From positions 1 to 42,269 of the forward strand of contig CALRDH010000002.1 of assembly GCA_943354835.1 (NCBI GenBank): DNA of 42,269 nt. The letters are read 5' to 3'. Below are positions 1-42,269 of the stretch, piece after piece; the stretch's first letter is position 1, and each line of letters opens with the position of its first letter. The position numbers and the translations under genes were made by a program. The notes beneath the pieces are model-generated. The model was not told where the DNA came from. It did not search any database and worked only from the letters and a program-made list of their open reading frames with translations. The DNA is from a candidate division WWE3 bacterium. GTDB taxonomy: Bacteria > Patescibacteriota > WWE3 > 2-01-FULL-39-13.

Positions 1-35
1 TTTTTATATATTCCCGAAGAAATTCGTAATTCCAT
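1..35 (-). CDS. rsmD: Probable 16S rRNA (guanine966-N2)-methyltransferase RsmD, N-terminus only
   Basis: Partial gene cut by the window edge. The minus strand reads MELRISSGIYK from an ATG at 33-35, five bases after the recG stop. RsmD proteins start with a strand of the type M-R-I-I-S-G-x-Y-K, and rsmD often follows recG, so both sequence and position agree. RsmD methylates 16S rRNA at G966 using S-adenosylmethionine. Only eleven codons are visible, so the call is tentative. The gene would be co-transcribed with recG. Confidence 0.5.
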   Translation of the reverse strand, partial: MELRISSGIYK

Positions 36-40
36 AGTGC

Positions 41-2077
41 TTAATTATCATCTATATAAGTTATTCTATCAAGCTTTTCTGATATGGCCTTATGTTTTTT
101 TAAATCTTTGAATAAATCTACGGCAATGTTTTTAGTAGTTTTAACCATCTCTATATCTGAAATGTCAGCTATATTCATGTCTAAAAATCCGTGTTGATCT
201 GTTCCATAAATATTTCCTGGACCTCTTATTTGCATATCAATTTCTGCTAATTTGTTTCCGTTGTGAACATGTTTTAAATTATTTAATCTTTTTAGACTTT
301 CGTATGAGTTCGTTGATGGAATTAGTATGCAGTAACTTTGTGCGCCTCCCCTTCCTACTCTTCCTCTTAATTGATGAAGTGAAGCAAGACCAAATCTTTC
401 CGGAGTTTCAATCACGATTATATTTGCGTTTGGAATGTCCACCCCTACTTCAATGACTGGAGTTGTTACTAATATGTCTAGCTTTTTATTTGAGAACTCC
501 CCTATTACTTTGTCTTTATCTGCGTTTTTCATTTTGCCGTGAAGAAGTCCGACCTTGAATTCCTTAAAGAATTTTGTAACCTTTTCAAATTCGTCCATTG
601 CTGATTTTACGTTACTTAAGTTTTCAACCTCTGATTTTTCAATAAATGGACAGACAATAAAAACTTGTGTTTTTGATTCAATAATTTGATTTTTGATCCA
701 AGTATATGCTTCAAGTCTTTTTTTATCTTCAATTATCCACGTTTTTGATTCAAGTCTGCCTTTTGGAAGTTCATCAATCGTTGTTAGGTCCAAGTCCCCA
801 TAAAATGTTAATGCCATGCTTCTTGGAATTGGAGTTGCTGTCATTGTTAATAAATTTGGAACTTGTTTTTTTGTGTAAAAATCTACAAGTTTAGTTCTTT
901 GTTCAACACCGAATTTATGTTGTTCATCTATTATAATTAGTCCAATATTGTCCATCTTTTCTAAATTGTGAAGTATTGCATGAGTTCCGACATACAAAAC
1001 TGGAGCAATTGATTTCAATTCTTTTTCTATTCCGACTTTTTTTGAATTTCCGCCCGTGATTAATGTTATGTCTATATTTGGAAGCGCTTTTTGAAGAGAT
1101 TCATAGTGCTGTTTTGCCAATATTTGAGTTGGAGCTAAAAAGATTGTATTGAAGCTATTTTCGGCGGCGGCAAGTACACTTGCCGCCGCGACTACAGTTT
1201 TTCCACTTCCTACGTCTCCTTGTAAAAGTCTATTCATTGGAACTTTTCTTGATAGATCCGAAAGTATTTCATCTATCGCTTTCTGTTGTGAATTTGTTAA
1301 TTCAAATGGCAATGATTTTTTAAATTCCTGCAAATCCTCCTTTTCTATTTTTATTTGATGACTATTTGTTTTTTTCTCCCAAGCTTTTCTAAGTTTAATT
1401 CCTCTTAAGTGCAAAAAAATCATTTCTTCAAATGAAAGGGTCTTTTTTGCAAGCATTGTATCTTCTATGTCTTTTGGGAAATGAATATTTTGAAAAGCAA
1501 ATTTGCGATCCGCAAGTTTATTATTTGAAATTATTTCAGAAGTTAGTAAATCTAGAATATTTGTTTTTTCTAATGCTACATTTATTTTGTTTCTTAGCCA
1601 TTTTGTTGAAAGGCCTTCTGTAACACTATAAATTGGAACTAGGCCTGTTGTATGAATAGCTTTGCCTTCTTTTAATACTTCCCATTGTGGAGATATAAAT
1701 TGTTTTACCTTTCCAGTTACTTTTGTATCTAATTTCCCAGAAACATTTATGACTGTTCCTTCAGGTAGAGAATTTTTTATATAATGTTGATTAAACCAAA
1801 TCAAATTTAACTTCCCTGTTTCATCGGAAATTAGGGCTTTTGTGATTTTCTTCCTATTTCGTGTAAAAATATTATCTATTTTTAGAACAGCTCCAGTAAC
1901 AGTTGTTTCTTCTCCGGGTTTTAAATCTGAAATTTTTTGAATATTTGATTTATCTTCGTACCTATATGGGATATGAGTTAAAAGATCCTCAATAGTTTTA
2001 ATGCCAATTCCGTTAAGAAGCCTTGAATACTTAATTCCGACTCCATCAAGCTCTGAAATCTTGTCGTATATTTCCAT
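41..2077 (-). CDS. recG: ATP-dependent DNA helicase RecG
   Basis: RecG remodels stalled replication forks and branched recombination intermediates in the cytoplasm. At 678 residues it has the family's usual length. An N-terminal wedge/OB-fold region (about 55-150) precedes the superfamily 2 motor: Walker A GDVGSGKT near residue 285, the DEQH box in DEQHKFGVEQR, and the motif VI region QLRGRVGRGG. The gene follows tyrS and a 37-codon ORF on the same strand and precedes probable rsmD. A perfect GC-rich inverted repeat lies just after Walker A and encodes an alanine-rich stretch. I saw no Shine-Dalgarno sequence before the ATG, so coupling to the small upstream ORF is possible. Confidence 0.97.
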   Translation of the reverse strand: MEIYDKISELDGVGIKYSRLLNGIGIKTIEDLLTHIPYRYEDKSNIQKISDLKPGEETTVTGAVLKIDNIFTRNRKKITKALISDETGKLNLIWFNQHYIKNSLPEGTVINVSGKLDTKVTGKVKQFISPQWEVLKEGKAIHTTGLVPIYSVTEGLSTKWLRNKINVALEKTNILDLLTSEIISNNKLADRKFAFQNIHFPKDIEDTMLAKKTLSFEEMIFLHLRGIKLRKAWEKKTNSHQIKIEKEDLQEFKKSLPFELTNSQQKAIDEILSDLSRKVPMNRLLQGDVGSGKTVVAAASVLAAAENSFNTIFLAPTQILAKQHYESLQKALPNIDITLITGGNSKKVGIEKELKSIAPVLYVGTHAILHNLEKMDNIGLIIIDEQHKFGVEQRTKLVDFYTKKQVPNLLTMTATPIPRSMALTFYGDLDLTTIDELPKGRLESKTWIIEDKKRLEAYTWIKNQIIESKTQVFIVCPFIEKSEVENLSNVKSAMDEFEKVTKFFKEFKVGLLHGKMKNADKDKVIGEFSNKKLDILVTTPVIEVGVDIPNANIIVIETPERFGLASLHQLRGRVGRGGAQSYCILIPSTNSYESLKRLNNLKHVHNGNKLAEIDMQIRGPGNIYGTDQHGFLDMNIADISDIEMVKTTKNIAVDLFKDLKKHKAISEKLDRITYIDDN
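1164..1189. repeat. GC-rich perfect inverted repeat inside recG
   Basis: Arms GCGGCGGCAAGT (1164-1175) and ACTTGCCGCCGC (1178-1189) are exact complements around a 2-base loop. It lies in frame within the RecG motor domain and encodes alanines and a short linker, with no visible extra protein length. Its base composition stands out against the AT-rich gene. Confidence 0.9.
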
Positions 2078-2082
2078 ACCAA

Positions 2083-2196
2083 CTAACTTAACATGAATGG
2101 CAACAAAGTCGATAAAACCATTGCCAATGTAACAAGCAAAATAACAATGCTCTTCATTGTTTTACTGTGTTTGTGAAAAAATAATCTAAGATTCAT
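2083..2196 (-). CDS. Small single-pass membrane peptide (37 aa)
   Basis: A 37-codon ORF between tyrS and recG, with its ATG one base after the tyrS stop. The product begins with a basic, aromatic segment (MNLRLFFHKHSKTMK) followed by one hydrophobic helix, roughly residues 16-35, and ends in MLS. The tight spacing suggests translation coupled to tyrS, and the composition is typical of real small membrane proteins. No family is recognised. It could be a chance ORF, but it fills the whole tyrS-recG gap except two short spacers, which favours a real gene. Confidence 0.5.
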   Translation of the reverse strand: MNLRLFFHKHSKTMKSIVILLVTLAMVLSTLLPFMLS

Positions 2197-2197
2197 T

Positions 2198-3394
2198 TTA
2201 TATAAGTATAATTCTATAAAAATTTCGTTTTCCAACTTTTAATATTGATTGATCTTTTAGGTCTATTATTTTATTTGGATCTTTGATAACTTCCTCGTTA
2301 ATTGAAACGCCACCTTGAGTTATTAGCCTGTGCGCTTCTTTATTTGAAGTTGAATTATTTGCTCCTGCTACGATTTGTGACAATGTTTGTCCTTTCTTGC
2401 ACGAGTATTCAATCATCTCGGACGGAGCTTCTTTATTTTGAACTAAGTTCTTGAAATTAGTTTCTGCTTCGTTTGCAGCATCTTTTGAATGATAGAAAGT
2501 TACAATTTCTCTTGCTAGTAATTTTTTGAATTCCATAGGATTTGCACCGTTTTTCATTTCGATCTCAATTTCTTTAACTTTATCCATTGGAATACGAGTC
2601 GCTAATTCCAAATATTCTATGATTATTGTATCTACGATAGACATTATTTTTCCATACATGTCGTTTGGGTTATCCATAATAGGAATAAAGTTTTTAAGGC
2701 TTTTTCCCATTGGTCTGCCATCATTTCCAGTTAAAAGTCTCATTACAATAGCGCTTTGAGGCTTGAGGCCGAAAACTGGCATCAGTTTTCGGCCGGCCAA
2801 CAAATTAAATGTTTGGTCGGTTCCACCAAATTCAACATCACAATTTAAAGCAACTGAGTCATATCCTTGCATAAGTGGGTATAAAAATTCATCAAGCCCG
2901 ATTGGTTTATTCTCTTTATATCGAAGCATAAAAGTTTCTCTGTCTAGCATTTGTTGCAGTGTAAACTCCTTCGAAAGATTTATGACATCATTAAAGTTAA
3001 GATCTTTTAGCCATTCCGAATTATGTCTTATCTCCGTTGATTCTTCAAAAACAGTTTTGAAAAATTGTTCTTTGTATGATCTCTCGTTTTCGGAAATTTC
3101 ACTGATTGAAGTTTCTTTTCTCATATCAACCTTATCAGAGTGGTCTCCGACAAGTGTTGTGAAATCTCCTATTATAAGAGTTACCCTATGGCCAAGTTCT
3201 TGAAAATCTCTCATTTTTCTATGAACTACGCTATGTCCAAGTGTTAGAAGTGGACCTGTTACATCTGTGCCAAGTTTTAAGTGAAGTTGTTTCCCTGATA
3301 ATAATTTTTCTCGCAACTCATCTTTTGTATAAACAGTGTGAACTCCCCTTGTTAAAATTTCTTCTATTTTTTGAGGATCAGTATTAATTTGCAT
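2198..3394 (-). CDS. tyrS: Tyrosyl-tRNA synthetase
   Basis: Class I enzyme that charges tRNA-Tyr with tyrosine using ATP. From the chosen start it is 398 residues. The HIGH-equivalent is TLGHS (residues 51-55), the tyrosine-binding segment includes QGYDSVALNCDVEFGGTDQ, and the KMSKS-equivalent is PMGKS near residue 225. A C-terminal S4 RNA-binding domain covers about 335-398. An in-frame ATG five codons upstream (3409) exists. I prefer 3394 because TACAAT lies exactly six bases before it, the same arrangement as at many other genes here. First gene of a tyrS / small ORF / recG / rsmD unit. Confidence 0.96.
   Translation of the reverse strand: MQINTDPQKIEEILTRGVHTVYTKDELREKLLSGKQLHLKLGTDVTGPLLTLGHSVVHRKMRDFQELGHRVTLIIGDFTTLVGDHSDKVDMRKETSISEISENERSYKEQFFKTVFEESTEIRHNSEWLKDLNFNDVINLSKEFTLQQMLDRETFMLRYKENKPIGLDEFLYPLMQGYDSVALNCDVEFGGTDQTFNLLAGRKLMPVFGLKPQSAIVMRLLTGNDGRPMGKSLKNFIPIMDNPNDMYGKIMSIVDTIIIEYLELATRIPMDKVKEIEIEMKNGANPMEFKKLLAREIVTFYHSKDAANEAETNFKNLVQNKEAPSEMIEYSCKKGQTLSQIVAGANNSTSNKEAHRLITQGGVSINEEVIKDPNKIIDLKDQSILKVGKRNFYRIILI
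2767..2794. repeat. Perfect inverted repeat inside tyrS
   Basis: Arms GGCCGAAAACTG (2767-2778) and CAGTTTTCGGCC (2783-2794) are exact complements with a 4-base loop. It encodes part of the loop after GGTDQTFNLLAGR, with normal protein length. It belongs to a set of similar hairpins inside recG, dinB, eno and ppsA. Confidence 0.9.
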
Positions 3395-3400
3395 AAAGTA

Positions 3401-3406
3401 ATTGTA
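3401..3406 (-). promoter_or_regulatory. -10 box of tyrS (leaderless type)
   Basis: On the minus strand TACAAT is followed by six bases and then the ATG at 3394, which places transcription start at or next to the start codon. Confidence 0.5.
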
Positions 3407-3488
3407 CATTATGCAAATCTCTGCGCAATTGATGGTAGCAAATATCCTCTAGGCAAAAAAATTTTAATAAGCTAGTATTGGAATAATA

Positions 3489-4388
3489 ATGGATCGAAAA
3501 ATCTTAAATCACTATCTTGAATTTAGCCAATACACTAACCCAGGTTTATACAAAGAGCTTTTACGAAAAAGTTTGCCTGATGATGTTAAAGAAATCGGAT
3601 TGCTTGTCCGTAAGCAACTTATTCATCGGATGACACTCAAAAATGGTAATGCTGGTTCAAATTTGGATTTACGATATGGCGATGTAGCCAAGATCCCTTG
3701 GTACAGACAACCAGAGGATGATATTTTCATTACAGCAGTAGCAATGTTGGCGGAACTTTACAGACGAGATCAAAGAGGACTTGTATTAGATAGAAAAGCT
3801 GAAGATAAATTAGTTTTAACCTGTAGGTTCACTTCGATACTAATGGCTTCTTTATTGAAGATAAAAGGGATTCCTGCTCGTGTTCGATCTGGATTCGTCC
3901 CATATTTTAATGTTGAAGGATTACCTGAAGGGAAAAGTGATGACCATTGGATTAATCAATACTGGAATGAAAAAGAACAGAGGTGGATTACTATAGATGT
4001 AGATGGAAGCTTGGAAGGATATTTGAAATTTGATCCGTATGATATTCCTGATGGAACGTTCGATTTTGCGCCTGACGCATGGTTATTTGTTAGAAGTGGA
4101 AAGCTTCCAGGTGAACATTTTTGGAATGCTGGAGGAAATGGTGGTTTAATAGCAATTGCTTGGGAACTTTTTTATGATTTTCATTGTTTGATGAATGATG
4201 AGATTATTTACATGCATACTCCTGAAATTACAAACTTTGGTAAATTTGAACATCTGTCGGAAAATCAACTCGTTGAGATTGATAACCTAGCGAGGTTGAT
4301 GCAAAACCCAGATTTAAATTTTAATGAATTACAAGAAATATGGGAAAGCAAAAAAGAATTCAGACTTTTGAAAGGTGCATTGTTGTAA
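3489..4388 (+). CDS. Transglutaminase-like cysteine-family protein
   Basis: 299 residues with a transglutaminase-like core. The candidate catalytic triad is Cys112 (TCRFTSILMA), His153 (DDHWINQYW) and Asp170 or Asp172 (WITIDVDG), in the usual order and spacing. The segment LKIKGIPARVRSGF after the cysteine is typical of the fold. Family members act as peptidases, amidases or cross-linking enzymes; the substrate cannot be predicted. No signal peptide is visible, so the protein is probably cytoplasmic. It stands alone, divergent from tyrS and followed by dinD copy 1, which has its own promoter. A TAGTAT box lies ten bases before the ATG. Confidence 0.8.
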   Translation: MDRKILNHYLEFSQYTNPGLYKELLRKSLPDDVKEIGLLVRKQLIHRMTLKNGNAGSNLDLRYGDVAKIPWYRQPEDDIFITAVAMLAELYRRDQRGLVLDRKAEDKLVLTCRFTSILMASLLKIKGIPARVRSGFVPYFNVEGLPEGKSDDHWINQYWNEKEQRWITIDVDGSLEGYLKFDPYDIPDGTFDFAPDAWLFVRSGKLPGEHFWNAGGNGGLIAIAWELFYDFHCLMNDEIIYMHTPEITNFGKFEHLSENQLVEIDNLARLMQNPDLNFNELQEIWESKKEFRLLKGALL

Positions 4389-4465
4389 GTTTGATGTGTG
4401 AAAAAATAGACCTATATATCGAAAGATCTTAGTTTTTAACAGTTTTTTTGTAACCAGCTAGGAGA

Positions 4466-4471
4466 TATAAT
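4466..4471 (+). promoter_or_regulatory. -10 box of dinD copy 1
   Basis: Consensus TATAAT, eight bases before the ATG at 4480. The segment TATAATAGGTAC resembles the start region of dinD copy 3 (TATAATACAGTAC). No good -35 hexamer is visible 17 bases upstream, which would fit a regulated promoter. Confidence 0.55.
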
Positions 4472-4479
4472 AGGTACAT

Positions 4480-5310
4480 ATGAAAAAAGAAAATTCTATA
4501 ATTTTATTTAATCAAAAAGAGGTCCGTCGTGTGTGGGACGATGAAAAAGAGTTGTGGTATTTTTCGGTGGTGGATGTGATCGGGGTTTTAACTGATTCCA
4601 CAATACCAAAACGATATTGGAGTGACTTAAAAATTAAATTAAAAAACGAAGGCAGTGAGGTGTACGAGAAAATCGTACAACTGAAATTTAAAGCCTTAGA
4701 TGGAAAATATTACTCTACAGATTGTTTCTCTACCGAAGATATTCTCCGCGTTATCCAATCCATCCCTTCTCCAAATGCTGAACCGTTTAAATTATGGCTT
4801 GCGAAAGTTGGATATGAGCGAATTGAAGAAACAGAAGATCCAGAACTCGCTTTTGACCGGGCCATGAAAACGTATTTGCAAAAAGGATATTCGAAAGAAT
4901 GGATAAATCAAAGACTTAAAAGTATTGAAGTACGCAAAGAATTAACTGATGAATGGCAGGAACGTGGAGTCAAAGAAGGTTTGGAGTATGCAATATTAAC
5001 TGATGAAATTACAAAAGCATGGGCTGATAGAACTGTGAAAGATTACAAAAAGCTAAAAGGTCTAAAAAAAGAAAATCTACGAGATAACATGACAAATTTA
5101 GAATTAGTTCTTAACATGTTGGCAGAAGTATCCACTACAGAAATTTCAAAAAAACAAAAACCAGTCGGCTTTTCTAAAAATAAAGAAGTCGCGCGTAAAG
5201 GCGGAACTGTTGCAAAAAAAGCTAGATTAGAAATAGAAAAACAAACTGGTGTGAGCGTAATTTCCGATAAAAATGCAGAAAGACTGGCGGATAGTAAAAA
5301 GTTAGTTTAG
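4480..5310 (+). CDS. dinD: DNA-damage-inducible protein D family (BRO-N), copy 1
   Basis: 276 residues, close to the length of E. coli DinD. The N-terminus (about 6-110) is a BRO-N type DNA-binding domain, recognisable from VRRVWDDEKELWYFSVVDVIGVL and IQSIPSPNAEPFKLWLAKVGYER (given here as short blocks of the domain). The C-terminal half is helical and charged, with NLRDNMTNLELVLNMLAE and a GGTVAKKARLE segment. E. coli DinD is SOS-induced and acts on RecA filaments; that role here is inferred. It is very similar to copy 2 from the BRO-N core onward. An inverted repeat lies at codons 61-67. The gene overlaps the convergent rdgB-like gene by nine bases. Confidence 0.85.
   Translation: MKKENSIILFNQKEVRRVWDDEKELWYFSVVDVIGVLTDSTIPKRYWSDLKIKLKNEGSEVYEKIVQLKFKALDGKYYSTDCFSTEDILRVIQSIPSPNAEPFKLWLAKVGYERIEETEDPELAFDRAMKTYLQKGYSKEWINQRLKSIEVRKELTDEWQERGVKEGLEYAILTDEITKAWADRTVKDYKKLKGLKKENLRDNMTNLELVLNMLAEVSTTEISKKQKPVGFSKNKEVARKGGTVAKKARLEIEKQTGVSVISDKNAERLADSKKLV
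4661..4679. repeat. Inverted repeat in dinD copy 1, centred on codon 64
   Basis: Arms TGTACGA (4661-4667) and TCGTACA (4673-4679) around the centre at 4670, the middle base of codon 64. That codon is ten residues before the Asp of the conserved DGK. The same homologous base is the centre of unrelated palindromes in dinD copies 2 and 3. Confidence 0.85.
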
Positions 5311-5853
5311 TTCCTTTAGGTATTTATTTAGTTTTATTAGTGCTGATTTCCTTGGGCTTGTTTCATCGTAGTCATTTTCTGTCATTTCCGCTCTTGTTTG
5401 AGTATATCCATTTGGTATAAATATAGCATCCCAACCAAAGCCTCCGCTTCCTTTTGGCTTTTCAGCTATTGTTCCCTTTATTGTGCCAATAAATATCTCC
5501 ATATTTTTCCCGTCAAAATATCCGATAGCTACTTCCGCAATTGCGGATTTGTCGGCTAAGATTGAAGTCATTTTCGTAATTCCATCATTCCCTATTTCTT
5601 GTATGAAGAACTTTATGAATGGTCCAGGGAGTTTACCTAGTGACCTTATACTAAGTGATACATCATCAACTATTACTGGCCCATTTACAATCTTATAGGC
5701 TTCAGAAACTTTATGTTTAATAATCTCTGATAAATCGAGTGACTGAATTTCTTCCAAGTCTATTTTTGTATTGGAGATATCAATTCCTAAATATTTACTT
5801 AGTTGTTCTGCTTTTCCTGGATTTCCAGTAATAAATGTTATTTTCTTATCCAT
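5302..5853 (-). CDS. rdgB: Non-canonical purine NTP pyrophosphatase (RdgB/HAM1/ITPA family)
   Basis: Hydrolyses dITP, XTP and related damaged nucleotides to monophosphates, keeping them out of DNA. The 183-residue protein opens with the substrate loop FITGNPGKAEQL (7-18), has the acidic pair in VIVDDVSLSI (61-69) and the signature GGFGWDAIFIP. The segment LPGPFIKFF resembles eukaryotic/archaeal ITPA more than E. coli RdgB. The final base-recognition motif reads SPRKSALIKL, where the family usually has S-H/F-R-x-x-A. It follows the glycosidase-like gene by 21 bases at the end of the mutL group, consistent with mutation avoidance. Confidence 0.9.
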   Translation of the reverse strand: MDKKITFITGNPGKAEQLSKYLGIDISNTKIDLEEIQSLDLSEIIKHKVSEAYKIVNGPVIVDDVSLSIRSLGKLPGPFIKFFIQEIGNDGITKMTSILADKSAIAEVAIGYFDGKNMEIFIGTIKGTIAEKPKGSGGFGWDAIFIPNGYTQTRAEMTENDYDETSPRKSALIKLNKYLKELN

Positions 5854-5874
5854 AGTGTTAATAATTGTAACAAA

Positions 5875-7065
5875 TCACTCGCATTTAAATTCTTTTGATT
5901 TGTAGTATGAAACGATTTGAGGTTTTCCTTCTACCTTTTTTATGCTTTTTATTGCTGTGAATTGAGGATATGGCGAGTTGTTTTTTGTTACCCATGAAAA
6001 GTTATCAAATGGAGAATCATATCTTATTGTAAATGGTGTTACTGCCATTATGCGATCATCCGGAAGCCAGACATTTTCAAATGTATATTTTATATTATCG
6101 GCAACTTGGTATTGATTGAACGTATATTTTGTTTTATTGTTTGGATCTTCAGATTCTTTGTGTGCCCAACCTGTTTCAGTTATAAATATTGGCAAATCCT
6201 TAACGCCAAAATGAGTCGCTAATAAAGAAAGTTCCCACTCGTAGGCACGAATGCTATCTCGTCCATATCCGTTTTTACTTCCAGAAAAATTAGGTTGAGG
6301 ATATGGATGCGACGCCCAACCATCAAGCATTTTAAAAATACCAGGGATTTTTTTATTCATTCTGATCAAATAAGTTTCTTCGTCTAAAACATCCCTGCCT
6401 GTTCTTGCTGATGCATTAAACGCTCCATTCAGAATAAAAAAATCCTCATTATGTTTCTTAAATTCTTTAATTGTTTTTTCTAAAACTTCAGCATAACCTT
6501 CTGGATCGACTTTCCCTTTCCAAAATTTAGCATCATTAGTTTCATTGTATGCAGAAATATATCTTTCTTTGATAGGCCATTTTAACGAGTTCAAAAATTG
6601 AGCCGATTTCTCTATTTGCTTATCGGTTTTTTCACTATTAAGATCAAGATCCCAAAGTTGAATGATTGGTATAAGATGAAGCCCTGCAAGCCTATCGAAT
6701 AAAGTATTCCATCTTGATTCGTCATAATCTTTTACATTATATGGAATTAAAACGTATCCCCAGTCACCGCCATTTGAATTTGCCATTTCGCTTGCAAGTT
6801 CAGAAAACTCTGCAACTTCAGCATAAATATATAAACCAACTTTATTATTTTTAACTTTGCCATCTTTATCGAATTCTTTTTCTTGAGGACTTAGAACTTG
6901 AACATACTGGCAAACGATTTCCTTATTTGGATCTTTTGGTACCGCTGGAACATAACTTTCTGGCTTTGTTACTGATGACCTAGATAATCCTCTAATCTTC
7001 CATATATCGTTTATTAGTATGGCGCAAAATATTAATATTGCTGCTGATATGATAATTTTTTTCAC
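5875..7065 (-). CDS. Membrane-anchored or secreted clan GH-A glycosidase-like protein
   Basis: 396 residues starting with GTG, two bases after the stop of the upstream gene. An N-terminal hydrophobic segment (about 3-19, IIISAAILIFCAILIND) is a signal anchor, so the body lies outside the cytoplasm. The rest looks like a (beta/alpha)8 barrel: YISAYNETND carries the Asn-Glu pair typical of the GH-A acid/base and FITETGWAH the nucleophile glutamate. WASHPYPQPN and Trp-rich strands fit a carbohydrate-binding cleft. The exact family (GH5, GH39, GH53 or other) and the substrate are unknown. Its place in a mutL operon is unexpected. Confidence 0.65.
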   Translation of the reverse strand: MKKIIISAAILIFCAILINDIWKIRGLSRSSVTKPESYVPAVPKDPNKEIVCQYVQVLSPQEKEFDKDGKVKNNKVGLYIYAEVAEFSELASEMANSNGGDWGYVLIPYNVKDYDESRWNTLFDRLAGLHLIPIIQLWDLDLNSEKTDKQIEKSAQFLNSLKWPIKERYISAYNETNDAKFWKGKVDPEGYAEVLEKTIKEFKKHNEDFFILNGAFNASARTGRDVLDEETYLIRMNKKIPGIFKMLDGWASHPYPQPNFSGSKNGYGRDSIRAYEWELSLLATHFGVKDLPIFITETGWAHKESEDPNNKTKYTFNQYQVADNIKYTFENVWLPDDRIMAVTPFTIRYDSPFDNFSWVTKNNSPYPQFTAIKSIKKVEGKPQIVSYYKSKEFKCE

Positions 7066-7067
7066 GA

Positions 7068-7316
7068 TTATAGTTGAAGTGAGTTTTGAACGACAAAATC
7101 CGTTATTTGAGAAATAAAACCGCCTATGATTGGGACATATTCAAGTTGCGAAAGGATCCATAAAAAAATAGTTAATATTAATGTTGCGCCAAGAATTCCA
7201 CCAAACCCAGATGCCATACCTCTTAAAAATGAATATCTTAAACTCACGCTTTTAGACATTATCTTATTTAATTTATTTATTGAATTTATCAATTCTTGTG
7301 TTTGATTTTCTGCCAT
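7068..7316 (-). CDS. DUF5665-like small membrane protein
   Basis: 82 residues: a short amphipathic N-terminal helix with Asn and Lys, then SLRYSFLRGMASGFGGILGA leading into one strongly hydrophobic segment (about 38-57), then LEYVPIIGGFISQITDFVV. This layout (basic arginine turn, glycine-rich helix, PIIG-F) matches DUF5665. Function unknown. It lies two bases from mutL upstream and two bases from the glycosidase-like gene downstream, so it is probably translated from the same mRNA. Confidence 0.7.
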   Translation of the reverse strand: MAENQTQELINSINKLNKIMSKSVSLRYSFLRGMASGFGGILGATLILTIFLWILSQLEYVPIIGGFISQITDFVVQNSLQL

Positions 7317-7318
7317 TT

Positions 7319-9139
7319 TTAAGTCCTTTTAAACATTTTAGACAGCTCTTTTAATGTTATCTCAACTTTAACTGGTCTTCCATGTGGACATGTATATTGT
7401 ATTTCAGTGTCTCCAAGCTGGTCAATTAGGGCCGCTGCTTCTTCATTTGGGATGTTGTCTCCTGCTTTATATGCCATACGGCAAGATAAATAAGTTAAGA
7501 TTTTTTCTGTTTTATTATCTGCTGATTTTATTTCCTTATCGTTTTCCAAATCTTCTAAAATTTCGTGAAAAATGTTTTTTATATTCTTTGCCGCCATTGA
7601 TGCTGGAACTTGAGTAATTTTATATGCATTTGGGCCGAATTCCTCTAATTCTATCCCTTGAGCTTTTAAGTCTTCAATAAATTCTTCAAGCGTTACAGCT
7701 TCTTTTGCGGAAAGATTAATAACTACTGGCTGTAAAAGTTTCTGAACAGATTCATCTTTATTAATTTCTGCGTTCTTATTTTTTAATTTTTCGTAAAGAA
7801 TTCGTTCATGAACTGCATGCTGATCATAAATCATAATTCCGGATTCTGTTTCTGTTACTAAATACAGATTATGGAATTGATATACTTTTCGATTTGAAAA
7901 ATTGTTAAATGGTTTTGGGGCGCCGTTTCCGCCTGGCATATCGTCAAATGGTGAATCCCAGAACGAATTTGCGGGCTTTTGTGGAGCCATTGCGGACGCA
8001 ACCGGTCTTGCAAAAGGCCTTGGCATCGGCGCAGATGGAAAAGGTCTAGGTTGTGCTGGCGAATTAAAACCACCAAATGGTGAACTCATTGGATTTGGCG
8101 CAAATGGATCGTTAAAGCCTGAAGGAGAACCTGAAGAACCTGGCACGAGATTTGTTCTATCAAGTGCTGCTTTAACGGCAGATTTTACAGAAGTGAAAAT
8201 TAACTGCTCATTACTGAATTTAACTTCTTCTTTTCTTGGATGAACATTTACATCAACTATATTTGGTTGAACATCTATAAATAAAACATATGGCGGATAA
8301 GTATTTTTTGGAATTAGACTGCTATATGCATCCTTAACTGCAAAAGCAATGGATTTATTTTCAATTGCTCTTTTATTTACAAAAATCATTTGAAATTTTC
8401 TTCGTTCAGAAGCAAGTTCTGGTTTTCCTGTGAAACCATAAATCTCAACATGAGGATGCTCGAAGAATATTGGAATTAACTTATCATTAACGTCGTTTCC
8501 TAAAATTGCTCTTACGCGGTCTTCTATTAAATGATCTTTTGGCAATGAATAAATTGTTTTGTCATTATTAATAAGAGTTAAACCGATTTTAGGATTTGCA
8601 ATCGCGTGAGCCTCGACAATATCTAAAATAGCCTTGTATTCTGATTGGCTTGATTTTATAAATTCTTTTCTGGCTGGGATATTGTAAAACAAGTCTTCAA
8701 CTGTAACTGTTGTTCCTGCCGGGGAGCCTGTCTCCGTGATGCCGATTACATTTCCACCTTCGATTTTTATTTCATTGCCTAAATCGTCTCCAGACATTCT
8801 AGATTTTAAAGTGACTTTTGAGACAGATGCGATACTCGAAAGTGCCTCGCCACGGAATCCATAACTTTTTATATTCAAAAGATCATCGGTTTGATTTATT
8901 TTGCTCGTAGCATGAGATTTAAATGCAAGTTCAACATCTGCCTTGTCCATGCCAGTACCGTTATCTGTGACACGAATTTTTTTCATTCCGCCGTCTTCGA
9001 TTTCGACCGTGATTTGATTTGCGGCGCAGTCATAGGCATTATCCAAAAGTTCCTTGACTACAGAAGCTGGTCTTTCAACAACCTCTCCTGCTGCAATTTT
9101 ATTTACTAAATCTTCAGGTAAAATATGGATTTTTGACAT
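7319..9139 (-). CDS. mutL: DNA mismatch repair endonuclease MutL
   Basis: 606 residues. The N-terminal GHKL ATPase shows KIAAGEVVERPASVVKELLD, DNGTGM and TSKI..YGFRGEALSSI. A Pro/Gly/Phe-rich linker (about 345-415) follows. The C-terminal dimerisation domain carries the metal-dependent nuclease motif DQHAVHERILYE near residue 438, plus CPHGRP near the end. MutL therefore probably nicks DNA itself, as expected for bacteria without MutH. It works with MutS, encoded 3.7 kb away in a different operon. A TGATACAAT extended -10 lies 28 bases upstream. It heads the mutL / DUF5665 / glycosidase / rdgB group. Confidence 0.97.
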   Translation of the reverse strand: MSKIHILPEDLVNKIAAGEVVERPASVVKELLDNAYDCAANQITVEIEDGGMKKIRVTDNGTGMDKADVELAFKSHATSKINQTDDLLNIKSYGFRGEALSSIASVSKVTLKSRMSGDDLGNEIKIEGGNVIGITETGSPAGTTVTVEDLFYNIPARKEFIKSSQSEYKAILDIVEAHAIANPKIGLTLINNDKTIYSLPKDHLIEDRVRAILGNDVNDKLIPIFFEHPHVEIYGFTGKPELASERRKFQMIFVNKRAIENKSIAFAVKDAYSSLIPKNTYPPYVLFIDVQPNIVDVNVHPRKEEVKFSNEQLIFTSVKSAVKAALDRTNLVPGSSGSPSGFNDPFAPNPMSSPFGGFNSPAQPRPFPSAPMPRPFARPVASAMAPQKPANSFWDSPFDDMPGGNGAPKPFNNFSNRKVYQFHNLYLVTETESGIMIYDQHAVHERILYEKLKNKNAEINKDESVQKLLQPVVINLSAKEAVTLEEFIEDLKAQGIELEEFGPNAYKITQVPASMAAKNIKNIFHEILEDLENDKEIKSADNKTEKILTYLSCRMAYKAGDNIPNEEAAALIDQLGDTEIQYTCPHGRPVKVEITLKELSKMFKRT

Positions 9140-9167
9140 AGACTAAATTCTCACTTTCCTTATTCGA

Positions 9168-9173
9168 ATTGTA
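9168..9173 (-). promoter_or_regulatory. Extended -10 box of mutL
   Basis: The minus strand reads TGA-TACAAT with a 28-base leader to the mutL ATG. Just upstream, between 9180 and 9192, GTGG and CCAC arms form a small hairpin. The rest of 9140-9238 shows nothing recognisable. Confidence 0.4.
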
Positions 9174-9238
9174 TCATGTGGTATTCGCCACTTTTAGAGA
9201 CAGTGACTTGTAGTTTAGCAAAAATAAATCAACTAATT

Positions 9239-9880
9239 TTAAAATAATTTTGTAATTATAGAAGTAACGATTCCCCCTAGTATTGCTGATATAACCACTA
9301 AAATAATTTGATCCTTGTTTCTTTGTATGAAATTTTGTCTATCATTTTGAAAAACAAAACTAACAATAGAATATCTATAAAATCTTATATAGTGAACGAT
9401 TGCCAGGTAAGGAAGACATAATAATGTTATGGTTATTGAAATCGACTTTTCTGTTGTACTTAGTACGTCTTTGTATGATATTAGATTGAGCAACATGACA
9501 AATAATAGAAAAATGATAGGGGTGGAGACTCTAATAAACCAAAGTAAAATGGGTCTTTCTCTTTTTTCTATAACGTTTGAGATCTTTGTTAATGCTCCTA
9601 CCGTGATAAGATTTTGGCTTTCAAATGTGTAGATTTCTGCTATAGAGTGGGATAAATCTACGTAGATGGATGGTAAAAAAGTTTGAATTGTCAATTCTGT
9701 TGTGTCTGTTGTGTCTTTGGGAATTGATTCGACCGTTTCGTATTCGTATTCTTTTGTTTCAAGTGTATATTTACTTGGTTTTAAATCGTTTTTGATTATG
9801 TCTTCTATCTCAACTAAGTCATCTCGAAATAATCTTGGCATCTTAAATTTTCTGCTTAATTTTTGAGATTTCTTTTTCAT
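9239..9880 (-). CDS. Unknown three-helix membrane protein coupled to dinD copy 2
   Basis: 213 residues. A basic start (MKKKSQKLSRKFK) is followed by a soluble domain of about 90 residues beginning MPRLFRDDLVEIEDIIK, with an acidic tract. Three hydrophobic segments follow at about 110-134, 146-165 and 190-212. Its ATG overlaps the dinD copy 2 stop as ATGA, so the two are translationally coupled. I do not recognise the family. The layout, a soluble sensor-like domain plus a C-terminal membrane bundle, resembles membrane effectors partnered with regulators, but that comparison is only structural. Downstream it is followed by mutL, which has its own promoter. Confidence 0.75.
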   Translation of the reverse strand: MKKKSQKLSRKFKMPRLFRDDLVEIEDIIKNDLKPSKYTLETKEYEYETVESIPKDTTDTTELTIQTFLPSIYVDLSHSIAEIYTFESQNLITVGALTKISNVIEKRERPILLWFIRVSTPIIFLLFVMLLNLISYKDVLSTTEKSISITITLLCLPYLAIVHYIRFYRYSIVSFVFQNDRQNFIQRNKDQIILVVISAILGGIVTSIITKLF

Positions 9881-10728
9881 TTATTGTGTAAATTTTTTTG
9901 ATCGTTATTTTGCAGGCTTTTGGCATTTTGATCAGTTATTACATTTTTACCAGTTTTGTTTTCGATTTCTTTTCTCGCATTTCCGGCTATTGTGCCTCCT
10001 TCGCGAGCTACTTTTTTATTGTCATTAAAAGTTTCCGGTTTTTTTACCTTAGAAATTTCTGTTGTGGAAGTTTCTGCTAGCATATTTAAAACAATTTCTA
10101 GGTTAGTCATATTATCGCGCAAATTTTCTTTCTTTAGATTTTTAAATTTTTTGTAGTCTTTTGTTTTCATTCCTGCCCAAGCGAAGGATATCTCGTCTGT
10201 TAAAATCGCGAATTCGTCTGCTGATTTTATACCCCTTTCATTCCATTCATTTGTTAAATCTTTTCTTATTTCAATGCTTTTTAATCTCAAATTTACCCAG
10301 TTCTTGGAATATCCTTTTTTGAGGTATGTTTCCATCGCTCTTTGAATTGCTTTTTCTGGGTCTTCTGTTTCTTCCACTCTTTCATATCCAACCCTTGCCA
10401 GCCAAAGCTTAAATGGTTCAGCATTTGGCGATGGAATTGATTGGATGATGCGAAACATAACTTCAGTATTGGCAACGTCAGTTAGTCGCATTTTGCCATC
10501 TGGAGCTATCATTTTCAAACCGTGACATTTTGTCACGGTTTCGTTTCCGCCTTCTTTAAGAAGCCTTTCTTTTAGTTTTCGCCAATACGCTACTGGATCG
10601 ACACTTTTAGTTAGAATTGCAATTACATCAGAAACTGAAAAATACCATAGTTCATTTTCATCGTCCCAGTGACGGCGAATTTGTTTACCATCAAATATTG
10701 CTATTGTTTTATTTATTACTTTTTCCAT
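9877..10728 (-). CDS. dinD: DNA-damage-inducible protein D family (BRO-N), copy 2
   Basis: 283 residues. BRO-N domain at about 8-115 (IRRHWDDENELWYFSVSDVI, then RIIQSIPSPNAEPFKLWLAR), followed by the same helical C-terminal half as copy 1, ending in an extra Asn/Lys-rich tail. From the BRO-N core onward it is nearly colinear with copy 1; the most divergent stretch is around residues 45-75, where its palindrome lies. It is transcribed away from dinB, 61 bases downstream of dinB, and overlaps the membrane-protein gene by four bases. Its -10 box TATAAT at 10755-10760 leaves a leader of about 20 bases. Confidence 0.85.
   Translation of the reverse strand: MEKVINKTIAIFDGKQIRRHWDDENELWYFSVSDVIAILTKSVDPVAYWRKLKERLLKEGGNETVTKCHGLKMIAPDGKMRLTDVANTEVMFRIIQSIPSPNAEPFKLWLARVGYERVEETEDPEKAIQRAMETYLKKGYSKNWVNLRLKSIEIRKDLTNEWNERGIKSADEFAILTDEISFAWAGMKTKDYKKFKNLKKENLRDNMTNLEIVLNMLAETSTTEISKVKKPETFNDNKKVAREGGTIAGNARKEIENKTGKNVITDQNAKSLQNNDQKNLHNK
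10517..10541. repeat. Perfect inverted repeat in dinD copy 2, centred on codon 67
   Basis: Arms AAACCGTGACA (10517-10527) and TGTCACGGTTT (10531-10541) are exact over 11 bases with a 3-base centre. The central base, 10529, is the middle of codon 67, ten residues before the Asp of DGK. The encoded peptide is ETVTKCHGL. Confidence 0.92.
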
Positions 10729-10748
10729 AATAATTATTTTTAATAACT

Positions 10749-10760
10749 TACTGCATTATA
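10749..10760 (-). promoter_or_regulatory. -10 region of dinD copy 2, shared with copy 3
   Basis: The plus strand reads TACTGCATTATA. The homologous place before dinD copy 3 reads TACTGTATTATA (18266-18277), 11 of 12 identical. Both contain TATAAT on the gene strand. It may be promoter plus operator. Confidence 0.45.
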
Positions 10761-10789
10761 ATTCTTTTGACCTTTTATATAAATCTTTT

Positions 10790-12034
10790 TTATCTTCCAA
10801 AAGAGATCCTGTCTGGGATTGTATTTTCTTTTAAGGATGCGGGCTTTATTGTGAATGCTCCATATTTTGAGTTTATTTTGTCGATTATTTGTGTCAGTTT
10901 CTGTTCCTTTATTGTGTCAGAGAATAAATCGAGTTGGGTTCCTGTTGCCTTTTTTATGTTCAAACAATATATCTCGAGTCTGCGGGCCGATTCTTTATAA
11001 GGGTTTTTTGCATATATTGAAAGTGCTGATTTATAAATGTCTATAGAATCGGATATGTCTTTTGTCGAATTTATTGTGTCGTGCCAGTATTTATGATTCG
11101 CGAATTTTATACCAATACCAATTGTGTTTGTTGTATAACCTTCGGCTCGAAGTCTTTGGCCTGCCTTCTCGATTAACTTTTGAAGAACTATAGTTATTTC
11201 TGTCTTTTGTGAAACTGTGTGAAGTGGAGTTGGTAAAACATATGATTGGCTGAATGATCCTCTTTTAGTTTGGAAATCGTCGATTTCGTGTCCGTGAAGA
11301 CGGAGTACCCAATAGTAGGAGGAGATGGATTTGAAGGCGGCGCCGATTGTAATCGGCGCCGCCTCATAAAAATCCAAAACATTAAAAATTCCAACTTGAT
11401 TAAGTCTTATTTCGTTATTTTTTCCGATTCCGTGAAGATCTGAAAGTTTAAGTTTTCTGTAAACCTCCATAAAATTATTTTTATCAATTTGCACAAGTCC
11501 ATCTGGTTTTATAATTCCAGCCGCGGTTTTTGCCAAAAACCTGTTTGAACCGATTCCGATTGAAACGCTAATCCACTCGCCTATTTCAGACCTTATACGT
11601 TTTTTTATTTCATTCGCGATTTTTATAAGTCCAACATTCATTGAAGGATAATTTTTTAAATGTAAAACAAACTCATCGATGGACTTTGGCTCTATATGAT
11701 CTGTATACCTATCTAGAAGTTTTCGCATTTTTGAATGAACCAGCCTATATTTTGGCGGATCGGCTTCAAGCGTAATTAAATCGGGAAAGATTTTTTTGGC
11801 TTCAAAAACTCGCATGCCTGTTTTTATCCCGACTTTTTTAGCTTCTATAGACGGAGCAAGAATGCATCCTGCTGGTATATTATTTGCGCAAACCGCAATT
11901 TCTTTTCCTCTTAAACTTGGATTATATTGTTGCTCGATTGTTGCAAAGCACGAATTAATATCCACGTGCATTACGCTTGGAATCTCATTATTAAAGGCTA
12001 TATTTTTAAGATCCTGAATTATCACGTTTGACAT
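10790..12034 (-). CDS. dinB: Y-family DNA polymerase IV (DinB)
   Basis: Low-fidelity polymerase that copies past lesions. From the chosen start it is 414 residues. Palm residues are seen in MHVDINSCFATIEQQ (first metal Asp) and SIDEF (catalytic Asp-Glu). GSNRFLAKTAAG and the helix-hairpin-helix LHGIGKNNEIRLNQVGI follow, then a little-finger domain. The open frame runs to an ATG at 12124, but those 30 codons are translated REP repeat. The ATG at 12034 has TATATT exactly six bases upstream and begins just before the conserved core, so it is preferred. A 14-base-arm GC hairpin lies within the gene. Likely LexA-controlled in this setting. Confidence 0.93.
   Translation of the reverse strand: MSNVIIQDLKNIAFNNEIPSVMHVDINSCFATIEQQYNPSLRGKEIAVCANNIPAGCILAPSIEAKKVGIKTGMRVFEAKKIFPDLITLEADPPKYRLVHSKMRKLLDRYTDHIEPKSIDEFVLHLKNYPSMNVGLIKIANEIKKRIRSEIGEWISVSIGIGSNRFLAKTAAGIIKPDGLVQIDKNNFMEVYRKLKLSDLHGIGKNNEIRLNQVGIFNVLDFYEAAPITIGAAFKSISSYYWVLRLHGHEIDDFQTKRGSFSQSYVLPTPLHTVSQKTEITIVLQKLIEKAGQRLRAEGYTTNTIGIGIKFANHKYWHDTINSTKDISDSIDIYKSALSIYAKNPYKESARRLEIYCLNIKKATGTQLDLFSDTIKEQKLTQIIDKINSKYGAFTIKPASLKENTIPDRISFGR
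11335..11364. repeat. GC-rich perfect inverted repeat inside dinB
   Basis: Arms AGGCGGCGCCGATT (11335-11348) and AATCGGCGCCGCCT (11351-11364) are exact complements with a 2-base loop. It encodes EAAPITIGAA in the stretch after the helix-hairpin-helix. Confidence 0.92.
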
Positions 12035-12040
12035 GACCTG

Positions 12041-12046
12041 AATATA
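12041..12046 (-). promoter_or_regulatory. -10 box of dinB (leaderless type)
   Basis: TATATT on the minus strand, then six bases, then the ATG at 12034. It supports the shorter dinB start. The 9-mer TTCGGGTAA lies just upstream at 12060-12068 and also occurs between uvrB and lexA. Confidence 0.5.
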
Positions 12047-12070
12047 CATTCGAATGCTCTTCGGGTAAAG

Positions 12071-12110
12071 TGCGGGTCGGGTCAGGCCCGTCAAGGCCAG
12101 GCCCTCTTGA
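12071..12110 (-). repeat. REP-like GC-rich element upstream of dinB
   Basis: Contains GGCCAGGCCC (12095-12104), the same 10-mer (in either orientation) found in the three elements at 35.3-36.4 kb. The minus strand reads GGGCCTGGCC, TTGAC, GGGCCTGACC, matching the R1 layout with substitutions. GTCAAG and CTTGAC arms give a further small inverted repeat. The element is very GC-rich compared with its surroundings. Confidence 0.7.
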
Positions 12111-12130
12111 CATGATAAAGACATAAGCGA

Positions 12131-12136
12131 GATACT
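12131..12136 (+). promoter_or_regulatory. -10 box of the SIMPL gene (leaderless type)
   Basis: GATACT followed by exactly six bases and the ATG at 12143. Confidence 0.45.
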
Positions 12137-12142
12137 GGTTGC

Positions 12143-12883
12143 ATGAATATAAATATAGGTAAAATCCTAACCGCTCCGCTTTTGTATATTTTGGTTTTAG
12201 TCGTTGGTGGTGGATATTGGTATACCAATTACATCTCAATGAAAAGTAATACTGTTAGTGTTTCTGGGTATGCTGATACTAGTGTAAAAAATCAGGTTGC
12301 TTCATTTTCCGCAGGAGTTTCCGCCGTAAATGATAAAAAGGAAATTGCGGTTAAAGAAGTAAACGATAAGGTTGATAGTATAACCAATGCAGTAAAACTT
12401 TTTGGGGTTCCGGCTGAAGATATAAAGACTGAAAGTATTAGTGTTTATCAGCAACAGGATTCTTACTATGATTACAAAGAAGATGGTTCATCTGTACAAA
12501 AAAGTAGACCTGGACAATGGAATATTTCAAATTCTATAACTATAAAATTAAGAGATGTTGAAAAGACTTCAAAGTTGGTTGATTTATTGACTGCTAGTGG
12601 AGCCACAAATGTATACGGTCCAAATTTCACAGTTAGTGATGTTTCAGAAACCGAAAATAGTTTAGTCGGACTCGCAATTGAAAACGCAAAAGCAAAAGCT
12701 ACAGAAATCGCAAATAAAAGTGGGAGAAAATTAGGAAGGATTTTAAGTATTGATGAAACGTCATCTGGATCATCGTATTACCCAATGTATGATCGCGCTC
12801 AGGGTGGCGGTGGAGGAGCTCCATCTGAAGCAGGAACAAGCCAAGTTTCTAAGACTTTATTCGTAGTATTTGAATTAAAATAA
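12143..12883 (+). CDS. SIMPL domain protein, membrane-anchored
   Basis: 246 residues. An N-terminal transmembrane or signal-anchor helix (about 10-28) is followed by a SIMPL (DUF541) domain: VSVSGYADTSVKNQVASFSAGV, repeated beta-alpha units, and ENAKAKATEIANKSGRKLGRI, the family's most recognisable segment. A Gly-rich loop precedes the last strand TLFVVFELK. SIMPL proteins are envelope proteins of poorly defined function, some linked to oxidative stress. The gene faces mutS and their ends overlap by nine bases. It diverges from dinB; the intervening segment carries the REP-like element. Confidence 0.85.
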   Translation: MNINIGKILTAPLLYILVLVVGGGYWYTNYISMKSNTVSVSGYADTSVKNQVASFSAGVSAVNDKKEIAVKEVNDKVDSITNAVKLFGVPAEDIKTESISVYQQQDSYYDYKEDGSSVQKSRPGQWNISNSITIKLRDVEKTSKLVDLLTASGATNVYGPNFTVSDVSETENSLVGLAIENAKAKATEIANKSGRKLGRILSIDETSSGSSYYPMYDRAQGGGGGAPSEAGTSQVSKTLFVVFELK

Positions 12884-15358
12884 ACCTTCAATTTTTAATT
12901 GTGGGTTTGAGTTTTGATTAAGTAGCTCTTTGGCTCGCAGGATAACTTCATCAGGAATTCCGGCGAGCCGTGCTACCTCGATCCCATAACTTTTATCTGT
13001 TCCGCCTTTTTCAACTTTGTGTAGGAATTTAATATCTTTGCCTTCTGAAATAGCTTTTATATGATAGTTTCTAAGTGATTTTAACTTTTGATCTAAAGTT
13101 ATTAGTTCATGGAAATGTGTTGCGAATAGTGTTTTTGCTTTTATCTTGTTGTGTATAAATTCTATAACTGATTTTGCAATACTAAGGCCATCTGTTGTAC
13201 TTGTTCCACGGCCCACTTCGTCTAAAATTATTAATGAATTTTGCGTTGCATTGTTTAGAATTTTCGCGGTTTCAATCATTTCCACCATAAATGTGCTTAG
13301 GCCTTGAGCGATTGCATCCCCTGCTCCGATTCTTGTGAATATTCCGTCAACTATGGAAACATCTGCTTTTGCTGATGGAACAAATGAACCAGCCTGAGCC
13401 ATTATTTGAATCAAAGCGATTTGTCTTATGTATGTTGATTTGCCGGACATGTTTGGTCCGGTTATTAAATGTACGAATCCTTTTTTCGTAAATGTTGTTG
13501 AGTTTGGTGTAAATTCTGATCGCCCAATTGATTTTTCGATTACAGGATGTCTGGCTTCTATAAGATTCGTATCAAAATATGATGAGTCAAATATGTTTGG
13601 CTTCACATAATCGTTTTCTATTGCGCAAACAGAAAAGCTTTGTAAGCAATCTATATTTCCAACTATTTGTGCGGCTTCTTGTATTGAAGGTGTAAATTCT
13701 AAAAGTTTTGTTAAAAGATTCTGAAATATTTCTAACTCGATTTTATTTATTTTTTCTTCGGCATTTAAGACGATATCTTCTCTATATTTAAGATCATCGG
13801 TAATATATCTTTCTGAGTTTACTAATGTCTGTTTTCGTATGTAGTGACTTGGAACATGAGCACTATTTGCCTTGCTTACTTCTATGTAATATCCGAAGAC
13901 TGAAGTGAAACCAACTTTAAGTGTTGATATGCCAGTTGATGTTTTTTCCAAACTTTCAAGTTTTGAAATCCAATCTTTGCTTTCCCTTATGCTTTCTTTT
14001 ATATCATCAAGTGTTTGGTCTATGTTTTCCTTTATCATTCCTCCAATATGTATAGACACAGGAGGTTCGTCTTTAATTGTTGTTTTAATTAGATCGATAA
14101 CGTTGTTAATAGAATTTTCATCATAATTTAATATTTCTTTAAAAATTTTATTATCGTTTATTACATCTATAAGTTTTGTAGTTAATAAAAGTGAATTTGA
14201 AAGTCCAATAAGATCTCTTGCGTTTGCTGTGTTTGTTCCAACTTTTGAGATTAGACGTTCAATGTCAGAGATGTGTTTTAGGTTCTCTTGTATTTTTTCT
14301 CTTGCGCTGTGGTTATTAAAAATATTTTCAACAATATCTAAACGATTTTTAATTTTTTCAATTTTTATAAGTGGATTTGTAATCCAGTTTTTCAAAAGTC
14401 TTCCACCCATGGCTGTTTTTGTTTTATCTATTGTATCTATAAGACTAAAACTATTTCCGGAACTTTCTCTTCGCCTATTCGAATAGAAAATTTCCAAATT
14501 ATTAATTGTTCCAAAATCTATTTGCATCGACTCACTTTTTGATTCGTTGCGAATTTTTTTAATATGAAATAATTTGTCTTTTTGTGTATACATTAAATAT
14601 TCCAAAAGGTTTTTTGTTACCTCGACTAAAGATGTGTCGTTTTCATCTACATTGAAAACTTCAAGAGATTTAATGTTAAAAAACTTTTTAATATAAGAAA
14701 TATTTTCAGAATGATTTCCGTTTGATTCAAGTGACTTTGAAATATTTGTTTTTATTGAATTTTTAATTTTTTTTAAAAAATCTGAATTGTTATATAAATC
14801 TTTGTTGAGGAGTATTTCGCTTGGATTTATATCTGCAATTTTTGAAGCTATATAAGTATCTTCGTTTATGGAATTAGAAGTTAGCGGGAGTTCCTTGATA
14901 ATAAAATCGCCTGTACTTATATCTGCATATGCTATGGATATTTGGTTTTTCTTTTTGTCGATGCCTATTGTTAGAATATAATTATTCGATTTGTTTTCAA
15001 GCATGTTTTCATCGACAATTGTTCCAGGAGTTACGACTCGGATTACATCTCTTTCGACAATTTCGCCAGATTCTTGCGTAGGTCCGATTTGTTCGCATAT
15101 CGCGACTTTGTATCCATTTTTTACTAGTTTAGAAATATAAGCGTCTGAAGCATGAAACGGAACGCCGCACATAGGTATTGCTCCATCTTTTCCTTTATGT
15201 CTTTTGGTAAGAGTTATGTCTAAAACTTTTGATCCGATTTCAGCATCTTCTAAAAACATTTCATAGAAATCTCCAAGTCGAAAGAATAATATGCAATCTG
15301 CGTATTGTTTTTTTATAGACGCATATTGTTTCATCATTGGAGTTTCGAAATGGCTCAT
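12875..15358 (-). CDS. mutS: DNA mismatch repair protein MutS
   Basis: Recognises mismatches and small loops and recruits MutL. 827 residues. The N-terminal mismatch-binding motif is intact (GDFYEMF, Phe31 and Glu33). Connector, lever and clamp domains follow. The ATPase has GPNMSGKST (near residue 635), the STFMVEM signature, DEVGRGTSTTDG and THFHEL, then a helix-turn-helix and a short C-terminus (NSNPQLKIEGLF). It starts one base after the solute-binding gene's stop, so it is the last gene of a four-gene operon with a holin-like protein and SecG. Confidence 0.98.
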   Translation of the reverse strand: MSHFETPMMKQYASIKKQYADCILFFRLGDFYEMFLEDAEIGSKVLDITLTKRHKGKDGAIPMCGVPFHASDAYISKLVKNGYKVAICEQIGPTQESGEIVERDVIRVVTPGTIVDENMLENKSNNYILTIGIDKKKNQISIAYADISTGDFIIKELPLTSNSINEDTYIASKIADINPSEILLNKDLYNNSDFLKKIKNSIKTNISKSLESNGNHSENISYIKKFFNIKSLEVFNVDENDTSLVEVTKNLLEYLMYTQKDKLFHIKKIRNESKSESMQIDFGTINNLEIFYSNRRRESSGNSFSLIDTIDKTKTAMGGRLLKNWITNPLIKIEKIKNRLDIVENIFNNHSAREKIQENLKHISDIERLISKVGTNTANARDLIGLSNSLLLTTKLIDVINDNKIFKEILNYDENSINNVIDLIKTTIKDEPPVSIHIGGMIKENIDQTLDDIKESIRESKDWISKLESLEKTSTGISTLKVGFTSVFGYYIEVSKANSAHVPSHYIRKQTLVNSERYITDDLKYREDIVLNAEEKINKIELEIFQNLLTKLLEFTPSIQEAAQIVGNIDCLQSFSVCAIENDYVKPNIFDSSYFDTNLIEARHPVIEKSIGRSEFTPNSTTFTKKGFVHLITGPNMSGKSTYIRQIALIQIMAQAGSFVPSAKADVSIVDGIFTRIGAGDAIAQGLSTFMVEMIETAKILNNATQNSLIILDEVGRGTSTTDGLSIAKSVIEFIHNKIKAKTLFATHFHELITLDQKLKSLRNYHIKAISEGKDIKFLHKVEKGGTDKSYGIEVARLAGIPDEVILRAKELLNQNSNPQLKIEGLF

Positions 15359-15359
15359 T

Positions 15360-16772
15360 TTATAGGTTTTTTAATATATCACTGGGGTAGTATATTACTT
15401 TTGGTAGATTTATTTGCTTTTTTTCTGATATATAAAGATAACTTCCAGGGTGATATAAAAAGACGGCAGGAATTTTCGTTGACATAACGTCTTGCAAAAT
15501 ACTGTAGTGCTTGATTCTTTCTGCTTGGTCGAATGTTTTTCTACCTTCTTCAAGTGCTTTGTCGGCTCTTAAGTCAGAAAATCCCGCAAAGTTTAAAAGA
15601 TCAGTTTGTGTTGAATGCCAAAATGCATATCTGTCTGGATCTGGTGATGTTTCGTGTCCAATAAATAAAACGTCATATTCACCTTTTTTGCCTTTTTGTA
15701 CTATTTCATCTAGATTTAGAAATTCTATTTGTATTTTCATCCCGAGTGTCTCTTCCCATGATTCTCTTAACAGTGATTCTATCTGTCTTCCATCATTATT
15801 ATTTGGAAGTAGTATTGATAACTCTGTTATTTCTGATACTTGAGATGTTGTTAACTTTGCTTTTGGATTGTACGCAGATTTAAATAGTGCTCCTTTGCTT
15901 GCGAATGTTTCGCTTACTGGGCCCTTTGCGATATTTGTGTTTTCATAATAGTGCTTTTTTAGTTGTGATTCGATATTTAGTGCGCTTTCAAGGGTTTTTC
16001 TATTCTCAACTGGGGAAAGTGCTGGTTGTTCTGTATTAAAAAGAAGTACGAAATATCTTCCTATATATGTGATTCCTATTTTGTTTGCGCCAGTTAATGT
16101 TATATCTGAATTGCTTAAAAACGCGTTGATTTCACCAAGCTTATATGCTGTTTGTTGGTCGTTTTCGTTTTTGTAGAAACTTACGCTTATTCTGTTGTAT
16201 TGTTTGTTTCCGGAAAAAGATTGAATTATGACTTTTTGTATTGAATCTCTTTCTTTTTGTATGAATAAGATTCGGTAGCTTGTTGACCCAGTTGGTTGTA
16301 TTTTTGATTGATCTGAAAGGTGTGCGGGTTCTATTCCAAATGTAAGTATTGATGGAAGCATCGATGTTGGTGTTGATAGTTTTATTTGGACTTCCTTTTC
16401 TCCTGTTTTTTCGATTTCCATTTCGCCTATTAGTTTTTTATATAGTGAAAGTGTGTATATTATGTCGTTTGATGAGATTTGTGTTCCGTCTTGCCATTTT
16501 GCATCATCTTTTATTTTTAATTTGTATGTTGTAAGGTCGTCTGATACGCTCCAGTCCGAAAGAAGGTCCGTTTTTAGTTCGCCATCTTCGTATTTGAATA
16601 AGCTCCTAAATATAAGTTGTGATATTAGTTTTTCACTATCGCTTTTTGCATCGTGAGGTAGAAAGCTATTTGGTTGACCTATCATTCCAATTGAGATAGT
16701 TGATTGTGGAATTAATGTGGCAAGTGCCAGGATTATATTTAGTAAAAGAACTTTTATTGCTGAAAGAAGCAT
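15360..16772 (-). CDS. Family 5 extracellular solute-binding protein (peptide ABC type)
   Basis: 470 residues with an N-terminal hydrophobic signal (about 4-22). The body matches SBP family 5: ISQLIFRSLFKYEDGELKTDL, a YKLKIKDDAKWQDGTQISSNDIIYTL block and a C-terminal DVLFIGHETSPDPD. No lipobox cysteine is visible, so it is either cleaved and free or anchored by the uncleaved signal. Such proteins bind oligopeptides for ABC import, but no permease or ATPase gene is in the window. It lies between secG and mutS with spacings of nine and one bases. Confidence 0.85.
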   Translation of the reverse strand: MLLSAIKVLLLNIILALATLIPQSTISIGMIGQPNSFLPHDAKSDSEKLISQLIFRSLFKYEDGELKTDLLSDWSVSDDLTTYKLKIKDDAKWQDGTQISSNDIIYTLSLYKKLIGEMEIEKTGEKEVQIKLSTPTSMLPSILTFGIEPAHLSDQSKIQPTGSTSYRILFIQKERDSIQKVIIQSFSGNKQYNRISVSFYKNENDQQTAYKLGEINAFLSNSDITLTGANKIGITYIGRYFVLLFNTEQPALSPVENRKTLESALNIESQLKKHYYENTNIAKGPVSETFASKGALFKSAYNPKAKLTTSQVSEITELSILLPNNNDGRQIESLLRESWEETLGMKIQIEFLNLDEIVQKGKKGEYDVLFIGHETSPDPDRYAFWHSTQTDLLNFAGFSDLRADKALEEGRKTFDQAERIKHYSILQDVMSTKIPAVFLYHPGSYLYISEKKQINLPKVIYYPSDILKNL

Positions 16773-16781
16773 TCTTTTAAT

Positions 16782-16997
16782 TTATTGCGTTAAAAAATTT
16801 GCAATGGATGCAATTACAAAGATTGTTCCGAATACTATCGTTAGATTATATACAACTTTTTCTGTACCTCTTCGCGTTCTATTTATATTTGAGGTTTTTG
16901 AGTAGATTCCCGATTCATGTTGCTGTATTAGCACTAGCGCAATTATGCCAATGGATGTAATCATTTGAATTGCGTTTAGTATGAATGATATTTGCAT
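16782..16997 (-). CDS. secG: Preprotein translocase subunit SecG
   Basis: 71 residues with the SecG plan: a first transmembrane helix (ITSIGIIALVLIQQ), a cytoplasmic loop ending in the diagnostic RTRRGTEK, and a second helix (TIVFGTIFVIASIANFLT). It assists the SecYE channel. Its neighbours are a holin-like membrane gene upstream (two-base gap) and the exported solute-binding protein downstream (nine-base gap). Confidence 0.93.
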   Translation of the reverse strand: MQISFILNAIQMITSIGIIALVLIQQHESGIYSKTSNINRTRRGTEKVVYNLTIVFGTIFVIASIANFLTQ

Positions 16998-16999
16998 TT

Positions 17000-17407
17000 T
17001 TATAATAATATTTTACGAATTAGCCAGTTAATTATACCGATTGAAACTGAAGCTGCAATGAGTGTCCAAAACCATGATAAATATATTTCTGGAATAACTA
17101 TTCCCATATAATTAAAACTAAAAAAGCCTTCTGAAATTGAAATGCCATCTACCAAGTAGACTGTTAGATAAATGACGAGTGCGTTTATGATCCAATTAAA
17201 AAGTCCAAGTGTAATAATATTAATCGGAAACGAAATTATTTTTAAAATTGGTTTAACAAAAACATTAACAAGTCCCAAAACAACAGCACCAATTCCTATA
17301 ACCTGTAAATTGCCATCTACATTAAAACCATCAATAATATAAGCTGTGGCAAAAATCGCAACAGCATTAGCAACAATAGCCCGCAAAACATTCTTAATTC
17401 CAAACAT
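17000..17407 (-). CDS. Phage holin family 4 / YvlD-like membrane protein
   Basis: 135 residues and four hydrophobic helices. Hallmarks of the Phage_holin_4_2 family: ANAVAIFATAYIIDGFNVDG, LGLVNVFVKPILKIISFPIN with the conserved VNxxVKPIL, and ITLGLFNWIINALVIYL. The name is historical; most members are chromosomal envelope proteins of unknown function rather than lysis proteins. It heads the secG / solute-binding / mutS operon. A TAGAAT box lies eight bases before the ATG. Confidence 0.88.
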   Translation of the reverse strand: MFGIKNVLRAIVANAVAIFATAYIIDGFNVDGNLQVIGIGAVVLGLVNVFVKPILKIISFPINIITLGLFNWIINALVIYLTVYLVDGISISEGFFSFNYMGIVIPEIYLSWFWTLIAASVSIGIINWLIRKILL

Positions 17408-17415
17408 ATAAAACC

Positions 17416-17421
17416 ATTCTA
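17416..17421 (-). promoter_or_regulatory. -10 box of the holin-like / secG / mutS operon
   Basis: TAGAAT on the minus strand, eight bases before the ATG at 17407. Confidence 0.45.
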
Positions 17422-17445
17422 TACAGGAAGAGCAAAGGATGCAAA

Positions 17446-18264
17446 TTATTGACTTATTTTATTTCTCGGCAAAAAATTCTTCTTGGAAACTATTGATTTA
17501 TCAATTTCTTTTTCTAATTGCTCTTTTGCAATTCCTGCAATTCGACCGCCTCGTTTTGCATCATTTTTAAGTTTTTCTACACCTTGTGAATCTTCTATTT
17601 TATGTATTTCTGTTGTTGATCTTTCTCCAAGCATAGTAAAAATGAGTTCGAAATCGTCCATATGATCTCGGAGATTTTCGCATTTTAAACCTTTGAGCTT
17701 TTTATATTCATTTGGAGTGATTCCAAAAGTAGCTTTAGAAATTTCTGAAGTTAAAATTTCGTAATCTTTTTGCTCTTGTGCTCCTCTTTTTTGCCATTCG
17801 TCGGTCAATTCTTCTCTTATAGCGATACCTCGGACTCTTTTTTCTATCCAATCCTCGGAGTAGCCTTTTAATTTATAAAGAACCCGTGTTTTTTTTGTTG
17901 CAAGTTCTGGGTTTTCTATTTCTTGAACTCTTTCAAAACCAACTTTTGCAAGCCATCTTTTAAATGGTTCTGCTTTTGGAGATGGAATTGATTGAATAAT
18001 GCGAAAGATGCCTTCTGTATCGGCGCAATCTGTTTCTCGCATTTTTCCGTCTTCTGCTAGCAATTTGAACTGTCTACAAATTGTAGATGGTTCAAACTCT
18101 TCTTCACTTTGAGCTCTTGCCTTCATCGCTGTCCAGTAAACACTTGGTCTATCACTATCTGTTAATGCCTCAATAACATCAATAACGCTAAACCACCATT
18201 CATTTTCGTGAAGAATTTTTCTTATTTTTTTATCTTTAAACAAAGCAATTTTTGTCGTTTCCAT
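17446..18264 (-). CDS. dinD: DNA-damage-inducible protein D family (BRO-N), copy 3
   Basis: 272 residues, the most divergent of the three copies. BRO-N domain (IRKILHENEWWFSVIDVIEAL, then RIIQSIPSPKAEPFKRWLAK) and the C-terminal half (YKKLKGLKCENLRDHMDDFE, GERSTTEIHKI, KRGGRIAGIA) line up with copies 1 and 2. It lies 57 bases downstream of uvrC on the same strand but has its own consensus promoter. Its intragenic palindrome is the largest of the three. Separate retention beside an excision-repair operon suggests a damage-response role; this is inference. Confidence 0.85.
   Translation of the reverse strand: METTKIALFKDKKIRKILHENEWWFSVIDVIEALTDSDRPSVYWTAMKARAQSEEEFEPSTICRQFKLLAEDGKMRETDCADTEGIFRIIQSIPSPKAEPFKRWLAKVGFERVQEIENPELATKKTRVLYKLKGYSEDWIEKRVRGIAIREELTDEWQKRGAQEQKDYEILTSEISKATFGITPNEYKKLKGLKCENLRDHMDDFELIFTMLGERSTTEIHKIEDSQGVEKLKNDAKRGGRIAGIAKEQLEKEIDKSIVSKKNFLPRNKISQ
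18064..18096. repeat. 33-base imperfect palindrome in dinD copy 3, centred on codon 62
   Basis: Inner arms TCTACAA (18073-18079) and TTGTAGA (18081-18087) around base 18080. After two mismatched pairs, outer arms TTTGAAC (18064-18070) and GTTCAAA (18090-18096) pair perfectly. Fourteen of 16 base pairs match. Base 18080 is the middle of codon 62, ten residues before the Asp of DGK. Confidence 0.92.
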
Positions 18265-18271
18265 GTACTGT

Positions 18272-18277
18272 ATTATA
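18272..18277 (-). promoter_or_regulatory. -10 box of dinD copy 3
   Basis: Consensus TATAAT on the minus strand, seven bases before the ATG at 18264. It is part of TACTGTATTATA on the plus strand, shared with dinD copy 2. Confidence 0.55.
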
Positions 18278-18321
18278 TCGAAAACACATTGAGATTTATA
18301 GATTTTAGGGGAACTATAAGA

Positions 18322-19638
18322 TTACGCCAAAAGGCTTTTTCTGTGCAGTTTTCTGTAGTATGTGATTCCGAATCTGTGGGCTTCGTCGCGTCCTTTTTTT
18401 AGTATGTTTAGGGCAATGGAGGAAGCTTTTAGTTTTAGTATTTCGAATTCGCCATTTTGGTTTATGTATATAATTTCTTCTTCTCTTTTTGCAAGCCCGA
18501 TTATTGGAAAGTTTTTTCCTGTAAGTTTTAGAGCTTCGATTGCGTATGATAGTTGACCTTTTCCGCCATCGACTACAATTAAGTTTGGATCTTCCCACTT
18601 TGGTTGATCTTCTTTTCTTGAAAATCTTCGAGTTAGCATTTCTTTCATCATCGCAAAATCATTTGGAGTATCTTTCGTCTGAATCTTAAAACGGCGATAT
18701 TCGCTTTTATCTGGGGCGCCGCCAGTTGTGACTACCATAGCCCCAACGGCATTCTTGCCTTGAATATTTGAAATATCAAAAGTCTCGATTCTAAATGCGG
18801 CGGCGCTTATATTTGTGTCAAAGGAGATATCTGCCTTTTCTTGTAAGACTCGTATCAGCTCCGTCACCCCTTCTGTGTTTTTAATTTCTACTGTATTTGG
18901 AACTTCTATATATTCTCTAATATTTCCAATTTCTTGCGTTAAATAGTTATAACTTGCAACTTGATCACGCAAATATGCCGCTTTTTCAAACTCCAGATTT
19001 TTTGATGCTAATTTCATTTCATTTTCGATTGCATTAAAAAGTTTTTTTCTATCTCCGCTTAAATATTCTGAAATCTTTTTAACATTTTGATCATTTGTAA
19101 TAGTTTGCAAATCTCCCTGACACGGAGCCGAGCAAAGTCCAATATGTCCGTATAAACATGGTCTTTTAGCATTTTTGTATCTATTAAATTTTGTTTGTGA
19201 ACAATCCCTATATGGGAAAATTCTTCGCAATGTTTTTAGAATAATCGATATAGAAGTTGATTCTGGATAAGGTCCAAAATATTTATGCTTTCCTACAGAA
19301 ACCTTTCTTGTCGTTCCGATTTTTTTTGGGCTTTCATTATCAATAACAATATATTTGTAAAACTTATCATCCTTCAAATTTATATTGTATGGAGGTTTAT
19401 ACCTTTTAATTAACTCCGATTCCAAAAGCAAAGCTTCAATTTCATTCTGAACTTCAATATGTTCAATGCTTTCAACTTTCGAAACAAGAGCAGAAGTTTT
19501 AGGATCTAACAAATCGGAATTTGCAAAATAACTTGAAACACGGCTTTTTAAATTAATTGCCTTGCCGACGTATAGTACTTTCTTTTTTGCATTTCGAAAA
19601 ATATAAACTCCAGGAACTTCTGGAAGATTTTTATACAT
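18322..19638 (-). CDS. uvrC: Excinuclease ABC subunit UvrC, short form without HhH domain
   Basis: Cuts DNA on both sides of a lesion bound by UvrB. 438 residues against roughly 600 for most UvrC. The GIY-YIG nuclease is intact (PEVPGVYIFRNAKKKVLYVGKA), as are the Cys-rich CLYGHIGLCSAPCQG segment, a UvrB-interacting UVR motif (FEKAAYLRDQVASYN) and the RNase H-like nuclease (FDISNIQG, VVDGGKGQ, RDEAHRFGITY). The protein stops soon after RDEAHRF, where other UvrC proteins continue into a tandem helix-hairpin-helix domain. The 57 bases to dinD hold no missing domain. It follows uvrA by two bases. Confidence 0.95.
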   Translation of the reverse strand: MYKNLPEVPGVYIFRNAKKKVLYVGKAINLKSRVSSYFANSDLLDPKTSALVSKVESIEHIEVQNEIEALLLESELIKRYKPPYNINLKDDKFYKYIVIDNESPKKIGTTRKVSVGKHKYFGPYPESTSISIILKTLRRIFPYRDCSQTKFNRYKNAKRPCLYGHIGLCSAPCQGDLQTITNDQNVKKISEYLSGDRKKLFNAIENEMKLASKNLEFEKAAYLRDQVASYNYLTQEIGNIREYIEVPNTVEIKNTEGVTELIRVLQEKADISFDTNISAAAFRIETFDISNIQGKNAVGAMVVTTGGAPDKSEYRRFKIQTKDTPNDFAMMKEMLTRRFSRKEDQPKWEDPNLIVVDGGKGQLSYAIEALKLTGKNFPIIGLAKREEEIIYINQNGEFEILKLKASSIALNILKKGRDEAHRFGITYYRKLHRKSLLA

Positions 19639-19640
19639 TT

Positions 19641-22538
19641 TTATTTTTTCTGCGTTACTCTTAACGCCTCGGCTGTGTATGATTTTTTGTCTTTCATTAA
19701 TTCTTCTAGCGTTCCTTTAAACATTATTTCGCCACCGTATTTTCCGCCTTCGGGTCCAAGGTCAATTATATAGTCCGCATTTCTAATTACGTCTAAATTG
19801 TGTTCAATAACTAAAACTGTATTTCCGCGAAGAACTAATCTTTTTATTATGGCAATTAATCTTTCTAAATCTGCGAAATGAAGACCAGTTGTCGGTTCGT
19901 CTAAAATATAAAAAGTATTTCCTGTAGCTCTTTTTGAAAGTTCTGATGCTAATTTTATTCTTTGAGCTTCCCCACCGCTTAAAGTTGGTGCTGGTTGACC
20001 AAGTTTTAAATATCCAAGTCCGACATCACAAAGAGTTGAAAGCTTTTGAGCAATATTTGTATGATTTGCAAAAAACTCCATGGCCTCTTCGACTGTCATA
20101 TCAAGGACTTCCGCAACATTTTTATTTCTAAATTCAACTTCTAAAGTTTCCCTGTTATATCTTTTTCCGCCACAAATTTCGCAATCAATATAAACATCTG
20201 GCATAAATTGCATTTCAATTTTAATTTGACCGTCGCCTTGGCAAGCTTCGCATCTTCCGCCTTTTACGTTAAAAGAAAATCTTCCTGGAGTGTAACCTCG
20301 AATTTTTGCAGCTTCAGACATCGCAAAAAGTGTACGCACATCATCAAAAACTTTTGTATAAGTTGCAGGATTACTTCTTGGAGTTCTTCCAATAGGCGTT
20401 TGATCAATATTTATAACTTTATCAATTTTATCAACGCCAATTATTCCATCATTTTTAGCCGGAGCCTCATCATTTTTAAGACCTAACTCTTGTCTTAACA
20501 TTTTATTAATCGTTTCATTAACAAGTGTTGATTTTCCTGAACCAGAAACTCCAGTTACGCAAACAAACCTATGAAGTGGAATTTCGACATCAATATTTTT
20601 CAAATTATTTCCTGAACAGTTTAAAATTTTCAAAGTTTTGTTTTCTGATTCTTTTTTGTTACCTAAAATCTCCAAATCATCTTTTGTAAAATACTTCTTA
20701 ATATCTATTTTCTTGCGACCTGATAAATAAGCCCCTGTTAAAGAGTTTTTATCTTTCATAATTTCTTCTGGTGTTCCCATCGCCGTTATTGTTCCACCAA
20801 GTTGTCCTGCACCTGGGCCAAAATCAATAATATAATCTGATTCAAGCATTGTCTGTTCGTCGTGTTCAACAACCAAAACAGAATTTCCCAAATCCCTTAA
20901 GTTCTTTAAAGTTTTAATCAACTTTGCATGATCTCTTGGATGAAGACCAATTGAAGGTTCATCTAAAACATACAAAATCCCTGAAAGCTTTGAGCCAACT
21001 TGAGATGCAAGACGAATTCTTTGAGCTTCTCCGCCTGCTAAAGTTGCTGAAGTTCTTGATATAGTCAAATAAGTTAAACCGACATCAATCAAAAACTCTA
21101 ACCTTGCAACGATTTCTAAAATTATTGCTTTTGCAATTTCCGTTTCTTTTGAAGATATAGTTTTTGAAACTTCATTTATCCATTCAAGCGCTTCTTTTGT
21201 AGAAAAATCAGAAACATCAGCAATATTCTTTTTCATAATTGTCACACCAAGAGCGCTTTTATTTAACCTTGCACCAAGACATGTTGGACAATCTTCTTTA
21301 ATCATGTACTTTTGAATTTCATTTCTTATATATTCGGAATCTGTTTCATGAAATCTACGCTCTAAATTTGGAATAACGCCTTCGAATTTAGCTTGCATTG
21401 GCATGCCTTTATGTCTTATATCAAACTTTTCATTACCTGTTCCATAAAAAAGAATTTTTAAATGTTCGTTTGCTAAATTTTTGACTGGACGATATAGATC
21501 AATGCCATAGTTTCTTGAAACGCTTTCGATTACAGATCTATTCCATGTATTTTTTTCCATAAGTGAAGCCCAAGGAATAATGCCTCCTTCTAAAACGCTT
21601 AAATCCTCAGCCATAATTGCTCGTTCTTCGATTCTTAATTTTGTTCCAAGACCTGTGCAATCTTCGCATGCACCGTGTGGAGAGTTAAAAGAAAAACTTC
21701 GTGGAGCAATTTCTGGCATAGCAATATTGCAAACTGGACATGCAAATTTTTCGCTATATAAATGATCTAACATTTTTGTAGGGAATTCTGGAAAATCAAA
21801 AGATGCATCAAGAACCTCGCTTACAATTACATATCCATTTGCCAAAGCCATAGCGCTTTCAACAGATTGTGATAGACGGCTCCTTGAATCTTCGGTAAGA
21901 ACTAAACGGTCTACAAGAACCTCTATAGTGTGCTTATTTGTTTTGATTAAATTAATGTCGCTATCGAGTTCATAGATTTTGCCGTCGACTCTAACCTTTG
22001 AAAAACCTTGCTTTAATAAATTCACAAAAAGTTGTGAATATTCACCTTTTCTATCTTTGATAATTGGAGAAAGTACTAAAGCACGTTTTGGCTTTTTTGA
22101 AGTTTTTGAATCATCTAGTATTCCCGAAACAATTTGATCAATTGACATGTGTGAAATTTCACGCCCACAATTTGGACAATGAGGATGCCCAATTCGTGCA
22201 AAAAGTAATCTTAAATAATCATAGATTTCTGTAACGGTACCTACTGTTGATCTTGGATTGTGCGAGACAGTTTTTTGATCTATTGCGATTGCAGGTGATA
22301 AACCATCGATTGATTCGACTTCTGGCTTTTTCATGACACCCAAAAACTGTCTCGCATACGAAGATAAAGATTCCACATATCTTCTTTGACCTTCTGCATA
22401 AATTGTATCCATGGCTAAAGATGACTTTCCTGATCCAGAAACTCCTGTAAAAATTACAAGTTTATTTTTTGGAATACTTACTGAAATACCTTTTAAATTG
22501 TGTTCCTGTGCGTTTTTAACTACTATGAATTGGTCCAT
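19641..22538 (-). CDS. uvrA: Excinuclease ABC subunit UvrA
   Basis: Damage-recognition ATPase that loads UvrB. 965 residues with two ABC ATPase modules: TGVSGSGKSSLAMDTIYAEG near the start and TGVSGSGKSTLVNET in the second half, each with a LSGGEAQRI-type signature and Walker B (VLDEPSIGLHPRD, ILDEPTTGLHFAD). Zinc modules are visible as CPNCGREI, CPVC..CEDC and CEACQGDGQ..CEICGGKRYN. It forms an operon with uvrC (two-base gap). An extended -10 TGC-TAGAAT lies nine bases before the ATG, and TTCGGGT is at 22562-22568. Confidence 0.98.
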   Translation of the reverse strand: MDQFIVVKNAQEHNLKGISVSIPKNKLVIFTGVSGSGKSSLAMDTIYAEGQRRYVESLSSYARQFLGVMKKPEVESIDGLSPAIAIDQKTVSHNPRSTVGTVTEIYDYLRLLFARIGHPHCPNCGREISHMSIDQIVSGILDDSKTSKKPKRALVLSPIIKDRKGEYSQLFVNLLKQGFSKVRVDGKIYELDSDINLIKTNKHTIEVLVDRLVLTEDSRSRLSQSVESAMALANGYVIVSEVLDASFDFPEFPTKMLDHLYSEKFACPVCNIAMPEIAPRSFSFNSPHGACEDCTGLGTKLRIEERAIMAEDLSVLEGGIIPWASLMEKNTWNRSVIESVSRNYGIDLYRPVKNLANEHLKILFYGTGNEKFDIRHKGMPMQAKFEGVIPNLERRFHETDSEYIRNEIQKYMIKEDCPTCLGARLNKSALGVTIMKKNIADVSDFSTKEALEWINEVSKTISSKETEIAKAIILEIVARLEFLIDVGLTYLTISRTSATLAGGEAQRIRLASQVGSKLSGILYVLDEPSIGLHPRDHAKLIKTLKNLRDLGNSVLVVEHDEQTMLESDYIIDFGPGAGQLGGTITAMGTPEEIMKDKNSLTGAYLSGRKKIDIKKYFTKDDLEILGNKKESENKTLKILNCSGNNLKNIDVEIPLHRFVCVTGVSGSGKSTLVNETINKMLRQELGLKNDEAPAKNDGIIGVDKIDKVINIDQTPIGRTPRSNPATYTKVFDDVRTLFAMSEAAKIRGYTPGRFSFNVKGGRCEACQGDGQIKIEMQFMPDVYIDCEICGGKRYNRETLEVEFRNKNVAEVLDMTVEEAMEFFANHTNIAQKLSTLCDVGLGYLKLGQPAPTLSGGEAQRIKLASELSKRATGNTFYILDEPTTGLHFADLERLIAIIKRLVLRGNTVLVIEHNLDVIRNADYIIDLGPEGGKYGGEIMFKGTLEELMKDKKSYTAEALRVTQKK

Positions 22539-22547
22539 AATCCAAGA

Positions 22548-22553
22548 ATTCTA
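22548..22553 (-). promoter_or_regulatory. Extended -10 box of uvrA
   Basis: The minus strand reads TGTGC-TAGAAT, nine bases before the ATG at 22538. The same TGTG-N-TAGAAT sequence precedes the gene at 30645. Confidence 0.5.
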
Positions 22554-22595
22554 GCACACTTTTCGGGTCTTGTTTGGTATGAAATTTGCCAGAAC

Positions 22596-23198
22596 TTAGA
22601 AATCAGATAATTGTAAGGAAGTATCGATTCCCTCAAAATCAAGAGAGTCTAACTCTTGTTGCATTTGAGTTGTGTTATCGGAGTTTCCTACTGTATTTAT
22701 TTGATCTATAACTTGGTCACTACCTATGCTTGTTTCAGCTGAAGGTGTTTCAGTAACCGGAGTTGTTGTGACAGGATTTTCTTCCACTACTGCAGGTTGA
22801 GTTTCAACAGTTGCTGTAGGAGCTGGATTTTCATTTTGCTTTGAAAAGACCAAAAAGTAATATGCTGCTGCCGTTCCTATTAAAACTACAACGCCAGCAA
22901 TAATTGCGATTAATGAATAGTTCATTTTTGGTTTAACAATTTCATTATTTAAAGTATCAGCAAAATTTGTAGAATTTGACATTGGTGCTTGTTTTGCTGC
23001 GTTTGCGGTTTCTGCAGCAATATCGACACCCCCCGAAACAGTTTTATTTATGACTGAATTTTCAGGTTTAATATCCATAGGATCGACTGGCTCTTGTGGC
23101 ATAACTGGTGCAACTGGTGTAGGGCTAATTTGATTTACTGCAACCCCTTCTGAAATGCTACTTGCTTGGTTTTGATTCTGATTTGTTGTTGTATCCAT
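22596..23198 (-). CDS. Unknown single-pass membrane protein with Pro/Thr-rich outer region
   Basis: 200 residues. A polar, apparently disordered N-terminus rich in Asn, Gln and Pro (1-90) precedes one transmembrane helix (about 93-117, preceded by KPKMNY). A Pro/Thr/Glu-rich stretch (ENPAPTATVETQPAVV) and an acidic tail containing DSLDFEGIDTSLQLSDF follow. The Pro/Thr region looks like a flexible spacer outside the cell. No family is recognised. It starts three bases after the secreted coiled-coil gene, so the two are probably an envelope pair. Confidence 0.75.
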   Translation of the reverse strand: MDTTTNQNQNQASSISEGVAVNQISPTPVAPVMPQEPVDPMDIKPENSVINKTVSGGVDIAAETANAAKQAPMSNSTNFADTLNNEIVKPKMNYSLIAIIAGVVVLIGTAAAYYFLVFSKQNENPAPTATVETQPAVVEENPVTTTPVTETPSAETSIGSDQVIDQINTVGNSDNTTQMQQELDSLDFEGIDTSLQLSDF

Positions 23199-23201
23199 TT
23201 T

Positions 23202-23903
23202 TTACTTTAATGTCTGAACTAATTGTTTCATATCGCTACGAACGGCTTCGTATTGTGATTTTAAGGAGGTTGAAATATTTTTTATTTCAGTTAATGAAGA
23301 AGGAATTTCTTCTGGAGTTAAACTTTCTAGTTCATCAATTAATGTTTGAATACTTTCCTGTTGGCTTTGTATGTTCGCTAATTTTAATTCAATTGCGGTT
23401 AAAGAATCTTCGGCGCTTGAGACATCAAAACCTGCGGTCTTTTTTTCGGCTACAATTTTTGTAACCCTTTCTAACATTTTATACATTGCTTCTGAAATTG
23501 CATTAAATCTTGCACTTACCAAAAGACCTCTTTGCTTTATGTTTTCGAGTTTTTGCAATTTCATTTCATCGAAAGTTGCTTTAAGAGTTTCTCTGTTTTG
23601 CTTGAATTGTTCTTGTTTTAATTTAAGTTCTTCTATTTTTAAGGATCTTGCAGCTTTTTCAGTCTCTAATCTTTCTGATCTTTCTACCTTTTTAGCAACA
23701 ATGTCGGCTTTTTTCTTATCTGTTCTTAATTTTAGTTCTTCTATTCTTCTAGCTTTTATGTCAGCTTTATTATCAAAGTTTGGAGTTGTTGTAGTCGTTG
23801 TTGTTATGTCAGAAACAGAAGTCTCTTCTGCTTTAACTACGGTTGTGTTTATAAAGAAAGCCAAACCTAAAATCGCGGTTGAAAAAAGATATTTTTTTAG
23901 CAT
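23202..23903 (-). CDS. Secreted coiled-coil protein
   Basis: From the chosen start, 233 residues. A classical signal peptide MLKKYLFSTAILGLAFFI ends at VVKA-EE. A Lys/Glu-rich region of repeated ARRIEELKLR / AKKVERSERLE type, long coiled coil, fills the middle, followed by a helical tail. An open frame extends 12 codons upstream (23939), but TAGAAT lies seven bases before the ATG at 23903, where the signal peptide begins. Composition is low-complexity, so no function can be assigned. It is probably a periplasmic or surface structural protein. Confidence 0.75.
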   Translation of the reverse strand: MLKKYLFSTAILGLAFFINTTVVKAEETSVSDITTTTTTTPNFDNKADIKARRIEELKLRTDKKKADIVAKKVERSERLETEKAARSLKIEELKLKQEQFKQNRETLKATFDEMKLQKLENIKQRGLLVSARFNAISEAMYKMLERVTKIVAEKKTAGFDVSSAEDSLTAIELKLANIQSQQESIQTLIDELESLTPEEIPSSLTEIKNISTSLKSQYEAVRSDMKQLVQTLK

Positions 23904-23910
23904 TAATTGC

Positions 23911-23916
23911 ATTCTA
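23911..23916 (-). promoter_or_regulatory. -10 box of the secreted coiled-coil gene
   Basis: TAGAAT on the minus strand, seven bases before the ATG at 23903. It decides the start against an upstream in-frame ATG. Confidence 0.45.
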
Positions 23917-23945
23917 AATGGATTGCAAAAATAATGCAATCAAAT

Positions 23946-25997
23946 TTATTTTTTCTTTAGTTCTCTTATTTTATCTCTAATTTGTGCGGCCAATTCGAAC
24001 TCTAAAAGTTCAGCCGCTGACTTCATTTTTTGCTCTAAAGATTTAATAATTGATTTTTGTTTTGCATTTGTTTCTGTCTTAAATTCATATTGCTCAAGAT
24101 TCAACATGTCAATTTTATTATTTTCTGAACCATCTTCGACAATTGTTTTTTCCATTATTCTTTCTCGTATTGGTTTTGAAATTGAACTTGGAGTTATATT
24201 ATTTTCAATATTGTATTGTATTTGGATTTTTCTGCGGCGCGCCACTTCGTCTATCGCGCGTTTCATTGAGTCAGTGATTTTGTCTGCATACATGACGACT
24301 TCGCCCTGAACGTGGCGCGCCGCCCTTCCCATTGTCTGTATCAATGATGTATCGCTTCTTAAAAATCCTTCTTTATCAGCATCCAGAATTGCTACAAGAG
24401 AAACTTCTGGTAAGTCTAAACCTTCTCGAAGTAAGTTTATTCCGACTAGAACATCAAATTCACCTTTTCTTAAATTGTCCAAAATGTCGGACCTCTCTAG
24501 TGTAACGATATCGCTGTGAAGGTATGCAACTTTTAGACCTTTTCCGAGCAAGTAGTCAGAAAGTTCTTCGGCCATTCTTTTTGTTAATGTTGTAACTAAA
24601 ACTCTTCCTTTCTTTTCTATTTTGTCTTTAATTCTTTTTTCTAGGTCTTGAATTTGTCCTTCTGATGGCAAAATTGTAATCTCTGGATCAATAAGCCCTG
24701 TCGGTCGAACAAGAAGTTCAACTACTTTTGATCTGCCGAGTTCCCATTCATTTGGCGTTGCTGATGTATAAACTGTTTGTCCCATGCGTCTTTCAAATTC
24801 ATCAAATCTTAAAGGTCTATTATCAAGTGCAGATGGAAGCCTAAATCCGTAATCGATTAAAGTTTGTTTGCGCGCTTGGTCTCCGTTATACATTCCACGA
24901 ACTTGTGGAATTGTTATATGTGATTCATCTACAAATAATGTGTAATCTTTTGGAAAAAAGTCGAGTAAAGAATATGGAGGAGAACCTTTTTCGCGTCCGT
25001 CAAAATATCTTGAGTAGTTTTCTATGCCTTTGCAGTATCCAATTTCTTTTATCATTTCAAGGTCGTAATTTGTACGTTGTGACAATCTGTAAGCTTCTAT
25101 TTTTTTGCCCACACTTTCTAAAGCTTCGACTTGAATTTTTAGATCGTTTTTAATATCAATCATGGCTTTCTCGAAATTATCTTTTGGAGCAACATAATGT
25201 TTGGCTGGATAAATAATCATAAAGCCATTGTTTAGTGTGTTTCTTTTCAAGTAGTCTTCGCCTGCTTTTGTTACTGCTTCCTGGGCTTTTAGCTCTTCTT
25301 CTTTTAGAGTTTTTCCGGATACTGGATCAAAATGTTTTATTGATGTTATTTTGTCACCTAAAAATTCTATTCGTGAGGCAAAGTTCTGATATGAAGGATG
25401 AATATCTACTGTGTCGCCTTTTGCTCGGTATGTTCCACGTTTGAAATCAAAATCGCTTCTTTCGTAATAAAGTTGAATTAGTCTTTTTTGTAAATCTTCT
25501 ATGCGAAGTTTCATACCAATTTTAAGTTCAATAATTTGTTTTTGATATTCAATTGGAGAACCTAAGTTATAAATGCACGATACCGACGCAACAACAATTA
25601 CATCTTGCCTTGTTATAAGTGAAGCTGTTGCTGAAAGTCTAAGTCTATCTATTTCTTCATTTATGTCGGCGTCTTTTTCAATATATGTGTCGGTTGCTGG
25701 CATGTAGCTTTCTGGTTGATAGTAATCGTAGTAGCTAACAAAATATTCAACAGCATTTTCAGGAAAGAAATCTCTAAATTCTTGATAAAGTTGTCCTGCC
25801 AAAGTTTTGTTATGTGAAATTATGAGTGTCGGTTTTTGAATTTTATTTATTATATTTGCCGTTACAAAAGTTTTGCCGCTACCCGTTACACCAAGAAGAG
25901 TTTGGTGTTTGTTTTGGCCTTTTATGTTTTGCACAATTTCGTCAATAGCCGCATGTTGTGCACTTGTTGGTTTGTAATCAGACTTTAAATTAAACAT
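23946..25997 (-). CDS. uvrB: Excinuclease ABC subunit UvrB
   Basis: Helicase-like damage verifier that receives DNA from UvrA and binds UvrC. 683 residues. It has Walker A LGVTGSGKTF, the beta-hairpin region (YYDYYQPESYMPATDTYIEK), DESH, LLREGLDLPEVSLVAILDADKEGF and QTMGRAARH. The UVR domain for UvrC contact is at the C-terminus (LEFELAAQIRDKIRELKK). It diverges from lexA with only 48 bases between the two start codons. AGAGG lies seven bases before its ATG. Confidence 0.98.
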   Translation of the reverse strand: MFNLKSDYKPTSAQHAAIDEIVQNIKGQNKHQTLLGVTGSGKTFVTANIINKIQKPTLIISHNKTLAGQLYQEFRDFFPENAVEYFVSYYDYYQPESYMPATDTYIEKDADINEEIDRLRLSATASLITRQDVIVVASVSCIYNLGSPIEYQKQIIELKIGMKLRIEDLQKRLIQLYYERSDFDFKRGTYRAKGDTVDIHPSYQNFASRIEFLGDKITSIKHFDPVSGKTLKEEELKAQEAVTKAGEDYLKRNTLNNGFMIIYPAKHYVAPKDNFEKAMIDIKNDLKIQVEALESVGKKIEAYRLSQRTNYDLEMIKEIGYCKGIENYSRYFDGREKGSPPYSLLDFFPKDYTLFVDESHITIPQVRGMYNGDQARKQTLIDYGFRLPSALDNRPLRFDEFERRMGQTVYTSATPNEWELGRSKVVELLVRPTGLIDPEITILPSEGQIQDLEKRIKDKIEKKGRVLVTTLTKRMAEELSDYLLGKGLKVAYLHSDIVTLERSDILDNLRKGEFDVLVGINLLREGLDLPEVSLVAILDADKEGFLRSDTSLIQTMGRAARHVQGEVVMYADKITDSMKRAIDEVARRRKIQIQYNIENNITPSSISKPIRERIMEKTIVEDGSENNKIDMLNLEQYEFKTETNAKQKSIIKSLEQKMKSAAELLEFELAAQIRDKIRELKKK
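24234..24323. repeat. Spaced GC-rich inverted repeat inside uvrB
   Basis: GCGGCGCGCCAC (24234-24245) and GTGGCGCGCCGC (24312-24323) are exact complements separated by 66 bases. Each arm also contains the self-complementary octamer GGCGCGCC. The arms encode the ARRR and GRAAR segments. Confidence 0.85.
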
Positions 25998-26045
25998 TTT
26001 TTGCCTCTTGCCCTTTCGGGTAACTTTCGGTAGATTGGATACATT
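25998..26045. promoter_or_regulatory. Divergent uvrB-lexA control region
   Basis: The 48 bases between two damage-response start codons must hold both promoters. CTTTCGGGTAA (26013-26023) and CTTTCGGTAG (26024-26033) form a direct repeat about one helical turn apart. TTCGGGTAA recurs before dinB, and TTCGGGT before uvrA. It is the best place to look for the LexA operator, though no classic palindrome of the E. coli or Bacillus type is present. Confidence 0.45.
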
Positions 26046-26666
26046 ATGCCAGTATATCTATACCCACGTCAAAGAGAAATTTTTGAATATATAAAACAAC
26101 ATATTCAAAAAGTCGGAAGTTCCCCTACTTTAAAGCAAATTGCTGAAGCTATGGGCTTAAGCTCTTTAGCAACAGTTTCTGAACATTTAGATGCTTTAGA
26201 AAAAAAAGGAATTATAGAAAGAATTTTTGGTGAAGCTAAAGGTATTCGCGTTTTGGTTGAAACAAATGCAATTTATGATCCTGTGGAGTCTATCGAAGTT
26301 CCAATTGTTGGATATATTGCAGCAGGTCAACCAATCGAAGCTATAGAAGATACTTCTCGTACTATAAGTATTCCTGCTGATTATGTAAGTAAATCTAAAA
26401 GAACATTTGTTTTGCAGGTTGTTGGCGATTCTATGATTGATGCTCATATTATGGATGGCGATCAGGTTATCTGTGAACAAGTCAGCAGTGTAGAAAATGG
26501 CGAGATTGTTGTTGCTATCGTTGACGGCGAATTCGCAACATTAAAAAGATTTTATAAAGAAGCCACAAGAATAAGACTTCAACCAGAAAATCCAGCTATG
26601 GATCCAATTTATGCTGAAAATGTCGAGATCAAAGGTCGAGTAATTGGCGTTATCAGAAAGTATTAA
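26046..26666 (+). CDS. lexA: LexA repressor, self-cleaving
   Basis: SOS master repressor. 206 residues. The N-terminal winged helix (about 1-68) carries SSPTLKQIAEAMGLSSLATV and EHLDALEKKGIIER. The C-terminal S24 protease domain has the Ala93-Gly94 cleavage site in GYIAAGQP, the nucleophile Ser129 in VVGDSMIDA and the general base Lys167 in FATLKRF. RecA filaments would trigger self-cleavage and derepress repair genes. It is divergent from uvrB and 12 bases upstream of a PIF1-like helicase. The recognition helix differs from both E. coli and Bacillus LexA, so the operator may be unusual. Confidence 0.96.
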   Translation: MPVYLYPRQREIFEYIKQHIQKVGSSPTLKQIAEAMGLSSLATVSEHLDALEKKGIIERIFGEAKGIRVLVETNAIYDPVESIEVPIVGYIAAGQPIEAIEDTSRTISIPADYVSKSKRTFVLQVVGDSMIDAHIMDGDQVICEQVSSVENGEIVVAIVDGEFATLKRFYKEATRIRLQPENPAMDPIYAENVEIKGRVIGVIRKY

Positions 26667-26678
26667 ACTCCTTTTGTA

Positions 26679-27974
26679 ATGGATATTCAACTTTCAAATG
26701 AATTTACAAATGCAATTAATCTTATAGAAACTTCTGGCAAGAATATTTTTATTACAGGAAACGCAGGTACAGGAAAATCTACACTACTTAATTATTTTAC
26801 AAAAGTTACCCAAAGAAACTATGCAGTTTTAGCACCAACTGGTGTTGCTGCCTTAAATGTGTCGGGCCAAACTATTCATTCATTTTTTGGATTTAAGCCG
26901 GATATTACAATCAACTCGGTCAAAAAAGTTCGTGATGCTTCAATTTTTGAAAATTTAGAGCTTTTAGTAATAGATGAGATTTCTATGGTTCGCGCTGATT
27001 TGTTTGATTGCATAGAAAAAGCGCTTCGCATAAACCGAAAAAGTAATTTGCCTTTTGGTGGAGTTCAAATTGTAGTTATTGGAGATCTAAATCAATTGCC
27101 TCCGGTTGTAACTCGCGATGAGGAGCATATTTTTTCAGGTGATCCTGGTTCTTTGTATGATTCGCCTTACTTTTTTTCATCAGAAGCTTTTAAGTCTATG
27201 CGTTTTGAGGTCGTGGTTTTGACAAAAATTTATAGGCAAAGTGATGAAAACTTTTTAGCACTTTTAAATGCAGTTCGTAATAATATTTTGTCAGAACAAG
27301 ATATTTATGCACTTAATGCTAGAGTTGACCCTGAATATATTCCAGATCCTCAAGATTTTACAATTCATTTAACAACGACAAATCGAAGGGCAAGTGAGCT
27401 AAATGAATTTCAGCTTTCAAAAGTGCGAGGGGAAGTTTTTAATTTTAAAGGTTCTATTGTTGGAAGTTTTGACACAAGACAGCTTCCTGTTGAAGAAAAT
27501 ATAGCTTTAAAAATTGGGGCACAAATTATGATGCTAAATAATGATCGTGAAAGAAGATGGGTTAATGGAAGTTTAGGGAAAATTACAAACATAAATAAAG
27601 AAGAAGATTTCGAGGATATCATAGAAGTCTTGCTTGATAATGGCGAAGTTGTTGAGGTAAATTCACATACTTGGGATATTTTTAGATATGAATTTGATAA
27701 AAGCGCGAATAAACTTATAGCAAGTGTTGTTGGTTCATATACGCAATATCCAATGAAACTTGCCTGGGCGGTTACAATTCACAAAAGCCAAGGAAAAACA
27801 TTTGATCGGGTTGTAATCGACACCGACCGTGGAATATTTGCACACGGACAACTTTATGTAGCCCTAAGCAGATGCAGAACTTTAGATGGAATAATCTTAA
27901 GAAAGCAAATAACAAAACACGACTTAATAACGGATAATAGAATAGCAAAATTTATCGGGCAGGAGGTATTTTAA
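26679..27974 (+). CDS. PIF1-like DNA helicase
   Basis: 431 residues, superfamily 1B helicase. Motif I is GNAGTGKST (residues 26-34). It also has LAPTGVAALNVSGQTIHSFF (Ia), VIDEISMVRADLFD (II), VVIGDLNQLPPV (III) and a C-terminal AVTIHKSQGKTFDRV with YVALSRCR (V/VI). PIF1 enzymes unwind G-quadruplexes, R-loops and stalled-fork structures with 5'-3' polarity. The gene begins 12 bases after lexA with no visible separate promoter, so it is probably in the lexA operon and SOS-induced. Its end overlaps the convergent small gene by four bases. Confidence 0.92.
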   Translation: MDIQLSNEFTNAINLIETSGKNIFITGNAGTGKSTLLNYFTKVTQRNYAVLAPTGVAALNVSGQTIHSFFGFKPDITINSVKKVRDASIFENLELLVIDEISMVRADLFDCIEKALRINRKSNLPFGGVQIVVIGDLNQLPPVVTRDEEHIFSGDPGSLYDSPYFFSSEAFKSMRFEVVVLTKIYRQSDENFLALLNAVRNNILSEQDIYALNARVDPEYIPDPQDFTIHLTTTNRRASELNEFQLSKVRGEVFNFKGSIVGSFDTRQLPVEENIALKIGAQIMMLNNDRERRWVNGSLGKITNINKEEDFEDIIEVLLDNGEVVEVNSHTWDIFRYEFDKSANKLIASVVGSYTQYPMKLAWAVTIHKSQGKTFDRVVIDTDRGIFAHGQLYVALSRCRTLDGIILRKQITKHDLITDNRIAKFIGQEVF

Positions 27975-28183
27975 GATTTGACCCATTCACCTGTTCTTAA
28001 ATACTCATTTGCGTCGTCCGAATCAGTTTGAGTTACCCTTGCTGTATTTTGTTGCTGTAGATCAAGTTGTGTTTCAAGTAATCTTGATAGTATCACACGT
28101 GCCTGACCCTCCATCTCTTTTACTGATAGGCTTGGTTCTTTTTCTTCGTATTCTTCATTATTGCTTGTTATATTTTCTGACAT
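27971..28183 (-). CDS. Unknown small acidic protein (70 aa)
   Basis: 70 residues, acidic at the start (MSENITSNNEEYEEKEPSL), with a predicted helix EMEGQARVILSRLLETQLDLQ and a polar tail ending GEWVKS. No membrane segment and no recognised family. It is convergent with the PIF1-like helicase. It lies 94 bases downstream of the 58-codon gene on the same strand and might share its transcript. Confidence 0.5.
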   Translation of the reverse strand: MSENITSNNEEYEEKEPSLSVKEMEGQARVILSRLLETQLDLQQQNTARVTQTDSDDANEYLRTGEWVKS

Positions 28184-28277
28184 AATTTTAATCGTCTCTT
28201 GTAATAAAAAATTAAATACTTTTTATCCATTTTGATAATGTTCTTCTCTCATTTGGTATCCACCTGACTTATGCGGG

Positions 28278-28454
28278 TCAGATAAAACTCCATAAATAAT
28301 ATGTACCATATTGTGTGGGGCTTGCAACACCATCTTGGTATATGTATTTTGGTTTTTGTTTGGTTTGCTCTACAGCTTGGGCCTCTTGTGCTTGTTGAGC
28401 TGCGATTTCGTATGCCTTGTCATCGGATTCTGGACATTCGTATCTGTTTTCCAT
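28278..28454 (-). CDS. Unknown 58-aa protein with a perfect Shine-Dalgarno sequence
   Basis: 58 codons, ATG at 28452-28454, TGA at 28278-28280. The peptide starts MENRYECPES, has a Gln/Ala/Glu-rich helix (AAQQAQEAQAVEQ) and ends with an aromatic tail (YGTYYLWSFI). It is preceded by AGGAGGTGA, seven to eight bases before the ATG, the best ribosome-binding site in the window. Codon use and the SD make it convincing despite its length. Function unknown. Confidence 0.65.
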   Translation of the reverse strand: MENRYECPESDDKAYEIAAQQAQEAQAVEQTKQKPKYIYQDGVASPTQYGTYYLWSFI

Positions 28455-28530
28455 AATAAATCACCTCCTAGAAATGTCTGAACTAGGACTTGCTCGTTCA
28501 CGGGTTTACCGTTTTTGTGCCTTTATTCTA
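28455..28530 (-). promoter_or_regulatory. Promoter and structured leader of the 58-aa gene
   Basis: An extended -10 (TGC-TAGAAT, 28525-28530) overlaps the helD stop and leaves a leader of about 64 bases. Near its 3' end TCCTAG (28488 to 28483) can pair with CTAGGA (28471 to 28466), covering four bases of the Shine-Dalgarno AGGAGGTGA (28469 to 28461). A second small hairpin is ACGG/CCGT around 28500-28512. The layout suggests translation control. Confidence 0.45.
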
Positions 28531-30601
28531 GCAGATGGGTCAAGTTTATCCCATATATGAATAGTCTGTTGATTGATCTTGTGCAGGCAACGAATAGTTT
28601 TTTTGCGCCCTGTGGGGTTTTTGGAAATATTTTTTCGTTTGGATCGATTATGAATACGGTATCGAATTCAAGGCCTTTGACTAGTGATTGTGGAATTAAA
28701 TAAATGCCGGAGCTATTAAAATCCTCGAATTTTTCATCGACAATTACGTAGTTTATGTTAAGTGATTTTAGTAAATGTGCCGTGTCGTCGAATTGGTTTG
28801 GATTTGGTTCGATTATTCCAATTGATCTTTGATTGCCGTCTTTATTTATATTTTCGATATCTTGTGAAATTTGGGAAAGGAGGTCGATTTTATTTTTGAA
28901 ATTTGCTATTTTTGGAGTTTCACCTTCTCTTCTAAATGGTTCCGGAAGGTGCTTGAAAGTCGGAAATTTTTGCAAAATGGATTTTGCATGTGTAATTATT
29001 TGTTTTGTTGTCCTATAGCTGATTTTTATTTCATGGTATGAGATGTCGTCTTTTGCAAAAATTTCCTCAAGATCAGTCCAGTCTTTTAGTCCCATTTCGT
29101 CTTCTGTTGATTGGTTTAAATCACCTAAGATTGTAATTCCAAGTCCTTCTGATAAATTTTGTATCGCTAGATAATTTATTAAAGATAAATCCTGACCTTC
29201 ATCTACTATTACTTGTTTATATTTTATTTGTTCAAGTCCATATAATTTATCTATCAAAAGATATATTATGCTTAGCTCATCAATATCGATGTTTTTCTTG
29301 TCAAATTTTTCAAGACCAACAAATTCGTCATAGATTTCAACCGGCTTGAATGCTTTTAGCATTTTGCTTAGTTCTTTTTCTGCAAGTTCTAGTTGACCAA
29401 TTTTTCTTGCAATTATTAGATTGCTTTTGCCAAAACTTTCGTTTAGTTCTTTAATTTCATTTTTAATGTCTTCGTTGATTGATTTTAATTGATAGAATGC
29501 TGGTCTTTGTTGCATTCGAAATATTTGTCTTTCTATATTGAATTCTTCATAATATTTCTTTGTTTTTAATTCGGCGTGTATTTTTTCCTTATACATGTTA
29601 GCAAACTTTGCCATTTTTTTATTTATTTCGTTAATATTTGTACCTGCCCAATTTCCATTTCTTTTTTTTGTAAAATTTGCGTCATGAAAATCAAGTTTGT
29701 TCGATTTGAATATTTCAATTATTTGTCCTGGTAATGTGTTTCTTGTTAAGGAATAAATTTCTAATTCTGGAAGTGTTTTGGCTACGTAATTAACTAGAAC
29801 TTTTGACGATGACAAAAGAAGTGTGTTGTCTTCGCGAATTTCATCTTTGAATGTGTAAAAAAGATAAGAAATTCTGTGAATTGCGACTGTTGTTTTTCCG
29901 CTTCCGGCGGTTCCTTGAATTACGTTTAGTTTGTATGGATTTGATCTTATTATTTCGTTTTGGCCTTTCTGAATTGTTTTTATGATGTCTTCTAAAATTC
30001 CGCCAGTTTTCTTTTTTATTGCTTCTGATAAAAGATCGACGCGAAGGTTATTATCGTAAATACCAGATATTTTTTGGTTAACGATATCTATGTTGCGCCT
30101 TAAATTCAGATCTCCGTGAATTATTTTGTGGTCAATTTTCCAAGGCTGATATTTAACTGGAACATCAAATTCGTATTTTGCGTTTTTTTGAGGTTCTTGA
30201 TAATTGTAATAAAGCGATGAAATTGGAGCTCTCCAATCGGATATTCTGTGCGTCGCATCCTTTGGTAAAAATGAATGTTTGCCAATATAAATTATATATG
30301 GGGTGGTTGATCCTTCCATGTCAAAATCGATTCGAGCAAAGTACGGTGTGTTTATTTGCGCTTCCATTCGTTCGATGTAATTTCGTTTGAAAATGTAGTC
30401 GCGGTTTTGCATTGTCTTATTTGCGAGTTTTATGATTTCTACAGCTTCGTCTTGTTTTGCTTCTTCTGATGCTTCTTTTAATCGTTTTGAATAGTCGTCC
30501 TCGATGCTTTTTATGTCAGCTTTGATTGATGCGAATTCATCTTTAAGGATTTCGAGAATCTTGTTTAAGTGTTTGTTTTCGATTTCTTGAATTGTGCTCA
30601 T
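28523..30601 (-). CDS. helD: HelD-like superfamily 1 helicase (RNA polymerase recycling factor)
   Basis: 692 residues. The coiled-coil N-terminus (about 1-75) is followed by the HelD-specific block PYFARIDFDMEGSTTPYIIY, YIGKHSFL and ISDWRAPISSLYYNY. The UvrD-type motor has VIQGTAGSGKTTVAIHRISY near residue 230, VDEGQDL and GLEFDTVFII. HelD pushes stalled RNA polymerase off DNA and nucleic acid. Its presence among repair genes suggests transcription-replication conflict relief, an inference. It diverges from the gene at 30645 across 43 bases. An extended -10 TGC-TAGAAT lies ten bases before its ATG. Confidence 0.9.
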   Translation of the reverse strand: MSTIQEIENKHLNKILEILKDEFASIKADIKSIEDDYSKRLKEASEEAKQDEAVEIIKLANKTMQNRDYIFKRNYIERMEAQINTPYFARIDFDMEGSTTPYIIYIGKHSFLPKDATHRISDWRAPISSLYYNYQEPQKNAKYEFDVPVKYQPWKIDHKIIHGDLNLRRNIDIVNQKISGIYDNNLRVDLLSEAIKKKTGGILEDIIKTIQKGQNEIIRSNPYKLNVIQGTAGSGKTTVAIHRISYLFYTFKDEIREDNTLLLSSSKVLVNYVAKTLPELEIYSLTRNTLPGQIIEIFKSNKLDFHDANFTKKRNGNWAGTNINEINKKMAKFANMYKEKIHAELKTKKYYEEFNIERQIFRMQQRPAFYQLKSINEDIKNEIKELNESFGKSNLIIARKIGQLELAEKELSKMLKAFKPVEIYDEFVGLEKFDKKNIDIDELSIIYLLIDKLYGLEQIKYKQVIVDEGQDLSLINYLAIQNLSEGLGITILGDLNQSTEDEMGLKDWTDLEEIFAKDDISYHEIKISYRTTKQIITHAKSILQKFPTFKHLPEPFRREGETPKIANFKNKIDLLSQISQDIENINKDGNQRSIGIIEPNPNQFDDTAHLLKSLNINYVIVDEKFEDFNSSGIYLIPQSLVKGLEFDTVFIIDPNEKIFPKTPQGAKKLFVACTRSINRLFIYGINLTHLLE

Positions 30602-30632
30602 GTAATCAATGATTCTAGCATACTCCCTGTGA

Positions 30633-30638
30633 TAGAAT
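30633..30638 (+). promoter_or_regulatory. Extended -10 box of the TPR-like gene (leaderless type)
   Basis: TGTGA-TAGAAT, then exactly six bases, then the ATG at 30645. Confidence 0.5.
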
Positions 30639-30644
30639 GCGATT

Positions 30645-31382
30645 ATGAAAAATACATTAATTGAGGAAATCGTAAAGCTTCGCGAGTCGGGATTATTGTC
30701 AGAAGCGCTTTCTAAAGTGAACGATTTATTAACAGTTCATGAAAAAAATAATGATAAGAAAGGTTTGGTCGAAGCTTTGGGCCATAAACGTTTGGTTTTA
30801 AATCATATAGCCGAAGCAAAAATCTCAAAGGTCGAAAAAGAACCAATAGTTAAAGAAATGTTAGAGGTTGCAGGAAACGCAATTGCAATAGCAGAAAAAG
30901 AATTTTCTAGCGACAAAGCGATGCGTGCACTTTTAAACATGCACCTTGCCGATGCATTGATTTCTTATAGCGAACATTCAAAAACTCAAAATAAAAATGA
31001 TATTTTGCAAAATGCACTGGAGATTGTAACAAAATCTATTAATGACCTTGGTGGGTCACAAGCTTATAAGTCATGGGGATTAAATAAACAAGCACAAATT
31101 CATCATTTGTTAAATGAAACTCATAATGCAATTGATACACTCAAAAAAGCTGAGCAAGCTATATATGAAGGTTATGAGGAGGAAATGAAAAACCAAAAAG
31201 ATGGAAGTATGAAAATCAAAACATGGTTAACAGGACTTTGGTTAACCTATGCAAAAATAGCAAAAGACACGGGTAAAAAAGAAATTGCTGAACTATACGC
31301 AAACGCTGTAAAAAATTTACCGGACCCAGAAAAAACATTGGTACTTCGCAAAAAACAGGCGGAGAGACTACTTCAAGAATAA
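30645..31382 (+). CDS. Unknown helical repeat (TPR-like) protein
   Basis: 245 residues, soluble, rich in Lys, Glu, Ala and Leu with a regular helical-hairpin pattern: ESGLLSEALSKVNDLL, KGLVEALGHKRLVLNHI, AMRALLNMHLADALISYSEH, KSWGLNKQAQIHHLLNE and TWLTGLWLTYAKIAKDTGK. It reads as a TPR-type solenoid, a protein-interaction scaffold, though no strict TPR consensus is kept. No catalytic motif. It is divergent from helD with a shared 43-base control region. Confidence 0.7.
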   Translation: MKNTLIEEIVKLRESGLLSEALSKVNDLLTVHEKNNDKKGLVEALGHKRLVLNHIAEAKISKVEKEPIVKEMLEVAGNAIAIAEKEFSSDKAMRALLNMHLADALISYSEHSKTQNKNDILQNALEIVTKSINDLGGSQAYKSWGLNKQAQIHHLLNETHNAIDTLKKAEQAIYEGYEEEMKNQKDGSMKIKTWLTGLWLTYAKIAKDTGKKEIAELYANAVKNLPDPEKTLVLRKKQAERLLQE

Positions 31383-31393
31383 TTAAAATAACT

Positions 31394-31549
31394 ATGGGAC
31401 CTTATGCGTCCTTTGGCCTACGTAAAAAAATCATGGTGCCACCCAGTGGGACTCCATTGGCCACTGAGTGTGACTTGGATGTGGTGCGAGTGGAACTTGA
31501 ATGGGCGAAGTATAAATTGGGAGTGCCGAGTTTGTTGTATAATATTTAA
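31394..31549 (+). CDS. Possible 51-aa protein
   Basis: 51 codons (MGPYASFGLRKKIMVPPSGT at the start, ending VPSLLYNI). Protein-like composition, and noticeably more GC-rich than its neighbours. No Shine-Dalgarno, and it begins 12 bases after the upstream gene, so it may be coupled to it. An inverted repeat CAGTGG/CCACTG lies inside. The last codons overlap the TATAAT of the next gene. It could be a chance ORF or a relic. Confidence 0.35.
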   Translation: MGPYASFGLRKKIMVPPSGTPLATECDLDVVRVELEWAKYKLGVPSLLYNI

Positions 31550-31570
31550 AATTTTAGTGAAGGTAGGTGA
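31538..31570 (+). promoter_or_regulatory. Promoter and Shine-Dalgarno of the 95-aa gene
   Basis: TATAAT at 31538-31543 and AGGTAGGTGA at 31561-31570, seven bases before the ATG at 31578. The SD decides the start: an open frame runs upstream to 31404, but that part overlaps the promoter and shows no protein-like character. Confidence 0.55.
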
Positions 31571-31577
31571 TTATTTT

Positions 31578-31865
31578 ATGCCAACTGTTTATCAAAAAAA
31601 TCTAAGAATGGTCAAGAAAATTTATGCGGATGATACAGAAGTTGTGGATGAGGGAGTAGATTATACGGGAGATGCTGAATTAATAGCCCAATATGTTGAG
31701 GCAAAACTAAACGGAATGAGTGAAGCAGAATTTGCTGAACAATTTCCTGTAATTACAGAAAGATTGACTGATCCAGGTTTTACTGAATTAGTAAGTGAGG
31801 TTGAGCATGCTTTAATAAATAAAGATAATGATGAAGCTGATATTGAGATTCCGAAATTTGCGTAA
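31578..31865 (+). CDS. Unknown small acidic protein (95 aa)
   Basis: 95 residues. A basic start (MPTVYQKNLRMVKKIYADDT) is followed by an acidic body (DGDAELIAQYVEAKL-type helices, FAEQFPVITERLTDPGF) ending in DIEIPKFA. No membrane segment, cysteines or known motif. It is one of only two genes here with a strong Shine-Dalgarno sequence, so it was perhaps acquired or is highly expressed. It is followed by a DedA-tail repeat on the other strand. Confidence 0.65.
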   Translation: MPTVYQKNLRMVKKIYADDTEVVDEGVDYTGDAELIAQYVEAKLNGMSEAEFAEQFPVITERLTDPGFTELVSEVEHALINKDNDEADIEIPKFA

Positions 31866-31914
31866 ATAAAAGTTCGCAAACATTAGGTTTTATTCTTTGT
31901 GTCCTGCCTGTTTG

Positions 31915-31958
31915 TTCTTCCCTATTATCTTCCACGCCACAAATCCAAAGGCTCCGGC
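31915..31958 (-). repeat. Copy B of the DedA 3' end
   Basis: Bases 31923-31958 match the DedA coding end at 33312-33347 with two or three differences. In frame the minus strand reads AGAFGFVAWKIIGKNK, whereas DedA reads AGAFGFVAWKIIKKKN. Bases 31915-31934 are identical to copy C (32838-32857). It follows directly after the stop of the gene at 31979. Confidence 0.75.
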
Positions 31959-31978
31959 TGAGGTTTCGTGTTTTGCTG

Positions 31979-32539
31979 TTAGTTTTTATTAATTCTTGTA
32001 AGCAAGTAGGCTTTTGTTTGCGAGTCGATTGAACCTATTGTGTTTATTACTATTATTGAATAATTATTGTATTTGTCTGGATTTAGCGTTTCGTATATAG
32101 ATTGAACATTTGCAGATTTAGTGTTGTATAAATCTGTAATGACTTTGTTTGTGGGGCTCTTTAGAGATACTATATATCCTTGTGTAGATTGGACATTTTT
32201 ACCATCATAATAGTAAATATCCGATGATGTAACTATATAGCCTTCCGACTTTGCATCTTCTGTTAAGGAATCTTTTAAAACATCGATACGTGATTCAAGG
32301 CTAGTGTCGATACCAGAACCTTCGACCAGGCCTTTTTCTTGTTTTAAAAGTTGAAGAAGATCATCTTTATCATTGGAACTTTCAACAGAATTATAAACTG
32401 TGGAAAATTTTTTGAATTGTTTGTTTTCACTGATTTTTGATGCACTAAAATAACCCAATAAAATCAGTAACAGAATCCCTATTAATAGTGATATAAGTTT
32501 AGGACTAAAACTAATATTTATATCGTCGGAGTTTGTCAT
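31979..32539 (-). CDS. Unknown membrane-anchored protein (186 aa)
   Basis: One N-terminal transmembrane helix (about 14-32, LISLLIGILLLILLGYFSAS), then an extracytoplasmic domain with a helical stretch (SSNDKDDLLQLLKQEKGLVE) and a mixed alpha/beta part (GYIVTSSDIYYYDGKN, YSIIVINTIGS). No recognised family. The gene starts nine bases after the 82-residue membrane gene, and the pair is enclosed by DedA-tail copies C and B, so they may have arrived as one cassette. Confidence 0.7.
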   Translation of the reverse strand: MTNSDDINISFSPKLISLLIGILLLILLGYFSASKISENKQFKKFSTVYNSVESSNDKDDLLQLLKQEKGLVEGSGIDTSLESRIDVLKDSLTEDAKSEGYIVTSSDIYYYDGKNVQSTQGYIVSLKSPTNKVITDLYNTKSANVQSIYETLNPDKYNNYSIIVINTIGSIDSQTKAYLLTRINKN

Positions 32540-32548
32540 GATATCTTC

Positions 32549-32797
32549 TTATTTGGTCTCCATTTTTGAAGACATAATACTAAGGTTAACCATTATATTT
32601 AAAAGAAAACAAGCAATAACAATGCTTCCTAAGAAAAACATTATAACTCCGAGTCCTCTTTGAATTTCTTCAGAGAATAAGTCCCATTCAAAAAGTAAAT
32701 CAGCAAAGGCAAACGAAGCAAAAAAGATCATCAATACAATAGTTATAAAACCAGTTGATATAGTTACTCCTTCGAGCTTCCTTTTGTTAATTTTCAT
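32549..32797 (-). CDS. Unknown two-helix membrane protein (82 aa)
   Basis: Basic start (MKINKRKLEG), then two hydrophobic helices (about 15-34 and 51-75) joined by an acidic loop (EWDLFSEEIQRG). Small integral membrane protein of unknown function, paired with the gene downstream. An extended -10 TGC-TAAAAT lies nine bases before the ATG. Confidence 0.65.
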   Translation of the reverse strand: MKINKRKLEGVTISTGFITIVLMIFFASFAFADLLFEWDLFSEEIQRGLGVIMFFLGSIVIACFLLNIMVNLSIMSSKMETK

Positions 32798-32837
32798 AAT
32801 AGACTGATTTTAGCATTTTAAAGGCAGTGGTCAACTT

Positions 32838-32880
32838 TTCTTCCCTATTATCTTCCAGGTGATAAATCCGATAGGTAAGG
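32838..32880 (-). repeat. Copy C of the DedA 3' end, diverged
   Basis: The minus strand reads LPIGFITWKIIGKKS followed by a stop, the same C-terminal pattern as DedA (GAFGFVAWKIIKKK). It shares an exact 20-base stretch with copy B. It lies in the same frame as, and after the stop of, the 128-residue gene. Confidence 0.6.
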
Positions 32881-32914
32881 TCGCGGATACGTTCAATCCG
32901 AGGTTGTTGTTTGT

Positions 32915-33301
32915 TTATCCGTTGTATAGAATTTGTGTTACAACAGCGTTGTTTCCGTCGTGGTTTCCTTTTTTCATGCCTTCTTCGTTTAGTATTGCCT
33001 CGACTGAGATAGAAAAGTATTCATCTTTAACCTCTTTTGGGGTGAATGTATCTGAACCTTCAGGACAGAGTTGTTCAACGACATGCGTCTCCGGAACATC
33101 TTGCATGTATGCAGTATAAGAAACGGCTTTTAAAACTTTAGATTTTGCATAATCTCTAATTTGATCTTCCAATGCTGGAATGCCGTGTGTATTAAGCGTT
33201 GCTGTTAATGTCGCGATTTCGTTATCAATGAAAGTTTTAACAACTGGCAATGTGTATGATTCCCATTCCCTGTATTTAGTTTCGTTTGTACTAATTTGCA
33301 T
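32915..33301 (-). CDS. Unknown soluble protein (128 aa)
   Basis: 128 residues, mostly helical then a beta-rich end (DEYFSISVEAILNEEGMKK, NAVVTQILYNG). No signal or known motif. Its ATG lies inside the last codons of dedA and overlaps them by 11 bases in another frame, so translation is probably coupled. After its stop the same frame continues through the copy C tail to a second stop. It may have been inserted at the DedA 3' end. Confidence 0.6.
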   Translation of the reverse strand: MQISTNETKYREWESYTLPVVKTFIDNEIATLTATLNTHGIPALEDQIRDYAKSKVLKAVSYTAYMQDVPETHVVEQLCPEGSDTFTPKEVKDEYFSISVEAILNEEGMKKGNHDGNNAVVTQILYNG

Positions 33302-33938
33302 TTTTCTTTTTTATTATCTTCCATGCCACAAATCCAAAGGCGCCGGCGGCGATTGCGTAGATGACAAGGTGTTCGTATTTGCCTATGAATTCTGAAACGG
33401 CGTTCCAGTTTTCGCCAAGTGCGAATCCTGCGTATGTGAGTATTAGGCTCCAGATGAATGTTCCAAAGAATGTGAATGCGCTAAATTTGAAGATGTTCAT
33501 TTTTACAAATCCGGCTGGAACTGATATTACAGTTCTTCCAAGTGGAACGACTCTGAATATAAGAACTGTCCAGGCTCCATATTTTTCAAACCATCCTTCA
33601 GCTTTTTCAAGATCGGAAAGCGAAATAAAAACGTATTTGCCATATTTTTCGACGAATTGTCTTGTCTTAGGACCGTTAAATTTTGATCCAAGATAATAAA
33701 GGACAAGAGCTGCGGCAAGTGATCCAACTGCTCCTGAAAGTGAAATTAACCAAATGTTCATTTTCCCTTGTGATGCCAAAAATCCAGCCCATGGAAAAAC
33801 AAATTCTGAAGGAATAGGAGCAATAATATTTTCAATAAAAGTGACGACGATAATTCCCCAATATCCGAAGCGGACGATCCAGTCTGAAATTAATGCAATA
33901 AATGGTGAGAAAAGTTCAGATAGCATGATAAAATTCAT
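33291..33938 (-). CDS. DedA/VTT-family membrane protein
   Basis: 215 residues, several transmembrane helices. Family signatures: FIENIIAPIPSEFVFPWAGF (re-entrant acidic/proline motif) and IFRVVPLGRTVISVPAGFV with the conserved Arg-x3-Pro-x2-Arg pattern. DedA proteins flip undecaprenyl phosphate or other lipids across the membrane. The C-terminus AGAFGFVAWKIIKKKNAN is the source of the repeats at 31.9 and 32.8 kb. A second start four codons downstream (33926) is possible. It diverges from rsmI with eight bases between the two ATGs. Confidence 0.9.
   Translation of the reverse strand: MNFIMLSELFSPFIALISDWIVRFGYWGIIVVTFIENIIAPIPSEFVFPWAGFLASQGKMNIWLISLSGAVGSLAAALVLYYLGSKFNGPKTRQFVEKYGKYVFISLSDLEKAEGWFEKYGAWTVLIFRVVPLGRTVISVPAGFVKMNIFKFSAFTFFGTFIWSLILTYAGFALGENWNAVSEFIGKYEHLVIYAIAAGAFGFVAWKIIKKKNAN
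33312..33347 (-). repeat. Copy A: intact DedA 3' end, reference for copies B and C
   Basis: The part of dedA coding for AGAFGFVAWKII. A near-identical copy occurs at 31923-31958 and a diverged one at 32846-32880. Confidence 0.75.
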
Positions 33939-33946
33939 AATATCAT

Positions 33947-34657
33947 ATGTCTACTTTATACGTAATACCTACTCCAATCGGAAATATAGGCGATATCACA
34001 ATTAGAGCTATTGAGGTTTTAAAAAAGCTTGAAGTGTTGCTATCGGAAGATACGCGCATGACATTAAAACTTCTTGGACTTTTAGAAATTGATGCAAAAA
34101 ACAAACGACTAATAAAATACTTTGATCATAACGAAATGAATAAAGTTTCAGAAATTACAGGAATGCTTGATTCGGGAGTTGATATTGGAATCGTTTCTGA
34201 CGCGGGAACTCCTGTTATAAATGATCCTGGATATAAACTTATAAAAGCAGTGCGCAAAACTTCTCATAAAATCGAAGTTTTGCCCGGCGCAACCTCTATT
34301 ACAACTGCCCTTGTTGCATCAGGTTTAGCTCCTGATAAATTTTCGTTTATCGGATACTTGCCAAGAAAAACTGGTGAACTAACTCGACTTTTAAACTCGA
34401 TAAAAGAAGCAAATTCCTTGATAAAAGCAACCTACATAGCATTTGAATCGCCATTTAGACTTGCAAAATCAATTGAGGTCATGCAAGATGTCTACGGCGA
34501 TGAAGCAGAAATCGCGATTTGCAAAGAGCTTACAAAAATGCACGAAGAAGTTCATACTGGATCTGCAACGGAGCTTTTGGAAATCTTAAAAACAGACAAA
34601 TACGCGACAAAAGGCGAAATCGTAATTTTAATTAATTTAAACAACAAAAATGGATGA
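33947..34657 (+). CDS. rsmI: 16S rRNA 2'-O-ribose C1402 methyltransferase RsmI
   Basis: 236 residues, tetrapyrrole-methylase fold. It opens with YVIPTPIGNIGDITIRA, then LLSEDTRMTLKLL, SDAGTPVINDPGY, the GATSITTALVASGLA segment and a C-terminal ICKELTKMHEEV. It methylates the ribose of C1402 in the ribosomal P site. Its end overlaps the next gene by eight bases (coupled translation). Confidence 0.94.
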   Translation: MSTLYVIPTPIGNIGDITIRAIEVLKKLEVLLSEDTRMTLKLLGLLEIDAKNKRLIKYFDHNEMNKVSEITGMLDSGVDIGIVSDAGTPVINDPGYKLIKAVRKTSHKIEVLPGATSITTALVASGLAPDKFSFIGYLPRKTGELTRLLNSIKEANSLIKATYIAFESPFRLAKSIEVMQDVYGDEAEIAICKELTKMHEEVHTGSATELLEILKTDKYATKGEIVILINLNNKNG

Positions 34658-35330
34658 AGAAATTCTTGCCCAAATAAAAAAAGCTGCCGAAGATTCATTA
34701 AAAAATCCGGGAAAAACAATTGGACCCTTGCCAAAAGACAAAGTTGGTCCTGGCGATAACTTTATAGTGGTTTTTAGACATGGCGAATCAGAAGACAACG
34801 TAAATCGAATATTCTCGGGCTGGCGCGACGAAACGGATATTACTGAAGTTGGTGTTAAGCAAGCCGAGGCATTAAGGCCTGAATTAAACAAACTTGATAT
34901 AAATGTCGTTATTACATCGGATCAAGTTAGATCAAAACATACCGCGAAGATCGCGTTTGCTACACATCCTAAATTAGAGGACATTAAATGGGAAATTGAC
35001 TGGCGCATAAAAGAACGAAATTATGGAGACCTAAACGGAAAAAGCAAAGAAGAAGCAATGGCAATGAACCCTACCGAAGCAATAAAATGGCGACGTGGAT
35101 ATGAGACGGCTCCCCCAGGTGGAGAAAGCATTAAAATGGTTGAGATGCGAGTCTGGCCATTTTTGGATGAACTTGTCGCGCGAGTAAAAGCTGAAAAAAT
35201 AAATGTGGTGCTGTCTGCAAGTGGAAATTCCATGCGTGCAATAAGACAGTACTTTGAACCTATGACTATTCTTCAGGAGATGACGGTTGAGAACCCATTG
35301 GGGACGGACTTTGCGCTGTATAGGGTGTAG
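34650..35330 (+). CDS. Phosphoglycerate mutase-like histidine phosphatase, second His replaced
   Basis: 226 residues, 2,3-BPG-dependent mutase type: VVFRHGESEDN (His44), FSGWRDETDI, ERNYGDLNGKSKEE with the acid/base Glu, and WRRGYETAPPGGES all match GpmA. The second catalytic histidine, expected in a HGNSLR motif, is Ser191 (SASGNSMR). A polar N-terminal extension (1-36) precedes the domain. Because the next metabolic genes are enolase and PEP synthase, glycolysis is the natural role, but the missing histidine makes mutase activity uncertain. It ends directly at a REP-like element. Confidence 0.8.
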   Translation: MDEEILAQIKKAAEDSLKNPGKTIGPLPKDKVGPGDNFIVVFRHGESEDNVNRIFSGWRDETDITEVGVKQAEALRPELNKLDINVVITSDQVRSKHTAKIAFATHPKLEDIKWEIDWRIKERNYGDLNGKSKEEAMAMNPTEAIKWRRGYETAPPGGESIKMVEMRVWPFLDELVARVKAEKINVVLSASGNSMRAIRQYFEPMTILQEMTVENPLGTDFALYRV

Positions 35331-35598
35331 CTTGCGGGCCTGGCCCTTCAGGGCCTAGGCCGTTTGAGGGTTGGCCTCCGTATATTGGATTAGTCCCGTG
35401 ATTTAGAGCATCAAATCCTATAAAGGAAGTCCGGTGTGGCCTTCGTGGACCCATTTTATCGTCATCAGGTCTATTTCTATACCCTGCACCATTGCAGTAT
35501 CTTGTTTCTGTCCATTTCTGGCTCCAGCCGGTTTCGTCTAGCTCTTGTCTTTGGTCTGGATTCTGAGTTTTTTCTGCAGGCACTTCTATAAATTCCAT
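35266..35598 (-). CDS. Unknown 110-aa ORF ending in a translated REP element
   Basis: The first 70 or so residues (MEFIEVPAEKTQNPDQRQEL, WSQKWTETRYCNGAGYRNRP, polar with Trp and Arg) look protein-like. From about residue 73 the frame runs through REP copy R1 (GGQPSNGLGPEGPGPQ) and on into sequence antisense to the mutase-like gene. The original C-terminus was probably replaced by the REP insertion. No family known. It overlaps the convergent gene by 65 bases, which is rare here, so the true end or gene status is doubtful. Confidence 0.4.
   Translation of the reverse strand: MEFIEVPAEKTQNPDQRQELDETGWSQKWTETRYCNGAGYRNRPDDDKMGPRRPHRTSFIGFDALNHGTNPIYGGQPSNGLGPEGPGPQATPYTAQSPSPMGSQPSSPEE
35334..35380 (+). 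repeat. REP-like element R1
   Basis: Contains GGGCCTGGCC (35336-35345). CCTGGCCC and GGGCCTAGG form a stem with a TTCA loop and one bulged A. It is a direct repeat of R2 with only scattered changes over 47 bases. It starts right after the mutase-like gene's stop and may act as a terminator. Confidence 0.85.
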
Positions 35599-35612
35599 AG
35601 CTTATGATTTTA

Positions 35613-36260
35613 TCATAGTGGCTCATCCGGGCCTGGCCCTTCAAGGCCTAGGCCGTACTGGGGTTGGCCCGAGGAGTAGCGCTCTATTCTGCGATGATCG
35701 GTCGTGGTATCGATTAGATAGCCCCTTTTTATCCATTTCGGAAATTCGCCTGTTAAATAATATTTCAGCGATGTATGAGGATATTCGATTGCGTGTTGTA
35801 CTAGTTTTGCTTTATATGGATTTAGGTGAATGTATCTAGAAGTTATTATCAGTTGATTATCTGACTTTATATTGATTGCACGATAGCTGCCTTCTATTAG
35901 AGGGCCTCGCCTCTTGTATTTTTGATTATAGTAGATTGAATATAAAGTCAGAATCCGTCTCATTAAATTTGTAATGCCATATTTTTTTATATTTTTACAT
36001 AGTAGGTGAAAATGATTTGGCATAATGGCAAAGGCTTCTAGTTCAATTTCTTTCGCAACTGAATTGGTGGAGGTTAATAATGCTCCCCATTTAGTTGAGC
36101 GCTTTTCTATGAAATTTGGAGTCAAATATTTTTCAAGAAGATAGAGAAAATATTTGTAATCTTGTGGAGATTTATACATCACCATTTTATTTATACCTCG
36201 AGCATATAAATGGTAGTAAGTATCTGCAATGAATGTTTTGGTTTTATTCTTATACGGCAT
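35613..36260 (-). CDS. REP-associated tyrosine transposase (RAYT, Y1 family)
   Basis: 215 residues. N-terminal YYHLYARGINKMVMY, then the HUH motif in AIMPNHFHLLCKN, the RGPLIEGSYRAINI strand and the catalytic tyrosine region SRYIHLNPYKAKLV, followed by YPHTSLKYYLTG. This is the IS200-like REP transposase class, which nicks REP hairpins and is thought to spread them. The last 16 or so residues (GQPQYGLGLEGPGP) are encoded by REP copy R2. R3 lies just upstream and R1 downstream. All motifs are present, so it could be active. Confidence 0.9.
   Translation of the reverse strand: MPYKNKTKTFIADTYYHLYARGINKMVMYKSPQDYKYFLYLLEKYLTPNFIEKRSTKWGALLTSTNSVAKEIELEAFAIMPNHFHLLCKNIKKYGITNLMRRILTLYSIYYNQKYKRRGPLIEGSYRAINIKSDNQLIITSRYIHLNPYKAKLVQHAIEYPHTSLKYYLTGEFPKWIKRGYLIDTTTDHRRIERYSSGQPQYGLGLEGPGPDEPL
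35627..35673 (+). repeat. REP-like element R2, inside the RAYT 3' end
   Basis: Contains GGGCCTGGCC (35629-35638), TTCA loop and AGGCCTAGG arm. It matches R1 over about 47 bases in the same orientation, and supplies the RAYT C-terminal codons. Confidence 0.85.
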
Positions 36261-36330
36261 ATAAGAATGCTAGCAAATGGAAATAACAGAACTTTAAACT
36301 TTTGATGAACTTAGGGACGAGGGTGTGTGA

Positions 36331-36354
36331 GGCCAGGCCCGCGAGGGCCTGGCC
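36331..36354. repeat. REP-like element R3, perfect hairpin
   Basis: GGCCAGGCCC (36331-36340), loop GCGA, GGGCCTGGCC (36345-36354): a perfect 10-base-pair stem. It lies between the RAYT start and the enolase stop, where it could terminate enolase transcription. Confidence 0.88.
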
Positions 36355-36360
36355 CGTGGA

Positions 36361-37503
36361 CTAGCCTATGATCTCTGTCAGCCTGTTGTATTTCGCGACG
36401 CGTTCGCCTCTTGCTGGAGCGCCGAATTTTACAAATTCGGCGCCAGATCCTATCGCCAGATCTGCTATAAAGTCGTCGTTTGTGTCAGTTCCGCGGTGAG
36501 ATATCACCACTTTCCATGTACTATTTTGTGCCATTTTTATGACCTGCAATGTTTCTGATACTGTCCCGATTTGGTTCGGCTTAACAACTATTGCGTTTCC
36601 TACTTCCCGCGCGATAGCTTTTTCAAGTATGGCTGGATTTGTAGTTGTTAGATCATCAGTTACTATCATTAGTTTATTTTTCATGTTGGAAAGTTTTTCT
36701 CTTGCGAATAATTCCCAATTTGCCCAGTCATCTTCGCCATATTGATCTTCGATCGACTCGACCGGATAGTTCCCTAATATAACGTCGTAATCTGGAAGCT
36801 CCCAGCCGGCTTCACTAAAAGATGACGCCGCAATATCCAAAGCTATTTTTTCACCATGCAGATATCCATTTAATAAAGATAGAATCTGTTCGTTGTCATA
36901 GCCATCAGGTGAAAAAGCTCCTTCTGCTCCGACGTTTGTGGATTGTCCAAGTTTATGAAGTTCGTTTTTAACGGATTTATAAATTTCAACTCCTCTATCT
37001 ATTGTTTCAACGATTGCCATAAATTCTTGAATTGTTGCGCCTCCAGATCCATGAAGTCCGCCTTCTAAAATTAGCATCATCATTCGTGGCATAAAAAATT
37101 TGGCTTCCGACAAAAGTTTTTCTGGATTATGAATGTTGTGAATATACTGATATGTTTCTAGGCCTTCGGCTTTTGCACACGCTTTGCAAAATGCGACAGA
37201 CAAAGAAAGCATAGTATTTCCGCCTAAATTTGATTTGTCAGAAGTTCCATCAAGTTCAATCAAAAATGAATCAAACTCTTTTTGCGAATCAAATTCGCGC
37301 GAAGTCAATTTTTCTGAAATCTCCCCTACCCTTTTTGCGGATTCAATCGGCTCGATAGATGTGACTTCACTTTTGCCCTTGGAAATTCCTCCAGGAACAG
37401 AAGCAACGCCAAAACTTCCATCAGAAAGCGTAACCTTTGTTTCGATAGTCTTTGCCCCAGCTGAATTCAAAATAACACGTGTTTTAATAGAATTAATCTT
37501 CAT
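36361..37503 (-). CDS. eno: Enolase, short divergent form
   Basis: Converts 2-phosphoglycerate to PEP. 380 residues, shorter than the usual 410-430. Key residues are kept: His in GGLHGSGGATIQEFM, Glu in NVGAEGAFSPDGY, metal ligands in ALDIAAS, SIED and TDDLTTTNP, Lys in VKPNQIGTVSET, and Lys in FVKFGAPARGERVAKYN. Several normally invariant spots differ: NSAGAKT for DSRGNPT, GGISKGKSE for SGASTGxxE, and SHRGTDTND for SHRSGETED. A leaderless-type promoter precedes it. It follows the three-gene unknown cluster by 16 bases. An inverted repeat lies near the 3' end. Confidence 0.88.
   Translation of the reverse strand: MKINSIKTRVILNSAGAKTIETKVTLSDGSFGVASVPGGISKGKSEVTSIEPIESAKRVGEISEKLTSREFDSQKEFDSFLIELDGTSDKSNLGGNTMLSLSVAFCKACAKAEGLETYQYIHNIHNPEKLLSEAKFFMPRMMMLILEGGLHGSGGATIQEFMAIVETIDRGVEIYKSVKNELHKLGQSTNVGAEGAFSPDGYDNEQILSLLNGYLHGEKIALDIAASSFSEAGWELPDYDVILGNYPVESIEDQYGEDDWANWELFAREKLSNMKNKLMIVTDDLTTTNPAILEKAIAREVGNAIVVKPNQIGTVSETLQVIKMAQNSTWKVVISHRGTDTNDDFIADLAIGSGAEFVKFGAPARGERVAKYNRLTEIIG
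36419..36443. repeat. Perfect inverted repeat inside eno
   Basis: GCGCCGAATTT (36419-36429), loop TAC, AAATTCGGCGC (36433-36443). It encodes GAEFVKFGAP next to an active-site lysine. Confidence 0.9.
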
Positions 37504-37509
37504 GAAGGG

Positions 37510-37515
37510 AGTATA
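37510..37515 (-). promoter_or_regulatory. Extended -10 box of eno (leaderless type)
   Basis: The minus strand reads TGC-TATACT, exactly six bases before the ATG at 37503. Confidence 0.5.
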
Positions 37516-37519
37516 GCAT

Positions 37520-38089
37520 TTAGGAATCTTCTATTTGCTTATCACAAACAAAGGTTGCAAGGTCAAGGATATTTCCCATAATGCTAATTGGATCTATTAT
37601 TTCGTGGTTTGCTTCAATCTGTATGGTTAACGGGTATGTATTTATATCGCAACCTTCTGCTTTAACTCTGGTTACCTTGTTTGATCCTAAATCTTTTGTA
37701 TCAATATAAAATGCCCTTAAATTTTGTTGTCTATATTCATACATAAAATGAATTTTTAGTTCTCGATTTCCTTTTAGCTTAGTTTGCAATGATCCAAAGA
37801 TCATACCTTCATATAACATAATTTTGTTCGGATCTTCTGAAAAATAACCAAAATGAATTTCACACATATCTTGCATTGTGTGGATGAATGAGCAAAAAGG
37901 ATTGGATAATATGTCTGTTTCCTTCATTGATGGTCGATAGTGGGAATAAAATTGTAAACCTGTGTCGTCAGTTGCCCACTCCAAGATCTTCAGAAAACTA
38001 GGTTTGGATTCTGGAATTGGTTCAGTACTATTCGGCAAGTCAATCTCTAAATCAGCTAGTTGTTCATTCCAAAAATCAGCGTTGCTCAT
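37520..38089 (-). CDS. Unknown protein C of a three-gene family cluster
   Basis: 189 residues, soluble, acidic, no known motif. Layout: helical start, SNPFCSFIHTMQDMCEIHFG helix, a beta-rich middle (YEGMIFGSLQTKLKGNRELK, IHFMYEYRQQNLRAFYIDTK), a VKAEGCDINTYPLTIQIE strand and a final helix (IDPISIMGNILDLATFV). The same order is found in the two upstream genes. Its start overlaps gene B by 14 bases. Confidence 0.7.
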   Translation of the reverse strand: MSNADFWNEQLADLEIDLPNSTEPIPESKPSFLKILEWATDDTGLQFYSHYRPSMKETDILSNPFCSFIHTMQDMCEIHFGYFSEDPNKIMLYEGMIFGSLQTKLKGNRELKIHFMYEYRQQNLRAFYIDTKDLGSNKVTRVKAEGCDINTYPLTIQIEANHEIIDPISIMGNILDLATFVCDKQIEDS

Positions 38090-38684
38090 TTTGTGAAAAA
38101 GAATATTCCGTTGACAATGAAATAAACTTAAGTATCTGAAAGAAAGTATCTGCAGGATTTTTTAGTTGTATAGTGCTACTTAATTTCATTGATTCTTTAA
38201 TCTGCGTTGTGCTAAAACCTTCTCCTGAAATTTCACAAAACTCTGTTTCATCGCGATTAGTCATTAAAATTTTAAACCCTCTGATTTGGCCATAATGTGA
38301 ATCCGCGATTATGAAAGTGGTTGATGATATTAATTCTTCAATATTATTGTCAATCTCTCCATATAATACTTCACCTTTTTTAGCTTTTATTGTTGGATCG
38401 CTATCGTTAATTTTTTTTAACAAAATTGCAAGTTCATGTAAGTAGAAAATTGCAGGATCGAAAATTTCTTCGGACTTTGTGCTAAATATAATTGGAGCTA
38501 TATAGACAAACTCATATTCGGGTATTGTTATGTCACGTTCGAGAAGTCTTTGATTAATTTCGTTTAGCGTCGAGATCCTACTCTCTATTAACCACCTTGA
38601 TGTAATTGTATCTGGAATCGGCGGAAGATTTAAATTTAGTTCCGTTTCTATATATTCAGCAAATACGCTATTCTTTTGGCTCAT
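38076..38684 (-). CDS. Unknown protein B of a three-gene family cluster
   Basis: 202 residues. The block FDPAIFYLHELAILLKKIND, then GEVLYGEIDNN, a beta pair around TTFIIADSHYGQIRGFKILM, and a C-terminal helix TFFQILKFISLSTEY align in order with genes A and C, though identity is low. No membrane segment. It overlaps gene A by four bases (ATGA) and gene C by 14 bases. Function unknown. Confidence 0.72.
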   Translation of the reverse strand: MSQKNSVFAEYIETELNLNLPPIPDTITSRWLIESRISTLNEINQRLLERDITIPEYEFVYIAPIIFSTKSEEIFDPAIFYLHELAILLKKINDSDPTIKAKKGEVLYGEIDNNIEELISSTTFIIADSHYGQIRGFKILMTNRDETEFCEISGEGFSTTQIKESMKLSSTIQLKNPADTFFQILKFISLSTEYSFSQNEQR

Positions 38685-39289
38685 TTCATCTCCTTTTGAC
38701 TTTTACTTTTTGTTTTTATGTATCCAAGCATTTCGAATATTTCACTTTGAATCGTCGTTTTGCTGGAGCATATATCATCCGTTATAGGTCTATGAAGTGC
38801 TAGGTAATTCGTCGATATATCAACGACAAGGAGTCTGTTTTGGCCTTTTTGCATTTTGTATATGTAAAAGGTTTTGATTTTGGAATTTTCATCCACAAGT
38901 GCTATCAATGTATATTTTTTATCATCACCAACATATTCTTTTTGGAATTTGGTAATTTTATTTCCTTCAGAATCAATATCTATTATCGGGATCAACTCAC
39001 TATTTCTGATTTCCTCTTTAAGTAAGGAAGTTACTTTGATCACTGCGGTGCTTATAGGATCCATGTGCTTTGCTTCTTGAATTCTTAATCCTTGTGAAAA
39101 TATTTGAAGTGGCACATTTGCAAAATCTGCTTTCAAATAGATATCTCCATCAGGAGCCGATTCTGAATTCATATATTCCGCGTACTCTATAGGAAATTTA
39201 TATTCTAGAAATGTTTCGTGATTATAAGAATACAGTACAGGGATTTCAAGTTCGTCACTTTCAATGTAGTCAATTATTGGATTTGTCAT
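38681..39289 (-). CDS. Unknown protein A of a three-gene family cluster
   Basis: 202 residues. The block MDPISTAVIKVTSLLKEEIR is followed by a beta-rich middle (KKYTLIALVDENSKIKTFYI, NRLLVVDISTNYLAL) and an end helix (SEIFEMLGYIK). First gene of the overlapping trio. It has the best sigma-70 promoter in the window, so unlike most genes here it has a short leader. No recognised domain. Confidence 0.72.
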   Translation of the reverse strand: MTNPIIDYIESDELEIPVLYSYNHETFLEYKFPIEYAEYMNSESAPDGDIYLKADFANVPLQIFSQGLRIQEAKHMDPISTAVIKVTSLLKEEIRNSELIPIIDIDSEGNKITKFQKEYVGDDKKYTLIALVDENSKIKTFYIYKMQKGQNRLLVVDISTNYLALHRPITDDICSSKTTIQSEIFEMLGYIKTKSKSQKEMK

Positions 39290-39313
39290 ATTATCTCGTA
39301 TGAAATTTGCGTG

Positions 39314-39342
39314 ATTTTAGCTTACTATGGGACTTCGGTCAA
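39314..39342 (-). promoter_or_regulatory. Sigma-70 promoter of the three-gene unknown cluster
   Basis: The minus strand has TTGACC (39342 to 39337), 17 bases, and TAAAAT (39319 to 39314). This gives a leader of about 20 bases to the ATG at 39289. Confidence 0.6.
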
Positions 39343-39361
39343 TAAGTTTTATGTGGTTTTT

Positions 39362-41644
39362 CTACGACTTCCTTGCTTTTTCGAATTCGGCTTCGGATAT
39401 GATTTTTCTTGTTAGATATGCAACGTCTGGTGAAACAGATACAGATGTTACGCCCCATTTGACTAGGCTTCGTGTTAGATCAGGAAATCTTGATGGAGCT
39501 TGTCCGCATATGGAAGCTTTTATGTTTCTTCTTTTTGCTGTTGTTATTGCTTTTTCCAGAGCCCATAAAACTGCAGGGTTTCTTTCGTCGTATATTCCAG
39601 CGACTTTTTCGTTGTCGCGGTCGACACCTAGTATTAACATTGTTAGATCGTTTGAGCCTATGGAAATTCCATCGATTCCAACATCAATGAAGTCGTCTAA
39701 AAGAATAACGGCAGATGGAATTTCCACCATAAGATAAAGTTCAAAACTTCCTTTTCTGGTTAGGCCAAATGTTGTTAATAATTTTTTAACGTCTATTAAT
39801 TCTTTTGTTGTTCTTACAAATGGAAGCATCAAATGTAAATTCTTATATCCCATTTTGTTTCGTATGATTTTGATTGCCTCGACTTCCATTTTAAAAACTT
39901 CGTCATCGACAAGGTATCGGCAAACTCCTCTAAATCCAATCATTGGATTATTTTCTTCTCCTTCAAATTCGGCTCCACCTTTTAGAGATTTATATTCATT
40001 TGTTTTAAAATCGGTTGCTCTGTAAATGACAGGTCTTCCTTCAAAACTTTCGACAAAAATTTTTAAGCCTTCAACGAGTTTATCTATAAAAACTTTTTGC
40101 TTTTTTTCTTGAATAAATTTGCGAGGATGCTTCCCTATTCCTGCAATCATAAATTCAGCGCGTAAAAGTCCAATTCCATCAACTCCCATAAGACCAACTT
40201 TGTGAGCTAATTCTGGTTCTCCAAGATTTATATAAACCTTTGTTGCTGTTTTTGCATTTTTATATTCCGAATAATCTAATTCTGGTTTAATCGTTCTTAA
40301 AACCTCGGCATAATCTCCAGAATAAACTTGGCCGTTATATCCATTTATAGTAATCGTTTCGCCGTCTTTTAGAATTGAAGTTGCAAGACGCGTTCCAACA
40401 ACTGCAGGAATTCCAAGCTCTCTTGAAACAATAGCTGCGTGTGAAGTCACTCCGCCTTCATCTGTAACAATTGCTGATGCTTTTCTCATTGCAGGAACAA
40501 AATCTGGATTTGTCATTTCGGTTACTAAAATATTGCCTTGTTTTATTTTTGAAATTTCTGCAGCACTATGAATTATTGTTACTTTTCCACTTGCGTATCC
40601 AGGTGAGGCTGCTGACCCTTCCAAAATAACATCCTGAACCGGAATTTTAGAAGTAATATCGACATTAACTGTTTCTAGCTTTTTGCCGATTGTTGTTACT
40701 GGTCTTGTCTGAACAATATATAACTTTTTATTATAAAGTCCCCATTCTATGTCTTGAGGTCTTCCATAATGATCTTCAAGAAGGCTTCCGATATGAGCAA
40801 GTTTAATTATGTAGGAATCATCAAGCTTTTGCTTTTTTTGATACTGACGTGAAATTGTAATACGTCCTTTTTGAGTTAATTGCCAAGTTTGAGGAATAAT
40901 ATATTTGTCTTCAATTTTGTAACCATTTTTTGAAACAAAATATTGGTCTGGTGTAAGTTCGCCTGAAACGATTGGTTGGCCAAGTCCAAAGGCTGCTTCT
41001 ATTGAAATCTGATCTCTATTATTAGTGAGCGGATTTATAGTGAACATGATTCCAGAAACCTCGCTTTGAATCATAAGTTGAACAGGAACAGCAATTCCTA
41101 TTTTGAAGTGATCGAATCCTTGGCGCGCGCGATAGTATATCGCGCGCGCCCCAAACAAAGAAGCCCAACACATTTTGGTCGATTTAATTACGTCTCTGTA
41201 TCCAGAAATGTTTAAGTATGTTTCTTGTTGTCCTGCAAAGCTTGCTTCTGGCAAATCTTCGGCTGTTGCTGATGACCTGACTGCAACTTGTTTGTCTGTT
41301 GTTCCGCAAAGCCCGTGGTACATATTTTTGATTTCATCTTGGACTTCTTGTGGAATTTGTTCTTTTAAAATCAGTTTTATTATGTTGTCAGAAGCCAATT
41401 GTAATTTTTTTGAGTTTTCAACATCAAGATCTTTAAGTTCATCTAATATTTTGGTTTTTAATCCTGTTATTTCTATAAAGTGATAGTAAGCCTCTGAAGT
41501 TACAACAAATCCATTTGGGACAGGGATTTTGGCATTATACATTTCGCCTAAATTAGCGCCTTTTCCACCTGCTAAGGCTATGTCCTTTTTTGAAATTTGT
41601 GAAAATGAAAGAGTAAAAACTTTGCCATTTGCAGGTTTAGGCAT
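39362..41644 (-). CDS. ppsA: Phosphoenolpyruvate synthase (pyruvate, water dikinase)
   Basis: Makes PEP, AMP and phosphate from pyruvate and ATP, or may run in reverse in CPR-type metabolism. 760 residues. The ATP-binding N-terminal domain has AGGKGANLGEM, VRSSATAEDLPEASFAGQQE and a DIEWGLYNKKLYIVQTRP end block. The swivelling phosphohistidine domain has DEGGVTSHAAIVSRELGIPAVVG. The C-terminal PEP/pyruvate barrel has GIGLLRAEF, GFRGVCRYL and the catalytic cysteine in ICGQAPS. It has its own leaderless-type promoter overlapping the end of the upstream gene. A 13-base-arm hairpin lies inside. Confidence 0.96.
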   Translation of the reverse strand: MPKPANGKVFTLSFSQISKKDIALAGGKGANLGEMYNAKIPVPNGFVVTSEAYYHFIEITGLKTKILDELKDLDVENSKKLQLASDNIIKLILKEQIPQEVQDEIKNMYHGLCGTTDKQVAVRSSATAEDLPEASFAGQQETYLNISGYRDVIKSTKMCWASLFGARAIYYRARQGFDHFKIGIAVPVQLMIQSEVSGIMFTINPLTNNRDQISIEAAFGLGQPIVSGELTPDQYFVSKNGYKIEDKYIIPQTWQLTQKGRITISRQYQKKQKLDDSYIIKLAHIGSLLEDHYGRPQDIEWGLYNKKLYIVQTRPVTTIGKKLETVNVDITSKIPVQDVILEGSAASPGYASGKVTIIHSAAEISKIKQGNILVTEMTNPDFVPAMRKASAIVTDEGGVTSHAAIVSRELGIPAVVGTRLATSILKDGETITINGYNGQVYSGDYAEVLRTIKPELDYSEYKNAKTATKVYINLGEPELAHKVGLMGVDGIGLLRAEFMIAGIGKHPRKFIQEKKQKVFIDKLVEGLKIFVESFEGRPVIYRATDFKTNEYKSLKGGAEFEGEENNPMIGFRGVCRYLVDDEVFKMEVEAIKIIRNKMGYKNLHLMLPFVRTTKELIDVKKLLTTFGLTRKGSFELYLMVEIPSAVILLDDFIDVGIDGISIGSNDLTMLILGVDRDNEKVAGIYDERNPAVLWALEKAITTAKRRNIKASICGQAPSRFPDLTRSLVKWGVTSVSVSPDVAYLTRKIISEAEFEKARKS
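41122..41150. repeat. GC-rich perfect inverted repeat inside ppsA
   Basis: GGCGCGCGCGATA (41122-41134), loop GTA, TATCGCGCGCGCC (41138-41150). It encodes GARAIYYRAR in the ATP-grasp domain, with no change in length relative to the family. Confidence 0.93.
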
Positions 41645-41648
41645 AAAC

Positions 41649-42059
41649 TTATATTATCGTTTTTATTGACTTTTTCAAGACTAAATAATGTTCCTTCATT
41701 TCTGATATTGATATCCTCGAGTTTATTTCGTGGGCTAAAATATTTCTTGCTTTGTGGGCGTTCCAGATTTTTTGATATTCTCCAGGTTTGTAGTAGTCTT
41801 TTGCGTTTTTTAATCTTTCTCCAAGTGTTTGTCCTCGTATGCCTTTTTTCTTAAATGCGTAGTCTAAAACTTTATCAATTTCCATAAGAAGACTTTTCCA
41901 TTCGAGTGGATTTTGTGAATTTTCACTTTGAGCAAGTTGGTTTAATTTTGTAGTGATTTCTAGTTTCCATGTTTTTGAGGTGCCACCTATTTTGAATTTT
42001 ATATAAACGATTGCGACAAGAATTATTGCAAGCAAAGCATATATTATGTATTGATTCAT
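41649..42059 (-). CDS. Membrane-anchored protein with a HEPN-like RNxxxH motif
   Basis: 136 residues. One N-terminal transmembrane helix (about 4-23), then a helical cytoplasmic domain: LEWKSLLMEIDKVLDYAFKK, GIRGQTLGERLKNAKDYY and IWNAHKARNILAHEINSR. The last contains R-N-I-L-A-H, the spacing of the HEPN RNase motif, within an all-helical domain of the right size. It may be a membrane-tethered HEPN-fold protein; whether it cuts RNA is unknown. It sits upstream of ppsA and divergent from the antiporter with 30 bases between ATGs. Confidence 0.7.
   Translation of the reverse strand: MNQYIIYALLAIILVAIVYIKFKIGGTSKTWKLEITTKLNQLAQSENSQNPLEWKSLLMEIDKVLDYAFKKKGIRGQTLGERLKNAKDYYKPGEYQKIWNAHKARNILAHEINSRISISEMKEHYLVLKKSIKTII
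41651..41656 (-). promoter_or_regulatory. -10 box of ppsA (leaderless type)
   Basis: TAATAT on the minus strand, exactly six bases before the ATG at 41644. TTGAAA lies 16 bases upstream of it. The box overlaps the stop codon of the upstream gene. Confidence 0.55.
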
Positions 42060-42065
42060 AGTTTA

Positions 42066-42083
42066 AATATATCATGCTACTAT
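42066..42083. promoter_or_regulatory. Back-to-back leaderless promoters of two divergent genes
   Basis: Minus strand: TGA-TATATT (42071 to 42066), six bases before the ATG at 42059. Plus strand: TGC-TACTAT (42078-42083), six bases before the ATG at 42090. Only 30 bases separate the start codons. Confidence 0.55.
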
Positions 42084-42089
42084 TTGAAT

Positions 42090-42269
42090 ATGCAGTTATT
42101 CTTTTTGAATATGCTTCCGTATTTGTTTTTGATTGCAGGATTTTTACTTCTTATTAAGAGCGCTGACTTACTTGTTGATGGCGGAATTTCATTAGCTAAA
42201 AAATATAAGATCCCAAGCATTATTATAGGAATGACTATCGTTGCGTTTGGGACTTCTGCTCCAGAGTTT
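42090..42269 (+). CDS. Ca2+/cation antiporter (CaCA family), N-terminus only
   Basis: Cut by the window end after 60 codons. The first helix (YLFLIAGFLLLIKSADLLVD) and the signature IIIGMTIVAFGTSAPEF are those of the alpha-1 repeat of YrbG-type Na+/Ca2+ exchangers. The start at 42090 is chosen because an extended -10 box lies six bases upstream; an in-frame ATG seven codons later is the alternative. Confidence 0.9.
   Translation, partial: MQLFFLNMLPYLFLIAGFLLLIKSADLLVDGGISLAKKYKIPSIIIGMTIVAFGTSAPEF

Follow-up and report, generated by a model that had tools for sequence, protein, structure and literature searches.

The window analysed here, a 42,269-nt stretch of DNA from a candidate division WWE3 bacterium, contains an interval in which the 3′ end of a dedA gene recurs behind small orphan genes (Table 1). 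Read on the minus strand, the order is dedA, the 128-aa gene, tail C, the 82-aa gene, the 186-aa gene and tail B, as the original prediction had described it. The nearest NCBIfam models for the dedA product are UptA-type undecaprenyl phosphate transporters, matched with a score below the cut-off.

Table 1. Features of the variable interval, with positions in the window (G001, the same-genus genome used for comparison).
Feature	Position	Strand	Remarks
rsmI-type methylase gene	33947..34657	+	bounds the variable region on the left; synteny with G001
dedA	33291..33938	-	215 aa; VTT domain
Tail A	33301..33358	-	3′ end of intact dedA
128-aa orphan gene	32915..33301	-	G001 has a homologue reduced to a 3′ remnant in this position
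Tail C	32835..32892	-	diverged dedA tail, probably old; 38/58 to A
20-mer TGGAAGATAATAGGGAAGAA in tail C	32838..32857	-	identical to that of B
82-aa orphan gene	32549..32797	-	two hydrophobic segments (read from the sequence); absent at the G001 locus
186-aa orphan gene	31979..32539	-	N-terminal hydrophobic helix; no match in G001
Tail B	31912..31969	-	dedA tail, probably young; 48/58 to A
20-mer TGGAAGATAATAGGGAAGAA in tail B	31915..31934	-	
95-aa gene, convergent	31578..31865	+	right border of the variable region; common to G001

The start codon of the 128-aa gene overlaps the dedA stop (overlap of 11 nt), and tail C starts approximately 10 nt past the stop of the 128-aa gene. The two tail-bounded blocks are 0.46 and 0.92 kb in size. 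In composition the 128-aa gene resembles dedA; the block between tails C and B has a G+C content of 30.5%, with both of its genes at the 4th-5th percentile, the 186-aa gene (30.6%) being near the 5th percentile of the contig genes. Searches with the small genes against Pfam, PHROGs, NCBIfam and PADLOC gave no match at a convincing level, the best hits being phrog_1255 (E 0.004) and, with a score far under the model cut-off, halo_CC_star_2 (E 0.001). Single-sequence AlphaFold models were poor (pLDDT 43 for the 186-aa and 49 for the 128-aa protein). Viral contigs contained no match to the exact 20-mer or to the 128-aa or 186-aa protein, and a search for mobile relatives of the block genes found none.

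Several other features of the window were recorded. A gene for a REP-associated/IS200-like Y1 transposase (best NCBIfam model REP_Tyr_transpos, E 4e-14, below the cut-off) is located at 35613-36260 on the minus strand and has no significant match at the syntenic place in G001. Palindromic GGGCCTGGCCCTTCARGGCCTAGGCC repeats lie at 35335-35376 and 35628-35669, the latter within the 3′ end of this gene. Three similar genes of 272-283 aa are found within 14 kb (4480-5310, 9877-10728 and 17446-18264). The first two have opposite orientations and are 70% identical over 559 bp; the product of the third, the one tested, has a BRO N-terminal domain. The UvrD-type protein of 692 aa encoded at 28523-30601 shows weak similarity to GajB models in PADLOC-DB and is likely to be an ordinary helicase.

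The three tails, each of 58 nt, make up a direct-repeat family that is larger than any other between 29.0 and 36.5 kb. When tail A was scanned over the whole window, it matched itself (58/58), tail B (48/58) and tail C (38/58), the next-best place on either strand giving 31/58; the recurrence of the dedA 3′ end at the two predicted positions is thus real. B encodes AGAFGFVAWKII at 31923-31958, nearly identical to the end of dedA, and C encodes the diverged LPIGFITWKIIGKKS followed by a stop, both as claimed. The exact 20-mer said to be common to B and C was also found, within flanks that have diverged. B and C agree at 41 of the 58 positions, and the probability of a run of 20 given that number of matches is low (permutation p = 0.003).

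The displaced tails start no more than approximately 10-15 nt from the stop of the gene before them, keep the dedA codon phase and contain no internal stops. Their homology can be traced back to the HLVIY codons of dedA clearly in G001, weakly in C and not in B, so that the full extent of a tail would be up to approximately 75-90 nt. Repeats at the locus are confined to the tails, with no further dedA sequence beside them, and no palindrome was seen in the 20-mer. A search of the genome (884 kb, 8 contigs) returned three tail matches and no fourth copy, a search with the 20-bp core gave one unrelated match with 3 mismatches, and dedA itself gave a single match at E ≤ 0.001. Contig C2 (181 kb) and 200 kb of contig C1 were inspected for other genes whose 3′ tail recurs behind small genes; there were none, which indicates that such repetition is not a common background feature.

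The family comparison set comprised five genomes, one of which, G001, belongs to the same genus. Its enolase, phosphoglycerate-mutase-like and rsmI genes are collinear with those of the window (76-80% nucleotide identity; 77% aa identity for rsmI). Beside rsmI, the first codons of dedA are present (45/49 identical, counting the upstream region) and the dedA body is missing. Next come what is left of the 128-aa gene, its 3′ part, and a single dedA tail, which directly adjoins the homologue of the 95-aa gene (identity of 45% in the matched part). The remnant shares 11 of its 25 C-terminal residues with the 128-aa protein, in frame to the stop, a score that none of 200,000 shuffles matched. The single tail, T (HLVIYAIIATIIGFVAWRAVVEKKGRKSDR), is 75% identical to tail A over 57 nt. 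Neither the 82-aa/186-aa block nor a second tail is present at the G001 locus, and the 186-aa protein has no match anywhere in that genome. Within G001, the deletion of dedA down to its first codons and tail is seen at L042:8874-9060, and the sole other DedA match is distant and lies on another contig.

The presence in G001 of the 128-aa remnant with one tail, and the absence of the 82-aa/186-aa block, indicate, as far as sequence comparison goes, that the unit of 128-aa gene plus displaced tail is older than the split within the genus and that the unit of the 82-aa gene, the 186-aa gene and tail B is polymorphic and tail-bounded. The comparison of related genomes that had been proposed as a check thus gave a positive result, one tail in G001 standing against tail, 82-aa/186-aa genes and tail in the window; it also means that the gene content is not the same everywhere, as simple duplication of dedA had been expected to leave it. 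In two other genera of the family the dedA end differs and the tail does not recur downstream, nor does it recur at eight more distant dedA loci, and a scan of named genomes with dedA found distant relatives only. The suggestion that the region is a hotspot for small cassettes is not borne out, since two events are visible and none of ten other genomes of the family and phylum has tail repeats beside dedA.

The relative ages of the tails were estimated from their divergence. Fourfold-degenerate sites of four long genes are 39-63% identical between the window genome and G001, and sequence free of constraint since the split should therefore look about half alike. In the 36 nt located 5′ of the core, C is 44-56% identical to all other tails (19/36 to A, 16/36 to T), and B matches A at 29/36. 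The 20-nt core shows no difference between B and C (20/20); A scores 17/20 and T 11-13/20. Against such neutral divergence, an exact 20-mer with diverged flanks would mark a younger recombination at the tail. The simplest reading is that B is younger than the genus split and that C combines an old 5′ part with a young core, which is what a crossover inside C during the younger event would leave. This timing argument rests on 20-36 alignment columns, and the resemblance of the 3′ flank of B to T is weak. T is nearer to A than neutral decay predicts, for which gene conversion or constraint is needed.

No integrase or remnant of one was found in the blocks or adjoining them. The genome search identified two tyrosine recombinases of the phage-integrase family, apparently of Xer type and each on its own, and three serine recombinases. 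None of these is at the dedA locus, and the serine recombinase that was inspected abuts tRNA-Glu. No dif-like 28-bp site was found at the tails, the proteobacterial-type pattern, which may not be that of the host, giving 9 matches compared to 16 in the reversed control. The 20-bp core is not conserved in the G001 tail.

We consider it about an even bet that the locus, judged by its sequence, is the scar left by two or more insertions that took place in succession at the dedA 3′ end, with both of the following steps. Before the species split, a replacement dedA 3′ end together with the 128-aa gene would have become attached to dedA in the vicinity of its HLVIY codons. The previous dedA tail, which is C in the window and T in G001, would thereby have come to lie behind the 128-aa gene; the resulting arrangement is seen in both genomes, and the mechanism is what we infer. 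Later, in the lineage of the window, the 82-aa/186-aa block would have entered at the displaced tail by a crossover in the 20-bp core, after which the block would have been flanked by C and by a newly acquired dedA-like tail, B. Here, presence and absence are observed and the polarity is presumed; loss of the C-B block in G001 through tail-tail recombination could reverse it. In G001, dedA itself would have been lost afterwards, leaving the single tail.

In this two-step account the tail would be where recombination occurs, since DNA taken up from relatives has that dedA end as well. Horizontal transfer has been reported as extensive in Patescibacteria (PMC12455944), a group to which the size of the present genome and the small genomes throughout its phylum also point. 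Recombination of taken-up DNA, either RecA-type or illegitimate (homology-facilitated), appears somewhat more likely than a dedicated integrase, given the lack of an integrase in the blocks, the lone Xer-type proteins and the absence of a dif-like site at the tails; the agent is deduced, not read from the locus. The account is favored by the absence of repeated dedA tails in other genera and by the low G+C content of the C-B block. Against it, tail-tail similarity is approximately 55-80%, poor for RecA, and the locus is visible in two genomes only, with two events. Of the original proposal of repeated insertion at a gene 3′ end, the tail-bounded presence and absence in G001 sustains the core, two events being visible.

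Tandem duplication followed by decay, in which dedA or its 3′ part would have been duplicated with the downstream gene and the duplicate bodies deleted to leave tails, is a possible but unlikely origin. Partial gene copies ordinarily arise in this way, and both the codon phase of the tails, free of internal stops, and the state of G001, with the dedA body deleted and a tail kept, are what it would produce. However, the stretches between the tails contain no further remnants of dedA, and each displaced tail starts shortly past the stop of an unrelated gene, at roughly the same dedA codons in both cases. B is also much the younger of the two, and the gene content between tails differs, with the C-B block missing in G001. 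Duplication and decay thus account for the tails, but not for the differences in gene content or age.

Site-specific integration, in which the dedA tail would be a true att site for small elements, or for remnants of larger ones that had lost their integrase, seems to us distinctly unlikely. As in ICE/IME/CIME accretion, these would have been added in tandem, with a dedA end supplied by each newcomer in place of the existing one. This origin is a live rival because the exact 20-bp core of B and C, set in unlike flanks, looks like the core common to an attL/attR pair; restoration of the dedA reading frame by insertion, the tail-bounded presence and absence in G001 and the orphan gene content also fit, and degenerate elements keeping att sites alone have been described (PMC5704250). 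The blocks are nevertheless just 0.46 and 0.92 kb and have no integrase in or beside them, the tyrosine recombinases of the genome look like lone Xer-type proteins, the inspected serine recombinase abuts tRNA-Glu, the dif-like matches did not exceed the control and the core is not conserved in the G001 tail. The last of these points, together with the lack of an integrase in the blocks and of mobile relatives, also counts against the original suggestion that the tail acts as an attachment site. It is improbable that the blocks are minimal integrase-free cassettes using the dedA 3′ coding end as attachment site, moved in trans by a chromosomal Xer or serine recombinase and accumulating as a small array in one small-genome lineage. 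An assembly or binning artefact joining variants of one locus is highly improbable: the evidence does consist of genome assemblies, but no result points to such an error, the tails differ by 17-34%, which is more than collapsed repeats would show, a homologous tail also follows the 128-aa remnant in an independent genome, and the flanking gene order is preserved.

The locus behaves like tandem accretion at a gene 3′ end or like illegitimate recombination. Small, mostly single-gene blocks in one orientation and bounded by a repeat are characteristic of integron gene cassettes. The dedA blocks are likewise small, of one orientation and repeat-bounded, but no dedicated integrase lies at this locus and their repeat is the dedA coding tail. 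In ICE/IME/CIME tandem accretion of the ICESt1 type (PMC5704250), successive blocks similarly lie between direct repeats of the target gene 3′ end, an intact gene end is restored each time, and CIMEs retain att sites without an integrase. The dedA locus has the 3′-end repeats at the block borders, the identical B/C core and, if the polarity is as presumed, an empty site in G001; it does not have an integrase in the element or an active relative supplying one. Unlike those elements, its blocks are smaller than 1 kb and lack genes for integration or transfer, even as remnants, and no full element related to them is known. PAISt, at the 3′ end of Streptomyces bacA (PMC4057263), is also an island of modular structure, situated at the end of a protein-coding gene and containing direct repeats both inside it and at its flanks. 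It is large, however, its tyrosine recombinase (intSt) has been tested and its site is an 8-bp palindrome, whereas the dedA locus has no recombinase and its 20-mer no visible palindrome. In homology-facilitated illegitimate recombination of linear DNA (PMC3240628), one homologous and one illegitimate end can insert foreign DNA beside a homologous gene, as may have happened here; that process is known from experiments in other bacteria, whereas the dedA locus shows scars only and has no demonstrable long homologous anchor.

If the insertions are real, the locus would be a readable record of a streamlined genome gaining orphan genes without a visible mobile element, with one gene end used repeatedly as a crossover site. 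It would also provide a signature that can be searched for in small genomes, namely a gene tail repeated behind orphan genes with tail-bounded presence and absence. The case concerns one locus in one genus, reveals no new machinery and represents a kind of genome change already known.

A duplication of a gene end was also observed elsewhere in the genome, in this case of a 5′ end. Contig C2 contains a recent 126-bp direct repeat (G000:C2:52635-52760 and 53941-54066; L075:10366-10491 and 11672-11797), 96% identical, which consists of the start of an 876-aa TrwB/HerA-like gene (its first codons and the sequence upstream of them) and flanks three small orphan genes (157, 77 and 78 aa). Just to the left of this repeat is a large serine recombinase gene, the 3′ end of which overlaps tRNA-Glu. 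A second copy of the 876-aa TrwB-like gene (49% identical) is located near another serine recombinase (G000:C2:149929-152538 and 154516-154953), which suggests a second related integrated element.
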